DNA of 58,131 nucleotides, taken from assembly GCA_003153375.1 (NCBI GenBank), contig PLYM01000264.1:1-58131 (forward strand), written 5' to 3'. The notes under the pieces are model-generated. The model made no database searches. It was not told the origin of the DNA and worked only from the letters and a program-made list of their open reading frames with translations. Below are positions 1 to 58,131 of this stretch, piece by piece (position 1 is the first letter of the stretch; every line of letters begins with the position of its first letter). The position numbers and the translations under genes were made by a program. Source of the stretch: Planctomycetaceae bacterium (GTDB lineage Bacteria; Planctomycetota; Planctomycetia; Pirellulales; PALSA-1355).

Positions 1-1144
1 TTGTGAATGTCTGAACGGGCGACGTATCGACTCCGCCGTTTGCCGTTCCGCCATTATCAATCAAGCGGACGCTCACATTCGCTGTGCCGTTCGCGTCGTG
101 CAGCGGAACGTAGCGCAGCGTCCCATCAGGTGAAATGGAAGGGGCCGAAGCAAACAAGCCTGGGTTATCCGTCGTGACCAAAAAGTTCACGGACTGCCAC
201 TTCTGCTCGTCGACCGGGCCTGCTGAAATTCCCGCTGCCCAGTGAGACACGGTTTGCTGTCCGCTATCTTCTAGGACCGTCTGATCGGGGCCCTTAACAA
301 AACTGGGGACATCATTCACGGGAGTCACCGTGATCGGAAAGGTCCGCGACGCCGACGCGTTCAGTCCGTGATTTGCCACGCCGCCATCGTCAAACAACTG
401 TGCAGTAACATAAGCCGTGCCGTTGGCGTTGGGCGCCACCGTGAATCGCAAAGTTCCATCAGGCGAAATCGCCGGCTGCGACGAAAACAGCGCTGGAGTG
501 TTCGTCGTTACCGTAAAAGCATGTGTCTGAGACAATTCGTTGGCGGGGCCGTTGGTGATATTCTTGGCCCACTGTGAAAGGACCGTCGTTCCACTATCTT
601 CAAGGACGGAAACCCCAGCGCCTAAGGAAAAATCGGGAGGGTCGTTGACGGGCGTTACATTGATTGTGAATGTCTGAACGGGCGACGTGTTGACTCCACC
701 GTTTGCTGTTCCGCCATTATCCATCAAGCGGACGCTAACATTCGCCATACCGTTCGCGTCATGCAGCGGAACGTATCGCAAGGTTCCATCAGCCGAAATA
801 GTAGGGGCAGACGAAAACAAACCTGGATTATCCGTCGTGACTACAAAGCTAACGGTCTGCAATCGCTGCTCGGTGGCGCTGCCCGCTGAAATTCCCGTTG
901 CCCATTGAGAAACGACCTGCGACCCACTGTCTTCTAAAACAGTCTGATGGCCGCCTTCGGTGAAAAACGGGGCTTGGTTGATCGCGGTTCCGTTTAATGC
1001 CGCTGATGCTGGAGTTAGATATCCGCTACTTGGATTTCCCTGCAGGACGAGTCGCGGTTCCAGATTCTCGATCGCCAGAAAACGGGCTGGCACTGAAGAA
1101 CGTCGAATGCGACGCCTCGATCGAACAACTCGGTTCTTTTTCAT
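1..1144 (-). CDS. Giant extracellular tandem-repeat (cadherin/Ig-like) protein, N-terminal part; runs off the window
   Basis: The reading frame starts at an ATG at 1144 (MKKNRVVRSRRR) and stays open to base 1, so the C-terminus lies outside the window. Residues about 22-35 carry an LExR motif (AIENLEPRLVL) of the kind found near the N-terminus of planctomycete secreted proteins. After that come at least three repeats of about 110 residues, each with 'VLEDSG', 'ISxDGTLRxxx', 'NGxAxVxxxLxDxGG' and ending 'TVTPVND'. This is the pattern of tandem Ig/cadherin-like extracellular repeats. The protein is probably a cell-surface or matrix protein; its ligand cannot be told. The repeats are also visible at DNA level, since nearly identical blocks start near 1-130 and 660-790. 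Family class is well supported, exact role is not. Confidence 0.85.
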   Translation of the reverse strand, partial: MKKNRVVRSRRRIRRSSVPARFLAIENLEPRLVLQGNPSSGYLTPASAALNGTAINQAPFFTEGGHQTVLEDSGSQVVSQWATGISAGSATEQRLQTVSFVVTTDNPGLFSSAPTISADGTLRYVPLHDANGMANVSVRLMDNGGTANGGVNTSPVQTFTINVTPVNDPPDFSLGAGVSVLEDSGTTVLSQWAKNITNGPANELSQTHAFTVTTNTPALFSSQPAISPDGTLRFTVAPNANGTAYVTAQLFDDGGVANHGLNASASRTFPITVTPVNDVPSFVKGPDQTVLEDSGQQTVSHWAAGISAGPVDEQKWQSVNFLVTTDNPGLFASAPSISPDGTLRYVPLHDANGTANVSVRLIDNGGTANGGVDTSPVQTFT

Positions 1145-1230
1145 AATCTGCCTCGTCCCTCTCAATGAAACTCCCGCACGGGATTTGGAGGGATCCTCTA
1201 GGTTGTGCGCGATGAAACGGACCCGAGCCT

Positions 1231-1878
1231 CTAGGCTGAAAACTGCAGGTATTCCGGCCGAAAGTCGGGAAACACCTTTGTAACCGCCGGGTTTTTTAGC
1301 CGCCGCTCGACGACCTCGGCCAGCACATGGCGGTAGTCGGTCGTGACGGGCAGGTTGCCTTGCTTGTCGAGCTGTTCGGTGGCGAGTCCTGGCCAGCGGC
1401 CATAAACTTTACCGCCGTGAATGCCGCCGCCGAGAAGCAGCATCGCGGTGGCCCGACCATGGTCGGTTCCCTGGCTCAGGTTCGGCGCGATGCGACGCCC
1501 GAACTCGGACATCACGACCACAGTGACCCTATTCATTCGCTCGCCCAGGTCGAGGCTGAACGCTTGCAACCCACGGGCAAGGCTCCGCATTGGGCTCTGC
1601 AAGCGTTCGACCTGCGCGACATGGCTGTCCCAACCGTGTTTGCCTAGCACGGCCGCTTCGAGCCCGACATCGGCCTTGATCAATCGCGCGACCTGTTGCA
1701 TGTGCCGACCGAATGTGTCGGACGGATACACGGCCGCTCGCTCGGGCATGTAAGGCGACTCGGCCAGCCGCTCGAGTGCCGTGAGGGTTTCGAGCGTTCC
1801 ACGACCGGCCGAGGTGGCAAGATCGTTGCCGCGCGCGTAGAGCCCTTGTGTTGCAGAGAAGCGGTCCGCGATACTTTT
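1231..1878 (-). pseudogene. DUF1501 protein, 5'-truncated remnant
   Basis: The frame encodes only the C-terminal part of a DUF1501 (alkaline-phosphatase-like fold, sulfatase-related) protein. Recognisable blocks are YPSDTFGRHMQQVARLIKA, a conserved 'GLEAAVLGKHGWDSH', 'VVVMSEFGRR' and 'DHGRATAMLLLGGGIHGGKVYG', ending at the TAG at 1231. Family members are about 400 residues and begin with a twin-arginine signal. Here the first 180 or so residues are absent and the upstream open frame (to 2130) is arginine-rich and unlike the family. There is no good start or ribosome site at the break. I read it as a decayed gene; an intact member of the same broad family lies at 10.4-11.9 kb. An unusual short active form cannot be excluded. 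Confidence 0.65.
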
Positions 1879-2325
1879 CAGGCACCGCTGACGCCGTCGC
1901 CCGGTGCGCTGGCGATTTTGGGCGGGATCCTGGTGGCGACGGCGGCGTAGAAAATGGCTGAGCATGGTTATTCTTTGGCGTGCAAGGGAGGTGCAGAATC
2001 TGATTTTCGGACGGCCGTTCTCCGCTCTCTCCGGTGAGACATTCGTGTGGGCCGCCCCGAACGAGCAAGGAACCCGATGAAATCGACGATTTCCAAGCAC
2101 GGTCCCCTGGCAGCAGCCGGGGGCCTTCACCCTTCAGGGAGCCGCAATTCGCACCGGCCCAGGAAGTCGAAAACACGCCCATGCCGTGTTAAGATGGGAC
2201 GGGCAACTTGAGTCCTTCCATGACGTTTATCGCTAAGCGGCCTGCCGAGCGAACGGCTCCAGCAGAAAAATCCGGAAAATTGAAGCTTTCCCATAGCCAC
2301 TCGGCCCGACATACTGCCCCTGTCT
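1879..2325. other. Intergenic stretch without a convincing gene
   Basis: Open frames here are arginine-rich shadows with no family resemblance. The segment next to 1878 may contain the scrambled 5' end of the decayed DUF1501 gene, and the part nearest 2325 should hold the promoter of the sigma-factor gene. No clear promoter or hairpin was recognised. Confidence 0.5.
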
Positions 2326-2907
2326 ATGACCGAAGACGCTGATTTCCCGGATTTCTTACGGCGCATCCGTGCCGGCGACGAGACGGCGGCCGCGGAATTA
2401 GTCAGGCGCTTCGAGCCGATGATCCGCCGGGAAGTCCGCATGCGGATCAAGGACGATCGCCTGAACCGAGCTTTCGACTCGGTCGACGTCAGCCAATCGG
2501 TCTTGGCTTGCTTTTTCTCCCGCGCCGCGACGGGCGAATACGATCTGGATCGGCCCGCTCAGCTCGCGAAGCTGCTACTGACCATGGCCCGTAATCGGCT
2601 GATATCGCGGGCGCGGGGTGAACGACGATTGATTCGCGACGTCCGCCGACTGGCGGCCGATCCTGGTGTCCTCGAGAAAGTCATGGACGCTCGACCGTCC
2701 CCGAGTCAGGTTGTGTCGCGCAAAGATGAGTTGGACGTTCTAAGAACTTCTCTGACCGACGAGGAGCGGCAGATTTTCGACTTGCGTGTCGAAGGGTTTA
2801 GTTGGGAGGAGGTTGCTACGCAGCTGGGCGGCAATCCCCCGTCGCGGCGAATGCAACTGTCGCGAGGTCTCGAACGCGTCGAGCGGCTACGCGAGCCTGC
2901 AGAATAG
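2326..2907 (+). CDS. ECF-type RNA polymerase sigma factor
   Basis: A 193-residue sigma-70-like protein of the type often paired with Ser/Thr kinases in planctomycetes. Region 2 is seen at about residues 8-90 (FLRRIRAGDETAAAELVRRF, then VDVSQSVLACFF and LLTMARNRLISRARGE). Region 4 is at about 130-185 (LTDEERQIFDLRVEGFSWEE, then an HTH-like end SRRMQLSRGLERV). It would direct RNA polymerase to a specific promoter set in the cytoplasm. The kinase gene follows 109 bases downstream on the same strand, which suggests the kinase controls this factor, perhaps by phosphorylation; that link is inference. No classical anti-sigma gene is adjacent. Start ATG 2326 fits the length of the family. Confidence 0.9.
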   Translation: MTEDADFPDFLRRIRAGDETAAAELVRRFEPMIRREVRMRIKDDRLNRAFDSVDVSQSVLACFFSRAATGEYDLDRPAQLAKLLLTMARNRLISRARGERRLIRDVRRLAADPGVLEKVMDARPSPSQVVSRKDELDVLRTSLTDEERQIFDLRVEGFSWEEVATQLGGNPPSRRMQLSRGLERVERLREPAE

Positions 2908-3016
2908 TTTTTCTGTGCGATTTTTGGATCGTTAGCGATGATGATAATAAGGACGATTGGCAGGAACGGCCTGGGATCCATCCGAGTTTTCTCTCGTTTC
3001 ATCAACTTATGACCAT

Positions 3017-6000
3017 ATGACCCTCCCCAGTCCGGCAGAATTCGATGCCCAGAGCCGCGTGGCCGGCGATTCGCCGGCGGAAATATTGCGCCGTGCTTGG
3101 CGAGAAGGTCAGGAGCCCGCTCTCGATCATTTTGTCGCGAAATGGAATGACTTGTCGCCCAGCGATCTGGCGGAGCTGATCCAAATCGATCTCGAAGCGC
3201 GGTGGAGCCGAAGGGATCGCCAACGGCCTGAAGGATACCTGCGCCGCTTTTCGACGGTCGCTGCTGACGCTGAACTAGCGGTTGATGTAATCTACGCCGA
3301 ATACTTCGCTCGCGAACGATCCGGCGAACAACCCGAGATAGCGGAATACCAAACGAGATTCCCGGCATTCGCTCACGTGCTGGCGGAACAGATCCGCCTG
3401 CATCTTGCGTTTGACACGCTGGACGACAACGAGGTGCAACTTTCTTCGGTCGCTGCTGGGCCGACCGAGCAAAGCTCAATCCAACTGGCGGAGGGAGTCT
3501 CCGCAGCCGATGCAACATATGAGATTCTCGAAGAAATCGGCAGTGGCGGAATGGGTGTGGTTTACAAGGCGCGTCAAGGGGCGCTGAATCGCTTCGTGGC
3601 CCTCAAGATGGTGCGGGCCATTGACGCCAGTAACCGCGAATTGCTCGCCCGTTTTCGTTCCGAGGCGCACGTGGTCGCCTCGCTCCACCATCCGCAAATT
3701 GTGCAGGTTTATGATTACGGCGAGCACGATGGATTGCCCTATATCGCGATGGAGCTCATCGAGGGCGGGTCGCTGGCCGACCGACTGGGCGGTACTCCTT
3801 GGGCGCCGTCCGTCGCGGCTGCATTAATGATCAAACTTGCCGACGCTGTCCAATTCGCGCACGAGCGGCATGTCATTCATCGCGATCTGAAGCCGGCCAA
3901 TGTGCTCATGGTCTCTGACTCAGACGACCTCGATGTCAAGATCACAGACTTCGGACTGGCCAAGTTCCTCGTCGAGGAATCGTCTCGGCATACCAAGTCT
4001 TACGCGTTTCTCGGCACCCCCAGTTACATGGCGCCCGAGCAGGCGACTGGTCGCGTGAGCGAGATTGGGCCGGCCGCCGACGTTTACTCGCTAGGGGCCC
4101 TTTTCTGCGAGCTGTTGACAGGCCAACCCCCATTCCGTGGCGAAACTCCCATCGACACGTTGCGACTGCTCCTCGCCGCCGAGCCGATTTCCGTTCATCA
4201 ATTTGCGCCAGGGATTCCGCGAGATCTGGCGACGATCTGCGATAAATGCTTGCGGGGCAAACCGAGTCTCCGCTATGCCTCGGCCGCGGAATTGGGAGAG
4301 GACCTGAACCGTTATCTTGAGGGCAGGCCGATTCGGGCGCGTCCTGTCGGAAGTGTTGAGCGCGCGCGGCGGTGGTGCCGCCGCAATCCACTCTTGGCTG
4401 GAGCATTTGGCTCTGTGGCGCTGCTATCGGCAATCGTCGCAGCCGTGTCGCTCTGGTATTCGGCCCAACTCAGTCGCGAGCTCGCCGACAAGAGATTTGC
4501 CGAGAGTTCGGCCCAAATTCGCTTGTGGGATTCTTACCTTAGTGAGGCTACGGCTCGCAACAGTAGCCATCAAGTCGGACAAAAGTTTGCCGCTCTCGAC
4601 ACAATCGACAAGGCGGTAGCCTTACTGGATACGATTGGTCGCAGTGCCGAGCGGGACCTGCAGCTCCGAAACGCCGTTTTGTCCTCAGTCGTGCTGCCTG
4701 ATTTGCGAAAGCTCCGTTCCTTCGGTCCTCGACCGGCTACGTCGCACACCTGCGATATGGCGACATCAGCTGACTGCTACGTCATCACCGAGTCCGACGG
4801 CACGATCGGCGGATATCGCTTGTCCGATGGGAGACGTCTTTGGACCATCGAACATCCCGAGCCGCAGGCCAGGCTGATGATTTCTCGCGACGGTCGCTTC
4901 CTGGCCGTCAGCAACGATCGCAGCACAAAGGTTTGGCACATCGAGGGGTCCCAGCCGCACGCGATCTGGGAGGCGGCAGGCTCTCAATTCTTCACTTTTG
5001 CGCCGGACTGCGAACACGTCGCCTACAACATACCAAGCGACGGAATGCGTCTAGTCCGCATCGGCACTGGCCAGATCGTCCGCACGATCGGCAGCGGTTC
5101 GGCCCGCTCGAAGTTCTCCTTCGACGCCCAGACCGGTCGAATCGCGGTCTGCGGACCAGCTGGTTTGCAAGTGATCGCTGGCGATACGGGTGAGGTCGAA
5201 GTTGAGTTCCCACAGGAATACACCGTTGCCCCTCTCGTTTCCTGGCACCCGGGTGGTGAGTATCTGGCGGCCTGGACAGATATAAAGGGAATCGTGCTGT
5301 GGAATTTGAAATCCCGTTCCAAGGAATATACGTTTCCGCATGCCGGAATACCGGCGAAGTTAAGCTTCAACGAAGACGGTTCGATCCTGGCGACGCAAAG
5401 TTTGTGGAACGAGCGATTAATGGTATGGGACGTTGGCACGGCGCAACTCCTTCTTGAAGTGCCTCAGTTCATCAGTCAGGCATCCGACGTGGGGCCAGAC
5501 GGGCGGATCCTATTCCTGACTCTGCAGGACGACGGCATCGTTGAATCGGAGCTTACCAGCGGAGCCTGCCTCGCGCTGGCTCAGACGCTAAACCCGCCGT
5601 CGGGATACTGGGCCAAAGTATCTGTGAGCCCTGAAGGCCGCATCCTGGCCTTTTCCGGTGTGCAAGGCATCGAGCTATGGGACTCGAAAACGCGAAAACG
5701 GCTTTTGGATTGGCCGCTCGGACCATGCTTGGCCGATTTCGACGACACTGGCCGCCTTGTCCTCGGGTGTCGATCCGGCGTTTATCGTTTGTCGCGTCGT
5801 GTCGAAAGAATCACCAACCCTGCCGCCGATCCTAAAGCCGCCGCGGAATCCGCACACGGTCGAACACTTGTACGATTCGGCATCGCCGAGCACTTGACTA
5901 GCTCCTCCGAGCCATGGGGGCTGGCGGTTAATGCCAGAGGAGAGACGCTCGTTGTTGAAGACGCCTCGGGGTGGTCCGTAGTGCATCCGGACAAAGAGCC

Positions 6001-6682
6001 CACGACGCTTCGCTTGGAACCCAAGCCCGATCCTCGCAAGAGCGCCGTCAGCAATGACAACCGCTATGCGGCGATCGCCGGTTGGGACCTCGGCGGCGCG
6101 ACGGTTTGGGATGCCAGATCGGGGGCGAAGCTGGCTGACCTCGACGTCGGAAGACACGGAGTCCTACAATTCAGCCCCGATGGCCAATTCTTGGCGGCCA
6201 CGCCCGAGGGTGTCACAATCTGGCGCACCAGTGATTGGCGACGTACTAGCCAACTGCACGCGCAGGGAACGACACCGGCCGGCCTCGGAATCGCCTTCTC
6301 TCCTGACAGCCGGGTTCTAGCCATAGGCCAGGTCAATGGTGTCGTGGCTCTTGCGGATCCCCACACCGGCGCTGAATGGGCCCGCTTGTCGCGTCGCGAT
6401 CTTGACGTTGCGTCAATCATGTCCTTCACTCCCGACCAGCGGTGGCTGATCACGTCATCCGTCGATCATCGCTCGCCAGCGCATGTTTGGGATCTGGTAG
6501 CGCTGCGACGCGAGCTGCGCAACCGAGGACTCGACTGGCCTGCGGAAGTATTGCGAGCCAATATTGGCGGGGAAAGCCTCGAGGAGCAGATTGAGATCGT
6601 GCTCGACGACGTCGGCCTGATCAATGGCCCTCCACGGCCAGACGTCCAAGAATTGCATCAGCCGAGCCAAACCAGTCCGTGA
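3017..6682 (+). CDS. Membrane Ser/Thr protein kinase with C-terminal WD40-like propeller
   Basis: A PknB-type kinase of 1221 residues. An N-terminal region (1-165) resembles the pre-kinase segment of planctomycete kinases. The kinase domain spans about 168-430 with glycine loop GSGGMG (about 175), VALK lysine K197, HRDLKPAN with catalytic D290, DFG at 311-313 and APE at 339-341, so it should be active. A basic stretch (RARRWCRRNP) leads to one membrane segment at about 457-480, then a coiled segment and a long beta-propeller (about 520-1200) with weak WD repeats such as 'FSPDGQFLAATPEG' and 'AFSPDSRVLAIG'. The propeller is probably the sensor or scaffold side. I chose ATG 3017 (MTLPSPAEF) over a TTG 60 bases earlier, which gives no extra homology. 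The neighbouring sigma factor is the likely partner. Confidence 0.88.
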   Translation: MTLPSPAEFDAQSRVAGDSPAEILRRAWREGQEPALDHFVAKWNDLSPSDLAELIQIDLEARWSRRDRQRPEGYLRRFSTVAADAELAVDVIYAEYFARERSGEQPEIAEYQTRFPAFAHVLAEQIRLHLAFDTLDDNEVQLSSVAAGPTEQSSIQLAEGVSAADATYEILEEIGSGGMGVVYKARQGALNRFVALKMVRAIDASNRELLARFRSEAHVVASLHHPQIVQVYDYGEHDGLPYIAMELIEGGSLADRLGGTPWAPSVAAALMIKLADAVQFAHERHVIHRDLKPANVLMVSDSDDLDVKITDFGLAKFLVEESSRHTKSYAFLGTPSYMAPEQATGRVSEIGPAADVYSLGALFCELLTGQPPFRGETPIDTLRLLLAAEPISVHQFAPGIPRDLATICDKCLRGKPSLRYASAAELGEDLNRYLEGRPIRARPVGSVERARRWCRRNPLLAGAFGSVALLSAIVAAVSLWYSAQLSRELADKRFAESSAQIRLWDSYLSEATARNSSHQVGQKFAALDTIDKAVALLDTIGRSAERDLQLRNAVLSSVVLPDLRKLRSFGPRPATSHTCDMATSADCYVITESDGTIGGYRLSDGRRLWTIEHPEPQARLMISRDGRFLAVSNDRSTKVWHIEGSQPHAIWEAAGSQFFTFAPDCEHVAYNIPSDGMRLVRIGTGQIVRTIGSGSARSKFSFDAQTGRIAVCGPAGLQVIAGDTGEVEVEFPQEYTVAPLVSWHPGGEYLAAWTDIKGIVLWNLKSRSKEYTFPHAGIPAKLSFNEDGSILATQSLWNERLMVWDVGTAQLLLEVPQFISQASDVGPDGRILFLTLQDDGIVESELTSGACLALAQTLNPPSGYWAKVSVSPEGRILAFSGVQGIELWDSKTRKRLLDWPLGPCLADFDDTGRLVLGCRSGVYRLSRRVERITNPAADPKAAAESAHGRTLVRFGIAEHLTSSSEPWGLAVNARGETLVVEDASGWSVVHPDKEPTTLRLEPKPDPRKSAVSNDNRYAAIAGWDLGGATVWDARSGAKLADLDVGRHGVLQFSPDGQFLAATPEGVTIWRTSDWRRTSQLHAQGTTPAGLGIAFSPDSRVLAIGQVNGVVALADPHTGAEWARLSRRDLDVASIMSFTPDQRWLITSSVDHRSPAHVWDLVALRRELRNRGLDWPAEVLRANIGGESLEEQIEIVLDDVGLINGPPRPDVQELHQPSQTSP

Positions 6683-6696
6683 CAGCGCGCAAACAA

Positions 6697-6726
6697 CCCG
6701 TTCGACCGAATGCGAGGCCGAACGGG
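6697..6726 (+). terminator. Hairpin after the kinase gene, possible terminator
   Basis: CCCGTTCG at 6697-6704 pairs with CGAACGGG at 6719-6726 across a 14-base loop, starting 15 bases after the kinase stop codon. There is no run of T after it, so factor-independent termination is uncertain. The rest of the 298-base gap up to 6980 holds no gene that I can support. Confidence 0.35.
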
Positions 6727-6980
6727 CGTTGTCGTCCGCCAGGGAGGAGATCACCCGGGCGATGTCAAAGCATAGCTCGCGAACTGAGCGAATTGGCACC
6801 AATCTTTGAGCGGCTTGCAAGCGCCGGTGCTCGCCACTGTACTGACAAAACTCGTGTGGTAGGATGAGGTGCCGACGGGCGGAATGCCAGGCAGCTCGGT
6901 CTCGGCATTTCGAGAACTTTTGGCGAAACAACGAGTTTCGACGTGCATCCCAGCTTGACATTGGGGCGCGAGGAGCAGCT

Positions 6981-9900
6981 TTGAGCCGCGGCAGAATTGT
7001 TGTCGTTGCGGTTTTGCTTTTCGGCTTTTGTCGAGCCGCCTGGGCGGCTTCGCACGATGATCCGCAGTCCGCCGAAGCCCTCGATTTCTTCAAATCGCAG
7101 ATTCGCCCCTTGCTGGCAGCACGGTGCTCCAAATGCCATGACAAGGCACCCGGCAAGGGCGGTTTGCTGCTGTCAACTCAAAAGAGCTTAAGCGCTGGCG
7201 GCGACAGCGGTCCCGTTATTGTGCCCGGCAAGCCAGCTGAGAGCTTGCTGATCTCCGCTGTTCGCTATCAAAACCGGCAACTGCAAATGCCCCCGGACGG
7301 CAAATTGCCCGATGCGGATATCGCGCGGTTAGAACGGTGGGTGCAAGAGGGAGCCGCATGGGTGGCAGACGAGCCGCCTTTGGCGGACGCGGAGCAGACA
7401 TCCAGCGAATATACCGCCGAACAAAGAAACTTCTGGTCGTTTCAGGCACTTCGCGAAGACGCGCTCCCCTCGGTGCGTGCCGAAGCCTGGACGCAAAGTC
7501 CGATCGATCGCTTGATTCTCGCCCGGTTGGAAGAGCGTGGTCTTACAGCCTCGGAGCCCGCCGACAAGCGAGAGCTCTTGCGACGAGCGACGTTCGATCT
7601 GACGGGCCTTCCGCCGACGCGCGATGAGATGGCAGCGTTCCTTGCTGATAACTCGCCCACGGCTTTTGCTGCGGTGGTCGACCGGCTACTTGCTTCGCCT
7701 CGCTATGGCGAGCGATGGGGACGTCACTGGCTCGACGTCGTCCGCTATGCGGACGCTCGCGACCTGATCCAATTGCCGGCGGAAAGTGACTTTCGCGAGG
7801 CCTGGCGTTATCGCGACTGGGTCGTTAACAGTTTCAATCGAGACCTTCCCTACGACCAATTCATCAAGCTGCAATTGGCCGGCGACCTGCTGCAGCCGGC
7901 GAATCCCAACCAAATCGACAAAGACGCATTCGTGGCCACTGGCATGTTGGCGATTGCTGACTTTGTACCTGGCGATGTCGACAAGGCGCAAATGATCGCG
8001 GACTACGTGAACGATCAAATCGATGTGGTTGGCCGTGGAATTATGGGGCTGACGCTAGCTTGTGCGCGGTGCCACGACCACAAATTCGACCCGATTTCGA
8101 CGCACGATTATTACGCCTTGGCAGGGATCTTTTTTAGCACACGTCTGATTCCAGGTCCGGTGCCTGGCAACACTCCGTTGGTCCGTGTGCCTCTCTTGTC
8201 AGGCGCCGAGCTTAAGGCCGTCGAAGCCGAAGCTGTTCGCGACAAACAGCAACTTGCCGCATTGACGCAGGCAGTTCAAGTGGCGGCTGATCGGGAGCGC
8301 CTGACATATATAGGCCAACTCGTCTCGACGCAGACACCGAGATACTTGGTTGCGACCTGGGACGTCTTACACCGACCGGCAGGCGAGGAGCGTTCGGCAG
8401 TGGCTGAAGCGGCAACAGCAGGAAAACTCAACGAAGCGACTCTGGCGCACTGGCTAAGGTACGTCGCAGACCATCCACATCCTTTACTCTCGCCATTCCT
8501 GGCTGCCTCCGATCGAATGGAGAGCGAGAGCCTGGCGCAAGAACTTGGCCGGAAGCTTTCAGATACTGCTTTGCGTCGGCAGAAAACGCACGCCGAGGAC
8601 GCGGGCGAGGGAGCTCTCGCGAAACATGAGCTCCTCCGCTTCCAGGCGGATGATCCGCGGATCCGCACCGACGACATGCAACAGGTTTCGGTATGGCCGG
8701 ACCACGGCGGCCTTTCGCAAGATGCCGCTGCTCTTGCAGATACACCGGCTCCGACGCTGATTGCGGATAGCGATCCCGCAGGGTCACTTCGGGTCCTCCG
8801 ATTTGACGGCCATCAAATGCTGCAGGCGCCACTCAATGTTCCTGCGGTCGGTAGTTTATTTGTCGTGTTCCGCCTTGCCCAACAAGCGGTTCCGGGGCAG
8901 CGTTTAATCGGCTGGGAGGACTCGGCCGTTGGGCAGCACGGGTTGGGAGTAATGCTAGAACCAGGTAGCTTGCATGTAATTGCGCGACGGAACGGCGAAA
9001 AAGGCGACATCGTCACAACGCTTCCGCCTTCGACAATGCTCCAAGTCTTAAGTGTCACCTGGGGCCCGGCGGGCGTGACGGTCCACCTCAACGGCATGGC
9101 GGCGGGGAACAACCATACGATCGACGCGGTGTCGTCCGCGCCAGAGATTCCCGCGCTGCACATTGGTGGTCCCGGGTCAGGGGCGAGCGCGAAGTTCAGC
9201 GGAGATTTGGCGGAGTTGCGTGTCTTTGGCGGGCAATTCGACGAGGAAACGCGAGCCAGGTGTGAGGCCATACTCCGGCGACGGTGGTTCGCGGCCTCAG
9301 ATCAACCAGCTTGCCACGGCGATCCGCTGGAAGACCTGTACGACGAACTCTTGTCTTTGAGAGGGCCTTTTTGGGCCGACCAAGCAGAGCGGATTCGCTC
9401 CCTTCCCGAGGACGCGTGTGCTCGTCTCGCATTGATGAACCAAGAACTGGAGGCTCTCCAGAAGAAGCCGGCCCCGGACGTTCCGCGAGCGGTCGTGGTG
9501 CAAGACGGAGGCCCGCCGGGAACGGAACACGAGGGATTTCAAGATGCCGCCGTGTACCTCCGCGGCAACCCCGCCACTCGTGGACCGCGGGTGCCGCGTG
9601 GTTTTCCGCGCGTATTGGACGGTGATCGCAAATTGCCGATTCGCCAGGGGAGCGGCCGGTTGGAACTTGCCAATTGGCTCACGCGGGCCGATCATCCGCT
9701 CACGGCGCGAGTGATGGTCAATCGAATTTGGCAACACCATTTTGGGGAAGGCTTGGTTCGCACCTCGACGAATTTTGGAGCACGAGGCGAGCGGCCGAGC
9801 CATCCGGAACTGCTCGACTTTTTGGCCACCCGCTTTTTGGCTTCGGGTTGGTCGGTTAAGTCCATGCACCGGCTGATCATGCTCTCGAGCGTCTATCAAC

Positions 9901-10454
9901 AGAGCACTCGTGCCTCGCGGGCGACTCTGCAGGGGGATCCGGAGAATCGCTTGCTAGGCCGCGCGAACAGACGTCGGCTCGAAGCCGAGGCGATACGCGA
10001 CAGCCTGTTAGCAGTGGCTGGCAGACTCGATCCAACGCCTGGCGGACCCGGATTCCTGGATCCAACGATTCCGCGGCGCAGCCTTTATTTGATGTCGGTG
10101 CGGACCGGTGCGAAGGCGGCCAGTTTTGGTCCTCTGTTTGATGGTCCAAATTGCAGCGCAATAGTCGAGCATCGAAGTCAATCGACAGTCGCCCCGCAAG
10201 CATTGTTTCTGCTGAACGATCCCTTCGTCATGGAGATGGCCGCGGCATTAGCCGATCGCGTTGTCAAAGAGATTCCGTCGCTCAAACAGGAGGCGATGAT
10301 TGAACGCGTGTACCAGATTGCAATTGGCCGCCCGCCGACCATCGCTGAAGTTGACATTGCCCGGGGGCTTCTAGACAGTCAGCCGGACGCGGATGCCTGG
10401 TTTGGCTTTTGTCACATGGTTCTTTGCACGAATGAGTTCATCTATGTCGATTAG
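6981..10454 (+). CDS. Secreted PSCyt1/DUF1549/DUF1553 cytochrome-type protein
   Basis: A large planctomycete family protein. I place the start at TTG 6981, which has AGGAG at 6971-6975 and gives a clean signal peptide (RGRIVVVAVLLFGFCRAAWA); an upstream ATG at 6864 would add 39 residues before it. Domains in order: a cytochrome-c-like PSCyt1 module with heme motif C49-S-K-C52-H53, DUF1549 (about 110-370) containing a second CxxCH at 361-365 (CARCHDHKFDPIS), a middle region (about 590-760) that looks like a LamG/concanavalin-type module (VPAVGSLFVVFRL, LHIGGPGSG), and DUF1553 (about 900-1145, NRIWQHHFGEGLVRTSTNFG). The biochemical role of the family is not established; a surface role in polysaccharide use is often assumed. 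The gene overlaps the following DUF1501 gene by 11 bases, the usual pairing. Confidence 0.9.
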   Translation: MSRGRIVVVAVLLFGFCRAAWAASHDDPQSAEALDFFKSQIRPLLAARCSKCHDKAPGKGGLLLSTQKSLSAGGDSGPVIVPGKPAESLLISAVRYQNRQLQMPPDGKLPDADIARLERWVQEGAAWVADEPPLADAEQTSSEYTAEQRNFWSFQALREDALPSVRAEAWTQSPIDRLILARLEERGLTASEPADKRELLRRATFDLTGLPPTRDEMAAFLADNSPTAFAAVVDRLLASPRYGERWGRHWLDVVRYADARDLIQLPAESDFREAWRYRDWVVNSFNRDLPYDQFIKLQLAGDLLQPANPNQIDKDAFVATGMLAIADFVPGDVDKAQMIADYVNDQIDVVGRGIMGLTLACARCHDHKFDPISTHDYYALAGIFFSTRLIPGPVPGNTPLVRVPLLSGAELKAVEAEAVRDKQQLAALTQAVQVAADRERLTYIGQLVSTQTPRYLVATWDVLHRPAGEERSAVAEAATAGKLNEATLAHWLRYVADHPHPLLSPFLAASDRMESESLAQELGRKLSDTALRRQKTHAEDAGEGALAKHELLRFQADDPRIRTDDMQQVSVWPDHGGLSQDAAALADTPAPTLIADSDPAGSLRVLRFDGHQMLQAPLNVPAVGSLFVVFRLAQQAVPGQRLIGWEDSAVGQHGLGVMLEPGSLHVIARRNGEKGDIVTTLPPSTMLQVLSVTWGPAGVTVHLNGMAAGNNHTIDAVSSAPEIPALHIGGPGSGASAKFSGDLAELRVFGGQFDEETRARCEAILRRRWFAASDQPACHGDPLEDLYDELLSLRGPFWADQAERIRSLPEDACARLALMNQELEALQKKPAPDVPRAVVVQDGGPPGTEHEGFQDAAVYLRGNPATRGPRVPRGFPRVLDGDRKLPIRQGSGRLELANWLTRADHPLTARVMVNRIWQHHFGEGLVRTSTNFGARGERPSHPELLDFLATRFLASGWSVKSMHRLIMLSSVYQQSTRASRATLQGDPENRLLGRANRRRLEAEAIRDSLLAVAGRLDPTPGGPGFLDPTIPRRSLYLMSVRTGAKAASFGPLFDGPNCSAIVEHRSQSTVAPQALFLLNDPFVMEMAAALADRVVKEIPSLKQEAMIERVYQIAIGRPPTIAEVDIARGLLDSQPDADAWFGFCHMVLCTNEFIYVD

Positions 10455-11853
10455 TTTGAGCCGTCGCCAATTGCTGCGGTGCGCAGGCGCGGGCTTCGGG
10501 TCGCTGGCCCTGGCGGCGCTTCTCAATGACGAAACATCGGCAGCTGCAGTGGGCAGCGAATCGGCGGACGTTGCCGGCAATACGTTATCTCCCAAAAGGC
10601 CCCATTTTGCCGCGCGGGCTAAACGGGTGATTTTCCTGTTCATGCCAGGAGGGCCATCGCAAGTCGACACGTTCGATCCCAAGCCGCGCTTGACGCAAGA
10701 CAACGGTCATCCCTCGCCAAAAGCTTACCGCGGGCAAACGCGCAATTTATTGGCTTCGCCTTGGAAGTTTCAGAAATTTGGACAGTCGGGGATCGAGGTC
10801 AGCGAACTGTTTCCGCACACGGCTGCGCGCATCGACGACATCTGCGTCATCCGCTCGATGGTCAGCGACGACCCGAACCACCCAGGCGGATGTTTGCTGA
10901 TGAACACAGGCGAGCGAGTTTTCTCACGGCCGAGCTTAGGGGCGTGGGTGACGTACGGGCTCGGGACGGAAAACCAGAATCTGCCGGGCTTTGTGGCCAT
11001 TGGTCCCGGACCACTCATCGAAGGCGCACGCCAGTACGGCGCTAGCTTCTTGCCGGCCGATTACCAGGGGACTTTCATCTCGGACATGCACCGTCCACTG
11101 AGTAATCTAACAAATTCTCGCGTGTCCAACGAGCGGCAGCGGCGTGAGATCAATGCGCTGGCTCGTCTCAATCAGCTGCATCTGGCGCACTCTGGTGAAG
11201 ATAGTCGATTGAGTGCCCGGATTGAATCGTTTGAGCTGGCCTTTCGCATGCAAGCGAGGGCCCCGGAGGCATTTGATCTATCGTCCGAGACGCCGGCGGC
11301 GCAGCGGCTCTACGGAGTCGATCAGCCGGTAACCGAAGTGTTTGGGCGCCAGTGTTTGTTGGCCAGACGACTTATCGAGCGGGGCGTGCGGTTCGTCCAA
11401 CTCTACCACACGACCGGCGGTTTCCAGCCTTGGGACCAACACAGCGATCTGAAGGCTGGCCATGAAAAGAACGCGGTCGCAACCGACCTTCCGATCGCGG
11501 GCTTGCTCCAGGATCTCAAGGCCCGCGGTTTATTAGATGACACCCTGGTAATCTGGGGAGGTGAGTTCGGCCGAACTCCAGCTTGCGAGGGAAGTGCCAA
11601 TGGACGCGATCATCATCCGTTTGGATTCAGCATGTGGTTAGCCGGTGGCGGTGTCCGCGGCGGTTTGACTTACGGAGCCACCGACGAGTTCGGCTGGGAT
11701 GCCGTCGAGAATCCGGTACACGTGCACGACTTACATGCCACAATATTGCATCTGCTGGGCCTCGATCACGAGCGGCTCACATACCGCTTTGCCGGTCGCG
11801 ACTTTAGGCTGACTGATGTATCCGGACGAGTTGTTGAGGGCTTGCTGGCATAA
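10444..11853 (+). CDS. DUF1501 family protein with twin-arginine signal
   Basis: A 469-residue protein. ATG 10444 overlaps the 3' end of the previous gene and gives a Tat signal (SLSRRQLLRCAGAGFGSLAL), so it is exported folded. The body is DUF1501, an alkaline-phosphatase/sulfatase-like fold: 'RVIFLFMPGGPSQVDTFDPK', 'DDICVIRSMVSDDPNHPGG', 'LVIWGGEFGRTP' and 'NGRDHHPFGFSMWLAGGGV'. The GGEFGRTP and GRDHHP blocks hold the metal-type Asp/His positions of the fold. Activity is unproven. Close coupling to the PSCyt1/DUF1549/DUF1553 gene suggests joint expression and a shared job at the cell surface. Confidence 0.92.
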   Translation: MSISLSRRQLLRCAGAGFGSLALAALLNDETSAAAVGSESADVAGNTLSPKRPHFAARAKRVIFLFMPGGPSQVDTFDPKPRLTQDNGHPSPKAYRGQTRNLLASPWKFQKFGQSGIEVSELFPHTAARIDDICVIRSMVSDDPNHPGGCLLMNTGERVFSRPSLGAWVTYGLGTENQNLPGFVAIGPGPLIEGARQYGASFLPADYQGTFISDMHRPLSNLTNSRVSNERQRREINALARLNQLHLAHSGEDSRLSARIESFELAFRMQARAPEAFDLSSETPAAQRLYGVDQPVTEVFGRQCLLARRLIERGVRFVQLYHTTGGFQPWDQHSDLKAGHEKNAVATDLPIAGLLQDLKARGLLDDTLVIWGGEFGRTPACEGSANGRDHHPFGFSMWLAGGGVRGGLTYGATDEFGWDAVENPVHVHDLHATILHLLGLDHERLTYRFAGRDFRLTDVSGRVVEGLLA

Positions 11854-12066
11854 CCTTGTTGCCTCCGTGGGGCATCGACGCCACGACGATTCTGATGCAG
11901 CGCAGGATCGCCGCCGTTCTAGGCGAACTGCATCGCAAGTCAGCGTTCCACAAACACGCGCATGAGCCTGGTGATCTTTCGCCTAGCTCTGGGTCGACGA
12001 GCGGCTCGGCCACCCGTCCTTGCGGATCCTTATGTCACGAGACTGGAGGGTCCAGTTTATGTTGGG
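11854..12066. other. Probable mobile-element debris, no gene
   Basis: No open frame here resembles a known protein. It lies directly after the stop of the DUF1501 gene and next to the IS3 remnant, so it is probably the broken remainder of that element, but I could not recognise an orfB or terminal inverted repeats. Confidence 0.35.
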
Positions 12067-12153
12067 CCCGGGAACTCGCTCCCCTTTCCCCAAGGCCACG
12101 TCCGCTTGACGCAGCAGCCCTACGATCTGTTCTGCACTATGTCGCTTCTTCAT
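12067..12153 (-). pseudogene. IS3-family transposase orfA, N-terminal remnant
   Basis: Starting at an ATG at 12153, the frame reads MKKRHSAEQIVGLLRQADVA followed by LGKGERV. This matches the N-terminal helix-turn-helix region of IS3-family OrfA (HxxEQIxxxLRQAD). After about 29 residues the sequence loses all likeness to the family, so only a scrap is left. It marks the left side of the small accessory island that ends with an integrase scrap at 14.9 kb. Confidence 0.7.
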
Positions 12154-12192
12154 GATGAATCCTTTCCGGCCCAACGGGCCGGCTGGATTCTC

Positions 12193-12345
12193 TCATATTC
12201 CCTGGATCATTTTTCGGGAAGGGGGCACCTTGGCCATCACGTGCCGTGTATCAAGCTCGACTGGGGGCGGATAGTGCTTGCGAAGCGCATCAGCAATCGC
12301 CCGCTCGCAAGCCTCTTCGAGTTCTCAAACGTCGTTATGATCCAT
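12193..12345 (-). pseudogene. Small ORF interrupted by one in-frame TGA
   Basis: From ATG 12345 the frame reads MDHNDV, then TGA at 12327-12325, then 43 further codons that look like a genuine protein end (ELEEACERAIADALRKHYPP, later VMAKVPPSRKMIQGI) to a TGA at 12195-12193. It starts inside the last codons of the membrane-protein gene at 12335-12658. It is either a pseudogene with one nonsense mutation, a sequencing error, or a short protein using a start I do not see. I do not recognise the family. Between 12154 and 12192 nothing is seen. Confidence 0.35.
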
Positions 12346-12658
12346 GGATAGGCTCCTGCTTCTTGCTGGGCAGCACACCCGACTTTCGCAGTTGGCGTGC
12401 CCAAAGGGTTAGCCAGAGGGCTACGAACGCCATCAGCAAAACCATCAGCTTGAGGATTATGATCGCCCAAAGCCAGACATTCTGGATGTACGCCCAACTT
12501 TGTTCAGGCCCCCATAACGACAAGTACCAAGTAGGTCGAGCATGGACGACGACAAGGTAGGCGATCCCACTCAACAAGAGCACCCCTGCGGCGAGCAGTA
12601 CGACCCACCACAGGGCGACGGCTGCGGCCATAACCCTTCGTTCAAAGTGGTCGTTCAT
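12335..12658 (-). CDS. Small two-span membrane protein, unknown function
   Basis: I choose ATG 12658 (MNDHFERRVMAAAVALWWVV), giving 107 residues; an earlier in-frame start at 12703 adds only polar residues. Two hydrophobic segments are seen at about 10-35 (VALWWVVLLAAGVLLLSGIA) and 60-85 (WAIIILKLMVLLMAFVALWL), with a basic tail. No family was recognised. It lies 53 bases after the end of the channel-like gene at 12712-13065, same strand, so the two may be co-transcribed. Confidence 0.6.
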   Translation of the reverse strand: MNDHFERRVMAAAVALWWVVLLAAGVLLLSGIAYLVVVHARPTWYLSLWGPEQSWAYIQNVWLWAIIILKLMVLLMAFVALWLTLWARQLRKSGVLPSKKQEPIHGS

Positions 12659-12711
12659 GGTAAGTACCGTTCTGCTGGGTGAAGATGCTGTTGAATGACG
12701 CAAGCACCAGT

Positions 12712-13065
12712 CTACAAGTCATGATCGCTTTCATCGAGATGAAGCGAGTGCATGATGCGATGCAGAACTGGAGCAGCGAGTATTGCGACCATTGACACAA
12801 ATACGAGCCCTCCGTACATGACATAGAGTCCGGCAAACACTTTTCCGACCGTCGATGCCGGATGAACGCTCACGTCACGATTGCCGAGGATGAGGCACGC
12901 ACAATGAAATGAATCATCCCAATCGGCTCCAACAAGGAAATGGTAGCCAAGCGTTCCAAGAAACATGGAAAGTGCAGCCACCAGTATGGTAAACGACAAG
13001 GCTTTGCCGATCCGCCAAGCGAACTGCAATCCAGACAACAAGGGTTCTGTGCGGTGCTCAAACAT
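12712..13065 (-). CDS. Small ion-channel-like two-helix membrane protein
   Basis: A 117-residue protein built as helix - pore-like loop - helix: first segment at about 22-42 (LSFTILVAALSMFLGTLGYH), a re-entrant-like stretch WDDSFHCACLILGNRDVSVH at about 49-68, and a second segment at about 78-100 (LYVMYGGLVFVSMVAILAAP). This is the outline of the 2TM potassium-channel fold (ion_trans_2-like), and matches a widespread short bacterial family where the loop replaces the potassium filter with 'LGxxxPV'-type residues. The canonical TVGYGD filter is absent, so potassium selectivity is not predicted. Role unknown. Confidence 0.65.
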   Translation of the reverse strand: MFEHRTEPLLSGLQFAWRIGKALSFTILVAALSMFLGTLGYHFLVGADWDDSFHCACLILGNRDVSVHPASTVGKVFAGLYVMYGGLVFVSMVAILAAPVLHRIMHSLHLDESDHDL

Positions 13066-13190
13066 CTTTATCGATTCCTATGGTCGGGTGATCGCAATAA
13101 AGGTGAGCTCAGGGCGGCTTCACGACGTTGCCGTTGAGGGCATCGGCTAAGAGAAAGCAGTTCAGGGCTGGGAGAAATTTCAGCATGAAT

Positions 13191-13964
13191 TCACCACACT
13201 CCCAGAATCCATCCTTCGAGGTTAGCCACTAGCATTTGGTCCTTCGTCAGTGGTGGGGAGAAGTATCCGGTTAGGAAACCGGTGCGATCCATCTCCGAGA
13301 GCCAGCGAGCGACTGCATATGCATCGTGCTGATCGGGTGATCGGTCGCCACCCGGGAACCGATTCCGAAATAGGGCTGGGTAGACCTCAACCAAGACGGA
13401 CTTCCCTGCCGGAACCTCCCACCCATCGAATGGCCAGAAATGGACTCGATCTCCGACCTCCATTCTTATCCTGCGCAGCCACGGGATTCCAGCATGAGTG
13501 GACTTGGCAACTTGTCCCTGCGCATGAAACTTGAACACGCTTTTGGCTGAACTGCTCCAACGCTCGGTAATCCTGAATTCGTCGATGGTTCCAGTCCTGG
13601 CCGGATTTTTATCACGGATAAAATCAACGTAAGTATGATCGATATCGGTTGGCCAGTGCTGGCAAAAGTCATCGAGGAAGGCAACCCAGGACTTCAGCTT
13701 GTACCTCTGGAAATAACTGATCGGAAAGGAAAACCCATGATCGATTCCAGCAATGAACGTGACTTTCTTCCGGGCGGTCTCTACCAACCACTCGCCAATT
13801 TCCTTGCGGCTCCAATTCTTGAAGAGCTTTGGAGAGGACGTTGGGGACGGAATGGTACGAGGTTCTTCGCCATCGAAGCTGGCAAATACTTGAAGGGCTG
13901 GCGTGCGAGAGGTCGGAGTCTCCCGACCTGAATAGTCGATGCCGATGTGGAGATCGAAGAGCAT
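13191..13964 (-). CDS. Predicted RNase H-fold protein (DUF429-like)
   Basis: A 257-residue soluble protein. It begins with a strand carrying an Asp (LHIGIDYSGRE), followed by 'VTFIAGIDHGFSFP' and, near the C-terminus, 'SPDQHDAYAVARWL'. This series of acidic residues on the first strand, a middle strand and a late helix is the outline of predicted nucleases of the DUF429/RNase H-like fold. That assignment rests on pattern only. It starts 13 bases after the stop of the GIY-YIG gene on the same strand, so the pair is probably one operon of two nuclease-like proteins in an accessory island. Confidence 0.55.
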   Translation of the reverse strand: MLFDLHIGIDYSGRETPTSRTPALQVFASFDGEEPRTIPSPTSSPKLFKNWSRKEIGEWLVETARKKVTFIAGIDHGFSFPISYFQRYKLKSWVAFLDDFCQHWPTDIDHTYVDFIRDKNPARTGTIDEFRITERWSSSAKSVFKFHAQGQVAKSTHAGIPWLRRIRMEVGDRVHFWPFDGWEVPAGKSVLVEVYPALFRNRFPGGDRSPDQHDAYAVARWLSEMDRTGFLTGYFSPPLTKDQMLVANLEGWILGVW

Positions 13965-13977
13965 GTGTGGGATGCCG

Positions 13978-14484
13978 CTACACCTTCCGCTTCTTCAAGG
14001 CAGCGACCTGTTGTTCCAATGCACGGAGCCGGGCTTCGTGATCAGCCAGTCTATGTCGTGTGTCGGACGCAGTGTGGATCACGAGTCTTCCGGTGGCTTC
14101 TTCCTTGAACAGGATCACCGTGCGTCGGTAGAACGCTTCGGAATCGTAATGCTTTTTCGCCCGTTCCGTGATCGTCGCACGGCTTCGCAGTGCAGGCTCT
14201 AAGACATCAAAGGCGACGAGTTCGGCGGCTCGGAGAAAGTCCCTCTTCTCGAACTCGGGATGCTCCCACCATTGAACCTCGGTAATAAGCTCAGGGTTGA
14301 GCGAGACCGCCGTTACGCCCGTGGTGACGCTGCTGTCCTTGCGAACAAGGTGCTGTTCGAGCCGGCTGCGGAATTTTCCAGCAAGTCCTACGTAGGCGAC
14401 GTATTTCGTTCGTCGGTGTCCTCCAAACATGGCATACACCGCAGGAACGTTTGGCACTTGTGAAATTGACGGGATTTCGATCAT
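13978..14484 (-). CDS. GIY-YIG-like nuclease domain protein
   Basis: A 168-residue protein. Residues 10-60 have the GIY-YIG layout: VPAVYAMFGG (the 'GIY' strand), YVAYVGLAGK (the 'YIG' strand) and SRLEQHLVRK (Arg and His helix). The middle has an acidic/Arg helix (FLRAAELVAFDVLEPALRSR) and the C-terminus is a short coiled coil (HRLADHEARLRALEQQ). Stand-alone members act in DNA repair, mobile elements or restriction; which applies here is unclear. It is the first gene of a two-gene unit with the RNase H-like gene at 13191-13964. Confidence 0.65.
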   Translation of the reverse strand: MIEIPSISQVPNVPAVYAMFGGHRRTKYVAYVGLAGKFRSRLEQHLVRKDSSVTTGVTAVSLNPELITEVQWWEHPEFEKRDFLRAAELVAFDVLEPALRSRATITERAKKHYDSEAFYRRTVILFKEEATGRLVIHTASDTRHRLADHEARLRALEQQVAALKKRKV

Positions 14485-14849
14485 AGATCGTTTCCAGATT
14501 TATGGAGTGATTTCACCAGCAGTCTGAACGATTGCTCAGCAGCCATTGCAGTGATTCGGCAGCCACCGGATCGCCTTGAACGGCCTCCGCATTCGATGTT
14601 TTTCGACGCCGATGGGTTCTGGCGAGGGTTATCGTGGAATAACCCCAAATTCGGTCGGTTAATTGACGATTGGAAGATGTTCCGTTCAGATTCTGAACGT
14701 CAGGGTTCGTCTTTGCAAGCCTTCGGTCGTTTAGGTTGTAGGGCAACAGTTCTGAGATCAGATTTGCCCTATCGTGGAGCCGGGCTGATGAAGGACCGCC
14801 GTCGAGGAGCCTTGGTCAAAAACTCGGACCCATTAGGAATACCCGCACG
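14485..14849. other. Non-coding island flank
   Basis: No supported gene. It contains the upstream region of the GIY-YIG gene on the minus side, and probably the former upstream region of the integrase remnant on the plus side. Short frames here lack any recognisable motif. Confidence 0.45.
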
Positions 14850-14969
14850 ATGGAAACGCACCCGTTCCGCGTCCCTGCCTATTGTCATCATAAGCCCACG
14901 GTTCCGGTCGTCGTCACCGTCGGCGGGCGTGACAACCATCTGGGCAAGTACAAGTCAGCCGCCAGCCGA
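14850..14969 (+). pseudogene. Site-specific integrase, N-terminal remnant
   Basis: The frame starting ATG 14850 contains HPFRVPAYCHHKPTVPVVVT, then VGGRDNHLGKYKSAASR. This resembles the conserved N-terminal arm-binding segment of planctomycete tyrosine recombinases (PxYRxHKxxGQAVVTxxGRDxYLGxxxSxxS). The similarity stops at about residue 40 and the catalytic domain is missing. It is therefore debris of an integrase and marks the right edge of the 12-15 kb island. The rest of the 330-base frame, to 15179, is not integrase-like. Confidence 0.6.
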
Positions 14970-15107
14970 GGCCCCGAAACGCCGCCAGTTCACAAGAAGC
15001 CGGGTGCAATAAGACCGGCGGCCATCCTCAACACACGACAGACCGACACGAAGGGCTATCGTGAGGGCGAATATGCGCTCGTGTGCGCCACCGTTCTCGC
15101 GGGGCAG

Positions 15108-16004
15108 TTAGCAGCACCAGGCGAAGAACATCCGTCGCCGCCAGAATACGGTCGCCAGAATAGCACTGCCCAGCAATAGCGATCTCGCGCTACTCGGCTC
15201 CGGCACAATAGCCACGGCCGCGGCATGCGCGGCCATTTCAAAGGAAGGCACCACGGCGGAATGTCCGTCCAATTGACTGATCACTGCGAGCAGATCGGCC
15301 GGCGATAATAGTCCGTCTCCGTTGGTGTCCGCGAATCTCGGTAGGGTCTCGCCGACAGTGGGCACTCCCAGCGTGCGTATCCCCGATGAAACCAGAGCAC
15401 TGATTTCCAAGAGCACGTCGGCCGGCGATATCATCCCGTCGTTATTGACGTCGAGCGGCGCGAACGGATTCTGCCAGGGATGTGCCGTGGGATTGATGTT
15501 CAACTCAAAACCTGCGTCGCTGAATGGGGCGCCACCATAGATGAACGTCGTGCTGATGGGAACGCCGGAAAAGAATGGCGAACTGCCAGTCAGCACGGTC
15601 GGCGTTGCGGTGATATCGAAGCCAAACCCGCTGAGCGTCTGGCCAGGGGGCAGTGGTCCACTGTTGTTGATCCATTGCACCGCAAATCCATCATTGGCTC
15701 CCAAGTTCGTGACTTGAGCCGTCCAACCGGGAGGCGCCACCGGGTTTGTGGGGCGGACACCCAAGAAGTCTTCTCCTAGAACCCACGAATACCAGAGCGT
15801 GCCGACGTTGGTCGTGCCGGAGTTCTTGAGGTCGATGTTGTAATGAAACTGGCTGGCGCTGGCTTGCTCGTAGAGCAGAACTCCGACCGCTTGTTCTGCC
15901 CCTATCAACGATTGCGGCGCAACAATCACCAGTGCAACAAGGCTCAAGATCCGCGCCAATCCGCGGGATCGTTCGACCAACCACGGCAAGTCATTGATTT
16001 TCAC
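15108..16004 (-). CDS. Secreted dockerin-type protein with PEP-CTERM anchor
   Basis: GTG 16004 is chosen because GAGGAG lies five bases before it. A hydrophobic signal segment (ILSLVALVIVAPQSLIGAEQ) is followed by a beta-rich domain (about 40-170; LKNSGTTNVGTLWYSW, PPGWTAQVTNLGA). Two EF-hand-like dockerin type I repeats follow: DVNNDGMISPADVLLEISAL and FADTNGDGLLSPADLLAVIS, with Ca-binding D-x-N-x-D-G positions intact. The end is a PEP-CTERM sorting signal: VPEPSS, a membrane helix, then RRR. The protein should be exported, processed by exosortase and displayed or released in the matrix, with the dockerin region available for cohesin-like partners. The two following genes are also extracellular proteins. 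Confidence 0.85.
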   Translation of the reverse strand: MKINDLPWLVERSRGLARILSLVALVIVAPQSLIGAEQAVGVLLYEQASASQFHYNIDLKNSGTTNVGTLWYSWVLGEDFLGVRPTNPVAPPGWTAQVTNLGANDGFAVQWINNSGPLPPGQTLSGFGFDITATPTVLTGSSPFFSGVPISTTFIYGGAPFSDAGFELNINPTAHPWQNPFAPLDVNNDGMISPADVLLEISALVSSGIRTLGVPTVGETLPRFADTNGDGLLSPADLLAVISQLDGHSAVVPSFEMAAHAAAVAIVPEPSSARSLLLGSAILATVFWRRRMFFAWCC

Positions 16005-16277
16005 GGCCACTCCTCAGTCTCGCGGGCCGATGCACTCACACAGAGCCCACTGCGTCGCCACCCCCTACATAGTTTATCACCGCAACGGCCGCTGGGTGCG
16101 CCGTGCGCACGCCAATGACTGAAGCTGTACCGTGGCCAAATCTCGACTAGGCCTGGCGCGAGCGACAGATCTGCTGAGAAATTGCAAAGACCTTGGCAAC
16201 TGCATGTATGGCGTCTGCTGCTTTACTCAGACCAAGAAATATCGGTTCGCGTAAGCTTATGACCCGCAATTGGGCAT

Positions 16278-17060
16278 TCATCGGGTTTGCAATGCGCGGC
16301 GACGACGGAATGCCAACAGAATCAGGCCGCCCAGAGCGCCGCCAGCTAGCATCATTGTCGAGGGTTCTGGCAATGCCGAAATGTTGTCGACGCCGATTTG
16401 GAAGTTCCCGGTGTCGCCGATCAGCGCGGGCTGGGCCGATTCGAGGATGCGGAAATCCCCTACAGATGTCAAAAAAGTGCTTAAGGCGCTAGGCGAGTTA
16501 ATCGCCGTCAAACTACCGGCGGTCAGAGAGAACACGGCATGATGCCAAGCATTGTCCGCCGGCACAGTTATGGGTGTCGTGCTGGCATATCCCGCAGTTC
16601 CGGATCCCCCCGCAGCCGCCCGCAACGCAATGCGGATCGACTCAGTCGAGCTGGTTGAATTCTTGAGATCCATGGCAACGCCGGTGATGACATTGCCTGT
16701 TGCGACGAAATCGCCGATCCACTGGGTATCGTTGAAACCCACCAGCTTGGGTCCGCCGCCAAACGTTCCCGATGAAATCAACAAGAATCGATCGCTTGTC
16801 CCGCCGGGACCGCCGGCGGTGTTAATTGGATCCGGCTTGCTACCGTTCGTCCAATTCTGCAAAGTGCCGTCTTGAAAATCATCGACTTGTCCCACCAGCG
16901 GCGAAGACCAGGCAGTCGTCGGCGACATCAGAAACAAGGCCCACAGGAAACATTGGACAAACCGTACCCTTGCACGCCGGTCGACGATGATTGGAGTGGT
17001 CCTGTTTTCTGAAGAACCGAGCCGAAAGCTTTCCAAAGCTGCGAGATGCGCAAAACGCAT
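16278..17060 (-). CDS. PEP-CTERM exported protein
   Basis: A 260-residue protein with a long N-region and signal helix (FVQCFLWALFLMSPTTAWSS), a single beta-sandwich-like domain (about 55-225) that begins VDDFQDGTLQNWTNG and has the look of a carbohydrate-binding or choice-of-anchor domain, and a PEP-CTERM end (ALPEPSTMMLAGGALGG, then RRRR). It should be exported by Sec and sorted by exosortase. The ligand is unknown. It lies between the dockerin PEP-CTERM gene and a beta-propeller gene, all on the minus strand but with gaps of about 190-270 bases, so separate promoters are likely. Confidence 0.82.
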   Translation of the reverse strand: MRFAHLAALESFRLGSSENRTTPIIVDRRARVRFVQCFLWALFLMSPTTAWSSPLVGQVDDFQDGTLQNWTNGSKPDPINTAGGPGGTSDRFLLISSGTFGGGPKLVGFNDTQWIGDFVATGNVITGVAMDLKNSTSSTESIRIALRAAAGGSGTAGYASTTPITVPADNAWHHAVFSLTAGSLTAINSPSALSTFLTSVGDFRILESAQPALIGDTGNFQIGVDNISALPEPSTMMLAGGALGGLILLAFRRRRALQTR

Positions 17061-17247
17061 TGTTAGTTCCCTTGTTGGTTCAGACCGATTCGTTTCATCG
17101 GTCGTTTATGCTTCAGCCGAACGCTTGAAATCGACCTTGCACGATGCTGCCAGCTGGCTCGACACCGAAGTCGAAACCCCACTCCGGCTGGTACGCGCAA
17201 CGTCACAACACCACTAAGACTTGTCCACAGTTGCGTCTTTTATGGCA

Positions 17248-18438
17248 TTAGCGTTGGACTCGCTCGAAGCTCCAAACCTTCAAGGAATTGGTCACGTCAT
17301 CGACTGCAGCAAACTGAATGTCATCGCCCTTCACCTGAATCGCGATGCCAAATGCACCGCCTTGGGCCGTGCTGTCGACTGGAATTTGAGCAACGAATTT
17401 TCCGCTGCGCGTGAATTCGACGATCTCGCTCGGTTGGCTCGGGTCAGGGTTGACGGCATCACCATTGGTCGTAATCAGGTCGCCATTCGGGGCCAACACG
17501 AGGCCCAACGGCCCGCGCAGATGGGCATCATCGTGATAGACCACGGTGCCTGTTCCGGCATCCGTCCGACGGCTCCTCGCGTGAGCGATCGAATAGATGG
17601 TGTTGTCTCCCGTCGATGCCACAAAAAGGGTGTCGGTGGCCGCGTCGTAGGCCAGCCCCGTGGGACCGATAGCTAGCGCTGCCGGGTCACCGCGATGCGA
17701 GTAACCAGATGCGATCTGGGTTTTGCTCTCGACTTCGATGTGATTCCCGTGGTCCGGGATCTCGAGCACCAGTCGCGTAACCGTGCCGCTGAGAACGTTG
17801 GAGACGAAGACGATCGCCTGACTGCCTTCGTCATCAATCGTTAAATCCCAGGGACCGTCCAGCAAGGCCGAATCGGTGAGGTTGGCAACCTGATTCCCGT
17901 TCTTGTCCAGGATCAATAGGGAGCCTTGCTGGATCGTGGCAAAGCTTCCGTCGGTGGTCGGAACGTTGCCCACGATCACGAAGCCGCGCTTCAAAACCCC
18001 CAAGGCCGTAGTCAGCCCCAGCCCCGGCAGCCCCTGGAAGAACGTCGATTGTTGGCCATCGGGAGCAATGTCGACAATGGTAGTGCCGGTCCCTTGGCTG
18101 TTCATCGAATTGTTGAAGTTCGACACGAGGACATCGCCGGCGTGCAACTTGCCACCGGGCGCAACGCCTTTGGGAACGAACGCAACTCCATAGGGGTTTT
18201 CGTCTCCATTGCCGGGAACGGTGGACGAATTGATCACGGGAGCGGCCGAGAGGTGCTTCACGATCGAGGAGGACGAAGTAAACGGCGTGGCCGAGACGAT
18301 CGCTGGAGCCGCTGCGGCGAGTGAACCAGACCAAGCTTGTGGCAGGCCCCCGGTGATTCCGCCGCCCGAGAGCAGTGTTCGCGTTTCCAACGGTTCGATC
18401 GCCAGGCGGGCCGGTCGCAGGAGTTTTGGATGACTCAT
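17248..18438 (-). CDS. Secreted NHL/SMP-30-like beta-propeller protein with LExR N-terminus
   Basis: ATG 18438 gives a 396-residue protein beginning MSHPKLLRPARLAIEPLETR, with TLLSGG next; this is the LExR-xLL motif of planctomycete exported proteins. The rest is a six-bladed-propeller pattern: 'NPYGVAFVPKGVAPGG', 'SALLDGPWDLTIDDE', 'GPTGLAYDAATDTLFVASTG' (a classic NHL/SMP-30 blade), 'LRGPLGLVLAPNGDLITTNG'. It is probably extracellular or periplasmic, binding or hydrolysing a small ligand; catalytic metal residues were not identified. An upstream in-frame start at 18582 would add 48 residues without a signal and is less likely. Confidence 0.78.
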   Translation of the reverse strand: MSHPKLLRPARLAIEPLETRTLLSGGGITGGLPQAWSGSLAAAAPAIVSATPFTSSSSIVKHLSAAPVINSSTVPGNGDENPYGVAFVPKGVAPGGKLHAGDVLVSNFNNSMNSQGTGTTIVDIAPDGQQSTFFQGLPGLGLTTALGVLKRGFVIVGNVPTTDGSFATIQQGSLLILDKNGNQVANLTDSALLDGPWDLTIDDEGSQAIVFVSNVLSGTVTRLVLEIPDHGNHIEVESKTQIASGYSHRGDPAALAIGPTGLAYDAATDTLFVASTGDNTIYSIAHARSRRTDAGTGTVVYHDDAHLRGPLGLVLAPNGDLITTNGDAVNPDPSQPSEIVEFTRSGKFVAQIPVDSTAQGGAFGIAIQVKGDDIQFAAVDDVTNSLKVWSFERVQR

Positions 18439-19027
18439 GGTCAGATCCTGTTGCGAATGATCTTGAGTGATTCCTGGTGCAACGCCAACACGGTCCACCT
18501 TGTTGGCTCGCGAGAAGCCGACGACGATGCAATCAAACGGGAAACAGTGGCATTGCTTTAAGTGCGGAATTTCCGCTTGCAAGCTTTTAGGCGTTCGCTC
18601 AGCGCGGCTCTGTCAGCAACGTTAACAAATGTGCCGCACAGGCTGATTCCTTGCATGCGAGCGAACTTTTTTGCTTTTGCTCGAGAACCGCGCATTCCCA
18701 TCAGCCCCTTAAACGATTGGGGGCCGATTGCAGACCTGCAAGAGCTCGCACCACGAGCGAAGTCTATCTCTCATGTCGTCACGGCGGGGTTTTATTGCAC
18801 GCACGCCAGGTTTTCGGAATTCCAAGGGTGTTTTTGAGCTGCCATGAGGTCATACCATCCCGACGCGAATTCTTTTGACACAACAAAACGTCCCTGGCCG
18901 AACGAATCTTGGATTTTCCAGTGCGCACACCTTATGATGCAGGCAAGGCAGGCAATTGGCGGCTGGATGCCCAAAGAATTGTGCCTTGGTCCAACGCACG
19001 CTCGTTCGGAGGCCGGGGTAAGCAACG
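18439..19027. other. Divergent intergenic region, no gene
   Basis: It lies between the minus-strand propeller gene and the plus-strand DUF1559 gene, so it should hold both promoters. Short frames (up to about 90 codons) have no family likeness. I saw no repeats or clear hairpins. Confidence 0.45.
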
Positions 19028-19966
19028 ATGGCTCGGGGCGCGAATCAACATCGGGGCCACGGCGCTCGTCAGCGCGGGTTTACGCTGATCGAGTTGCTAA
19101 TGGTTGTTGCTATTGTTGGGATTCTGGTTGGCTTGCTGTTACCTGCCGTCCAAGCAGCACGGGAATCGTCGCGCCGCGCCGAATGCGCGAACCATCTGAA
19201 GCAGCTGGGCGTGACCCTCGTGAATTATCATGACGTGCATGGCAGACTGCCCAGTGGTTATGTGACGACCGTCTCGACCAGCGGAGCGGATGCCGGCCCC
19301 GGCTGGGGTTGGGCCGCCCTTTCGCTACCGTACATGGAAGAAGCAACGCTTTGGGCAACCCTCGATTTTCGGCAACCCATTGAGAGTCCGGACAATGCCG
19401 GACGTAAACAGCTGCTTCCCAATCTGCTCTGTCCTTCCAACGATTTGTCGTGGCCAACCTGGCCAGCGGAAGTGCGCGACGCCGCGGGCAATCCCAGCAG
19501 TTTGATATGCAACGTTGCGTTCGCGGCCTACGTGGGCATGATGGGCAGCACGGACGTCGGTCCGGCCGGAGACGGACTGTTCTTTCGCAATAGCCATGTC
19601 CGTTTTCGAGACATTACCGACGGTAGCGCGCAGACGATCGCCTTAGGGGAACGCGCGTATCGGCTGGGAGAAGGCACCTGGGTTGGTGCCGTCACCGGAG
19701 CCATGATGTTTCCCGACGACGATGAAGGGGAGATCGCGGTGCCACATCTCAAGCCAGGCTCCGCGATGGTGCTCAGCCATGCGGGGCTTGGCAACGGCCC
19801 GAATAGTCCGACGAGTGAGCTCAACCAGTTCTATAGTTTGCACGGCGGCGGGGCGAACTATTTGTTTGCCGATGGTCACGTCGCCTTTTTGTTGGAAACG
19901 ATCGACTATCAGACCTACCTCGCACTGGCCACCCGTGCCGGTGGGGAGGTGCCGGGCTCGCATTAA
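19028..19966 (+). CDS. DUF1559 type-IV-pilin-like protein
   Basis: A 312-residue protein with a prepilin signal: basic leader, then QRG|FTLIELLMVVAIVGILV with cleavage expected between G17 and F18 and a hydrophobic helix for assembly. The DUF1559 body follows (LLPAVQAARESSRRAECANH, the 'HxxxGRLPSGY' region, 'TSELNQFYSLHGGGANYLFA') and ends with the family's H-x9-DG motif ('SLHGGGANYLFADG'). Planctomycetes carry dozens of these. They are thought to be pseudopilin-like surface or secretion proteins, but the function is not proven. Start ATG 19028 keeps the leader short and basic. The sigma-factor gene begins 171 bases downstream. Confidence 0.9.
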   Translation: MARGANQHRGHGARQRGFTLIELLMVVAIVGILVGLLLPAVQAARESSRRAECANHLKQLGVTLVNYHDVHGRLPSGYVTTVSTSGADAGPGWGWAALSLPYMEEATLWATLDFRQPIESPDNAGRKQLLPNLLCPSNDLSWPTWPAEVRDAAGNPSSLICNVAFAAYVGMMGSTDVGPAGDGLFFRNSHVRFRDITDGSAQTIALGERAYRLGEGTWVGAVTGAMMFPDDDEGEIAVPHLKPGSAMVLSHAGLGNGPNSPTSELNQFYSLHGGGANYLFADGHVAFLLETIDYQTYLALATRAGGEVPGSH

Positions 19967-20137
19967 CCGGATCACGCGGTCCGGCGTTTCCAGAGCCGAC
20001 CGCTGCGCGGCCGCACCGTGCAAGATTCCAGTGCCGCAGCGACATCTGTTGTTAACTGCGGCAGCCACTGTCACGCTCGGTATCGGCGTCGATCCGGTGC
20101 CAGCGAAATTTACCGCCAAGGGAGAGGCGCGTGTTCA

Positions 20138-20722
20138 GTGCTTGACGTTGAGTCTTTCACGGCACTTTTGAGGGACTGCTACCAGCGTTGCTGGCTGGTG
20201 GCGATGGCCGTGACGGGCGACCGCGCAGAAGCCGATGACATTGTCCAGGAAGCGTCGATCGTGGCTTTGCGCAAACTCGCCGATTTTACGGCGGGTACTA
20301 ATTTCGCCGCCTGGATGTCGCAAATCGTGCGCTTAACCGCGCTCAATCATGTCAAAAAATCATTTCGCAAGACGACCGTGGTCACCGATCCTGCGACGAT
20401 CGACCAGACCGAATCCCCAGTGGGAATCATGGCGGCTGGAAAGGTCGAATCGGTCGCTTCAGACGGTCGGCTCTCCGAACATCAAACGGACTTCGATGAC
20501 GAACTCCTCTCGGCATTGCGGACGATCGGCGATGTTGCCAGAGCTTGCTTGTTGTTACGTGTCGTGCATCAGCTCTCGTATAGCGACATTTCGGAAACAC
20601 TTGGGATCCCTGAAGGCACGGCCATGAGCCACGTTCACCGCGCCAAGCAGTCACTGCGGCAACAATTGAGTCTCCGTCACAAGCAATCGGCCGAATCTTC
20701 CCACGACCCGGGGCCACGATGA
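20138..20722 (+). CDS. ECF-type RNA polymerase sigma factor
   Basis: I choose GTG 20138, about ten bases after GGGAGAGG (20120-20127), giving 194 residues; the longer frame from 20018 adds cysteine/arginine-rich sequence unlike the family. Region 2 is at about 5-75 (LLRDCYQRCWLVAMAVTGDR, AEADDIVQEASIVALRKL, AAWMSQIVRLTALNHVKK) and region 4 at about 130-180 (LSYSDISETLGIPEGTAMSH). Promoter class cannot be told. The stop overlaps the next gene (ATGA), which encodes a membrane protein likely to be its regulator. Confidence 0.88.
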   Translation: MLDVESFTALLRDCYQRCWLVAMAVTGDRAEADDIVQEASIVALRKLADFTAGTNFAAWMSQIVRLTALNHVKKSFRKTTVVTDPATIDQTESPVGIMAAGKVESVASDGRLSEHQTDFDDELLSALRTIGDVARACLLLRVVHQLSYSDISETLGIPEGTAMSHVHRAKQSLRQQLSLRHKQSAESSHDPGPR

Positions 20723-21483
20723 CGAGCCTGCGCGGACAGCCCGATCGATCCGACCTCGACGCGTACTTAGATGACGTGTTGCCGGAGCCGGAGCGCGCGC
20801 GAATGGCACAAGAAATTAACGCTAACCCCGAGTTGTTGGCCGAAGTCGAACTGCAACAACGGATCGACGATTCATTGCGACGATCGTTCGCGACCGGCGG
20901 AGTTCCGGCGAGTCTGCTATCCAAGGTGCGGGAAAGTGGACCGGCCGGAAAGATCGTTTCACGCTTCCGCCGACGTCGCATGATGGTCGGTGCCGCAGCC
21001 GCAGCCGCCGCGATTGTTTGGGGCGTGTTGGGATGGCAGTACTTGGCTAGCAGTTCAAAAACGCCGCGCTACAATCCGAACCTTCCGCTGGCAACGATTT
21101 ACGAGACCCAAGTTGTGGCCGGATTTCGCCCCAAATGGGTCTGCGATGACGATCGCGAATTCGCCTCAACATTCCTCACGCGGCAGGGACAGGGCTTGCT
21201 GCTGGCTGCCATGCCTGAGGGAACTAAGATGGCGGGCTTGACGTACTGTGGCGGACTTTCCCGCTATACGACCACCATGCTCGCTAGTGTGGACAATGCG
21301 CCGGTGATGGTGTTTGTCGACCGCATCGGTGCCGACACACATCCACCCCAGCCTGCTGTTGCGACCGGGCTGCATTTATTCCGCAAGGAGTTGGGATCAC
21401 TCGTACTGTACGAGCTGACTCCCATTGGGCAGCCCCGGGTGATGGATTATCTCTATCCGGCTGATGTACCCGCGGCGAAGTAA
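20719..21483 (+). CDS. Membrane-anchored anti-sigma-like regulator
   Basis: A 254-residue protein translationally coupled to the upstream sigma factor. The N-terminus (DLDAYLDDVLPEPERARMAQ, then ANPELLAEVELQQRIDDSL) is a helical segment of the kind that binds ECF sigma factors, but it lacks the zinc HxxxCxxC motif. A basic stretch (SRFRRRRMM) leads to one membrane segment at about 90-107 (VGAAAAAAAIVWGVLGWQYL). A 145-residue extracytoplasmic domain follows (ATIYETQVVAGFRPKWVCDD) with a few cysteines. The simplest reading is a sensor that holds the sigma factor until an envelope signal arrives. That is inferred from position and topology. Confidence 0.7.
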   Translation: MTSLRGQPDRSDLDAYLDDVLPEPERARMAQEINANPELLAEVELQQRIDDSLRRSFATGGVPASLLSKVRESGPAGKIVSRFRRRRMMVGAAAAAAAIVWGVLGWQYLASSSKTPRYNPNLPLATIYETQVVAGFRPKWVCDDDREFASTFLTRQGQGLLLAAMPEGTKMAGLTYCGGLSRYTTTMLASVDNAPVMVFVDRIGADTHPPQPAVATGLHLFRKELGSLVLYELTPIGQPRVMDYLYPADVPAAK

Positions 21484-21532
21484 CTTCGACCAAAAACCGA
21501 TGCCGTCGATGGTGCAGTCCTACGCGCGGTGG

Positions 21533-22735
21533 TTATGGCAGTCGCCCCATAGCGCGCAGTTGCTTCGGCCCCCTCGCCACCACCTCGGCCTTGAACACGT
21601 CGTGGGGTGCGAGATCCGCTCTCGGCGGAAACAACAGCCCGGAAGCACGCCGCAGAATCCAGGAGAAGGTCGGTCCCACACCTCGGCCATAGAGATAGCG
21701 GCGGTTGCCCGTACAACCAAGTAAGCTCTTGAAGGCATCCGCTGTCTGGCCCACGTGGACGACCCGCGCGCCAGACTGGAAGGCGTGATCCATCGCCTGA
21801 TAAACTAAGTTGAAATAAAGATTGGTCTCGGCGCTCTGGCTGTAATCCACGCCCATGAACAGGAAATGATAGACCGGTCCATCGACCAATTCCCAGGTGA
21901 AGCCGATCAGATGGCCTTCCCGGTAGGCCACGGTCAGAGCCAGCCGACCGGGCAATTGCCGGAGCAGCTCGAGAAAGAAGTGATGCGACAGCACCTCGAG
22001 TCGGGTGTCCGATTTCGCCACGACCGCTTCGTAGAGGCGGTGGACCTCCAGCGTGTAGGCGCGTTGAATATCGTGGAGGCTCGTCAGACGCACGAAACGG
22101 CAGCCAGCGGTGGTGAACTTCCGCTGCGCGCGTTTGATGTTGGTCCGATAATGGGCCTTCAAAGCCGCAGTATATTCCTCGAAGTCGGCGAAAGGCTTCT
22201 CCAACTCGTACATCGGGGGAGAATCGGCGCGGACGTAACCCTGCCTGAGCAGGCCGTCCATGTCGGAACGCTCCTGCTCACTGAATTCCTTGAACACGAT
22301 GAGCCGTGCGCCCTCACGTCGGGCCAGCTGCCGCAACAGCAGATCCAGTTGTTCCAGCGTGCGCGGCCGATCTGCTCGTGGTGCGAAGGCCAGATGGCTT
22401 TGGCCCGCTGAGAACGGCAGACCACACATCAGGATCTTGACCTGGGTCAGGCTGGGAAGCAGGTTTCGCAACCAGGTGACCTTGTCGCGAATCGTTGGGC
22501 TGGCCAACGAAAGCAGATCGACCGGGTACAGACACAGGCTTGCGCACGCGGCAGGCTTGCCATCTGGCGCGCGAATCACTGCGTGAAGCATGCGGGCCGG
22601 GTCTGGCAGGGTCCGCTCCATGGCACGCAGGAATTCGGGCTGCAGGAAGCAGCTCGGTGTCGTACGGCACACTTCGCCCCACTCATCCAAGGGAACCGCA
22701 TCGATCGACTCATAGAGGTCTGTCATCGGCTTCAT
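21533..22735 (-). CDS. FemAB/GNAT-type N-acyltransferase
   Basis: A 400-residue protein with two GNAT-like halves. The C-terminal half has the Acetyltransf_6 pattern: YRTNIKRAQRKFTTAGCRFV at about 190, the long helix 'YTLEVHRLYEAVVAKSDTRL', LALTVAYREGHLIGFTWELV (acyl-donor strand) and 'YFNLVYQAMDHAFQSGARVV'. Relatives transfer aminoacyl or fatty acyl groups to amines (peptidoglycan bridge enzymes, exopolysaccharide or lipid acylases). It lies 45 bases after the aminotransferase/reductase fusion gene on the same strand. An attractive but unproven idea is that it acylates the amine made by that enzyme. The start could also be ATG 22726. Confidence 0.72.
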   Translation of the reverse strand: MKPMTDLYESIDAVPLDEWGEVCRTTPSCFLQPEFLRAMERTLPDPARMLHAVIRAPDGKPAACASLCLYPVDLLSLASPTIRDKVTWLRNLLPSLTQVKILMCGLPFSAGQSHLAFAPRADRPRTLEQLDLLLRQLARREGARLIVFKEFSEQERSDMDGLLRQGYVRADSPPMYELEKPFADFEEYTAALKAHYRTNIKRAQRKFTTAGCRFVRLTSLHDIQRAYTLEVHRLYEAVVAKSDTRLEVLSHHFFLELLRQLPGRLALTVAYREGHLIGFTWELVDGPVYHFLFMGVDYSQSAETNLYFNLVYQAMDHAFQSGARVVHVGQTADAFKSLLGCTGNRRYLYGRGVGPTFSWILRRASGLLFPPRADLAPHDVFKAEVVARGPKQLRAMGRLP

Positions 22736-22780
22736 GGGTCACCTGTTGAGGTTAAGCGAACGCGGGTACCCTCGCCGTCG

Positions 22781-25420
22781 TCATTCCTCGACCGGCTGCC
22801 CAAAGCTGCGCAACCGTCCTACTTCGAAGCCATACCGGTTCGCCAGCGACCGCAGCAGGTGCAGCGTTTCGGGCGCCAGGTCCGTTCCGATGCTGGTATT
22901 GCGCAGGTGCCCGGCCAGGGTGAGCAGCATCGTTTCCGCCATGCAGGCGTAAACCAGACCATCACCCAGCCCGAACTGACTCAGGGTGGACCTCGCCGGG
23001 ACGGCGATGATTCCCCCGTCGATGACGAGGACGTCGGGCCGGGCTGCTGTGACCTTCCGGCTCACGTTGGCGGGCCGCGATACATCGCACACGATGGCGT
23101 GGGGCTGGAGGTCTTCCGAATCGATGATCGTTCCCGTACAACTGGTCGCCGTGACAACGAGTCGGGCTCCTCGCACTGCCGACTTCGTGTCTTGCGTCAG
23201 GACCAGCCAGTTGGCACGTTCCAGCTGGGCGATCACTTCTTCCCTGGGGCACGGCAAGTAAGTAAGCAACTTGGCAGCGAAGGTATCCGGTTTGAAGTTT
23301 GTGCCGTCGGCATGGCGGGCAGCGACGAATTCAACCACGTCGGCGGCGCGTGCCACCAGGCGTTGGCGGACATGGCAGCTCGACGAATCGGGATTGCCGA
23401 CCAGGGTCAGCCGACCTACATCCTCGGCCAGTAGCAGCGCCATGGCTCGACCAATGGCACCAGTGGCTCCCAGGATGGCTGTGTTGGGAGGGCTTTCCTC
23501 GCCGTTCCCGGCTAGGGCCACCGCCTTGCAAGCGGCCTCGGCCGACGCGACGGCAGCGTAGGAATTACCGGTAGTGACGGGCACCCCCTCGTCCAGAACG
23601 GCTCGGCCACCCAGGGTCACGATCGAGGTAAAAGCGCCCAGCCCAACCATCTCTGCGCCTCGGTCGCGGGCCAGGTGCAGCGCGCTGCGGACATAGGCGG
23701 CCGCGTCTTCCTTCCGCATTCCGGCCAGCTGATCCGCCGTCCTGGGTAATGTGATGAACTCGCCATAAATCGTCTCGCCGGTTTTTGCGACCACTCGGCC
23801 GTGGCTCACCACGAACGGGTCCACGAGCCTGGAAACCTTTCGGACCACCTGTTCCAACGAACGGTCATCCAGGTATGCCAGGGACGAGTCGAGATCAACG
23901 GCGTTGCCATAATCCAGTGGGTGCATCAGAAAGGCAAAGCGACGCTCGGCAGGGCGGGGTTTGACCTGAACCCACGGCTTTTCCGGCGGCGTCGCCCACA
24001 CCAATGGTTGCGATTGGCCTTCGATGATCGATGCCAAGATGCGACCGGTGTCGCCGGTCGAAAACAGTGCGAGCGTCCGCTCCAGGGCGCTCAGCAGCTG
24101 CTCGCACTGCGACCAAGTCATGGTCAGCGCCGGCTCGATGCGGATCACCGACTTGCCATTCAGCGTCGGAGCCACGCGGACCGCTTCGACGTTGAGCATG
24201 TAACTCGCAAATAACGGAGTAAAGAACTCCTGTTCGAGAGCCACGCCCAATAGGCTCTCCGGCCACAGCAGCCGGTCGCCCGCGAATCGAATCCCCAGCA
24301 GGAAGCCCCGCCCGTGTACCTCGGCGATCATCTGGGGGTAGCGGCGTTGCAATTCGACGAGGCCATCCTTGAGCCTGGCTCCGTTGCGTTCCACACGGCG
24401 AACCAGAGCATTGTCATCAGCGGTCAGCATCTGTACCGCGGCTAAGCCAGCCCGGCACGCCAGCGTATTCGCCGCGAAGGTAGAGGAATGCCGCAAGGCA
24501 AAGCTCTCGGTATAGGCGGCCGCCGAGCATAGCATGGCGCCGATCGGCATCAGGCCGCCGCCCAACGCCTTAGCCAGTGTCATGACGTCGGGCTGGACGC
24601 CTTCGGACATGCAGGCAAACATTTCACCGGTTCGTCCCAGACCCGTCTGGATCTCGTCCAAGACCAGTAGGACGTCGGCGCGTGTACAGAGTTCACGCAC
24701 TTCCGTCAGGTAACCCGCGGGAGGGACGACAATGCCGCCCTCGCCTTGAATTGGCTCGACCAAGAAGGCGGCGTAATGGCCGGGACGAGCTGCCAGCTCA
24801 CGACGCAGCGCCTCGACATCGCCATAGGGGATGGTGTGGAAGTCACTGCTTGGAGCGCCGAATCCCTCCTGGTAATACGAATTGCCCGTGGCCGACAGGG
24901 CGCCCAGCGTTTTGCCGTGAAAGCTGTTGTTCGCGGAAAGAATGCCCATACGGCCGGTGGCGATCCGGCACAGCTTGATACAGGCCTCAATCGTCTCGGC
25001 GCCGCTGTTGGCGAAGGTCACATAGCGGAGGTTTGATGGACCAATGGCCAACAACCGCTCGGCCAGCTCACCGGCGGCGTCAAGAAGAGCAGGTTGCACG
25101 AAGCTCGGTTCGCCGCTCCGTTGCACGTCCAACAGGCTCTGCCAGATTTCGGCAGGGTTGAAGCCGAACGGCAGCGCCCCATACGCGGCAATGCAGTCGA
25201 GATAACGGCGACCTTGATCGTCGATCAGTTCGCAGCCTTCCCCGCGCACAAATCGCTTGTCCAGCCACAACGTACTCAGCAAGTCTGCCAGGTGAGGATT
25301 GACGCAGCGAGCGAACGGATGCGACCCGGCCCTCGCCAGATCGAGAGCGGACAGGTTCGCCGTCGGCAGGGTCTTCTCGCCGACCGGTTCGGTCAGAACC
25401 TCAAACGGTGAAGGGTTCAT
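22781..25420 (-). CDS. Class-III aminotransferase fused to acyl-ACP-reductase-like domain
   Basis: An 879-residue two-domain enzyme. Residues 30-455 form a class-III PLP aminotransferase: NSGAE at 138-142, [18 protein letters not shown] with D255, and PLP lysine K284 (TLAKALGGG). Residues about 490-870 match the cyanobacterial long-chain acyl-ACP reductase (AAR) pattern: GAFTSIV at 594-600, TTGNSYAA at 615-622, the NAD(P)-binding '[18 protein letters not shown]' at 648-665, and [10 protein letters not shown] with C826, which aligns with the acyl-accepting cysteine of AAR (FACFAE). The expected chemistry is reduction of an acyl thioester to aldehyde, then transamination to an amine. Substrate and product are inference. 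A simple aminotransferase plus shikimate-type dehydrogenase is the alternative. It probably forms an operon with the N-acyltransferase gene. Confidence 0.82.
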
Positions 25421-26295
25421 GCAACCTTCTTCCTATTGCGGATAGAGCGATGGACTCGGGTCACCGGCTCTGTCTCCACAATTGACGTTTGAAGCGCGCA
25501 AGAGGGGAATCTTGTCGTAGAGATTCTTCAGAACGAACGCGGGGATATGAAATACTCGCGCGATTGAACCCGGCCTCAATGCACAACTGGAACGTGGCTC
25601 ACAACTGCTGTCCTGACACAGGCGAGCCAGACAAGATCGAGCTCCCTACCCACGGGAAAGGCCATCTGCCTGCGGCTCGGCCTACCCAACCCGGCATCAC
25701 CGTTTCCGAAAACTCCAAGCGCGTAAGGATCCGGTTGGCCCAGTGCGACTTCGAGACCAAAAGGCCAGCAGAATTGATTCGACGATTGCCTAGAGCGCGT
25801 CCGCGACTTCGCGAATTGCGTCCAGTGTTTGCGTGGCCCATGAGAGGCCCATGGCAAGTTGGTCAAATATCTACAGCATCTCGCCGAAATAACATAGACC
25901 AGTCTGGAACTAGCTGTTTTTGACCGCGCAAATTCAACGGTGAGCTGCGCGACGATTCTCGGAAAAGGACGATTTTGTTCGACGGGATTCAAGCTCCCTT
26001 GGCGCCCGACGATCTGCAACCGTGTCGTGGAACGGTGATAACCCAGCTAGCTGGATTATTGCCTCAACATCCCACCCAGTCTTAGGAACGTCGTCACGAC
26101 AAAATGCCAACTAGAAGCACTGCTGCAATCAAGCTACAAATAAGATGCAGCGGTTTCCAACGGAAGGCTTGCATTGCCTTCGAAGAGTCGACGGCTGATC
26201 GTCGGATTCACGACGGGGCTCATTGTGAAAGGGCGTTGGCATGGATCAACTAGCTGATATCGCAGACTTAGGTGCGGCGCAGCGGTCGAGTCTCG
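25421..26295. other. Long intergenic stretch without a convincing gene
   Basis: About 875 bases. Open frames of up to about 147 codons on both strands have no family likeness and overlap each other. The side near 25421 should carry the promoter of the aminotransferase-reductase operon. No strong hairpin or repeat was recognised. Confidence 0.45.
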
Positions 26296-27045
26296 CTAAT
26301 CCTTTGCTTTTGCGGCAAATGCAATCCATTCAACTTCGGTCATTGCTTCCAACACCATGAGTGTGTCAGAACCGACCGCTGCATTTCTTCGGGTCGTTCC
26401 GCTGATCCAAAAGATCTGGTTCACGGGTGGCTCAAACGCATTGGTATCGATAATCTCTTTCGTCGAGAGGCCATGCATCAAGACCAATGACCTCGCGCCT
26501 GACGACCCCTTCCTACTGTTAAACCACACATTGGCCAAAATGCTGTTCTCGTCGAGGACCTGCAAGGCGACGGCAGTAGGGCCAACAGTTTGCTCAAGAA
26601 CCCCAACCTGTCCAACGGTAAGGGGAAGCTTTAGGTACGGCGGCGGCTTGGCGCTCTGAAAGCTGGCAAATAATTCTTTGTGTCGGGCGAGATCTTGGGA
26701 AGCCCGCGCAATGAACTCTTCCTTGAGGTTCTTGGTTCTGAAAACAAACTGGGTGCGAGTCGCACTGGGCCGCGAGACGTCTGTTGCTATTCTGGCATTG
26801 ATCGCTCCGGACCTTGCACGCAACAGCAACCTTTCTTCTTCAGCGACTCCATCTTTCCATGGCCGGAGCCGGCGGTCTTGGCTGTCCCGCTGTTCGGCAA
26901 CTGCTTTGAGGAACAGCTGGGGGCTGGGGCGGCTTTTTTCGGTGCCAACCTCTTCGGTATCCTCGGCCCGCGCGTGAACCATCGCCAGTAACGCGAGTCC
27001 GGGCAACACAAGCACCGTGAGCGAGCGTGGGCGGCAGAGCGGCAT
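26296..27045 (-). CDS. Secreted protein of unknown function
   Basis: I place the start at ATG 27045, seven bases after GGGAG; this gives 249 residues with a signal peptide (MPLCRPRSLTVLVLPGLALL, cleavage likely after HARA). An acidic/basic linker (about 30-110) precedes a beta-rich domain (about 130-245): 'LTVGQVGVLEQTVGPTAVAL', 'SILANVWFNSRKG', 'LVLMHGLSTKEIIDTNAFEP', 'QIFWISGTTRR'. The family was not recognised; related planctomycete proteins with this GQVG...VLQVLDEN...W pattern are uncharacterised. The longer frame up to 27294 adds no signal and is less likely. It faces away from the G1 peptidase gene across 554 bases. Confidence 0.65.
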   Translation of the reverse strand: MPLCRPRSLTVLVLPGLALLAMVHARAEDTEEVGTEKSRPSPQLFLKAVAEQRDSQDRRLRPWKDGVAEEERLLLRARSGAINARIATDVSRPSATRTQFVFRTKNLKEEFIARASQDLARHKELFASFQSAKPPPYLKLPLTVGQVGVLEQTVGPTAVALQVLDENSILANVWFNSRKGSSGARSLVLMHGLSTKEIIDTNAFEPPVNQIFWISGTTRRNAAVGSDTLMVLEAMTEVEWIAFAAKAKD

Positions 27046-27599
27046 CGGCATTCTCCCTTCGCGTGAATCACCTCGAGGATTTATTTGAGGGCTCCGAAGA
27101 CAAATGTAAAGTACGGCTAGAAAGTAAAGGAGATCAATCGACTCTGTGAGCAGCCACCGCGGCCAAAAACTCACTTTCAAAATCGCTTGTGAGCCTCCAG
27201 GGATTTTGCGTGCTATGACTCCAAAGTTTTGCGTAACGAAATCATGCAACCGGAACCAACACGGATTGAAGTTGGACTCAGCTGAGCATCTCACGCTCCA
27301 AGCGACATGAGCCTGACGTTAGGCTCGAACTGATGTTGTTGGCAAGGACGCTAGCGGGCTATGCCGCGGTCACGGATGCAAACTTGGCCGATGCATCAAA
27401 ACCTTCTGGAACGCATCGCCTGGCCGAACTTCGTCCGCATCAAGGCCGCATTGCAATTTTTTGCTGCGTCTGCGAGAGTCTCCCGACTTTGGACGTGCCT
27501 TTGGCCTGTGCTGCCGGCTCATCAATGGTCCGACCTCGCGTGAGTCGCGATTGCTGTGAGAAATTCACAGGGCCGCCCCTGCAGTCTAGGAGAATGCTG
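27046..27599. other. Divergent promoter region
   Basis: It lies between the minus-strand secreted protein and the plus-strand G1 peptidase gene and should contain both promoters. Frames running through it are upstream extensions of those genes without homology. AGGAG at 27588-27592 is the ribosome site of the peptidase gene. Confidence 0.5.
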
Positions 27600-28535
27600 A
27601 TGAAGGCCAAGCGTCTTATTCTTCGACAAATGTGCGTTGAGGCACTGGAAGAGCGACGGATGCTGTGGGCCGTCTCGGGAGTCTCGAGTATCGCCAGCCA
27701 TGCAGCGGTCGGGCATTCCGCATCGGTCCCAGCAATTGTCAAGTCGGCGGCGCCGATAGTGCCAATCTCCAACACCGACGTCAATTGGTCGGGCTACGCG
27801 ATTTCAACGGCAACCAACTCGGTAAGCTCTGTTGCCGGTTCATGGGTCGTGCCCGCCGTCAACCCGAAGAGCAGTGGTTACTCGGCGACCTGGGTTGGGA
27901 TCGACGGCTACAATTCAAGCACGGTTGAGCAGATCGGGACCGAACAGGACGTCATTGGCGGCCGGATAGCGTACTCTGCGTGGTTCGAAATGTATCCCAC
28001 TTCCGCAGTGACCATCCCCAACTTTGCGATGAAGCCCGGTGACTCGATTTCTGCCTCGGTTCGATACGATTCCACTCACCAGAACTTCGTGTTGACGATC
28101 AACGACGCGACCGAGTCCGAATCCTATACGACGACCCAATCGGTTGCAGGCGCACTCAGGTCGTCGGCGGAATGGGTCGTTGAGGCACCTGCTGACAGCC
28201 GTGGGGTTTTGCCCTTGGCGGCCTTTGGCTCAGTGACGTTTACGAATGCCTATGCAACGGTCAACGGCACAACCGGGCCAATCGACAATTGGCAGGCGTA
28301 TTCGATCAACATGGCCTTCAGTTCGCGCGGCCGAACGCAGATAGAGGCTTCCGCCTCGTCATTGTCGGATCGCCCGGCGGCATCACCGCTGCCCAACGGC
28401 ATTTCTAATGAAAGTTACTCCGGCAGCGTCTCAAGCTTCACGGTTAATCGCAGTGCGGCCATCGTGATTAGTTCCGCTCCGCCACTCGAGAGCGGCTGGG
28501 GGCGGTTTGTGGGCCTGCAGCGGCGGACACGCTGA
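27600..28535 (+). CDS. G1-family glutamic endopeptidase (eqolisin), secreted
   Basis: ATG 27600 sits seven bases after AGGAG and gives 311 residues. The N-terminus (MKAKRLILRQMCVEALEERR, then ML) is a variant of the LExR export-type motif. Residues 58-250 are peptidase family G1: VNWSGYAIS, GSWVVPAV, ATWVGIDGY, STVEQIGTEQ with Gln111, YSAWFEMYP and SSAEWVVEAP with Glu191. Gln111 and Glu191 are 80 residues apart and align with the Gln/Glu catalytic dyad of scytalidoglutamic peptidase. The family works at acid pH in fungi; bacterial members are less studied. The long fungal propeptide is absent. The downstream BBP7 gene starts 55 bases after the stop and may be co-transcribed. Confidence 0.85.
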   Translation: MKAKRLILRQMCVEALEERRMLWAVSGVSSIASHAAVGHSASVPAIVKSAAPIVPISNTDVNWSGYAISTATNSVSSVAGSWVVPAVNPKSSGYSATWVGIDGYNSSTVEQIGTEQDVIGGRIAYSAWFEMYPTSAVTIPNFAMKPGDSISASVRYDSTHQNFVLTINDATESESYTTTQSVAGALRSSAEWVVEAPADSRGVLPLAAFGSVTFTNAYATVNGTTGPIDNWQAYSINMAFSSRGRTQIEASASSLSDRPAASPLPNGISNESYSGSVSSFTVNRSAAIVISSAPPLESGWGRFVGLQRRTR

Positions 28536-28590
28536 GTGCTGTCTGGTTCGCTTCGAAGATCCATTGCCTCTAACCGGGCGAGATTGCACG

Positions 28591-29850
28591 ATGGCTAGAT
28601 TTTTTGAATTCATCAAACTGTGCCTGCTGATCTGCACACCGGCCGCTCTCGCTGGCTCCGCTTTCGGGCAGATGGCTGACCCGCCCGTCGTTGCACCGGC
28701 ATGGGACGTGACCGGCACTCCGCTCCCAGCCACGCCAGCACCGTTGGCACCGGCTGTTCCACGGTTCTGGATTCGGACCGACTACCTGCTGTGGTGGAAT
28801 AAAAGCGGTCCGCTGTCGGCGCCCCTCGTGACACAGGGTTCAATCAATGACTCGATCCCTGGCGCTCTCGGACAGCCCGGCACGCAAGTTCTCTATGGGG
28901 CGAATGGCATCGACTTTCGCGCATTGAGTGGACTTCGCGTCGAGTCCGGCGCGTGGCTCAATGAAGACCGCACCCTCGGCATGGAGAGCGGCTTTTTTCT
29001 CGTCGGAACTAATGCGGCTCGGTTTTCCGCATTCTCAGATGCGAACGGCAACCAAATCATTGCCCGCCCGGTGATCGATGCCGTCTCGGCCACGGAGAGT
29101 TCCTACGGAGACTCCAGTCCCGGAGCCTTTTCAGGCGGAGCTACGGTCACCAACACGAGTGCCCTTTTCAGCTGGGACATCAATGGAGCGATCAACTTTG
29201 TTCGAACAGATCAATTCCGGATGGATGGCTTGCTTGGCTTCCGTTACTTGAATTTGTTTGAGTCGCTGCGAATTGAAGATCAACTGTCCCCCTTGGTGGA
29301 TAATAGCTTGACGTTTCTCGGGCAGCCTATCGACGCGTCCAGCAGTCTGAGGGATATGGATAGCTTCCGCACCATCAACAATTTCTATGGCGGCCAGGTG
29401 GGTACGCGGATGACGTGGCTACTCGATAGGTGGGTGCTGACTGCGACTGGCAAACTGGCATTGGGAGCCAGCCAGGAGAAAGTGATCATTCGCGGAGCGA
29501 CAGCCCTGTCTTCGTCAGACGGGTCTGTAACTTACATTCCCGGGGGAGTCCTGGCCACGTCAGCCAATATTGGCGACTATGAACGAACATCCTTTGCGGT
29601 CGTGCCCGAAGTGGGCTTGAACCTTGGATTCCATATCACTCCACGCTGGTTGGTTCGGGTCGGATACTCTTTTATTTATTGGAGCAACGTTGCACGACCC
29701 GGCAACCAAGTAAATCGACTCGTCAGCCCAAATCTTGTCCCCACGGATCCCAGTTACGGAACCGCAGGTCCCAATGCGCCTGCCTTCCAGTTCCAGACCT
29801 CCTCCTATTGGGCACAGGGTATCAATCTCGGATTTGAGTTCGACTTCTGA
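28591..29850 (+). CDS. BBP7-family outer-membrane beta-barrel protein
   Basis: ATG 28591 gives 419 residues with a signal peptide (FIKLCLLICTPAALAGSAFG). After a proline-rich segment the BBP7 signature begins: RFWIRTDYLLWWNKSGPLSA, PLVTQGS, 'PGALGQPGTQVLYGANGIDF', 'SGLRVESGAWLNEDRTLGME', 'LLGFRYLNLFESLRIED', and a C-terminal series of alternating strands ending LGFEFDF with the terminal Phe of outer-membrane barrels. It is expected in the outer membrane, as a porin or structural barrel; the substrate is unknown. A degraded relative may be present at 31.9-32.2 kb. Confidence 0.88.
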   Translation: MARFFEFIKLCLLICTPAALAGSAFGQMADPPVVAPAWDVTGTPLPATPAPLAPAVPRFWIRTDYLLWWNKSGPLSAPLVTQGSINDSIPGALGQPGTQVLYGANGIDFRALSGLRVESGAWLNEDRTLGMESGFFLVGTNAARFSAFSDANGNQIIARPVIDAVSATESSYGDSSPGAFSGGATVTNTSALFSWDINGAINFVRTDQFRMDGLLGFRYLNLFESLRIEDQLSPLVDNSLTFLGQPIDASSSLRDMDSFRTINNFYGGQVGTRMTWLLDRWVLTATGKLALGASQEKVIIRGATALSSSDGSVTYIPGGVLATSANIGDYERTSFAVVPEVGLNLGFHITPRWLVRVGYSFIYWSNVARPGNQVNRLVSPNLVPTDPSYGTAGPNAPAFQFQTSSYWAQGINLGFEFDF

Positions 29851-30584
29851 CCTAGCCCTCCGGCCCCGACCATGCCGTTGCTCCGCGCATAGCGTGTTAG
29901 AAAATGTGACATAATCGAAAACCGAACTGCATGGCCGCGCGTCACGCTGACGTTGATTAAGGACGAGAGACCGCGAAAAAGTGTTCGGCTGCTGGGCCCA
30001 GGTCGGTAGTCACTGTTCCAGACTGGCCGGTCTGTCGAGTCGCTCTTGACGCAGACTTTGATCATTCACGTCATCTGCACCATACGGATCCCAATTTTCT
30101 AAAGCTGGGCCGGTTGGCCACTGATTGTGACGACGGCAGTCCTCATAGTGACCGAAGCCCGGTTGCCTTTTCGCTCATCAGCCCGAATCTCGGGTTCACA
30201 TCGTTGACAGGACAATCTGAACGACCCGACAACTCCTACAACTTCTTGGAATGACGCGCGGCTATCACTTGTCGCGAATCCAGCTGTGTGTTGTAGGCAA
30301 CAGAAAACGAGCCGTTTTGAACGTGCCGTGCGTCGGATCGCGGCCTATCCCCGAACTCGCCGGTTTATTTCTGCGCTCCCTCGTTCCCCCTGAAGAGGCG
30401 GCTCGCTCGGACTTGTCTGGATTGCGGTGAATACACAAGCGGGATTTAAAGCCTTCCGCTAGCTTATTCTTCCCTTGACGCAATAGCGGCGTCTTCCGAC
30501 AATCTGCCACCATTTTGCGCCGCTCGCTGGCTCTATTCTCAAGCTGCCAGAATCACCGCCGCCACCTTGCCATGGAGGGCATTT
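29851..30584. other. Intergenic stretch without a gene
   Basis: About 730 bases with only short unrelated frames. GGAGGG at 30574-30579 is the ribosome site of the nuclease gene. No repeats or strong hairpins were recognised. Confidence 0.45.
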
Positions 30585-31433
30585 GTGAACCGATTATTTC
30601 GAGTGCTGGTCGCCTCATTTGCGCTTTGCGTTGCCCCTTCTGCCGTCCAGGCGCAGAGTCAATATGCTCACTTGGCGCTCGGCAATCCGAGCCAAGCTGG
30701 AGAATCTGCTGACAACTTCCTCATGAGGAAGGACTACTTTGCGCTTTCCTATAACAACTCAAAAGGGACGCCGAATTGGGTTAGCTGGCATTTGACGCAC
30801 GAAGAAATCGGATCAGCGAAGCGTTTGCCTTTCTATCCCGATCTCGATCTACCGACCGGCTTCAAGCGCATCGTTCCAAAGGACTACACGAGTTCCGGAT
30901 TCGACCGAGGTCATATGTGCCCGCATAGCGACCGTGATCGAACCGAGACAATGAGTCATGCCACGTTTGTGATGACCAACATCATTCCGCAAGCTCCTGC
31001 AGTGAACCAGAAGGCGTGGCGGCAGCTAGAGATGTATTGCCGAACGCTCGTGGAACGGCAACACAAGGAACTTTACATCATTTGCGGCCCGGCGGGGGAA
31101 GGCGGACGAGGGAGGGAGGGTGTGAGGAACACGTTGTCGCATGGCAAGGTGACAGTGCCGGCTCAATGTTGGAAGGTGATCCTGGTTCTCGATGAATCCG
31201 ACGGCGATGATGCCGCAAGAATTGATGCTAACGCGCGAATGATCGCCGTGGTTATGCCAAACGATGAGCGAGTCGGTGAAGATTGGACACCGTATCGCAC
31301 ATCCGTCAAGCAGGTGGAGGAACTTACCGGCCTCCGATTTTTCGATCGCGTTCCAGAATCCTTTGTCGGCCCACTGAAGGAAAGCGTTGATCACTACAAT
31401 GTGGCACTCGGACCATCGGTCCGCCAAGAATAA
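30585..31433 (+). CDS. Secreted DNA/RNA non-specific endonuclease (NucA/endonuclease G family)
   Basis: GTG 30585 follows GGAGGG by five bases and gives a signal peptide (RLFRVLVASFALCVAPSAVQ, cleavage near AQA). The body is Endonuclease_NS: FDRGHM at 106-111 with catalytic H110, then HSDR, and 'TNIIPQAPAVNQKAW' with the metal-binding Asn. Later blocks (ELYIICGPAGEG, VPAQCWKVILV) complete the beta-beta-alpha-metal fold. It should cut single- and double-stranded DNA and RNA with Mg or Mn, outside the cytoplasm. The next gene, 15 bases downstream, encodes a NuiA-type inhibitor, so the pair resembles Anabaena NucA/NuiA. Confidence 0.92.
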   Translation: MNRLFRVLVASFALCVAPSAVQAQSQYAHLALGNPSQAGESADNFLMRKDYFALSYNNSKGTPNWVSWHLTHEEIGSAKRLPFYPDLDLPTGFKRIVPKDYTSSGFDRGHMCPHSDRDRTETMSHATFVMTNIIPQAPAVNQKAWRQLEMYCRTLVERQHKELYIICGPAGEGGRGREGVRNTLSHGKVTVPAQCWKVILVLDESDGDDAARIDANARMIAVVMPNDERVGEDWTPYRTSVKQVEELTGLRFFDRVPESFVGPLKESVDHYNVALGPSVRQE

Positions 31434-31448
31434 AATCGGAGCGAGTCT

Positions 31449-31847
31449 ATGGCGGATAACGCGTCGCAGGAATTGCAAAAGGCGATCAGGGGATTGCTCT
31501 ACACCAGCGAATCCGACTCGCCTTTCGAGGTCGTTCATTGGGCAAGGCAGGAGCCGAAGCTCACAGATACGGACTTACGGTCATTTGCCGGTAAATCGTC
31601 AGACGCTCACGCGGAGGAAGTCGGGCTCGATGAGTTCTTTCACGACTTGACCCAAGAGCAAGAGTGGCACGACGCCGACGACAAAAAGACCGTCGAGCAA
31701 TATCGCAATCTTCTTGCCGTGCTCAACCAGGAGCTAAAAGACTTGAAGGTCTTCAAGATTGGAGAGGTCAAGATTGATATTTATATTGTCGGCCGAACGG
31801 CCACAGGAGACTGGGCAGGCATTAAAACGGAGGCGGTCGAGACTTAA
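31449..31847 (+). CDS. NuiA-type nuclease inhibitor
   Basis: A 132-residue acidic cytoplasmic protein with GGAG at 31438-31441 as ribosome site. It shows the nuclease-A-inhibitor pattern: LQKAIRGLLYTSESDSPFEV near the N-terminus, an acidic central helix region (EVGLDEFFHDLTQEQEWHDA), and a C-terminal beta strand 'VKIDIYIVGRTATGDWAGIK'. NuiA binds NucA and blocks its active site. The lack of a signal peptide here fits protection of the cell against nuclease that is not yet exported. Tight spacing to the nuclease gene supports co-expression. A decayed beta-barrel gene on the other strand abuts its 3' end. Confidence 0.85.
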   Translation: MADNASQELQKAIRGLLYTSESDSPFEVVHWARQEPKLTDTDLRSFAGKSSDAHAEEVGLDEFFHDLTQEQEWHDADDKKTVEQYRNLLAVLNQELKDLKVFKIGEVKIDIYIVGRTATGDWAGIKTEAVET

Positions 31848-31849
31848 CT

Positions 31850-32240
31850 GCTTTTTTGCGAGCTGAACAGACAGGTTGCGCCGCAGGTTGGCCTCGGCGC
31901 TGTTAAGCGAAAACACGTAGCTTGACGACAGGATCAGTGGGGCGGGGGAACCTCCACCGGCGCCCGACAATCCGGTGCCGGGTCCAACGTAGAACGGTCC
32001 CTGCGAAGCGCTGGATTGATTCACTCCGAAGTAACGCAAATCCAGATCGGCGAGATCGCCATAGCGGACCAGGCCGACGTCGGCTCCCGCTTGAAATGGA
32101 AAGCCGAAGCTATGCGGATTGATGATGGGATCGCCGGTATTCGTATTGATCAGAAACGAGGTTGCCGGGGGCCGGGCGCGTTTCAAGAACAGGGCCTCAA
32201 AACGGGCCGACCATTTGGGTTGACGCACGTCACGCCATAA
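31850..32240 (-). pseudogene. Outer-membrane beta-barrel protein fragment
   Basis: From about 32240 the frame (after an in-frame TGA) reads LWRDVRQPKWSARFEALFLK, then 'PHSFGFPFQAGADVGLVRYG' and 'LADLDLRYFGVNQSS', and 'SSSYVFSLNSAEANLRRNLS'. It looks like a piece of a planctomycete outer-membrane barrel protein: start, signal peptide and C-terminal barrel are missing, and the frame runs on antisense into the inhibitor gene. I read it as a fragment cut at both ends by rearrangement. Family identity is approximate. Confidence 0.5.
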
Positions 32241-32627
32241 TCATCGCAACACTGCGCCGCTGCGTCGGCGGACTCCGCCGCTTCCGGCAAGAGCATCGTT
32301 ACTTGGAAATCGTCAGCAGAGCGCACGTCGGCAGTCTGAGTAATTGGCGGGCTAAGAGCAACACAACAGACAGCGAAATGGAGCGAGAGTGCTCACAGAG
32401 CTATGGTATGCCCTTGGGGGGCGGCTGATCAGCCGCGCTTCGTGCCGGCTGCCCCCAGGTACACATAATCGATATCGGTAACGGCATGCGCCGTCGGCAG
32501 TCGGCCTCGATTTGGCATCAAACGCGACCGGCCTACCGGCAAGCGCGCGATCGTCAGAGGCGATGCAGCTTCACTTTCGTGGTAAACAGCATGGCGGGTG
32601 ATCGCGCGATGCCTCCGAGTGAGGAAG
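32241..32627. other. Intergenic debris without a gene
   Basis: No supported gene. The region near 32241 may contain more scrambled barrel-gene sequence, since codon-like patterns continue but in changing frames. Nothing else recognised. Confidence 0.35.
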
Positions 32628-33194
32628 TTAGCGCTCGCTCAAGCTGCGTATCACGCGACAGGGATTGCCCGCGGCAAAAACATCGGACGGAATATCCTGG
32701 GTTACGACGCTGCCGGCGCCGATGGTCGTGCGATCGCCAATGGAAACGCCCTGACAGACGATCGTGCCGCCGCCGATCCAGGACTGACGGCCGATAGTCA
32801 CGGGTGCCGCGTATTCGGGGCCCCCGCAGCGCTCGACTGCGTCGATCGGATGATAGGCCGCGTAAATCTGCACCGAGGGACCGAGCATCGTCTGATCGCC
32901 GATCCGCACACGGTTGCAATCCAGGATCACGCAGTTGACATTCAGGTAGACCTTGTCACCCAGTTCGATGAAGCTGCCGTAGTCGAAGTAGAACGGCGGC
33001 TCGATCCACACACCCTGGCCTCGGTGGCCCAGGAGTTCCGCGAGCAAATCCTGACGGAGATCGAGCTGTTCCTCGGTGCTCGTGTTATAGAGCCGCATCA
33101 GCCGCCGAGCACGAAAGCGCATGTCGACTAGTTCCGGATCCTTGCAGTCGTACAACTCGCCAGCCAGCATTTTCTGCTTTTCGCTGAGAGTCAT
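32628..33194 (-). CDS. Sugar O-acetyltransferase, maltose acetyltransferase type
   Basis: A 188-residue member of the left-handed beta-helix acetyltransferases. ATG 33194 (MTLSEKQKMLAGELYDCKDP) gives the standard N-terminal Mac domain; a GTG six bases earlier is possible. Hexapeptide repeats follow: VYLNVNCVILDCNRVRIGDQ, the catalytic-His region 'VQIYAAYHPIDA', and 'IGRQSWIGGGTIVCQGVSIG', 'TTIGAGSVVTQDIPSDVFAA'. It transfers acetyl from acetyl-CoA to a sugar hydroxyl in the cytoplasm. It appears intact although it is surrounded by decayed genes, and shows no operon partner. Confidence 0.92.
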   Translation of the reverse strand: MTLSEKQKMLAGELYDCKDPELVDMRFRARRLMRLYNTSTEEQLDLRQDLLAELLGHRGQGVWIEPPFYFDYGSFIELGDKVYLNVNCVILDCNRVRIGDQTMLGPSVQIYAAYHPIDAVERCGGPEYAAPVTIGRQSWIGGGTIVCQGVSIGDRTTIGAGSVVTQDIPSDVFAAGNPCRVIRSLSER

Positions 33195-33255
33195 GTCCAC
33201 ACCGGTGATTCTAATGTCGACGCCTCTTCATCATGTCAGGACCAATTGACGCATT

Positions 33256-34089
33256 CTAACTGAGATCGGGCGGTATTGAACTCCGCCAATTCGAGCACGA
33301 TTGCGATTGAGGACCGTCCAATACCTCTGAGGGCAGGCGATGAACACACACCTTGGGTCCATTTCCCATTAGAGTCGTGTTGGGCTTATCTCGCCAGCCT
33401 AGTCGGCCACGCGGACGAAACTCTCCTAGGTCTGACCAGCTGAAGTCAATCCGGCGCTCAATTGATCCGGCATCATAGGAGGGCTCGCGCACGATTATCA
33501 CACCGCTGGACATTTTTTCACGACCGTTCCTTGTGGGATCGGGTGCGAATGTCAGGGTGATGCGCGCGACGAGTTGTTGCAGCGTTTGATGAAGAAGTTT
33601 GGGATCCTCGCCAATGAGTCCGAACTGCAAGCGGCGCACATCATGCATCGCGTTGGCGACAAGGCGTTTGAGATTAAGTGGCCTGCCGGCTTCGATTTTT
33701 TCCAACCGAATAGCCGTGCTATCTCGCTTGGCTTGCCACATCGAGAGCTTCTCAACTGCGCGTCGAGCCTGGCTTGGATTGGCAAGTAGCAGATTCTCCG
33801 TGGCTCGGTCGATGGTTTTGTCGAGGCTGGCGATTTCCTGCTGCAAGCGGGTTATCGCTGCCGGGCGATATGCTTTCCCGAGTTCCAATTTTAGGCGTGC
33901 ATGCAGACGATCCTCAAAGCCTTCGCCGAGCACCGTAGTTCGCAGCGTCCGTACCACACATTCCAGCAGCAGGGGCTCGTGGATCACACGTGACCTGCAC
34001 GCCGCCGGGCCACACTGCCGGAACGTGGAGCACACAAATCTCCGGTAGTAGCTGGTGACGTACTTTTGCCGGCCGCGAGAGAGCCGACT
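33256..34089 (-). pseudogene. Large serine recombinase, C-terminal remnant
   Basis: The frame, readable from about 34089, contains GRQKYVTSYYRRFVCSTFRQ followed by CGPAAC, a zinc-ribbon-like C-x(6)-C-x(4)-C arrangement, then ECVVRTLRTTVLGE and a long coiled-coil (AITRLQQEIASLDKTIDRAT). This is the order of the C-terminal half of large serine recombinases: zinc ribbon, then coiled coil. The catalytic resolvase domain with its serine is absent, and sequence upstream of 34089 is out of frame, so the gene is dead. It shows past integrase activity just before the unusual AAA+ cassette at 36.4 kb. Confidence 0.65.
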
Positions 34090-34200
34090 CTGGCGCCGAC
34101 TTTGATTCGATGAAAAAGGCCGCCTGAGGAGATTCGGCGGGCGGCTCGTTTTAGCCGATACGGCTGCGCCTTCTTACAGCGCAGGCGATGCAAGACCTCG

Positions 34201-34236
34201 GCCGGAACAAGAGATCATCGCATCTCTTGTTCCGGC
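34201..34236. terminator. Perfect 15-bp hairpin, probable terminator of the triple C1q-like gene
   Basis: GCCGGAACAAGAGAT (34201-34215) pairs perfectly with 34222-34236 across a six-base loop. It lies 51 bases beyond the stop of the minus-strand gene at 34288. There is no T-run on either side, so it may act as a transcript-end or stabilising hairpin rather than a classical intrinsic terminator. Confidence 0.55.
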
Positions 34237-34287
34237 ACTCGCAGGCCTCGTTTCGGCTGGTCGAAGAATCGAGTCTTTCTGATCCGA

Positions 34288-35673
34288 TCAGTCGACCTTG
34301 ACCAGTGAGAAGATCATGCTGGGGATGACCGGTTCATTCTTGGGGGCGGAGGCGATCATGCCGACGCCGGCGCCGCGGGCGGACTGACAGAGTTGCAGCT
34401 TGTCACCGGCTTTGACTTCGCCGACGCCTTGGCAAACCAGCACCGCAGTGTACTTGGGCGTGATGGTCTGCTCGGTGTTGGAGTTGTCGACGTCCTTGCC
34501 GTTCTGTCGCAGCCACAGCCGATCGGAACCCTGGCCGCTGCCGTTGCTGCTGCCCACCTGGCCGGCGGCGACGACGAAGTAGGTGCCGGCCTTCTTGACC
34601 GTCACGGTGCCCTTGTCGTTTTCGACGTCCTTGGCGGCGTCGATCGAGTTGAGCACGAGCGGCTTGCCGGTCGCCCCGCCGATCTGCGTTTCGCTGCTGG
34701 AGAGCTGGGCATAGGAGCTGTCGGCCACTTTGACGATCGAGAGGATCATGCTCGGCACCACGGGCTCGCCCTTGGGCCGCGAGGCGACCATGCCCAGTCC
34801 GGCGCCGGTGCTCGATTGCAGCAGCTCGACTTTGTCGCCGGCTTTGCACTCCATCACGCCCTGGCAGACCAGCACCGCGGTAAAGCCGTTGGCGATGGCT
34901 TGCTCGGTGTTCGAGTTGTCGACATTCTTGCCGTTTTGCCGCACCCACAGGCGGACGCTGCCCTTGCCGTTGGTGTCGGTGGCGCCCGTCTGGCCGGCGG
35001 CCATCACGAAGTAGGTGCCGGCCTTCTTGATGGTGACCACGCCCTTGTCGTTTTCGACTTCCTTGACGGCGTCGTTCGAGTTCAGCGTAATCGCCTTGCC
35101 GGCCGCGGCGGCGGGCTGCGACTCGGTGCTCGACAACTGGGCATAGGCACTATCGTCGACCTTGAAGGCCGAGAAGATCAGGCTGGGAATGACCGGCTCG
35201 CCCTGGGGCTTCGAGACGATCAGGCCCAGGCCCTCGCCGCCGGAGCTGACCGAGAAAGTGACCTCGAGCTTATCGCCGGCTTTGATTTCGGCGACGCCCT
35301 GGCACACCAGCACGGCGGTAAAACCCTCGGCAATGGTCTGCTCGGTGTTCGAGTTGGCCACGTCCTGTCCGTTTTGCCGCATCCACATCCGCACGCTGCC
35401 TTTGCCTTTGCCGCCGGAGCTGCCCACCTGGGCGGCCGCCATCACGAAGTAGGTGCCGGCCTCTTTGAACGTGACGGCGCCCTTGGAATTGGTGATGCCC
35501 TTCAGCGCATCGTCCTGGTTCATCGTGACCACCTTGGGCGTGGTGTCACCGATTTGGGTTTCGGAGCTGGAAAGTTGGGCAAATGAGCCCGCCAGTGAGG
35601 GCGCGGCGACCAGCGACGCAGCGACCAAGGCAACGAATGGGGCGAAGTGGATCTTCTTCACAGTGATTTTCAC
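34288..35673 (-). CDS. Secreted protein with three tandem C1q/TNF-like domains
   Basis: A 461-residue protein. A signal peptide (FAPFVALVAASLVAAPSLAG) is followed by three consecutive repeats of about 140-145 residues (about 30-175, 176-318, 319-461). Each begins (Y/F)AQLSSxE(T/S)Q, has 'KxAGTYFVxAAxQxG', 'xWxRQNGxxVxNSNTEQxI', 'TAVLVCQGVxExKAGDK', 'GxGxxxSxPxxEPVIPSxI' and ends with KV(D/A). This is the jelly-roll pattern of C1q/TNF or BclA-C-terminal domains, which normally assemble as trimers. Three in one chain suggests a single-chain trimer. Ligand unknown. The hairpin at 34201-34236 marks its 3' end. Confidence 0.75.
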   Translation of the reverse strand: MKITVKKIHFAPFVALVAASLVAAPSLAGSFAQLSSSETQIGDTTPKVVTMNQDDALKGITNSKGAVTFKEAGTYFVMAAAQVGSSGGKGKGSVRMWMRQNGQDVANSNTEQTIAEGFTAVLVCQGVAEIKAGDKLEVTFSVSSGGEGLGLIVSKPQGEPVIPSLIFSAFKVDDSAYAQLSSTESQPAAAAGKAITLNSNDAVKEVENDKGVVTIKKAGTYFVMAAGQTGATDTNGKGSVRLWVRQNGKNVDNSNTEQAIANGFTAVLVCQGVMECKAGDKVELLQSSTGAGLGMVASRPKGEPVVPSMILSIVKVADSSYAQLSSSETQIGGATGKPLVLNSIDAAKDVENDKGTVTVKKAGTYFVVAAGQVGSSNGSGQGSDRLWLRQNGKDVDNSNTEQTITPKYTAVLVCQGVGEVKAGDKLQLCQSARGAGVGMIASAPKNEPVIPSMIFSLVKVD

Positions 35674-36376
35674 AGCGATTCTCCGTTTGCTCGAGACAAT
35701 GACGTCGCAACCCGCGACGGGGGCCGCCTGGCCTACCGCAAATACGAAGAGAAACCGCTTCTCGCAGAGCTGGGCTGCTTAAGTCCGCAGTGAGCCGGCA
35801 GAAACCAGCTCGAGAAAACGGCTTGTCATCTGATTTTTCTGCAACCCATCCCACCATTTGGTGCATGGAATCAGAGTGCATTCGATTGTCTCACCGAAAG
35901 GCGTCGTGTCAAGCAACCGCGCGCAATCCGAGCCGAAATCTGCACCTGTCGCCCGCAGCACTGTCGGCCGGGCCAAACATGGCCTTCTTGTTGAGGTCAG
36001 CCCTTCGCCTCGGCGATGCAGGCCGCACTTCGACCTGGTGCTTTCGTTCTGCCAGGGATCGATGCCCGGCTCCTGGGGAATCACGCCACGCGGCCGCGTG
36101 GCCTGGCCCGTTCGCCTGCCTGGTTCGGCAGATTGAATAAACCAGCATGCCAATGTCCGCGCGGAACCGACACAGCTTTCAGGACCGCCGGGCCAATATC
36201 TCGTCAGCTTAATAACTCGCATTTTCATGGCATATGAGATAGGGAGCACGCCTAGCTCTTCGGGATCCCGCTCTGGGCGACCACTGCGATCGCGCGCTGA
36301 TCGTCACCGTTCGTGTCGGAGGTTGCGCGGCGTCCTGTCGAAGCAATTCATCTCATCAAGCCACGGAGATCGCCCA
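35674..36376. other. Intergenic stretch upstream of the AAA+ cassette
   Basis: About 700 bases with no supported gene. It separates the divergent C1q-like gene and the cassette and should hold both promoters. GGAG at 36365-36368 is the ribosome site of the first cassette gene. A minus-strand frame of 156 codons (35779-36249) has no family likeness. Confidence 0.45.
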
Positions 36377-36541
36377 TTGAACTTCACGGTGTTCGTCTTC
36401 AGCAGCATGTCATTGGCCATGACCTTTTTGGTCCTGGCGCTGGCTCGCGAAATCCGCCTGCGGCGCGGCCTTCGACAATTGTTTACCAAGTTATTGGCCC
36501 ATTGGAGAAGCCACCATGCCGACGATCGTTCACCGGACTAG
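36377..36541 (+). CDS. Short single-span membrane protein, first gene of the cassette
   Basis: TTG 36377, eight bases after GGAG, gives 54 residues: a hydrophobic helix at about 3-22 (FTVFVFSSMSLAMTFLVLAL), a strongly basic segment (REIRLRRGLRQLF) and a polar tail. The N-terminus would lie outside and the basic part in the cytoplasm. The gene overlaps the next one by 26 bases, which supports that both are translated. No family recognised; it may tether cytoplasmic partners to the membrane. Confidence 0.5.
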   Translation: MNFTVFVFSSMSLAMTFLVLALAREIRLRRGLRQLFTKLLAHWRSHHADDRSPD

Positions 36542-37085
36542 TCCACTCATACTTTTATTTCTAGTGACCGTTGGCTGCGGAGGATCCGATGGTCGCCTGG
36601 TCGAGCTGTCGGAACGCAGCCTTGCCAGGCAATCCGAACAGAATCAACAGACGGCAAAACAGAGCACTGAAGTTGCCAAGGCCACGCGACAGCTTGTGGC
36701 GGCGGACTCTCAGGCCCGTCAAGAATTGGTCGCGGCTCAATCGCACCTGGAGAGCGAACTGCATACAGAGCGAGCCAGTCTCGATCGGCAGCATGAACTC
36801 CTGGAGGTTGAACGGAAGGAGTTGGCTAAGCAACGGCATCGAGAGCCGATCTTGGCTGCGGCCATCATGCAAGCCGCGGCGTTGCTCGCATGCGTACTTC
36901 CGATTTTTCTGTGCGTGTACATTGTCAACGCGTTGCGCCGTGAAACGCCGAGCGCAGAACTCGAAGCGCTGCTCATTCAGGAGTTGGCCGAACCACAACT
37001 GCTGATTGACCGACAATTACCATTGCTCCCCGACGTGCCAAGTTGCCAGCAACTACCGGTCATTCCCCACGACGAGAACCAATAA
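36516..37085 (+). CDS. Membrane coiled-coil protein with lipoprotein-like signal
   Basis: A 189-residue protein with GGAG eight bases before ATG 36516. The N-terminus is hydrophobic and ends in a cysteine (PLILLFLVTVGCGG, C21), so a lipoprotein signal is possible although the lipobox is not ideal. Residues about 30-110 are a long heptad coiled coil (ELVAAQSHLESELHTERASL). A clear membrane helix follows at about 111-136 (AAIMQAAALLACVLPIFLCV) and then a 50-residue acidic, proline-containing tail. If C21 is not processed the first segment is a second membrane helix. Function unknown; it may be the membrane part of the AAA+ cassette. Confidence 0.7.
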   Translation: MPTIVHRTSPLILLFLVTVGCGGSDGRLVELSERSLARQSEQNQQTAKQSTEVAKATRQLVAADSQARQELVAAQSHLESELHTERASLDRQHELLEVERKELAKQRHREPILAAAIMQAAALLACVLPIFLCVYIVNALRRETPSAELEALLIQELAEPQLLIDRQLPLLPDVPSCQQLPVIPHDENQ

Positions 37086-37109
37086 CATTTCCAACCGGAG
37101 GACTGCCAG

Positions 37110-37481
37110 TTGTCACACATTGTGCAAATCCAAACGCAAGTCCGTGACCCCGGGGGAGTCGCCGCCGCTTGCCGGCGATTGGCACTTCCTCAACCCATCG
37201 AGCAAACCGTTGAGTTGTTCGCCGCTAAGGCGACCGGTCTGACGGTTCAATTGCCCGGCTGGCGGTATCCGATCGTTTGCGATCTGGCTGAGGGGCGAAT
37301 TGAGTTCGACAACTTCGGTGGAAGCTGGGGTGACCAGGCTCAACTCGACCGATTCCTTCAGGCTTACGCCGCTGAAAAATCCAAGCTGGAGGCCCGCAAA
37401 CGAGGCCACACGGTCACCGAGCAGGCCTTGGCCGATGGCTCGATCAGGCTGACGATTCAAGTCGCCGGAGGTGCCGAATGA
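37110..37481 (+). CDS. DUF1257 protein (Ycf35-like)
   Basis: TTG 37110 follows GGAGGA by seven bases; the next residues SHIVQIQTQVRDPGG match the family start (MSHFxxIxTxIxD). The 123-residue body contains 'QLPGWRYPIVCDLAEGRIEF' and 'DNFGGSWGDQAQLDRFLQAY', the typical central block, and ends in a short strand (GSIRLTIQVAGG). DUF1257 is the family of the plastid/cyanobacterial ORF Ycf35, whose molecular role is unknown. The stop overlaps the next start (ATGA), so it is coupled to the DUF2997 gene. In the same operon lies a Ycf46-like AAA+ protein. Confidence 0.82.
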   Translation: MSHIVQIQTQVRDPGGVAAACRRLALPQPIEQTVELFAAKATGLTVQLPGWRYPIVCDLAEGRIEFDNFGGSWGDQAQLDRFLQAYAAEKSKLEARKRGHTVTEQALADGSIRLTIQVAGGAE

Positions 37482-37672
37482 CGCGGAGCATCGAAATCAT
37501 CATCTCGCCCACCGGCCAGGCCAAACTAGAAACCAGAGGTTTTGTCGGCGACTCGTGCCGCGAGACGAGTCGCTTTTTGGAACAGGCGCTAGGCACTCGG
37601 GTTGACGAACAACTGACGGCCGAGTTTCACCAGAAGCCTACTCTCGAACAGTCGCAGCAGCTCAGGCCGTGA
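37478..37672 (+). CDS. DUF2997 protein
   Basis: A 64-residue protein, translationally coupled to the DUF1257 gene. It shows the DUF2997 pattern: RSIEIIISPTGQAKLETRGF, then VGDSCRETSRFLEQALG with the conserved Cys, and ends ERLTAEF-like (DEQLTAEFHQKP). The fold is a short beta hairpin plus helix. DUF2997 and DUF1257 genes are commonly neighbours, and the conserved Gly-x-x-Cys suggests a shared binding surface or redox/ligand site, but nothing is known. Complete, with no sign of decay. Confidence 0.8.
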   Translation: MTRSIEIIISPTGQAKLETRGFVGDSCRETSRFLEQALGTRVDEQLTAEFHQKPTLEQSQQLRP

Positions 37673-37711
37673 TCCGGCCACGAGGCAAACCAGTATCTCG
37701 CTGTCCCACCC

Positions 37712-37885
37712 ATGAGACGCTCTGCCCGCCCACCGGTCATGGCGATCTGTAAAGCCAGTCGACTGGGCTCTCAGCAATGGGCCACCATTTTCCCTGCTCG
37801 TGTCGGGAGTCCACGCAGGAAGGTTGCGGCAGCTAAGGGCAACTGGCTACCAGGGAACCGCCTGGATGTCTTTGTCCAAAGTTGA
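37712..37885 (+). CDS. Possible small basic protein in the cassette gap
   Basis: A 57-codon frame (alternative ATG at 37739, 48 codons) ending GNWLPGNRLDVFVQS fills most of the 279-base gap between the DUF2997 and AAA+ genes. The C-terminal half looks protein-like and basic (SPRRKVAAAKG). There is no good ribosome site and no known family. It could equally be a leader region for the ATPase gene. Confidence 0.25.
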   Translation: MRRSARPPVMAICKASRLGSQQWATIFPARVGSPRRKVAAAKGNWLPGNRLDVFVQS

Positions 37886-37951
37886 CCAGCCCTGCGGTCA
37901 GCTTCGCCTCACGCTTTTCCAAACGCCTAATCCTTTTAAGGAGCATTGCGC

Positions 37952-39448
37952 ATGCTTGCGGATCGTTTGGCCGAGTACATCTCGGCCTGTTTTACCGGTA
38001 TTTGGATCGAGTCCCACGAGCACGAGGATGTCCTGGCCGAGATCGCTCAGTTGTGCCATCGCGAACACTGGACACTCGCAACCTGGGACGTAGACCGCGG
38101 CCTTCGTCGGCCAGGAACGAGCGCCGAGTCATCGGCCGCTTTGGGGCCAGACCCGCTGGCGGCCATTCGCTCACTGAACGCTTTGGCATCGGCCGACGGT
38201 TCGGCAATCTTGGTTCTGACCAACTTCCACCGGTTTCTGAACAGCGCCGAAATCATCCAGGCCCTGGTCCACCAGATCTTGGCCGGCAAACAGAATCGAA
38301 CGTTTGTCGTGATCCTGGCACCGGTGGTGCAGATTCCAACCGAGCTCGAAAAACTCCTGGTGGTGGTTGAGCACGAGCTACCCAACCGCGCGCAACTCAC
38401 TGAGATTGCCCGGGGCATTGGCAATCAGCCGGGAGAGTTACCCGATGGTCCCCAGTTGCAAACCGTTCTCGACGCAGCGTCTGGCCTGACGCGTTACGAG
38501 GCGGAAGCCGCCTTCAGTCTGTCGCTGGTCCGACACAGCAGAATTGCAGCTGACGCTGTCTGGGAACTCAAAACCAACATGCTCAGGAAGAGCGGTCAGT
38601 TATCGCTGCACCGAGGAACGGACGATTTCAGCAGCCTAGGAGGACTGAGTTCGCTTAAGGTGTTCTGCAAACGATCGCTCCTGCAGCCGAGTCGAAACGA
38701 GCCGCACAAGCGTCCTCGCGGGGTCTTGCTCCTGGGCGTGCCGGGCACAGGTAAGAGTGCCTTTGCCAAGACACTTGGCCAAGAAACAGGAAGGCCCACC
38801 CTATTGCTGGACGTAGGCGCATTGATGGGCTCATTGGTCGGTCAATCAGAGCAAAACATCCGCCAAGCGCTGCGGATTGCCGATGCAATGGCACCGGCAA
38901 TCCTTTTCATTGATGAGTGCGAAAAGGCGCTCAGCGGTGTGGCCAGCTCCGGGCAAACGGACTCCGGCATCTCCGCACGGCTGTTCGGATCGTTACTTAC
39001 TTGGATGAACGACCATACGTCGGACGTCTACCTGGTGGCCACCTGCAACGATATCTCCAAGTTGCCGCCGGAGTTTAGTCGTGCCGAGCGATTCGATGGG
39101 ATCTTCTTTCTCAATCTTCCTGGCCGTACGGAGAAGGATGCAATCTGGCAGCTTTACTTGCAACAGTTCCGCTTGGAACCCATTCAGCGGTTACCCAACG
39201 ACGAAAACTGGACCGGAGCAGAAATCCGAGCCTGCTGCCGCTTGGCCGCGCTGCTTGACCTGCCCTTAATGCAGGCCGCCCAGAATGTCGTGCCCGTGGC
39301 GGTCACCGCGACGGAATCTGTGGAACGACTGCGTCAGTGGGCGAATGGCCGGTGCTTAAGCGCTGACGAATCTGGCATTTACTGCGACCAGACAAGCCGC
39401 AGCTCAAAAGCTCGTCGGCGGGTCAATCGCGACCCTTCAAACAACTAG
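37952..39448 (+). CDS. Ycf46-like AAA+ ATPase
   Basis: ATG 37952 lies eight bases after AAGGAG and gives 498 residues. The N-terminal half (1-215) has the layout of Ycf46: 'LAEYISACFTGIWIESHEHE', 'ATWDVDRGL', then 'AILVLTNFHRFLNSAEIIQA' and 'VILAPVVQIPTELEKLLVVV', a degenerate P-loop-like domain. The second half is an active AAA+ module: Walker A GVPGTGKS with K268, Walker B ILFIDE with D321/E322, sensor-1 VYLVATCND, and 'PPEFSRAERFDGIFFLNLPG' with arginine fingers. It should form a hexameric ATPase acting on proteins. It is the likely motor of the cassette, with DUF1257, DUF2997 and the membrane coiled-coil protein as partners. In cyanobacteria Ycf46 is linked to regulation, not a catalytic pathway. 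Confidence 0.85.
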   Translation: MLADRLAEYISACFTGIWIESHEHEDVLAEIAQLCHREHWTLATWDVDRGLRRPGTSAESSAALGPDPLAAIRSLNALASADGSAILVLTNFHRFLNSAEIIQALVHQILAGKQNRTFVVILAPVVQIPTELEKLLVVVEHELPNRAQLTEIARGIGNQPGELPDGPQLQTVLDAASGLTRYEAEAAFSLSLVRHSRIAADAVWELKTNMLRKSGQLSLHRGTDDFSSLGGLSSLKVFCKRSLLQPSRNEPHKRPRGVLLLGVPGTGKSAFAKTLGQETGRPTLLLDVGALMGSLVGQSEQNIRQALRIADAMAPAILFIDECEKALSGVASSGQTDSGISARLFGSLLTWMNDHTSDVYLVATCNDISKLPPEFSRAERFDGIFFLNLPGRTEKDAIWQLYLQQFRLEPIQRLPNDENWTGAEIRACCRLAALLDLPLMQAAQNVVPVAVTATESVERLRQWANGRCLSADESGIYCDQTSRSSKARRRVNRDPSNN

Positions 39449-39520
39449 CGCCGCGCTAGCAACTGGCCGTTGCGCCGACCTGTATTGCCTCGACACTCGA
39501 CAACCTTGGAGATGATTTAC

Positions 39521-40465
39521 ATGAGCACATTGTTGGATGAATCCGCCACGCAACGGACCGAAACGGCGGCCGGCCGCTTGCGTACCAGCATGGCCGCCGT
39601 GCGGCTCAGCTTTACTTGGTTCGGCGTCCGTAAAAGCCTTTCGGCCGAACAGAAGCTGCAGGCGGCCGATTCTTTCGGCGCCGAAGGCAACTATCTTTCG
39701 GCCGGCAAGAAACTGTTTGACACCGGTCACCCCGCGTTTCGCGCCGTCACTGCCGTCCGCCATCAAGCAGTTTCACTTTGGCGAGCTCTGAGTCTGCCCT
39801 ATCCGGAAGCCGGGATCCGACTCATCCGGCAGCACGACATTGCCACCTTTGACGTCCGAATGACCAGCCTCCGCGCTGAACTAGACGAATCGGTTCGGTA
39901 TCTCGATGAACATTTTATCGAGCTGAAGGCCAACGCTCGGGTACGACTGGGCCGTCTGTACAACGCTGCTGACTACCCGGAGACGCTCGATGGGCTCTTC
40001 AAGCTGGAGTACGACTTCCCGTCCGTGGAACCACCCGAGTATTTGCGGCAACTCAGCCCCGCGCTTTACGAACAGGAAAAAGCTCGCATGACCGCTCGGT
40101 TCGACGAGGCCATCCGCCTCGCGGAACAAGCCTTTACGAGCGAACTGGCCAAATTGATCTCGCATCTCTCTGAGAGAATCTCGGGACACGAAGACGGTAA
40201 GCCCAAGATCTTTCGAGACTCTGCGATCACGAATCTGGCTGATTTCTTTGAGCGATTCGGACAGCTCAATGTGCGATCCAACGAACAGCTGGATCACTTG
40301 GTAGCCCAGGCTCAACAGATCGTACGTGGAGTTGAGCCGCAAGAGCTCCGCGATAGCAGCTCTCTGAGGCAGCACGTGGCCACGCAACTGGCCGGAGTGC
40401 AAGCCGTATTGGACGGCCTGTTAGTCGACCGACCGCGCCGCAACATTCTGCGCAGGGCTAAGTAA
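39521..40465 (+). CDS. Helical cytoplasmic protein of unknown function
   Basis: ATG 39521 follows GGAG by nine bases; 314 residues without signal or membrane segment. It is largely helical, e.g. RLRTSMAAVRLSFTWFGVRK at the start, DVRMTSLRAELDESVRYLDE in the middle and AEQAFTSELAKLISHLSERI towards the C-terminus, with a conserved-looking block 'GHPAFRAVTAVRHQAVSLWR'. The family was not named by me. Its stop codon overlaps the next start by one base and it follows the ATPase gene by 72 bases, so it belongs to the same operon and could be a substrate or adaptor of the AAA+ protein. Confidence 0.65.
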   Translation: MSTLLDESATQRTETAAGRLRTSMAAVRLSFTWFGVRKSLSAEQKLQAADSFGAEGNYLSAGKKLFDTGHPAFRAVTAVRHQAVSLWRALSLPYPEAGIRLIRQHDIATFDVRMTSLRAELDESVRYLDEHFIELKANARVRLGRLYNAADYPETLDGLFKLEYDFPSVEPPEYLRQLSPALYEQEKARMTARFDEAIRLAEQAFTSELAKLISHLSERISGHEDGKPKIFRDSAITNLADFFERFGQLNVRSNEQLDHLVAQAQQIVRGVEPQELRDSSSLRQHVATQLAGVQAVLDGLLVDRPRRNILRRAK

Positions 40466-40722
40466 TGAACTGCACCTTGCACTTGGTTGTTGGAGTCGAC
40501 GGATCGATCCGCTGCATCTACGGCGAAGTGTTGGACTTCGCGGCCTTGGGATCTATGACCATCACGCGGGCCAGCCATGTTGAACCCACCTCCGGCGGTC
40601 GGTGGCTCGCCGACCTTGCGCCGGTTGGCGGTCCGGTTCTAGGACCGTTTGACAGACGTGGTCAGGCACTCGATGCCGAACAGGATTGGCTAGACGCGCA
40701 CTGGCTTTCTGTGTCCGTCTAA
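40465..40722 (+). CDS. Small protein of unknown function, coupled to the preceding gene
   Basis: An 85-residue protein whose ATG overlaps the preceding stop (TAATG). It begins with a strand-rich region (CTLHLVVGVDGSIRCIYGEV), then 'LGSMTITRASHVEPTSGGRW', 'PVGGPVLGPFDRRGQALDAE' and ends WLDAHWLSVSV. No signal or membrane segment. The pattern 'S.VEP...G.W.ADL.P.GGP.LGPF..R..AL..E..WL' recurs in short proteins of accessory modules, where it may be a DNA- or protein-binding adaptor, but I cannot name it. Part of the cassette operon. Confidence 0.6.
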   Translation: MNCTLHLVVGVDGSIRCIYGEVLDFAALGSMTITRASHVEPTSGGRWLADLAPVGGPVLGPFDRRGQALDAEQDWLDAHWLSVSV

Positions 40723-40825
40723 GCGAGCAGTCCATCGCGGCTGTCGCCGATTCGCTTCATCTATCCCGGGAATTGCCGCGCGTTCGCGCTGCGCCCTTCC
40801 ACTAACGGTTCGAAAGGACTTCACG

Positions 40826-40993
40826 ATGACCCAATCCGATCTTGACCGCGCGGTGGCGGCCGCCACCGGTGAGTCTGTCAGCACCATCAGCCGACGAGGC
40901 TTTGTGCTTCTGACTCCAGACCTCGTCGAGCGCGATCCACTAGTCGTCGACTGGGACGCACTCGAAATCGATCGTGTGGCTCTGTTTGAATAG
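40826..40993 (+). CDS. Short acidic protein, last gene of the operon
   Basis: ATG 40826, nine bases after AAAGGA, starts 55 codons: MTQSDLDRAVAAATGESVST, then a middle with Arg-Arg (ISRRGFVLLT) and an acidic tail. The N-terminus (TQSDLDRAVAxATGES) recurs in small proteins of planctomycete accessory regions. It could be a DNA-binding-like or antitoxin-like adaptor; there is no firm domain. It is followed within 28 bases by the strong terminator at 41021-41060, which ends the operon. Confidence 0.55.
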   Translation: MTQSDLDRAVAAATGESVSTISRRGFVLLTPDLVERDPLVVDWDALEIDRVALFE

Positions 40994-41020
40994 CGCGCTC
41001 TGCGACAAAACGTTGTTAAG

Positions 41021-41060
41021 CGGCGGTCCGGGGTGCCACGATCGCGGACCGCCGTTTTTT
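41021..41060 (+). terminator. Strong intrinsic terminator closing the AAA+ operon
   Basis: CGGCGGTCCG (41021-41030) pairs perfectly with CGGACCGCCG (41045-41054) across a 14-base loop, followed directly by six T (41055-41060). This is the classical factor-independent arrangement on the plus strand, placed 27 bases after the last stop of the operon. Confidence 0.85.
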
Positions 41061-41147
41061 CTCCCCGGTTTCTTGATGGACCGGTTCAATTCAGCGCTCA
41101 ACGATTATGTTCCGTGAGCGAGGACCTCTCTTCAGCGAAAACCCGAA

Positions 41148-41846
41148 ATGCCTGAACAAATAATCTACGAAAAACCAGAACCATCGGCGCGCCCCCAGAC
41201 GAACGCGCTCCATGCCAAGGCCCCTCACCACCGCGCAAGATCGCAAGCAAGTGTACTGGTCGTCGTCGAAGGCCCTAACGATATCGAGTTTCTCAGACGC
41301 ATCAGCCGGATCTTGCATGTCGATGATGTCTCGATCCCCGATCTAAACGAACTGGAGGCGATGGGGGAATTGGTCTTCGTCCCATTCGGCGGTGGCTGCT
41401 TGCATTATTGGTCCTATTGCCTGGCACCCCTTGCTTGGCCGGAGTTCCATCTCTACGACCGAGAGCTGCCGCCTGAGACCAGGCTGCGAAAGCAAGCAGC
41501 CGCAGCCGTCAATAGCCGTGCCGGATGTCGAGCCGCGGTCACCAGCAAGCGCAGTCTCGAAAACTACCTGAGCCCTTCTGCCATTCGAGACGCGAAGGGT
41601 ATCGCAGTCGAGTTTTCAGATGATGACTCCGTGGCGGAAGTCGTGACACGCGCTTGTCTGCCATCACATTGCAAATGGGAGGACTTTTCGCGCAAAGCGC
41701 AACGAAGATTTCGCAACCGAACCAAAAAGTGGCTCAACACAACCGCCGTAGACCACATGACACCGGCACGACTGGCCGAGCAAGATCCGGCTGACGAGTT
41801 GGTGGATTGGCTCCGAGCCATCGATGGTCTGGCGACAGTCGGCTGA
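41148..41846 (+). CDS. Stand-alone TOPRIM-domain protein
   Basis: A 232-residue soluble protein. Residues 35-120 show the TOPRIM order: VLVVVEGPNDIEFLRRI with E41 on the first strand, and 'FHLYDREL' as the DxD-type acidic strand. A Gly-rich 'VFVPFGGGCLHYWSY' lies between. The remainder (about 125-232) is basic with 'SKRSLENYLS' and 'AQRRFRNRTKKWLN', suggesting nucleic-acid contact. This resembles the TOPRIM part of OLD-family nucleases or RNase M5-like proteins, without the ATPase half. It lies after the operon terminator and so has its own promoter in 41061-41147. It may be a nuclease effector of the cassette; that is inference. Confidence 0.72.
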   Translation: MPEQIIYEKPEPSARPQTNALHAKAPHHRARSQASVLVVVEGPNDIEFLRRISRILHVDDVSIPDLNELEAMGELVFVPFGGGCLHYWSYCLAPLAWPEFHLYDRELPPETRLRKQAAAAVNSRAGCRAAVTSKRSLENYLSPSAIRDAKGIAVEFSDDDSVAEVVTRACLPSHCKWEDFSRKAQRRFRNRTKKWLNTTAVDHMTPARLAEQDPADELVDWLRAIDGLATVG

Positions 41847-41852
41847 ATCTGC

Positions 41853-42098
41853 ATGCAGGGTGGGACGCTGGATCTGAAATCCTGTTGGTTCCTGCCCACC
41901 GCCAAACGGATGGCTCGATTCGGCCACTCATTACCATGCACGGAAAACGGATCGCGACCGAGCGTTCCCGATCAGGCCGCTTTGTTTGAACTTGAAGTCT
42001 CCCCATACAAGTCCCGCCGGTGGCCCACGATGTCTTCAGGTGATTCTTCCGGCCGCCGCTCCCTAGACAAGTCGAGGCGAATATGCCACTCAAACTAA
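41853..42098 (+). CDS. Possible small protein between TOPRIM and next gene
   Basis: An 81-codon frame that starts six bases after the TOPRIM stop and overlaps the next start by 16 bases. It reads MQGGTLDLKSCWFLPTAKRM and later SVPDQAALFELEVSPYKSR. Spacing and fairly protein-like sequence make it possible; there is no known family and a competing frame overlaps it. Confidence 0.3.
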   Translation: MQGGTLDLKSCWFLPTAKRMARFGHSLPCTENGSRPSVPDQAALFELEVSPYKSRRWPTMSSGDSSGRRSLDKSRRICHSN

Positions 42099-42571
42099 AT
42101 GTCGGAATCAGCAAGAAGGTTGGATTGCCAGGCTACAGCTCCCTCGGTGCCTCTTGTCATGTTGAGGTCGAATTGGATCAGTCGCTCGTGTTTGATGACC
42201 CTGAAGGCTTTCAGGAACGCGTCAAGAAAGCGTACAACGCTTGCAGTCGCGCGGTGACCAACGAGCTCACTCTGCAACGGCAGGTTCGTACAACGCTGGT
42301 TGACAATGATGAGGCCGGCCCAGCGACGTCATCCAACGATCAACACGACGGTTACCGCGCGTCCCAGAAGCAAATGGATTATCTCACACAAATGGCAGGT
42401 CAGATCCGCGGTCTGGGATCGCGCAAATTGGATCACCTGGCCGAACACATGTTCGGCAAGCCGCTCGCCGACCTCTCGAATCTCAATGCGTCGAGCCTGA
42501 TCGCTGTGCTCAAGGAAATCAAGCAGGGCAAGATCGATTTGGCGACAGCTTTAAACGGGGCCACAGCGTGA
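42083..42571 (+). CDS. Accessory-type hypothetical protein
   Basis: A 162-residue protein that starts LKLNVGISKKVGLPGYSSLG, then ASCHVEVELD, a beta-rich N-terminal block (about 1-60). This start recurs in hypothetical proteins of planctomycete accessory regions next to replication or integration genes. A helical segment with a Cys (AYNACSRAVTNELTLQRQVR) and a linker follow. The C-terminal 70 residues (QMDYLTQMAGQIRGLGSRKL) resemble the short helical 'SxxQxxFLxxLAxxIxxLG' domain used by DNA-linked proteins. No catalytic motif. It ends the cassette region and has its own terminator about 300 bases downstream. Confidence 0.6.
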   Translation: MPLKLNVGISKKVGLPGYSSLGASCHVEVELDQSLVFDDPEGFQERVKKAYNACSRAVTNELTLQRQVRTTLVDNDEAGPATSSNDQHDGYRASQKQMDYLTQMAGQIRGLGSRKLDHLAEHMFGKPLADLSNLNASSLIAVLKEIKQGKIDLATALNGATA

Positions 42572-43322
42572 TTGCGCGGCCAGGAAGGCAGCCACCGGGC
42601 GCGCACCGTTACCGCCAGATTCCGGATTTGAAAGACATGTCTCATGGTCGTTGCTTGCGTATCGACTGGCGCCCCACAGACTTGTTCAGCGCCCATCAGT
42701 CCGCGAACCGTCGACAGCGGCTGGTTACTCCGAGGTGGCTGTTCATACCCGCGACATTCTCACAAAATCGAAGGACGCGGGCCTCGCTGGGCAAACCTAT
42801 CTATTCGCACTTTTTGGTGGTCGAGCCGCGCAAGGGTCGACAGTAAGCTACAAGGTCGGGAGTCGCGCGAGTTGAAATCGAATGTGGGGCCGCGGTTCGG
42901 CGGCCCCACATTCCCAATTTTTTTAGCTATCGGGACGATCACTGCTGGAGCAAACAAGTCGAGAAAAAAGCGCGTGCAAACGAGGGCGATCGCGGCGACG
43001 ATTCGAGCTCACGTCAACAGCCGACTGCGGAGTGGATTGATGTGAAGTGCTAGCGAAATGCGGCTTTCCTTGGGGCAGGATCAGTTCGCTGGTGAAAATG
43101 CGGAAACCGCGCCCCGGGAAAGGCCCGTCGAGTGCCAGGGAAAGGCCAGCCAAGTGGTAGACGCCAAGGTTGCGAGGCGTTATCACAATAGCGGCCATGT
43201 CGCGGTTGTGCCGCCTCGAGCTTGCTCAAAAGTTTGGAGCGTCAAATGCGAGGACGATGGCTTGGCGACCGGTCGAAATCGACCGAATGGAATGTTCACT
43301 TTTGACTTCGGAGTGTCCGAGC
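42572..43322. other. Intergenic region with one strong terminator
   Basis: About 750 bases with no supported gene. It contains the terminator at 42881-42924 and, towards 43322, the leader of the large repeat-protein gene (GGAG nine bases before ATG 43323). Several 60-130 codon frames here lack homology. Confidence 0.5.
42881..42924 (+). terminator. Strong intrinsic terminator
   Basis: AATGTGGGGCCGC (42881-42893) pairs perfectly over 13 bases with 42900-42912 across a six-base loop; seven T follow at 42918-42924. It probably ends the transcript of the gene at 42083-42571. Confidence 0.85.
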
Positions 43323-46202
43323 ATGCGATCTCCCCTCAGCGACGCCGGGTGGCTGTCGCGCGCTGGGTCCTCGGCGGCCAGCAAGGCCCGCCGGCCTGAG
43401 AATCACGCCAGCCTGTCGATCGAGTCGCTAGAAGTTCGCCGATTGCTCACCGTGGCATCGCCGTCTGACGGCGACACGGCACTCGTCGCACTGGCCACCG
43501 CGGGCGGCCCGACGGCATCGCCGGCTTTCCACGCGATTCCCAGCAATGGCCCGGTTGCCTCGCCAAACATCGGCGCCGCCGTGGCTGGGCCGCCGGCCAT
43601 CACGCCGGCCACCATCGCCGAGAATCACCAGACCACCTCGGGACTGGTGATCACTCCCGCCGCCGCCGATGTCCCGGTGGTGGCGAACTACCTGATCACG
43701 GGTATCACCCACGGCTTGTTGTTTCTGAATGACGGCACCACGGCCGTCAGCAATGGCACCATGATTACCCTGGCCCAGGGCGCCGCCGGGTTGAAGTTCA
43801 CCCCCGATACCAACTTTGTGGGCCAGGCTAGCTTCACGGCCCAGGAATCGTCCGACGCCACGCCGGCCGACGCCAACGGCGCCACGGGTGTCGCGGCGAT
43901 CACCGTCACCCCCGCCGTGCTGGCCGGGCCACCCGCCGTCACTGCGGCCACCGCCGCCGGGACGCATCAAACCACCTCGGGGCTGGTGATCACCCCGGCC
44001 GCCGCCGACGGATCGCTGGTAACCAACTACCTGATCACGAGCATCACCCACGGCTCGCTGTTCCTGAACGATGGCACCACCGCCGTCAGCAACGGCACGT
44101 TGATCACCGTGGCCCAAGGCGCCGCCGGGCTGAAGTTCACCCCGGCCGCCAGCTTCGTGGGCCAGGCTAACTTCACGGTTCAGGAATCGCCCGACGCCAA
44201 CGCGGCCGACGCCAGCGGCACCACCGCCACGGCAGCGGTGACCGTCAATTTGAACGGGCCGCCCAGCGTGATCCCGGCCGTCATCGGCGAGAATCATCAA
44301 ACCACCTCGGGACTCGTAATCTCGGCCGCCGCCGCGGATGGCGCGCTGGTGACCAATTACCTGATCACGAACATCACCCACGGCACGTTGTTTCAGACTG
44401 ACGGCACCACCGCCATCAGCAGCGGATCGATGATCACCGTCGCCCAGGGCACCGCCGGGCTCAAGTTCACGCCGGACACCAACTTCGTGGGCCAGGCCAA
44501 CTTCACGATCCAGGAATCGCCCGACGCCAACGCGGCCGACGCCAGCGGCACCACCGCCACGGCGGCGATCACCGTCACCCCCGCCGTGCTGGTCGGACCG
44601 CCGGCCATCACGCCCGCCACGATTGCCGAGAATCATCAAACCACTTCGGGACTCGTCATCACCCCCGCCGCCGCGGATGCCGCGTTGGTAACCAACTACT
44701 TGATCACCAGCATCACCCACGGCTCGCTGTTTCTGAATGACGGCACCACCGCCGTCGCCAATGGCACGATGATCACTCTGGCCCAAGGGGCCGCCGGGCT
44801 GAAGTTCACCCCGGCCACCAACTTCGTGGGCCAGGGCAGCTTCACCGTTCAGCAGGCGCCCGACGCCGTCGTGGCTGACGCCAGCGGCATCACGGCCGTT
44901 GCGGCAATCACCGTCACCCCCGCCATGTTGACCGGCCCGCCGGCCATCACGCCGGCCACCACGACCGGCACGCAACAAACCACCTCGGGACTCGTGATCA
45001 CCCCCGCCGCCGCGGATGGCACGCTGGTGACCAACTACCTGATCACCAACATCACCCACGGCTCGTTGTTTCTGAATGACGGCACCACGGCCGTCAGCAA
45101 CGGCTCGATGATCACCCTCGCTCAGGGTGCCGCCGGGCTGAAGTTCACACCCGCCGCCAGCTTCGTGGGCCAGGCCAGCTTCACCGTCCAGCAATCGCCC
45201 GACGCCACGCCGGCCGACGCCAGCGGCACGACCGCCACGGGATTGGTGACGGTCAACCTGACGGGACCGCCCAGTGTGACCTCGGCCGTCGCGGGCGAGA
45301 ATCATCAAACCACTTCGGGATTGGTGATTCTTCCCAGTGCCGCCGAGACCGCGTTCGTCACCAATTTCCAGATCACGAACATCACCGGCGGCACGCTGTT
45401 CCAGCATGACGGCACCACGGCGATCAACTCGGGCGACTTCATCACCCTGGCCCAGGGAGCGGCCGGACTCAAGTTCACGCCCACCACCGGTTCGACGGTC
45501 ACCGGCACCTTCACGGTGCAGGAATCAACCACCGCCAATGTCGGCGGGCTGGGAGGAGCGACCGCCACGGCCACCATCATCGTCGTACCGTCTTTCGTGA
45601 TCGCCCTCTATCAAGATGTGCTGCTGCGGCCGTTTGACGACGCGGGCGGGGTCTTCTATGCGAACCAGCTAGTCACCGGCACCGCGCCCGAGACGATCGC
45701 CGCCGCGTTTTGGGAATCGGCCGAGCACCGCGGCATCGAAGTCGACGGTTATTATCAGCAGTTCCTGCACCGCCCCTCCGACGCCAGCGGCCGGGCGATG
45801 TGGGTCAACGATCTGTTGGACGGCCAGGGCGAAGTCGCGGTGATGACGGGCTTTATCCGTTCAACCGAATACCAACTGCTCCATCCGACGACCACGCAGC
45901 TTGTGACCGCGCTGTACAACGACGTGCTCCATCGCGCGCCCGATGTCGTGGGGATGTCGGGCTGGGTGACGATGCTGACCAACCAGAATCTGACCCAGTT
46001 GCAGGTGATCCAGAGTTTCATGAGCTCCCACGAGCGCCATCAGCAACTGATCGACTCCTTCTATAGCTCCTATTTGCAGCGGCCTGCCGATTTCGGAGAG
46101 CTCGGCTGGATCGCCCTGCTCGATCACGGCCTGGTCGACGACCAGTTCATGGCCGAGGCTTTCTTGTCATCGCAAGAGTTCATTATCAAGAACCCGATTT
46201 GA
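43323..46202 (+). CDS. Large extracellular tandem-repeat protein with C-terminal DUF4214
   Basis: ATG 43323 gives 959 residues. The N-terminus contains NHASLSIESLEVRRLLT, the planctomycete LExR-xLL motif. Residues about 89-757 are six repeats of 110-113 residues, each starting GPP, with 'HQTTSGLVI', 'NYLITxITHGxLF', 'DGTTAV', 'GAAGLKFTP' and 'FTVQES'; the fold is probably Ig/cadherin-like. The end (about 758-959) is DUF4214: 'VIALYQDVLLRPFDDAGGVF', 'YYQQFLHRPSDASGRAMWVN', 'ALYNDVLHRAPDVVGMSGWV', a domain seen in exported and S-layer-like proteins. It is likely a surface protein, adhesive or structural. An upstream start at 43170 is possible but has no support. Confidence 0.8.
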   Translation: MRSPLSDAGWLSRAGSSAASKARRPENHASLSIESLEVRRLLTVASPSDGDTALVALATAGGPTASPAFHAIPSNGPVASPNIGAAVAGPPAITPATIAENHQTTSGLVITPAAADVPVVANYLITGITHGLLFLNDGTTAVSNGTMITLAQGAAGLKFTPDTNFVGQASFTAQESSDATPADANGATGVAAITVTPAVLAGPPAVTAATAAGTHQTTSGLVITPAAADGSLVTNYLITSITHGSLFLNDGTTAVSNGTLITVAQGAAGLKFTPAASFVGQANFTVQESPDANAADASGTTATAAVTVNLNGPPSVIPAVIGENHQTTSGLVISAAAADGALVTNYLITNITHGTLFQTDGTTAISSGSMITVAQGTAGLKFTPDTNFVGQANFTIQESPDANAADASGTTATAAITVTPAVLVGPPAITPATIAENHQTTSGLVITPAAADAALVTNYLITSITHGSLFLNDGTTAVANGTMITLAQGAAGLKFTPATNFVGQGSFTVQQAPDAVVADASGITAVAAITVTPAMLTGPPAITPATTTGTQQTTSGLVITPAAADGTLVTNYLITNITHGSLFLNDGTTAVSNGSMITLAQGAAGLKFTPAASFVGQASFTVQQSPDATPADASGTTATGLVTVNLTGPPSVTSAVAGENHQTTSGLVILPSAAETAFVTNFQITNITGGTLFQHDGTTAINSGDFITLAQGAAGLKFTPTTGSTVTGTFTVQESTTANVGGLGGATATATIIVVPSFVIALYQDVLLRPFDDAGGVFYANQLVTGTAPETIAAAFWESAEHRGIEVDGYYQQFLHRPSDASGRAMWVNDLLDGQGEVAVMTGFIRSTEYQLLHPTTTQLVTALYNDVLHRAPDVVGMSGWVTMLTNQNLTQLQVIQSFMSSHERHQQLIDSFYSSYLQRPADFGELGWIALLDHGLVDDQFMAEAFLSSQEFIIKNPI
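43587..45593 (+). repeat. Six tandem repeats of about 335 bases inside the surface-protein gene
   Basis: Six direct repeats with high DNA identity encode the six 110-113-residue units. Units 1, 3 and 4 end with TVTPAVL-like linkers and units 2 and 5 with TVNL, so the copies form two alternating linker types. Identity at third positions suggests recent duplication or ongoing homogenisation. Strand follows the gene. Confidence 0.85.
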
Positions 46203-46218
46203 GCGAGAGCTTCGCTCA
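46200..46218. terminator. Small hairpin between convergent genes
   Basis: TGAGCGA (46200-46206) pairs with TCGCTCA (46212-46218) across five bases. It covers the stop of the plus-strand repeat gene and the stop of the minus-strand VTT gene, so it could end both transcripts. There is no T-run, so this is tentative. Confidence 0.35.
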
Positions 46219-46899
46219 CGGCGCCGAGCTCTCGCTGTCGGCCAAGGCCCGTTGCGCCACGCGGACCACGTACACCAGCACGACGATGCACAGCAGCAGC
46301 CCGGCGATCGTGGCGGCGGTGTGCAGGGCCGAATGTTCGCTGGCCTGGCCCGAGACGCTGGCCACGTGTTTGGCCACGTAGCCGAAATAGACTTCCACCA
46401 GCAGGCTGGGCACCAATCCCAGGCTCGCCGCCAAGAACGGCAAGAAGCGCGTACCGGTCGCCCCCAGCACATAGCTGACCGTGGCCGGATTGATCGGCGT
46501 CAATCGCAGCAGGAATTGCAGCCGAAACCCCTCGCGGTTCACGGCCCGCTCCATGGCCGCCAGCCGCGAATTGCGGGCCAGCCAGCCCCGCACCGCCTGC
46601 CCCAAGAACAACCGGCTCAGGGCAAAGTCGAGCGCCGCGGTCAGCAGGCAGCCCACCGTCATGATCGCGGTGCCCCCCAACACGCCGAACAACACGCCCG
46701 CCATGACCGCGAACACCGTGTCCGGCACGAACAGCGACGTCATCACCACCGTCGCGCCGACGAACACCACATACCCCCACACGCCCTGCGCCGCGATCCA
46801 GGCCTCCATCGCCGGCACGTGATGTCCAAAGTCGCGCCCCAACAAAATCGCCGCGCCCAGCAGCACCACTCCCAGAATGACCTTGCTCCACCAGTTCAA
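46216..46899 (-). CDS. TVP38/TMEM64-type VTT-domain membrane protein
   Basis: TTG 46899 with AGGAG about ten bases upstream gives 227 residues. It has an N-terminal membrane helix, then the VTT (DedA-like, SNARE-associated) domain at about 50-170: 'TSLFVPDTVFAVMAGVLFGV', 'GGTAIMTVGCLLTAALDFAL', and the key 'FRLQFLLRLTPINPATVSYV' with the conserved Arg-Leu-xP block, followed by 'LGATGTRFLPFLAASLGLVP' and a C-terminal helix. Members act in the inner membrane, probably in lipid scrambling or transport. It is convergent with the repeat gene and has no operon partner. Confidence 0.88.
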   Translation of the reverse strand: MNWWSKVILGVVLLGAAILLGRDFGHHVPAMEAWIAAQGVWGYVVFVGATVVMTSLFVPDTVFAVMAGVLFGVLGGTAIMTVGCLLTAALDFALSRLFLGQAVRGWLARNSRLAAMERAVNREGFRLQFLLRLTPINPATVSYVLGATGTRFLPFLAASLGLVPSLLVEVYFGYVAKHVASVSGQASEHSALHTAATIAGLLLCIVVLVYVVRVAQRALADSESSAP

Positions 46900-47021
46900 A
46901 GGATCATCGCTCCTGGCAATTAACGGTTGTTCGATTTTGCCGGCCCAAAAGAATGGGCAACGACATCCCCCGCCATCCTAGGATATGACCGCGAGTCTGT
47001 CCGGCAATCGATTTCGGGTGC

Positions 47022-47044
47022 CACTGCTGGCTCGTCCAGCAGTG
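47022..47044. repeat. Palindrome with CACTGCTGG arms
   Basis: CACTGCTGG (47022-47030) pairs with CCAGCAGTG (47036-47044) across five bases. Palindromes with these arms are common intergenic repeats in planctomycete genomes as I recall. It lies in the 297-base gap between the VTT gene and the small secreted protein, where I see no gene. Confidence 0.55.
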
Positions 47045-47196
47045 AAAGGTGCCGTAGCGGGGTCAGCACCCTGGGGCAACCCAACAGCCATCCCAGGTGA
47101 CGGCCAAATTCATCTTCAGCCGCGAAACAACTGACCGGGGCAGGGGTTCAAAAGATAGGGCAGATCTCGCCAGTCTTTCGGGTGAGGAGCATCATC

Positions 47197-47667
47197 ATGG
47201 TTCGCAACGTGTCGTGGGGCCTCGCTTTCTCCGCCTTTCTGATCCTGCTGCTGCTCGGCTCCCCGTCCGACGCTGCGTCTAAACAAGCGGCAAAACGGGC
47301 CGCCCGGGCGCTCGACACCACGCAAGTCATCAGCGCACTCCAATCGGCTCAGACCCTGCTGGTCGCCGCCGACCACGACTACGCCGGCCACCGGGCCCTG
47401 GCCGCCAAGGAAGTTCACAAAGCCCTGGCCGAGCTCGGCCACAAGAAAGGCCAGGCCGCCGTCGCACCCAAGACCGCCGCTGCCGCCACCAAAACCGGCC
47501 GCACCGCAGCCCACGAACCCCAAGCGACTTCCGACGCCCAGTTGCGTCAAGCCTTGCAGATCCTGCAAGGCGTCGTGCCCCACATCAACTCCACCCGCCA
47601 CCCCAAAGCCGCCACCAATGTGCAAGCGGCCATCGTCCAGATTAACACGGCGCTCTCGATCAAATAG
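47197..47667 (+). CDS. Small secreted helical protein
   Basis: ATG 47197 lies seven bases after GAGGAG and gives 156 residues. A signal peptide (WGLAFSAFLILLLLGSPSDA, cleavage near AAS) is followed by two helical repeats: one with VISALQSAQTLLVAADHDYA and GHRALAAKEVHKALAELG, another with LRQALQILQGVVPHINSTRH and PKAATNVQAAIVQINTAL. A Lys/Ala/Thr-rich linker joins them. The motif DYxGHRxxAxxxVxxAL recurs in uncharacterised planctomycete exported proteins. Function unknown. Confidence 0.7.
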   Translation: MVRNVSWGLAFSAFLILLLLGSPSDAASKQAAKRAARALDTTQVISALQSAQTLLVAADHDYAGHRALAAKEVHKALAELGHKKGQAAVAPKTAAAATKTGRTAAHEPQATSDAQLRQALQILQGVVPHINSTRHPKAATNVQAAIVQINTALSIK

Positions 47668-47725
47668 GCGCCGCGGCGATCCTCTCGGATCAGCACGGAC
47701 AAATCGGAGGTCCATCGCGGAAAGC

Positions 47726-48595
47726 TCATTTGGCTTGAGGAATGCGACGGAGCTTGATGTATCGCAATTCAGGTGTGAGTTCGTAGCGTTCTCCAGAACG
47801 CTGGACAGGAAGCTCATCCTCGCCGTAGGCCTCCCACACCGTGGCCGGATAGCCCGTAACCTTGGCTGTCTCGAAGGCCTGCAACTCCCAGGTTTCGCCG
47901 ACGACTGCCTTCGGTGGGTCGGTCTTGATGACGCCCTTACCTTTGGCTACCCAGTCCCATTTCTCCGTGTCTTCGGTCGGACGTCCACCCGAAAGCACAT
48001 GCCGTACTTCGTGCTCAGTAAATTCAACCTCTTGGGCAGGCTGGCCATCGATGTGACTGACGACAAATCGGCGATCGGCTGACTTGCGCTGCCCGGGTCC
48101 GTGCCACGTGCCCCGCACCGTGACGATCTTACCGATCGGCTTGCCGAGATTCCCGAGCACCTGCACTTTGTGGAGGAGGTCAGACGCTTTAACAATAGCC
48201 ACCTCGTCGCCGTCCTCGGCGGGAGACAGCGCCTCGATCTCCCCGCCTGTCAGGACGTGATCGGCGACGATCGCAGTCTCTCGCTTTACGATGGTTTCCG
48301 GAAACAGCCCCTGAATTCGGGTCAGTTCTTCGTCTGCGGTCGTTGCCGGCAGCGTTATCTCATACCAAGGAAGCGCTTCTTCACCAAATAGACGAAGTTG
48401 CCACGGAGCTGCGTTGAGCGGGGCGAAGCAAGCAACGGGAACCGTGAAACGTTCAGTCGCCAGCGCGTCCCGTCGCTGCCTCATCCAATTGAACTGATAG
48501 ACAATCCAACTAGCCACAGCAGCAACGACTGCCACTGCCACGAACAATGTTCGTAGCGAATACGCGAACCAGCGGCGTTGGGGGGTGGCGTTCAT
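47726..48595 (-). CDS. Membrane-anchored protein of unknown function
   Basis: A 289-residue protein. The N-terminus RRWFAYSLRTLFVAVAVVAA is the 'RWFxxSLRTLLxxV' anchor common in planctomycete proteins, giving one membrane helix at about 12-32. The rest is a soluble domain, with 'ALPWYEITLPATTADEELTR' and 'FPETIVKRETAIVADHVLTG', then a second beta-rich half with 'GKIVTVRGTWHGPGQRKSAD' and 'EDTEKWDWVAKGKG' that resembles small beta-barrel domains. No enzyme motif was seen. It lies 74 bases after the TPR-FkbM gene on the same strand. Confidence 0.6.
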   Translation of the reverse strand: MNATPQRRWFAYSLRTLFVAVAVVAAVASWIVYQFNWMRQRRDALATERFTVPVACFAPLNAAPWQLRLFGEEALPWYEITLPATTADEELTRIQGLFPETIVKRETAIVADHVLTGGEIEALSPAEDGDEVAIVKASDLLHKVQVLGNLGKPIGKIVTVRGTWHGPGQRKSADRRFVVSHIDGQPAQEVEFTEHEVRHVLSGGRPTEDTEKWDWVAKGKGVIKTDPPKAVVGETWELQAFETAKVTGYPATVWEAYGEDELPVQRSGERYELTPELRYIKLRRIPQAK

Positions 48596-48669
48596 TTGAC
48601 GGAATCAGGGTCTTGCCAAAGAGCAGAAGGACGATGAATACGACTAGGGTGATCGGCCATCGGTGCGAA

Positions 48670-49938
48670 TTACCCGTGCCGAGACAGAGCGAGCCGCCAG
48701 TTGTCGTGGGGGCCGATGACTTTCGGCAGACCACGGATCTCTTTTCGCTCGCTTCGATGAAAGCAAAGGAGATTTGCTTCGGGATGATAGGCCGCGAACA
48801 CGTTGACCGTGTTACGGAAGTAGTTTTCCAGGTCGAAATAACTGCTGAGCTGCCAGTACGCGTCATATTCCATTGAATCGACCATGGCGATCACGTCCGA
48901 CGATCGCTCCAGCGAGTAATTCTCGACAAACAACACCGGTCGATGACGTGCAATGGACTCCCGAGCCCCGGCGAGCACGTCGCACTCCATGCCTTCCACG
49001 TCCACCTTGATCAGGTTGCAGCGACTCAATCGCAGGTCGTCGACCCTAACCACCTCGACCGTCTCTCCGACAGCGTGGTTCTGCACCGAGACAGCGCCAA
49101 AATTCGCGTTCATGCGCGGATTGAGCACAGGCAGTTGGATTGTCTCGAAGCGACGTCCCAAGCACTGCTGTCGCGCAATCACATGGGTCAGACCGTTCAA
49201 AGCAAGATTCGCGCACAGATTCTGAAACACGAGTCGCTGCGGCTCGAATGCCATCACCGCTCCCTGGGCCGTGACCTGTTTGGCAAAGAAAACCGTGTGC
49301 GTACCGATGTTTGCTCCGACGTCGAGCACGGCGTCGCCCGGCTTAATCAACTTGCCGAGCACGTCGAGCTCGCCTTCGCACCATTGTCCATACAGGTCCA
49401 GTGAGCGGCCGATGAACGAATCGTGGACGTTGTACAAAAACATGCCGTGCTTGCACTTCTTCATCGCCACGAAGTCATGTTCGAAATCCCGCGGCGGGAC
49501 GGGACCGGTAGTCGGCCGGGGCTCGCTCGTGGCCATCGCTTGCTCAAGCGACATGACCTCCCCAGGTCCCTTGCGATTTTGCGCCTGCACAATCGCGCGC
49601 TGCAGGTTGTTGGATATCTCGGACGAATTCGGATTGAGACGCAATGCCTGTTGAAAGCTTTGTATTGCCTCGTCGAATCGCCCTTCTTTGGCGAGAACGA
49701 CCGCTAGGTGATGGTGGGCATCACCATGGTCGGGCCTCAGGAGTATGGCCTGCGCCAGCCTTGCCTTGGCTTCATTCGGTTTTGCCAACCCATGACACAC
49801 TGCGCCCAACAGGTAAAGCGCCTCGACGTGGGCTGTATCGGCCTCAAGCACGCGCCGATAAAACTGCTCGGCGGCGTGCAAGTCTCCTGACTTGTGGTAG
49901 GCCATGGCCTGAACGAGGGCTTCATCAACCGTGGACAC
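48670..49938 (-). CDS. TPR-repeat protein with FkbM-type methyltransferase domain
   Basis: GTG 49938, six bases after GAGGAG, gives 422 residues. Residues 1-125 are three to four TPR motifs (AMAYHKSGDLHAAEQFYRRV, ALYLLGAVCHGLAKPNEAKA, 'LAVVLAKEGRFDEAIQSFQQ'). A proline-rich linker leads to a class-I SAM methyltransferase at about 170-400: 'AVLDVGANIGTHTVFFAKQV' (SAM loop), 'VMAFEPQ' and 'NLIKVDVEGMECDVLAGARE', the FkbM signature. FkbM enzymes O-methylate sugars or polyketides; with TPRs attached, methylation of a glycan on a protein or exopolysaccharide is likely. No glycan cluster is adjacent, so the substrate is open. Confidence 0.88.
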   Translation of the reverse strand: MSTVDEALVQAMAYHKSGDLHAAEQFYRRVLEADTAHVEALYLLGAVCHGLAKPNEAKARLAQAILLRPDHGDAHHHLAVVLAKEGRFDEAIQSFQQALRLNPNSSEISNNLQRAIVQAQNRKGPGEVMSLEQAMATSEPRPTTGPVPPRDFEHDFVAMKKCKHGMFLYNVHDSFIGRSLDLYGQWCEGELDVLGKLIKPGDAVLDVGANIGTHTVFFAKQVTAQGAVMAFEPQRLVFQNLCANLALNGLTHVIARQQCLGRRFETIQLPVLNPRMNANFGAVSVQNHAVGETVEVVRVDDLRLSRCNLIKVDVEGMECDVLAGARESIARHRPVLFVENYSLERSSDVIAMVDSMEYDAYWQLSSYFDLENYFRNTVNVFAAYHPEANLLCFHRSERKEIRGLPKVIGPHDNWRLALSRHG

Positions 49939-50020
49939 AAACGGCTCCTCGCGAAGGGGTTTTCAGTTCTCCATGGCGTTCGTCAGTTGCCTGAATTTCC
50001 GCCCGGGCCGTGGCCGCAGA

Positions 50021-50113
50021 TCAAGCGAAGGTGACGACGGCCAGGGCGAGTCCAGCCACAGCCAAGACGATCCCGATCGACGGCGCATGGTACGTGACGT
50101 GAATCTCGTGCAT
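50021..50113 (-). CDS. Possible 30-residue single-span membrane peptide
   Basis: ATG 50113 starts MHEIHVTYHAPSIGIVLAVA, followed by GLALAVVTFA and a stop. Most of it is one hydrophobic helix. It begins 21 bases after the DUF2007 stop, on the same strand. No ribosome site is obvious. Small peptides of this type often go unannotated; existence is uncertain. Confidence 0.35.
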   Translation of the reverse strand: MHEIHVTYHAPSIGIVLAVAGLALAVVTFA

Positions 50114-50134
50114 GGCGACATCGTAGCGAGGGCT

Positions 50135-50341
50135 TTATCGCGCGAGCAGCACTTGCGCTCTGGCCGCGTCACCGCCTGTGACTTGCAGCTTGGAGTTGAC
50201 CAACACACTCATTCCCTCGAGCGCCGAGGAGTGTTCGTCCGCGATAAACGCGCGAATCCCATGATCCTCGAGAAAGTTCTTGGCGACCTGAGCTTCCCAG
50301 GGCCTCGAATACTCCGCGACGGTGACAAAATCCAGTTGCAT
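50135..50341 (-). CDS. DUF2007 domain protein
   Basis: A 68-residue protein of the DUF2007 (putative signal-transducing, ferredoxin-like fold) type: DFVTVAEYSRPWEAQVAKNF, 'LEDHGIRAFIADEH', and 'VLVNSKLQVTGGDAARAQVL'. The pattern 'A.....L...GI.a.i' with a late 'v.V...da..A...L' is diagnostic. The family resembles PII-like or regulatory ACT-type folds; ligand unknown. Single gene between the TPR-FkbM protein and the sialate esterase; no clear partner except the possible 30-residue peptide downstream. Confidence 0.85.
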   Translation of the reverse strand: MQLDFVTVAEYSRPWEAQVAKNFLEDHGIRAFIADEHSSALEGMSVLVNSKLQVTGGDAARAQVLLAR

Positions 50342-50410
50342 CTGCTCAATCCCCCAGCGTTAATCGATCAATTCGGTCTGTTCGCCATTATAGTCCAATC
50401 GATGGGGCGA

Positions 50411-51919
50411 TCACTTCAATTCCACGGGACCAAACGCCGGCAGGGACATCCCCCGCTGGTCAACGATGTTGACGTGTGGGGCGACGCCGGCTCCGTAGTA
50501 GAGGACGACGTCGGGACTGGGAATCGACGTGGCGTGCAGAATCACCGTGCTCGGTTGATTCGGGTCGAATTCGGTCTTGTAAATCCAATCGAGAGGTTTG
50601 CCGCTCTGCTTCTCTTTGAGCACGAAACCCGTCGGCTTTCCATCCGACTTCAACCGGCCCTCGACGCCGCTGAATTCGACAACAATTCGCGGCTGCGGGC
50701 CGCGACGGAAAGCCGCCGATTTCAGCCGGATTTCCGTGCGCGGCGCGGTGTCCTGCTTCACGTATGGCAGCGCAAGATACGCCATCTGCTCGCCAACCGT
50801 CTTCAGCGAGTCGTAGTCGAGGTGCAAGCCATCCATCAGGTCGAGATGGATCGTCGGAACACAGTGCGAGTTCGCCAGACGCTCGGGAATCGTCCGCTGC
50901 GCCTCCCGAATGATCTCCCAGCCGCGCGAGCGATCGAGCGGCGAATTGTGGTGCCGGCAGATCTGCGCGTAGATCACCGGCATGTCCGGCCCGCCAAATT
51001 CCTGGCGTACGGCCTGGACGAAGTACACGAACTGGTCGCCATACGTCGTGATCGGAGCAATCAGCGAGGGCTTGGTGACCGTGGTGGCCTCATCGCCGAA
51101 GATGGCATCTTGCTCCCCTTGAAAAAAGAGCATCCCCTTGACGTGTCCGCCGGCGCTCTGCACGTGATGGGCCAGAAATCCGTAGCGGTTTTTTTCGCGT
51201 TCGTCCGGGTTCCAGTGAGCCAGGGCCGCGCCGGTGGCGCACGGGATCAGACCGATCGGCACGCCGCTCTCCGCAAACAGCTTGCGGGCGAAGAAATACG
51301 AGCAGTCGATGCCGCCGACCGGAGTCTTGCTGTCGAGAATCTCCTGAATCTTGGCGTCGGAATAGTCGGGATGCTGTCTTTTCAACGTGCTCTCGGCGAA
51401 GGGCTCGGGAATCCGATGGATGGGCGGCTCTCCGGCGCACCAGTGCGCGTCTTTCGCGAAGTGCAAAAGATTGAGCATGTTGAGGTACGGCAGCGCCGGC
51501 AGCTTTTCTTTGATGACGTCGATCCCGAACATGTTCGACTGGCCACCGAGGATCCAGATGTCGCCGACCAGAATGTTGCGAAAGCGCATGCCGTCCTTTT
51601 CGGGACTGCCGGCTGACGCGATCCTAATCGAGTACGGTCCACCGACCGGCAACTTCTCGATCACCACAGCCCGACCGCCGTCTCGCAGATCGACCGGAGC
51701 ACGCTCAGCTTGTCGAATCGGTTTGCCCCGCTCATCCTCGACCGTGATCGTCACACTGCTGGCGACTTGAAGTGCCGCCGGCAGCACGACCGTGCAGGTG
51801 CTCGCGTCCGCCGAGTCGCGCTGCAGGACCTGGTAATCCTCTTTGAGCAGCACCCCTTCCGCGACGTCCGCGGAAAACGCGGGCACGAGAGTAATGAGTA
51901 GAAACAGCGTGGCTTGCAT
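50411..51919 (-). CDS. Secreted sialate O-acetylesterase (SASA family)
   Basis: ATG 51919 gives 502 residues with a signal peptide (QATLFLLITLVPAFSADVAE). After an N-terminal beta domain the SASA (SGNH-like) esterase begins: WILGGQSNMFG holds the catalytic Ser, and a later block 'LDLMDGLHLDYDS' holds the Asp/His pair. 'CATGAALAHWNP' and 'LFFQGEQDAIFG' are conserved blocks. A C-terminal beta-sandwich follows (VVEFSGVEGRLKSDGKPTGF). It should remove O-acetyl groups from sialic acids or other acetylated sugars outside the cell. The polytopic membrane protein at 52096 is upstream on the same strand. Confidence 0.88.
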   Translation of the reverse strand: MQATLFLLITLVPAFSADVAEGVLLKEDYQVLQRDSADASTCTVVLPAALQVASSVTITVEDERGKPIRQAERAPVDLRDGGRAVVIEKLPVGGPYSIRIASAGSPEKDGMRFRNILVGDIWILGGQSNMFGIDVIKEKLPALPYLNMLNLLHFAKDAHWCAGEPPIHRIPEPFAESTLKRQHPDYSDAKIQEILDSKTPVGGIDCSYFFARKLFAESGVPIGLIPCATGAALAHWNPDEREKNRYGFLAHHVQSAGGHVKGMLFFQGEQDAIFGDEATTVTKPSLIAPITTYGDQFVYFVQAVRQEFGGPDMPVIYAQICRHHNSPLDRSRGWEIIREAQRTIPERLANSHCVPTIHLDLMDGLHLDYDSLKTVGEQMAYLALPYVKQDTAPRTEIRLKSAAFRRGPQPRIVVEFSGVEGRLKSDGKPTGFVLKEKQSGKPLDWIYKTEFDPNQPSTVILHATSIPSPDVVLYYGAGVAPHVNIVDQRGMSLPAFGPVELK

Positions 51920-52095
51920 CTCTGGCCCCCGAATCACACGCGCTGGCAGTTTGGGATCTTCGTTGGCCATTCTAGCGGTACGCGTCACCAACCGCCTGGA
52001 TATCCGACACGTTTTCGCCATGCCGGGACAGGTTCAAGTGCGCCATGTCGAATCTGAGGGTCGTCGTCTGGACCACACGTGAAGCTCGTCGCCGC

Positions 52096-53859
52096 CTACG
52101 ATATCTCGCGGCGCATGTGATTTTTTGCGAAATGGTAATGGAAGATAATGACCGCCGTAATGGCAAAAAGCAGCACATAGTAAATGCTGAACGCCATTTC
52201 GTTCCATTGGCTGAGCGGGCCGGTGACGAGTTGGCCGATCACGTTTTGCACGATCAACACGAGCCAGATCAACCCGTAGGTATGGGGAAAGAGTCGGCCG
52301 CCGAGATTTCGAGCCACGGGCCGGAACAAAACCCAGAGTACGATGGCGATCAGGCAGACGAGAAATGCTGGACCCAGGTACTGCCAAAGCGTTCGACTCC
52401 AATACTCCTCGTCTCCCCTGTAGATATTGAACCAGCCTTTCAGCCCATTGCGCAACGACAGGCCCAAGCCCATCAGCAAACCGAGATACACGCCGATTCG
52501 TTCGAGATTCGGGTCGCCGTCGATCGGCGTGTTTTTGATTTTCTCGGCCTCGAACGTTTTGCGCCGCAGCAGGTACCAGCCGATGCCACAAACCATCGTG
52601 GCGGCCCAATAGAGCCTCGCGTATGGCAAGAATTCCCTGCCGGGTATGAAGAGGCCGACAATCAGTGCGACGGCGAGCGCCACGGCTCCCCACTCAACGG
52701 TGGCGATCAGCTGGCCCGGACGCGGCCAGCGCGGCGCCTCGGTCGCGGACGTACCGCGGTTGAGGAGATAATAGGCGAGGCCAAACAGAATCACGGTGCT
52801 GAAGTAATAGCTGCCCCAGCCGCCCATCTGGAAGCGGAGAAAAAGCCCCAGCAACCAGGTCAGGCCGAAGAACACGAGCAGCCACTCAAAGTTCGGACCC
52901 GAGACCGCCCGCCGAGCCGCGACTGTCGCCTGTTCCTTGTCGGACATTTTGCGATTCACAAGAAAATAGGCGATGCCCAGCGCGACGCCGATGCTGATGC
53001 CGCCTGACGATTCCCAGCAGCGCCAAAAATTGAAGGTCGAGTTCGGCCAAACTTGGGGCGCCCACTTCCAATTCTGGCAAAGGGCCCAGCCCGCGCCGTT
53101 CACAACGCCGACCGTCAGAATCAGGACCACGTTTTTCCACTCGCGGCGAGCGACCTCGAATGACAGGAAACCGAGATACCAACCCAGGTGATAAATGGCC
53201 AAACCGCTGTCGCCCACCAGCCTTTTCAAGCTGGGATTGGCATCGAAGTCGTGATATTGCGATTCGAGCGATTCGTAAAGCGGCAGGAAGTATTCCGGAA
53301 AGGTGTCGAACAGATAGCGCGCAAACGTGGCGGCGGCCATGCCGGAGGCGATGCGGATCGCCCAATGCCACACGCGCGTTTCGCGCAGTGATCCGCACCA
53401 CGCCAGCAGGCACGCGCCAAGCCCCGCCCACGGCATCCCCGCAATGAACAGCCACAAGAAGCCATAGGACTTCGAGATCGGCACGAACTCGCCCTTCGCG
53501 TAATTGGTGACGAGCCGGCCTTCAAAAAAGCTGGGCCATTGCATCCACCCCCGGGCCCCGGCCACTCCAACGCCCACGGTCAACGCCAGCACGATCCAGC
53601 CCGAGGCATAGCGGCGCGACTGCTCCCTGGTCGGGTCGTGCGCGATGAACCACCACGCCGCGCCCCACATGACTCCGGCAAAGATGCAGCCGGCCGTGGC
53701 CCCGAATCCCGAGCACCCACGCACCGCCCAGGTCATGCCGCCGAGTGCCGCGAACAGCAGGGTTGGCAGAAAGAGATCGTGCGTCAAATCGTACCGGCGA
53801 GTGGTAATCAGGGATTGCCTTGCGTGAAAACGAGGGGCGGGTAAGCGCGGCGAGTCCAT
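52096..53859 (-). CDS. Polytopic membrane protein of unknown function
   Basis: ATG 53859 gives 587 residues with about 12-13 membrane helices, for instance LFLPTLLFAALGGMTWAVRG, 'GFLWLFIAGMPWAGLGACLL', 'IGVALGIAYFLVNRK' and 'YYVLLFAITAVIIFHYHFAK'. The many Trp and Gly residues and a conserved-looking 'WAVRGCSGFGATAGCIFAGV' suggest a transporter- or acyltransferase-like membrane enzyme, but I recognise no family. It sits 74 bases upstream of the esterase frame, same strand, and may be co-transcribed. Given the esterase, a role with acetylated glycans is an inference only. Confidence 0.7.
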   Translation of the reverse strand: MDSPRLPAPRFHARQSLITTRRYDLTHDLFLPTLLFAALGGMTWAVRGCSGFGATAGCIFAGVMWGAAWWFIAHDPTREQSRRYASGWIVLALTVGVGVAGARGWMQWPSFFEGRLVTNYAKGEFVPISKSYGFLWLFIAGMPWAGLGACLLAWCGSLRETRVWHWAIRIASGMAAATFARYLFDTFPEYFLPLYESLESQYHDFDANPSLKRLVGDSGLAIYHLGWYLGFLSFEVARREWKNVVLILTVGVVNGAGWALCQNWKWAPQVWPNSTFNFWRCWESSGGISIGVALGIAYFLVNRKMSDKEQATVAARRAVSGPNFEWLLVFFGLTWLLGLFLRFQMGGWGSYYFSTVILFGLAYYLLNRGTSATEAPRWPRPGQLIATVEWGAVALAVALIVGLFIPGREFLPYARLYWAATMVCGIGWYLLRRKTFEAEKIKNTPIDGDPNLERIGVYLGLLMGLGLSLRNGLKGWFNIYRGDEEYWSRTLWQYLGPAFLVCLIAIVLWVLFRPVARNLGGRLFPHTYGLIWLVLIVQNVIGQLVTGPLSQWNEMAFSIYYVLLFAITAVIIFHYHFAKNHMRREIS

Positions 53860-54208
53860 CTTGCAGGTGGGCTCAGTCTAACTGGAGCTCGGAAAACTTC
53901 CAGCGGGCATCACGAAGTTTGTGGTGGCAAGCCAGGACTGCTATTCGGCGCGGATCGCATTGCGATTCTATCGGGCCTTCCGTTTCCCGCCATCAGTTCT
54001 TCGCGCGAGTCAGCGAGGCGAGCCACTTGCCTACTTGGCCGAAGTCGAGGGGCGAGAGGAATTCATTGGCAGCAGCCGGTTCGATCGTGCGGGGCGTATC
54101 GATTGCGATGGCCGGCGGCGCGCGAGCGCGTGCTACGCTTGTGCGTCGTTTCACGGTCCATCGGGCGTTTTCCAGGACGCACGGTCCCTACTTCCCGCAC
54201 CGCTAGTC
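53860..54208. other. Divergent promoter region
   Basis: It lies between the minus-strand membrane protein and the plus-strand spermidine-synthase-like gene. The open frame that runs through it from 53921 is an upstream extension without membrane or signal features. No conserved motif was recognised. Confidence 0.45.
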
Positions 54209-56296
54209 ATGGGCGCAACTCAGCAAATGATGAAAAAGCTGTTGGTTGTCAACGTTGCCGCGGCGACGCTGCTCAGCGCGCTCTTGCTATTCGAAGTGCA
54301 ACCCATCCTCAGCAAGTTCATCTTGCCCTGGTTTGGCGGCAGCCCGGCAGTCTGGACCACCTGCATGGTCTTCTTTCAAATGCTGCTGTTTGCCGGATAT
54401 GCGTACGCTCATTTGAGCGTGAGCTATTGTCGTCCTCGAATTCAGGCGCTCGCGCACGTCGCGTTGTTGTTGGGGGCGATCTGCATGCTGCCCATCACCC
54501 CCGACGCGGGCTGGCGGCTGGAAGCGGCCGGCGCGCCGACGTGGCGAATTCTACTTCTTTTGGCCGTTTCGGTGGGCCTGCCTTACTTCGCACTGTCTGC
54601 CACCGGCCCGCTCGTGCAGGCTTGGGCTTGCCGCCTGGGTGCCGACCGCAGCGCTTATCGACTGTACGCGCTGTCGAATTTCGGCTCGCTGGCGGCCCTG
54701 TTGGCTTATCCATTCTTCATCGAGCCGAGGTTTCGCCTCGGCCAGCAGACCTGGCTCTGGGGTGTCGGTTTCACGTTCTTCGCGGGTCTCTGTGCTGCCG
54801 TGGCCTTGTCGATGGCGGTCGCTGGCCGCGACGACGGAGCGCGCGCGGCCGAACCCGAAAGCGATGCCGCTCCACGGATTCGCCCCAGTTGGCGCGATCG
54901 GCTGGCCTGGCTGGCATTGCCGGCGATGGCCTCGGTCATGCTATTGGCCACCACCAATCACGTTTGCCAAGACGTGGCCGTGATGCCGTTTCTGTGGGTC
55001 GCGCCGTTGGCCTTGTATCTGTTGTCGTTCGTGGCCTGCTTCGACCATCCGCGCTGGTACGTGGCGCGCGGTTGGGCCTTGGTGGCCCTGGTGAGCGCGG
55101 AGATCCTGCTCGCGATGGGCGCGCTGCGTTCCAACATCACGTTTCATTTCTCGCAGGAGCTAGCGCCGCATTTCCTGGCGCTCTTCGCACTGTGCATGGT
55201 GTGCCACGGCGAGCTGGTGCGCCGCCGTCCCGATCCTCGCTACCTGACCGGCTTCTATCTCATGATCAGTGCGGGCGGCGCGCTCGGTGGGTTGTTTGTC
55301 AGCCTGGTTGCGCCCCACATCTTCTCAACCTTCGCCGAATGGAATCTCAGCCTGGTCGCCGGCTGCCTGCTGTCGGTGTGGGTGCTGTTCGAAAACAAGC
55401 CCGAGTCGTTCGTGCGCCGCCGCTTCGCTCTGGTGGCGCCAGTCGTGCTGGCGCTTTTCGTCACCATCAACAGCCTTCCCGCTCTCTCGGCGGCGCGTCT
55501 GGGCCAGTTGTTCGTATCGGCCCGCAACTTCTACGGCGTGGTTTCGGTCGTCGAGCGCGATTCCGACGACCCGCCGCACCATACGGTCAATCTCTACAGC
55601 GGCCGCATCGTTCACGGCCTGCAATTCGTCGACGCCGCCAAGAAACACGAGCCGACCACGTACTATGGTCGGGCATCGGGCATCGGCCAGGTGTTGGCCA
55701 AAGCCGGCGGCCGCCACGATCTACGCGTCGGCGCGGTCGGGTTGGGCGTGGGCACGCTGGCCACCTATGCCACGCCAGGACAGGTTTTCCGCTTTTATGA
55801 AATCAACGATCAGGTCGTCGATTTCGCCCGGCGATACTTTAGCTACCTGACGGATTGTCGCGGCACGTGCGACGTCGTGTTGGGCGACGCCCGGCTGTCG
55901 CTGGAGCAGGAACCGCCTCAGCGTTTCGACTTGCTGATCCTGGACGCGTTCAGTGGCGACGCAGTGCCCACGCACCTGTTGACACAAGAAGCGTTCGAAA
56001 GCTACCGCCGGCACCTGGCGCCCGGCGCCCTCGTGGCGGTCCACATCTCGAACGCTTACCTCGACCTTGGCCCAATCGTCGCCGGCCTGGCCGAACATTT
56101 TGAATACACGCTCGAGCGCGTGACCAGCGGTGGCGACCCCGAACAAGGCGTGCTCGTCGCCGAGTGGATCGTCCTGACACCGGCAACAGGCGAAACGCCG
56201 GAAGTGCGAACCAGCCAGTCGACGACCAGCGGCCAACCGCCTCGCAGAATCCTGTGGACCGACGACTACAGCAACCTGTTCGAGATCCTCAAGTAG
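54209..56296 (+). CDS. Membrane-bound spermidine-synthase-like protein
   Basis: ATG 54209 gives 695 residues; ATG 54227 is another option. About 10-12 membrane helices occupy residues 1-440 (LLVVNVAAATLLSALLLFEV, 'ILSKFILPWFGGSPAVWTTC', 'YLTGFYLMISAGGALGGLFV'), the usual N-terminal transporter-like part of this family. The C-terminal 230 residues are a spermidine-synthase-type SAM fold: 'VGAVGLGVGTLATYATPGQV', 'FYEINDQVVDFARRYFSYL', 'VVLGDARLSLEQ' and 'FDLLILDAFSGDAVPTHLLT'. The last block keeps the acidic residue used by aminopropyltransferases, but these fused bacterial proteins are of unproven substrate. No polyamine genes are adjacent. Confidence 0.88.
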   Translation: MGATQQMMKKLLVVNVAAATLLSALLLFEVQPILSKFILPWFGGSPAVWTTCMVFFQMLLFAGYAYAHLSVSYCRPRIQALAHVALLLGAICMLPITPDAGWRLEAAGAPTWRILLLLAVSVGLPYFALSATGPLVQAWACRLGADRSAYRLYALSNFGSLAALLAYPFFIEPRFRLGQQTWLWGVGFTFFAGLCAAVALSMAVAGRDDGARAAEPESDAAPRIRPSWRDRLAWLALPAMASVMLLATTNHVCQDVAVMPFLWVAPLALYLLSFVACFDHPRWYVARGWALVALVSAEILLAMGALRSNITFHFSQELAPHFLALFALCMVCHGELVRRRPDPRYLTGFYLMISAGGALGGLFVSLVAPHIFSTFAEWNLSLVAGCLLSVWVLFENKPESFVRRRFALVAPVVLALFVTINSLPALSAARLGQLFVSARNFYGVVSVVERDSDDPPHHTVNLYSGRIVHGLQFVDAAKKHEPTTYYGRASGIGQVLAKAGGRHDLRVGAVGLGVGTLATYATPGQVFRFYEINDQVVDFARRYFSYLTDCRGTCDVVLGDARLSLEQEPPQRFDLLILDAFSGDAVPTHLLTQEAFESYRRHLAPGALVAVHISNAYLDLGPIVAGLAEHFEYTLERVTSGGDPEQGVLVAEWIVLTPATGETPEVRTSQSTTSGQPPRRILWTDDYSNLFEILK

Positions 56297-56354
56297 CGCT
56301 CTCGAATTCCCGAATCGGGACAAATTGCGGCCGGTGGTCGGGGCAGCCGCGTAG

Positions 56355-56373
56355 GTCAGGCCAGTGGCCTGAC
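56355..56373. repeat. Palindrome GTCAGGCCANTGGCCTGAC, copy 1
   Basis: Nine-base arms around one base, GTCAGGCCAGTGGCCTGAC. A second copy with T in the centre lies at 56484-56502. Both are in the 357-base gap between the spermidine-synthase-like gene and the HAF-repeat gene, where no gene is supported. Confidence 0.8.
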
Positions 56374-56449
56374 ACCCACCCCGTCACGACCGAAAGAATT
56401 ACGCCCCGCCCGAGACATCATGCCGTCTGTAATCGGGTATGCCGAGGAC

Positions 56450-56476
56450 TGTAATCGCTCGGTGAATGCGATTACA
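56450..56476. repeat. Inverted repeat between the two palindromes
   Basis: TGTAATCGC (56450-56458) pairs perfectly with GCGATTACA (56468-56476), loop of nine bases. It lies between the two GTCAGGCCA palindromes, so this gap is a cluster of inverted repeats and possibly a mobile REP-like element or bidirectional terminator. Confidence 0.65.
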
Positions 56477-56483
56477 AACAAAT

Positions 56484-56502
56484 GTCAGGCCATTGGCCTG
56501 AC
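56484..56502. repeat. Palindrome GTCAGGCCANTGGCCTGAC, copy 2
   Basis: GTCAGGCCATTGGCCTGAC, identical to copy 1 except for the central base. The two copies are 129 bases apart in the same orientation, which for palindromes is not informative. Confidence 0.8.
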
Positions 56503-56653
56503 GCCGCTCTCACAAACCGTTTGAGTTCTCGGCACGAAAAGCGTGCGTCGAAAAACGGACGAAACTGGGATGAGCCCATTGGCGCCTTGCATCAAACGCT
56601 CGATCGATTCTTAGGAGTTCTAAGAAACGGCTCGCTTGACGCGACGCGCGTAT

Positions 56654-57742
56654 TCAATTCGGTCGCGCGACTTTGATCTTGCGGCGGCCGACCAGTAATA
56701 GTGCCGCGCCGCCCATCGCCAGCAGCGCCCAGGTCGATGGCTCGGGAACCGGGGTGAGCAGAAACGCGTGCGTTTGGCCGCCGATCGTCCCCTCCCCGGT
56801 GATCTGGCCCGCATTGTTGATAGCGAGTGCCCCAGTCAGATCCCAGCCCGATGACGAAACGATCAGCGAGTTCAAATCGACCATTCCGTGAACGCTGTCG
56901 TACAGAAATGCCGCGCCTCCCCCCATCCCGTTCCATCCGACCACTTGGCCGATATCATTGATACCACGGGCTTCGCTGTCGCTTGCGCCGAGAGTTCCCA
57001 GGTCGTGCATTACGCCTCCTGTGTACAGAAACGCATGAACGTGGCCATCGGGCGTGCCGGAAGAACCAACCACCTGGCCGCTGTCGTTGATGCCTTGTCC
57101 TAGCGACCCCTTTCCAAGATCGTGCATCATGCCTCCGGTGTACAAAAATGCGTGCTCGTCGACATCTCCGTTCGTATAGGCACCGCCTGTCACCTCGCCG
57201 CTGTCATTGATGGCAAGTCCTCGACTAATTGTTCCGCCGAAAGTTCCCAAGTCGTGCATCGTGCCGTCGTAAAGAAAGGCGTGGTCGGCGACATCTCCGC
57301 TCGTGGAAGAATATCCGGCCACATGGCCGCTGGCGTTGATGCCATTCCCAGAACTAAACGTTCCACCGAGCGTGCCCAAGTCTTGCATCGCGCCTCCCGT
57401 GTACAAAAATGCATGGAGGGCGACATCTCCGGCTGTGGTAGAAGAGCCCACTACTTGGCCGCTGGCGTTGACGCCAAATCCCTCGCCGTAGGTTCCGCCG
57501 AGCGTTCCAAGGTCGCGCATCGCCCCGTAATAGGAAAAGGCGTGAGAGACGCTAACTCCGTTGATAACTGCGTTCGTGGTTGCAACGCCCGTCACTTGGC
57601 CGTTGTCATTGATGGCAAGTCCTCCGCTGAATGCACCGCCGAGAGTACCCAGGTCGGTGACCGTGTACTGTGCCGCCGAGGAAACGGCCGCCGGCAAAAG
57701 CGCCAGAGCGAATGCGGCGAACGACGATGTGAAGGATTTCAT
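56654..57742 (-). CDS. HAF-repeat extracellular protein with PEP-CTERM signal
   Basis: A 362-residue protein with signal peptide (FTSSFAAFALALLPAAVSSA). Seven or so HAF repeats of about 45 residues follow, each 'DLGTLGGxxSxGxxINxxGQ' and 'VxGxSxxxGDVxxHAFLY'. The end is a PEP-CTERM signal (PVPEPSTWALLAMGGAALLL, then GRRK). HAF repeats form beta-propeller-like extracellular domains. It should be exported and sorted by exosortase to the surface; function unknown. The repeats are also visible at DNA level. A separate PEP-CTERM tail fragment lies just upstream. Confidence 0.9.
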   Translation of the reverse strand: MKSFTSSFAAFALALLPAAVSSAAQYTVTDLGTLGGAFSGGLAINDNGQVTGVATTNAVINGVSVSHAFSYYGAMRDLGTLGGTYGEGFGVNASGQVVGSSTTAGDVALHAFLYTGGAMQDLGTLGGTFSSGNGINASGHVAGYSSTSGDVADHAFLYDGTMHDLGTFGGTISRGLAINDSGEVTGGAYTNGDVDEHAFLYTGGMMHDLGKGSLGQGINDSGQVVGSSGTPDGHVHAFLYTGGVMHDLGTLGASDSEARGINDIGQVVGWNGMGGGAAFLYDSVHGMVDLNSLIVSSSGWDLTGALAINNAGQITGEGTIGGQTHAFLLTPVPEPSTWALLAMGGAALLLVGRRKIKVARPN

Positions 57743-57775
57743 GAGTATGCTCCGGTCCTAAAACGACACTTGTCC

Positions 57776-57930
57776 CTAGGGGCTGAACCCGGAGCCGGCC
57801 GGCTTCCGCCGTCGCCAAGCCAGAGCAACTAGGCCGGCGATGCCAAGAGCCGCGAGTACGAGGCTGCTTGGCTCGGGAACCATCGCCACCCGGAACCCAA
57901 GGTGCTTGAATTCCCGGGTCCCTAGCGGAA
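57776..57930 (-). pseudogene. C-terminal remnant of a formylglycine-enzyme-like PEP-CTERM protein
   Basis: On the minus strand the frame reads ...REFKHLGFRVAMVPEPSSLV, then a hydrophobic stretch (LAALGIAGLVALAW) and RRRKPAGSGFSP before TAG at 57778. 'LGFRVA' is the typical last strand of SUMF1/FGE-sulfatase-like domains, here directly followed by a PEP-CTERM anchor. The frame is closed by a TAG at 58051-58049 and the part between looks like non-coding linker, so the catalytic body is missing. A short expressed form is unlikely. Confidence 0.5.
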
Positions 57931-58131
57931 TCTGTGGGTGAGTTTCGCTAGTTGGTGGCAGCGGAGAGGACGATGGAGCGGCTGTCGCCGCGGTTGTCTT
58001 TTTGCGTTCACGCAGACCAGGGGGCTCATTGCCGCCCCTGGACCCCGGCTATCCTTTCTCTGTGTTCCGCAGCGAGCGGTTCTTCGCAACATCGTGCTTG
58101 CGAGATGCGTCGTGTCCCCAAACAAGTGCAT

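What the first reader, a model, noticed from the sequence alone, without database searches (positions are those of the whole stretch)
37110..39448. Ycf35-like and Ycf46-like proteins encoded side by side outside cyanobacteria
DUF1257 (Ycf35) and Ycf46 are both plastid/cyanobacterial ORFs of unknown mechanism. Here a DUF1257 gene, a DUF2997 gene and a Ycf46-type ATPase with intact Walker motifs (K268, D321/E322) sit in one operon of a non-photosynthetic bacterium. This suggests they are functional partners, which could explain why both persist in plastids.
Basis: partly seen in the sequence, partly recalled or inferred. Interest (0 to 1): 0.65.

Follow-up and report, generated by a model that had tools for sequence, protein, structure and literature searches.

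The report
Mobile Ycf46-type chaperone module in planctomycetes
Three genes whose relatives sit unexplained in cyanobacteria and algal plastids travel together here as the fixed core of a repeated gene module with exchangeable add-on genes in a bacterium of another phylum, which suggests that they are one protein machine, possibly one used in conflicts with phages or mobile DNA.

Summary
The genes are real. DUF2997 is a firm Pfam hit. The DUF1257 gene is below Pfam's cut-off but joins the family through intermediates. The ATPase has an intact AAA domain and a degenerate AAA-like N-domain. The trio is not a curiosity of one operon. Of 83 planctomycete DUF2997 loci, 81 have DUF1257 and 75 the ATPase within 5 kb, all on the same strand. 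In 392 genomes of the window's phylum, all 60 with DUF2997 also have the ATPase, against 63 of 332 without. The trio also occurs on plasmids, in phage contigs, archaea and cyanobacteria, and DUF1257-DUF2997 fusions exist. So the families are partners. One correction: in cyanobacteria canonical Ycf35 sits with DUF2997, while a DUF1257 paralogue sits beside the ATPase. The window copy belongs to a multicopy planctomycete module, DUF1257-DUF2997-AAA-p315-p85-p55, followed by exchangeable cassettes: Ubl/E2-RING/JAB/E1 or a sliding-clamp-like gene, never both; the window has a TOPRIM-like gene and p162. Its surroundings are rich in integrases and defence genes, which control regions lack. Best reading: a chaperone-centred conflict module whose core was kept in cyanobacteria for stress or carbon regulation. 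Partnership is strong; the defence role is inferred.

The parts
36407..36541 (+). possible small membrane protein at the head of the module (start not certain)
   Evidence: cluster of 6 type I loci that includes the window; homology of the three genomic copies begins near 36226
36516..37085 (+). TM: lipoprotein-like N-terminus, coiled coil and one C-terminal membrane helix (by eye)
   Evidence: sequence; family found within 5 kb of DUF2997 in 19 of 83 loci
37110..37481 (+). DUF1257-like protein, 123 aa, TTG start, M-S-H N-terminus
   Evidence: PF06868 18.2 bits, below cut-off; iterated profile links it to annotated DUF1257 proteins; AlphaFold2 pLDDT 91, pTM 0.82
37478..37672 (+). DUF2997, 64 aa, near-invariant Cys (C27 here)
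   Evidence: PF11211 61.3 bits; Cys in 0.99 of 147
37946..39448 (+). Ycf46-type ATPase: degenerate N-terminal AAA-like domain plus active AAA domain (ATG at 37952 the likelier start)
   Evidence: PF00004 96.2 bits; phrog_8638 284 bits full length; N-domain versus AAA domain hhalign probability 81, E 1.2e-5, 158 columns; Walker A, Walker B and sensor 1 intact
39518..40465 (+). p315: DUF3150-related protein
   Evidence: no Pfam hit itself; its profile matches the gene of plasmid CP114554 that scores PF11348 DUF3150 at 37.7 bits
40465..40722 (+). p85: small conserved protein of the core
   Evidence: within 5 kb of DUF2997 in 44 of 83 loci
40826..40993 (+). p55: small conserved protein, last of the constant core
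   Evidence: within 5 kb of DUF2997 in 36 of 83 loci
41148..41846 (+). TOPRIM-like predicted nuclease
   Evidence: invariant E-G-x-x-D, D-x-E and K-R-S-L-E-N-Y-L in 8 of 8 aligned; no useful Pfam, PADLOC or PDB match, so the name is by eye; in 12 of 44 p315 loci
42083..42571 (+). p162: probably cassette gene downstream of the module
   Evidence: cluster in 5 of 44 p315 loci, next to a PD-(D/E)XK gene in some; lies beyond the stretch shared by the three genomic copies

Best explanation
The finding is the core of a mobile, modular protein machine built on a Ycf46-type ATPase. SHOWN: DUF1257, DUF2997 and the ATPase are linked partners in many phyla; in the window's clade they form a constant core with p315, p85 and p55, in up to seven DUF2997 copies per genome, followed by one of several mutually exclusive gene cassettes, in neighbourhoods rich in integrases and defence genes. 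INFERRED: the ATPase works as a ring-shaped remodelling chaperone, its dead first domain as scaffold and its live second domain as motor; DUF1257 and DUF2997 form one small adaptor unit (they overlap or are fused) that brings clients to it; the variable cassette (ubiquitin-like tagging, sliding-clamp-like protein, TOPRIM-like or PD-(D/E)XK nuclease) is the effector that the machine arms or releases. Most likely use in planctomycetes: conflict with phages or other mobile DNA. In cyanobacteria the same core would have been retained for regulation (Ycf46: CO2 use and stress). Likelihood as I judge it: partnership about 0.95, adaptor-chaperone about 0.6, conflict role about 0.5.
For: Linkage: of 83 DUF2997-anchored planctomycete loci, DUF1257 within 5 kb in 81 and ATPase in 75, always same strand; both in 56 of 59 with 5 kb on each side. 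From the ATPase side: DUF1257 within 6 kb in 55 of 80 genome loci and 26 of 80 viral loci. Genome level: 60 of 60 DUF2997 genomes have the ATPase N-domain versus 63 of 332 others; cyanobacterial sample 68 of 68 versus 6 of 49. Fusions DUF1257-DUF2997 in L232 and L130. Multicopy and patchy: 14 of 57 relatives, 60 of 392 in the phylum, up to 7 copies; three diverged copies of a 5.5-kb unit with unrelated flanks here. Cassette exchange: tagging cassette in 16 of 44 p315 loci, clamp-like gene in 13, both in none. Flanks: 5 phage-integrase and 7 ThiF members of 120 versus none among the control families shown; PADLOC families matched 156 versus 9. Degenerate N-domain.
Against: No function was tested. 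The trio also occurs in loci that look regulatory rather than defensive (cyanobacterial chromosomes; Hsp70/GrpE/radical-SAM operons). 15 of 44 p315 loci, the window among them, have neither major cassette. The PADLOC family counts include the cassette's own E1 genes, and one protein can match many models. ATPases without DUF1257 or DUF2997 in the locus are common: 21 of 80 genome and 52 of 80 viral loci. DUF1257 and DUF2997 models match no solved structure at E 0.001 or better, and the DUF2997 model is weak (pLDDT 70.6), so the adaptor idea has no structural support.
Confidence: 0.5

Rival explanations
1. A maturation or quality-control chaperone for iron-sulfur or redox proteins: the ATPase with DUF1257 and DUF2997 (near-invariant Cys) handles a client together with an NrdG-like radical-SAM activase or a ferredoxin, and mobile elements merely carry it.
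For: An NrdG-like PF13353 protein lies within 6 kb of the ATPase in 25 of 80 genome loci; Hsp70 in 22 of 80 and WD40/HEAT-like proteins in 23 of 80. DUF2997-ycf35-fed7 is a cluster in Synechocystis (PMC4284462, passage). ycf34, ycf35, ycf46 and pbsA show habitat-linked loss over 127 red algal plastids (PMC5940233, passages).
Against: No radical-SAM gene of this kind occurs in any p315 (window-type) planctomycete locus; no Fe-S or redox gene was found in the window module.
Confidence: 0.3
2. Phage-derived structural or DNA-metabolism module: a phage ATPase with accessory proteins, domesticated in planctomycete islands.
For: The nearest full-length named family is a phage family, phrog_8638; trio in Aeromonas phage HJ05 and in 22 of 80 viral loci; a Spirochaete relative sits beside a Phage_GPD hub gene; clamp-like gene and PD-(D/E)XK in some cassettes.
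Against: Many cellular loci with chaperone operons; planctomycete copies of this type group together in the tree (5 changes on 202 rows) although they lie at scattered chromosomal places.
Confidence: 0.15
3. Ordinary housekeeping operon of planctomycetes, kept together by slow divergence.
For: Genes are conserved and collinear.
Against: Patchy presence (60 of 392 genomes), up to seven copies, swapped cassettes and mobile surroundings.
Confidence: 0.05

Closest known systems
Ycf46 (Slr0374) stress operon slr0373-slr0374-slr0376 of Synechocystis
   Same: Cyanobacterial operon of a small 110-116-aa gene, a full-length family ATPase and a 116-aa DUF1257 gene (PF06868 81.4 bits); slr0376 is 116 aa (PMC2823733, passage)
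   Different: No DUF2997, p315, p85, p55 or effector cassette seen in the cyanobacterial chromosomal operon; identity of slr0376 with the DUF1257 paralogue is inferred from length and order, not from its sequence
FtsH ternary (MoxR-vWA) conflict systems of Kaur et al. 2020 (PMC7159879; section 21 and passages read)
   Same: Dead-plus-live tandem AAA protein; variants with a JAB, E1, RING and Ubl-E2 tagging cassette or with a radical-SAM gene; also reported in planctomycetes
   Different: Those are centred on a MoxR ATPase and a vWA protein, not found here; here DUF1257 and DUF2997 are constant; the text has no mention of ycf46
IetAS anti-phage system
   Same: AAA domain matches IetA models (63 and 58.2 bits)
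   Different: Far below the IteA cut-off of 510; no IetS protease among the eight scanned module proteins
Cyanobacterial cluster g: DUF2997-ycf35-fed7 (PMC4284462, passage)
   Same: DUF2997 beside DUF1257
   Different: Ferredoxin instead of ATPase; canonical Ycf35 there is not beside the ATPase

Membership tests
Ycf46-type ATPase family | full-length match, N-domain plus AAA domain, to the family that includes cyanobacterial members | tested here: met
   704 bits full length; window and cyanobacterial members in one full-length set, while other AAA proteins of nine test genomes score about 147 bits or less over the AAA domain only, apart from three partial matches of 192-229 bits
Ycf46 of plastids | orthology to plastid-encoded Ycf46 | not tested
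   no plastid sequence on hand; the link to Ycf46 rests on the slr0374 literature (PMC7496141, passages) and operon order
Ycf35 / DUF1257 (PF06868) | Pfam gathering score | tested here: not met
   18.2 bits against 22.2
DUF1257 superfamily in the wide sense | iterated profile joins it to annotated DUF1257 proteins; M-S-H start | tested here: met
DUF2997 (PF11211) | Pfam gathering score | tested here: met
   61.3 bits against 24.1
FtsH ternary conflict system | MoxR ATPase and vWA protein in the locus | tested here: not met
   no vWA or MoxR match among the eight module proteins of the window
FtsH ternary conflict system | tandem AAA protein with dead first domain | tested here: met
   hhalign probability 81, E 1.2e-5
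IetAS | IteA/IetA equivalog score and IetS partner | tested here: not met
   58.2 bits against 510; no subtilase match in the module
Anti-phage defence system | protection against phage | not testable with these tools
   only neighbourhood evidence

The most novel reading that the evidence does not exclude
The unexplained plastid proteins Ycf46 and Ycf35 belong to the chaperone-and-adaptor core of a widespread modular system that, in planctomycetes, arms alternative effectors including a complete ubiquitin-like tagging cassette or a sliding-clamp-like factor against phages or mobile DNA; cyanobacteria and plastids kept the core and lost the weapons.
Probability: 0.3. Interest if true: 0.88.

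Novelty: new variant of a known kind. Interest (0 to 1): 0.7.

Why it matters
Ycf46 and Ycf35 have stayed in red algal plastids without a known mechanism. A genetically tractable test follows from this: they should act together with DUF2997, and the cyanobacterial DUF1257 paralogue beside the ATPase (probably slr0376) is the partner to test first. If the planctomycete form is a defence system, it adds a Ycf46-centred class to the chaperone-based conflict systems, with interchangeable tagging and DNA-clamp cassettes, and ties plastid genes of unknown role to it.

Tried and rejected
Viral scan with the window ATPase alone found no relative; the profile A1 did. tblastn of DUF2997 against phage records found nothing. 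Alignment A2 (natural fusion plus single-domain proteins) was misaligned by MAFFT and not used for folding. DUF1257 model against PDB: no match at E 0.001 or better; VIA-align best Z 4.9, uninformative. DUF2997 model: none. TOPRIM-like alignment against PDB: none. Ubl alignment against PDB: none useful; ThiS is sub-threshold (19.5 of 22.5 bits) and Prok-JAB sub-threshold (22.8 of 25), so Ubl and JAB rest also on motifs and position: JAMM-like pattern 10 of 10, HPH..C pattern 12 of 12 (the reading of these patterns as JAMM and E2 is recalled). The RING-like part matches Midline-1 only at E 0.0045. An Nfu-like reading of DUF2997 was considered from the motif and dropped for lack of a structural match. 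Labels 'CopG' and 'GrpE' are swapped in the output. Home-made gene calling is crude, misses small genes and takes in some antisense frames; counts quoted for linkage come from profile searches on stop-to-stop frames. Paper searches for novelty; in that open-access library only three papers name DUF1257 or DUF2997 (of these only passages of PMC4284462 were read) and no listing or passage that I saw describes the trio; subscription journals are not covered, and Jiang et al. 2015 and Singh and Sherman 2002 were seen only as cited in other papers.

Full report
OBSERVATION. DUF2997 is a firm hit (61.3 bits). The DUF1257 gene is weaker than claimed: 18.2 bits against a cut-off of 22.2, with nothing found by PF06868 in the whole genome. 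Profiles grown from planctomycete relatives do recover proteins annotated DUF1257 in other phyla, so I accept it as a divergent member.

THE HOST AND THE COPIES. The window is one contig of a 6.7-Mb assembly. The genome holds exactly three DUF2997 genes and three full-length ATPases, each pair within about 500 bases. The three copies share a stretch of about 5.5 kb (window 36226-41815) at 69-75% DNA identity to the window copy, the two others being 90% identical to each other, and the flanks are unrelated. DUF2997 occurs in 14 of 57 relatives and 60 of 392 genomes of the phylum, with up to seven copies: patchy and multicopy.

LINKAGE. Of 83 planctomycete loci drawn by DUF2997 (of about 114 distinct places listed), DUF1257 lies within 5 kb in 81 and the ATPase in 75, all on the same strand; among 59 with 5 kb on both sides, 56 have both. 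Drawn from the ATPase side (80 best of 574 genome matches), DUF1257 is within 6 kb in 55 of 80 and DUF2997 in 37; 59 of 80 loci hold one or the other. In viral contigs (80 best of 407) the numbers are 26, 24 and 28 of 80. Across 392 genomes all 60 with DUF2997 have the ATPase N-domain, against 63 of the other 332 (Fisher p 1.8e-36, not corrected for phylogeny). In a cyanobacterial-phylum sample it is 68 of 68 against 6 of 49. The trio sits on plasmids of Nitrospirota, Aquificota, cyanobacteria and Bacillota and in an Aeromonas phage. Two natural DUF1257-DUF2997 fusions exist, one viral (L232) and one planctomycete (L130).

CYANOBACTERIA AND PLASTIDS. In all five cyanobacterial genomes checked, one ATPase is followed by a DUF1257 gene about 200 bases on. 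In the 117-genome sample, 58 of 125 DUF1257 matches lie within 4 kb of an ATPase, in 47 of 59 genomes, 47 of the 58 in a 70-86-bit class; the canonical Ycf35-like class (47 matches of at least 135 bits) is beside DUF2997 in 46 and beside the ATPase in none. The ATPase-DUF1257 operon starts with a small gene of 110-116 aa, the layout of slr0373-slr0374-slr0376, where slr0374 is Ycf46 and the operon is stress-responsive (PMC7496141, passages); slr0376 is 116 aa (PMC2823733, passage), like the DUF1257 gene here (116-117 aa). That identity is inferred. In 127 red algal plastids, presence of ycf34, ycf35, ycf46 and pbsA follows habitat together (PMC5940233, passages).

THE ATPASE. By sequence its solved relatives cover only the AAA half. 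Compared by profile with the family's own AAA domain, the N-terminal half aligns over 158 columns (probability 81, E 1.2e-5) without a Walker A motif: a dead AAA domain before a live one. In a FastTree of 202 members the window lies among the planctomycete p315 rows, and the five cyanobacterial small-gene/ATPase/DUF1257 rows form one side of a branch with full support (long branches make details unsafe).

TWO KINDS OF PARTNERS. Outside the window's clade the trio recurs with an NrdG-like radical-SAM protein (25 of 80 genome loci; PF13353; nine scanned, all NrdG scores below cut-off), Hsp70 (22 of 80), a GrpE-like protein and a large WD40/HEAT-like protein (23 of 80); in three Chloroflexota loci all lie in one order (L159, L160 Levilinea, L161). 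None of the p315 planctomycete loci has that radical-SAM gene. There the core is DUF1257, DUF2997, ATPase, p315, p85, p55, with an optional TOPRIM-like gene in 12 of 44. After p55 comes either a tagging cassette (Ubl-like, E2-like plus cysteine-rich RING-like, JAB, E1; at least one gene in 16 of 44 loci, three or more in 13) or a protein whose profile matches bacterial sliding clamps (13 of 44; best E 9e-6), never both; 15 of 44, the window included, have neither. The E1 is a firm ThiF hit (80.5 bits); Ubl and JAB are sub-threshold in Pfam but keep the expected motifs.

SURROUNDINGS. 120 of 191 flanking proteins from 20 p315 loci were compared with 120 of 213 from 20 control stretches of the same genomes, about 0.7 Mb away. 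Flanks: 5 phage integrases, 2 resolvases, 7 ThiF, 3 AAA_15/21 and others (25 of 77 families shown); controls: none of these among the 25 of 126 families shown. PADLOC models matched at 1e-10: 156 families against 9. Single proteins match many models and the E1 genes belong to the cassette, so the ratio is not a count of systems, but the direction is clear.

READING. A constant AAA core with swappable effectors in defence-rich islands resembles the chaperone-based conflict systems of Kaur et al. 2020 (PMC7159879, section 21 and passages read), which also use a dead-plus-live AAA protein, a tagging cassette or a radical-SAM gene. Those need MoxR and vWA proteins, not found in the window's module, so this is not filed as one of them; it works like one. 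The partnership of the three families is close to certain. That the ATPase remodels clients brought by DUF1257-DUF2997, and that planctomycetes use it in conflict, is inference. The rival that fits next best is a role in Fe-S or redox protein handling.

Noticed in passing
L043:8202-9557 (oriented locus): The ATPase is missing and a truncated TOPRIM-like gene runs in frame into p315, as if by an internal deletion of the core.
   Followed up: no
L179, L183, L184, L223, L370 and plasmid L091: Spirochaete relatives: ATPase, radical-SAM and (except L091) DUF2997 beside phage hub-like or baseplate-V genes (Phage_GPD tested on L179 only), possibly a contractile injection locus.
   Followed up: partly
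L159, L160, L161: Seven-gene order ATPase, WD40/HEAT-like, GrpE-like, Hsp70, DUF1257, DUF2997, NrdG-like radical-SAM; pieces of it recur in archaea, Actinomadura and planctomycetes.
   Followed up: partly
L123, L131, L135, L136, L211, L213, L226: Another neighbourhood of planctomycete and Verrucomicrobia loci with a second radical-SAM family (about 276 aa), a TPR protein and a membrane protein.
   Followed up: no
window:34288-35673 and 43170-46202: Internally repeated proteins (repeats about 72-80% identical in DNA) flank the module.
   Followed up: no
window:33259-34035: ORF that looks by eye like the coiled-coil end of a serine recombinase; no Pfam match.
   Followed up: partly
L232-L311: Full-length relatives of the ATPase are common in viral contigs, some over 300 kb, mostly without recognisable DUF1257 or DUF2997.
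   Followed up: partly
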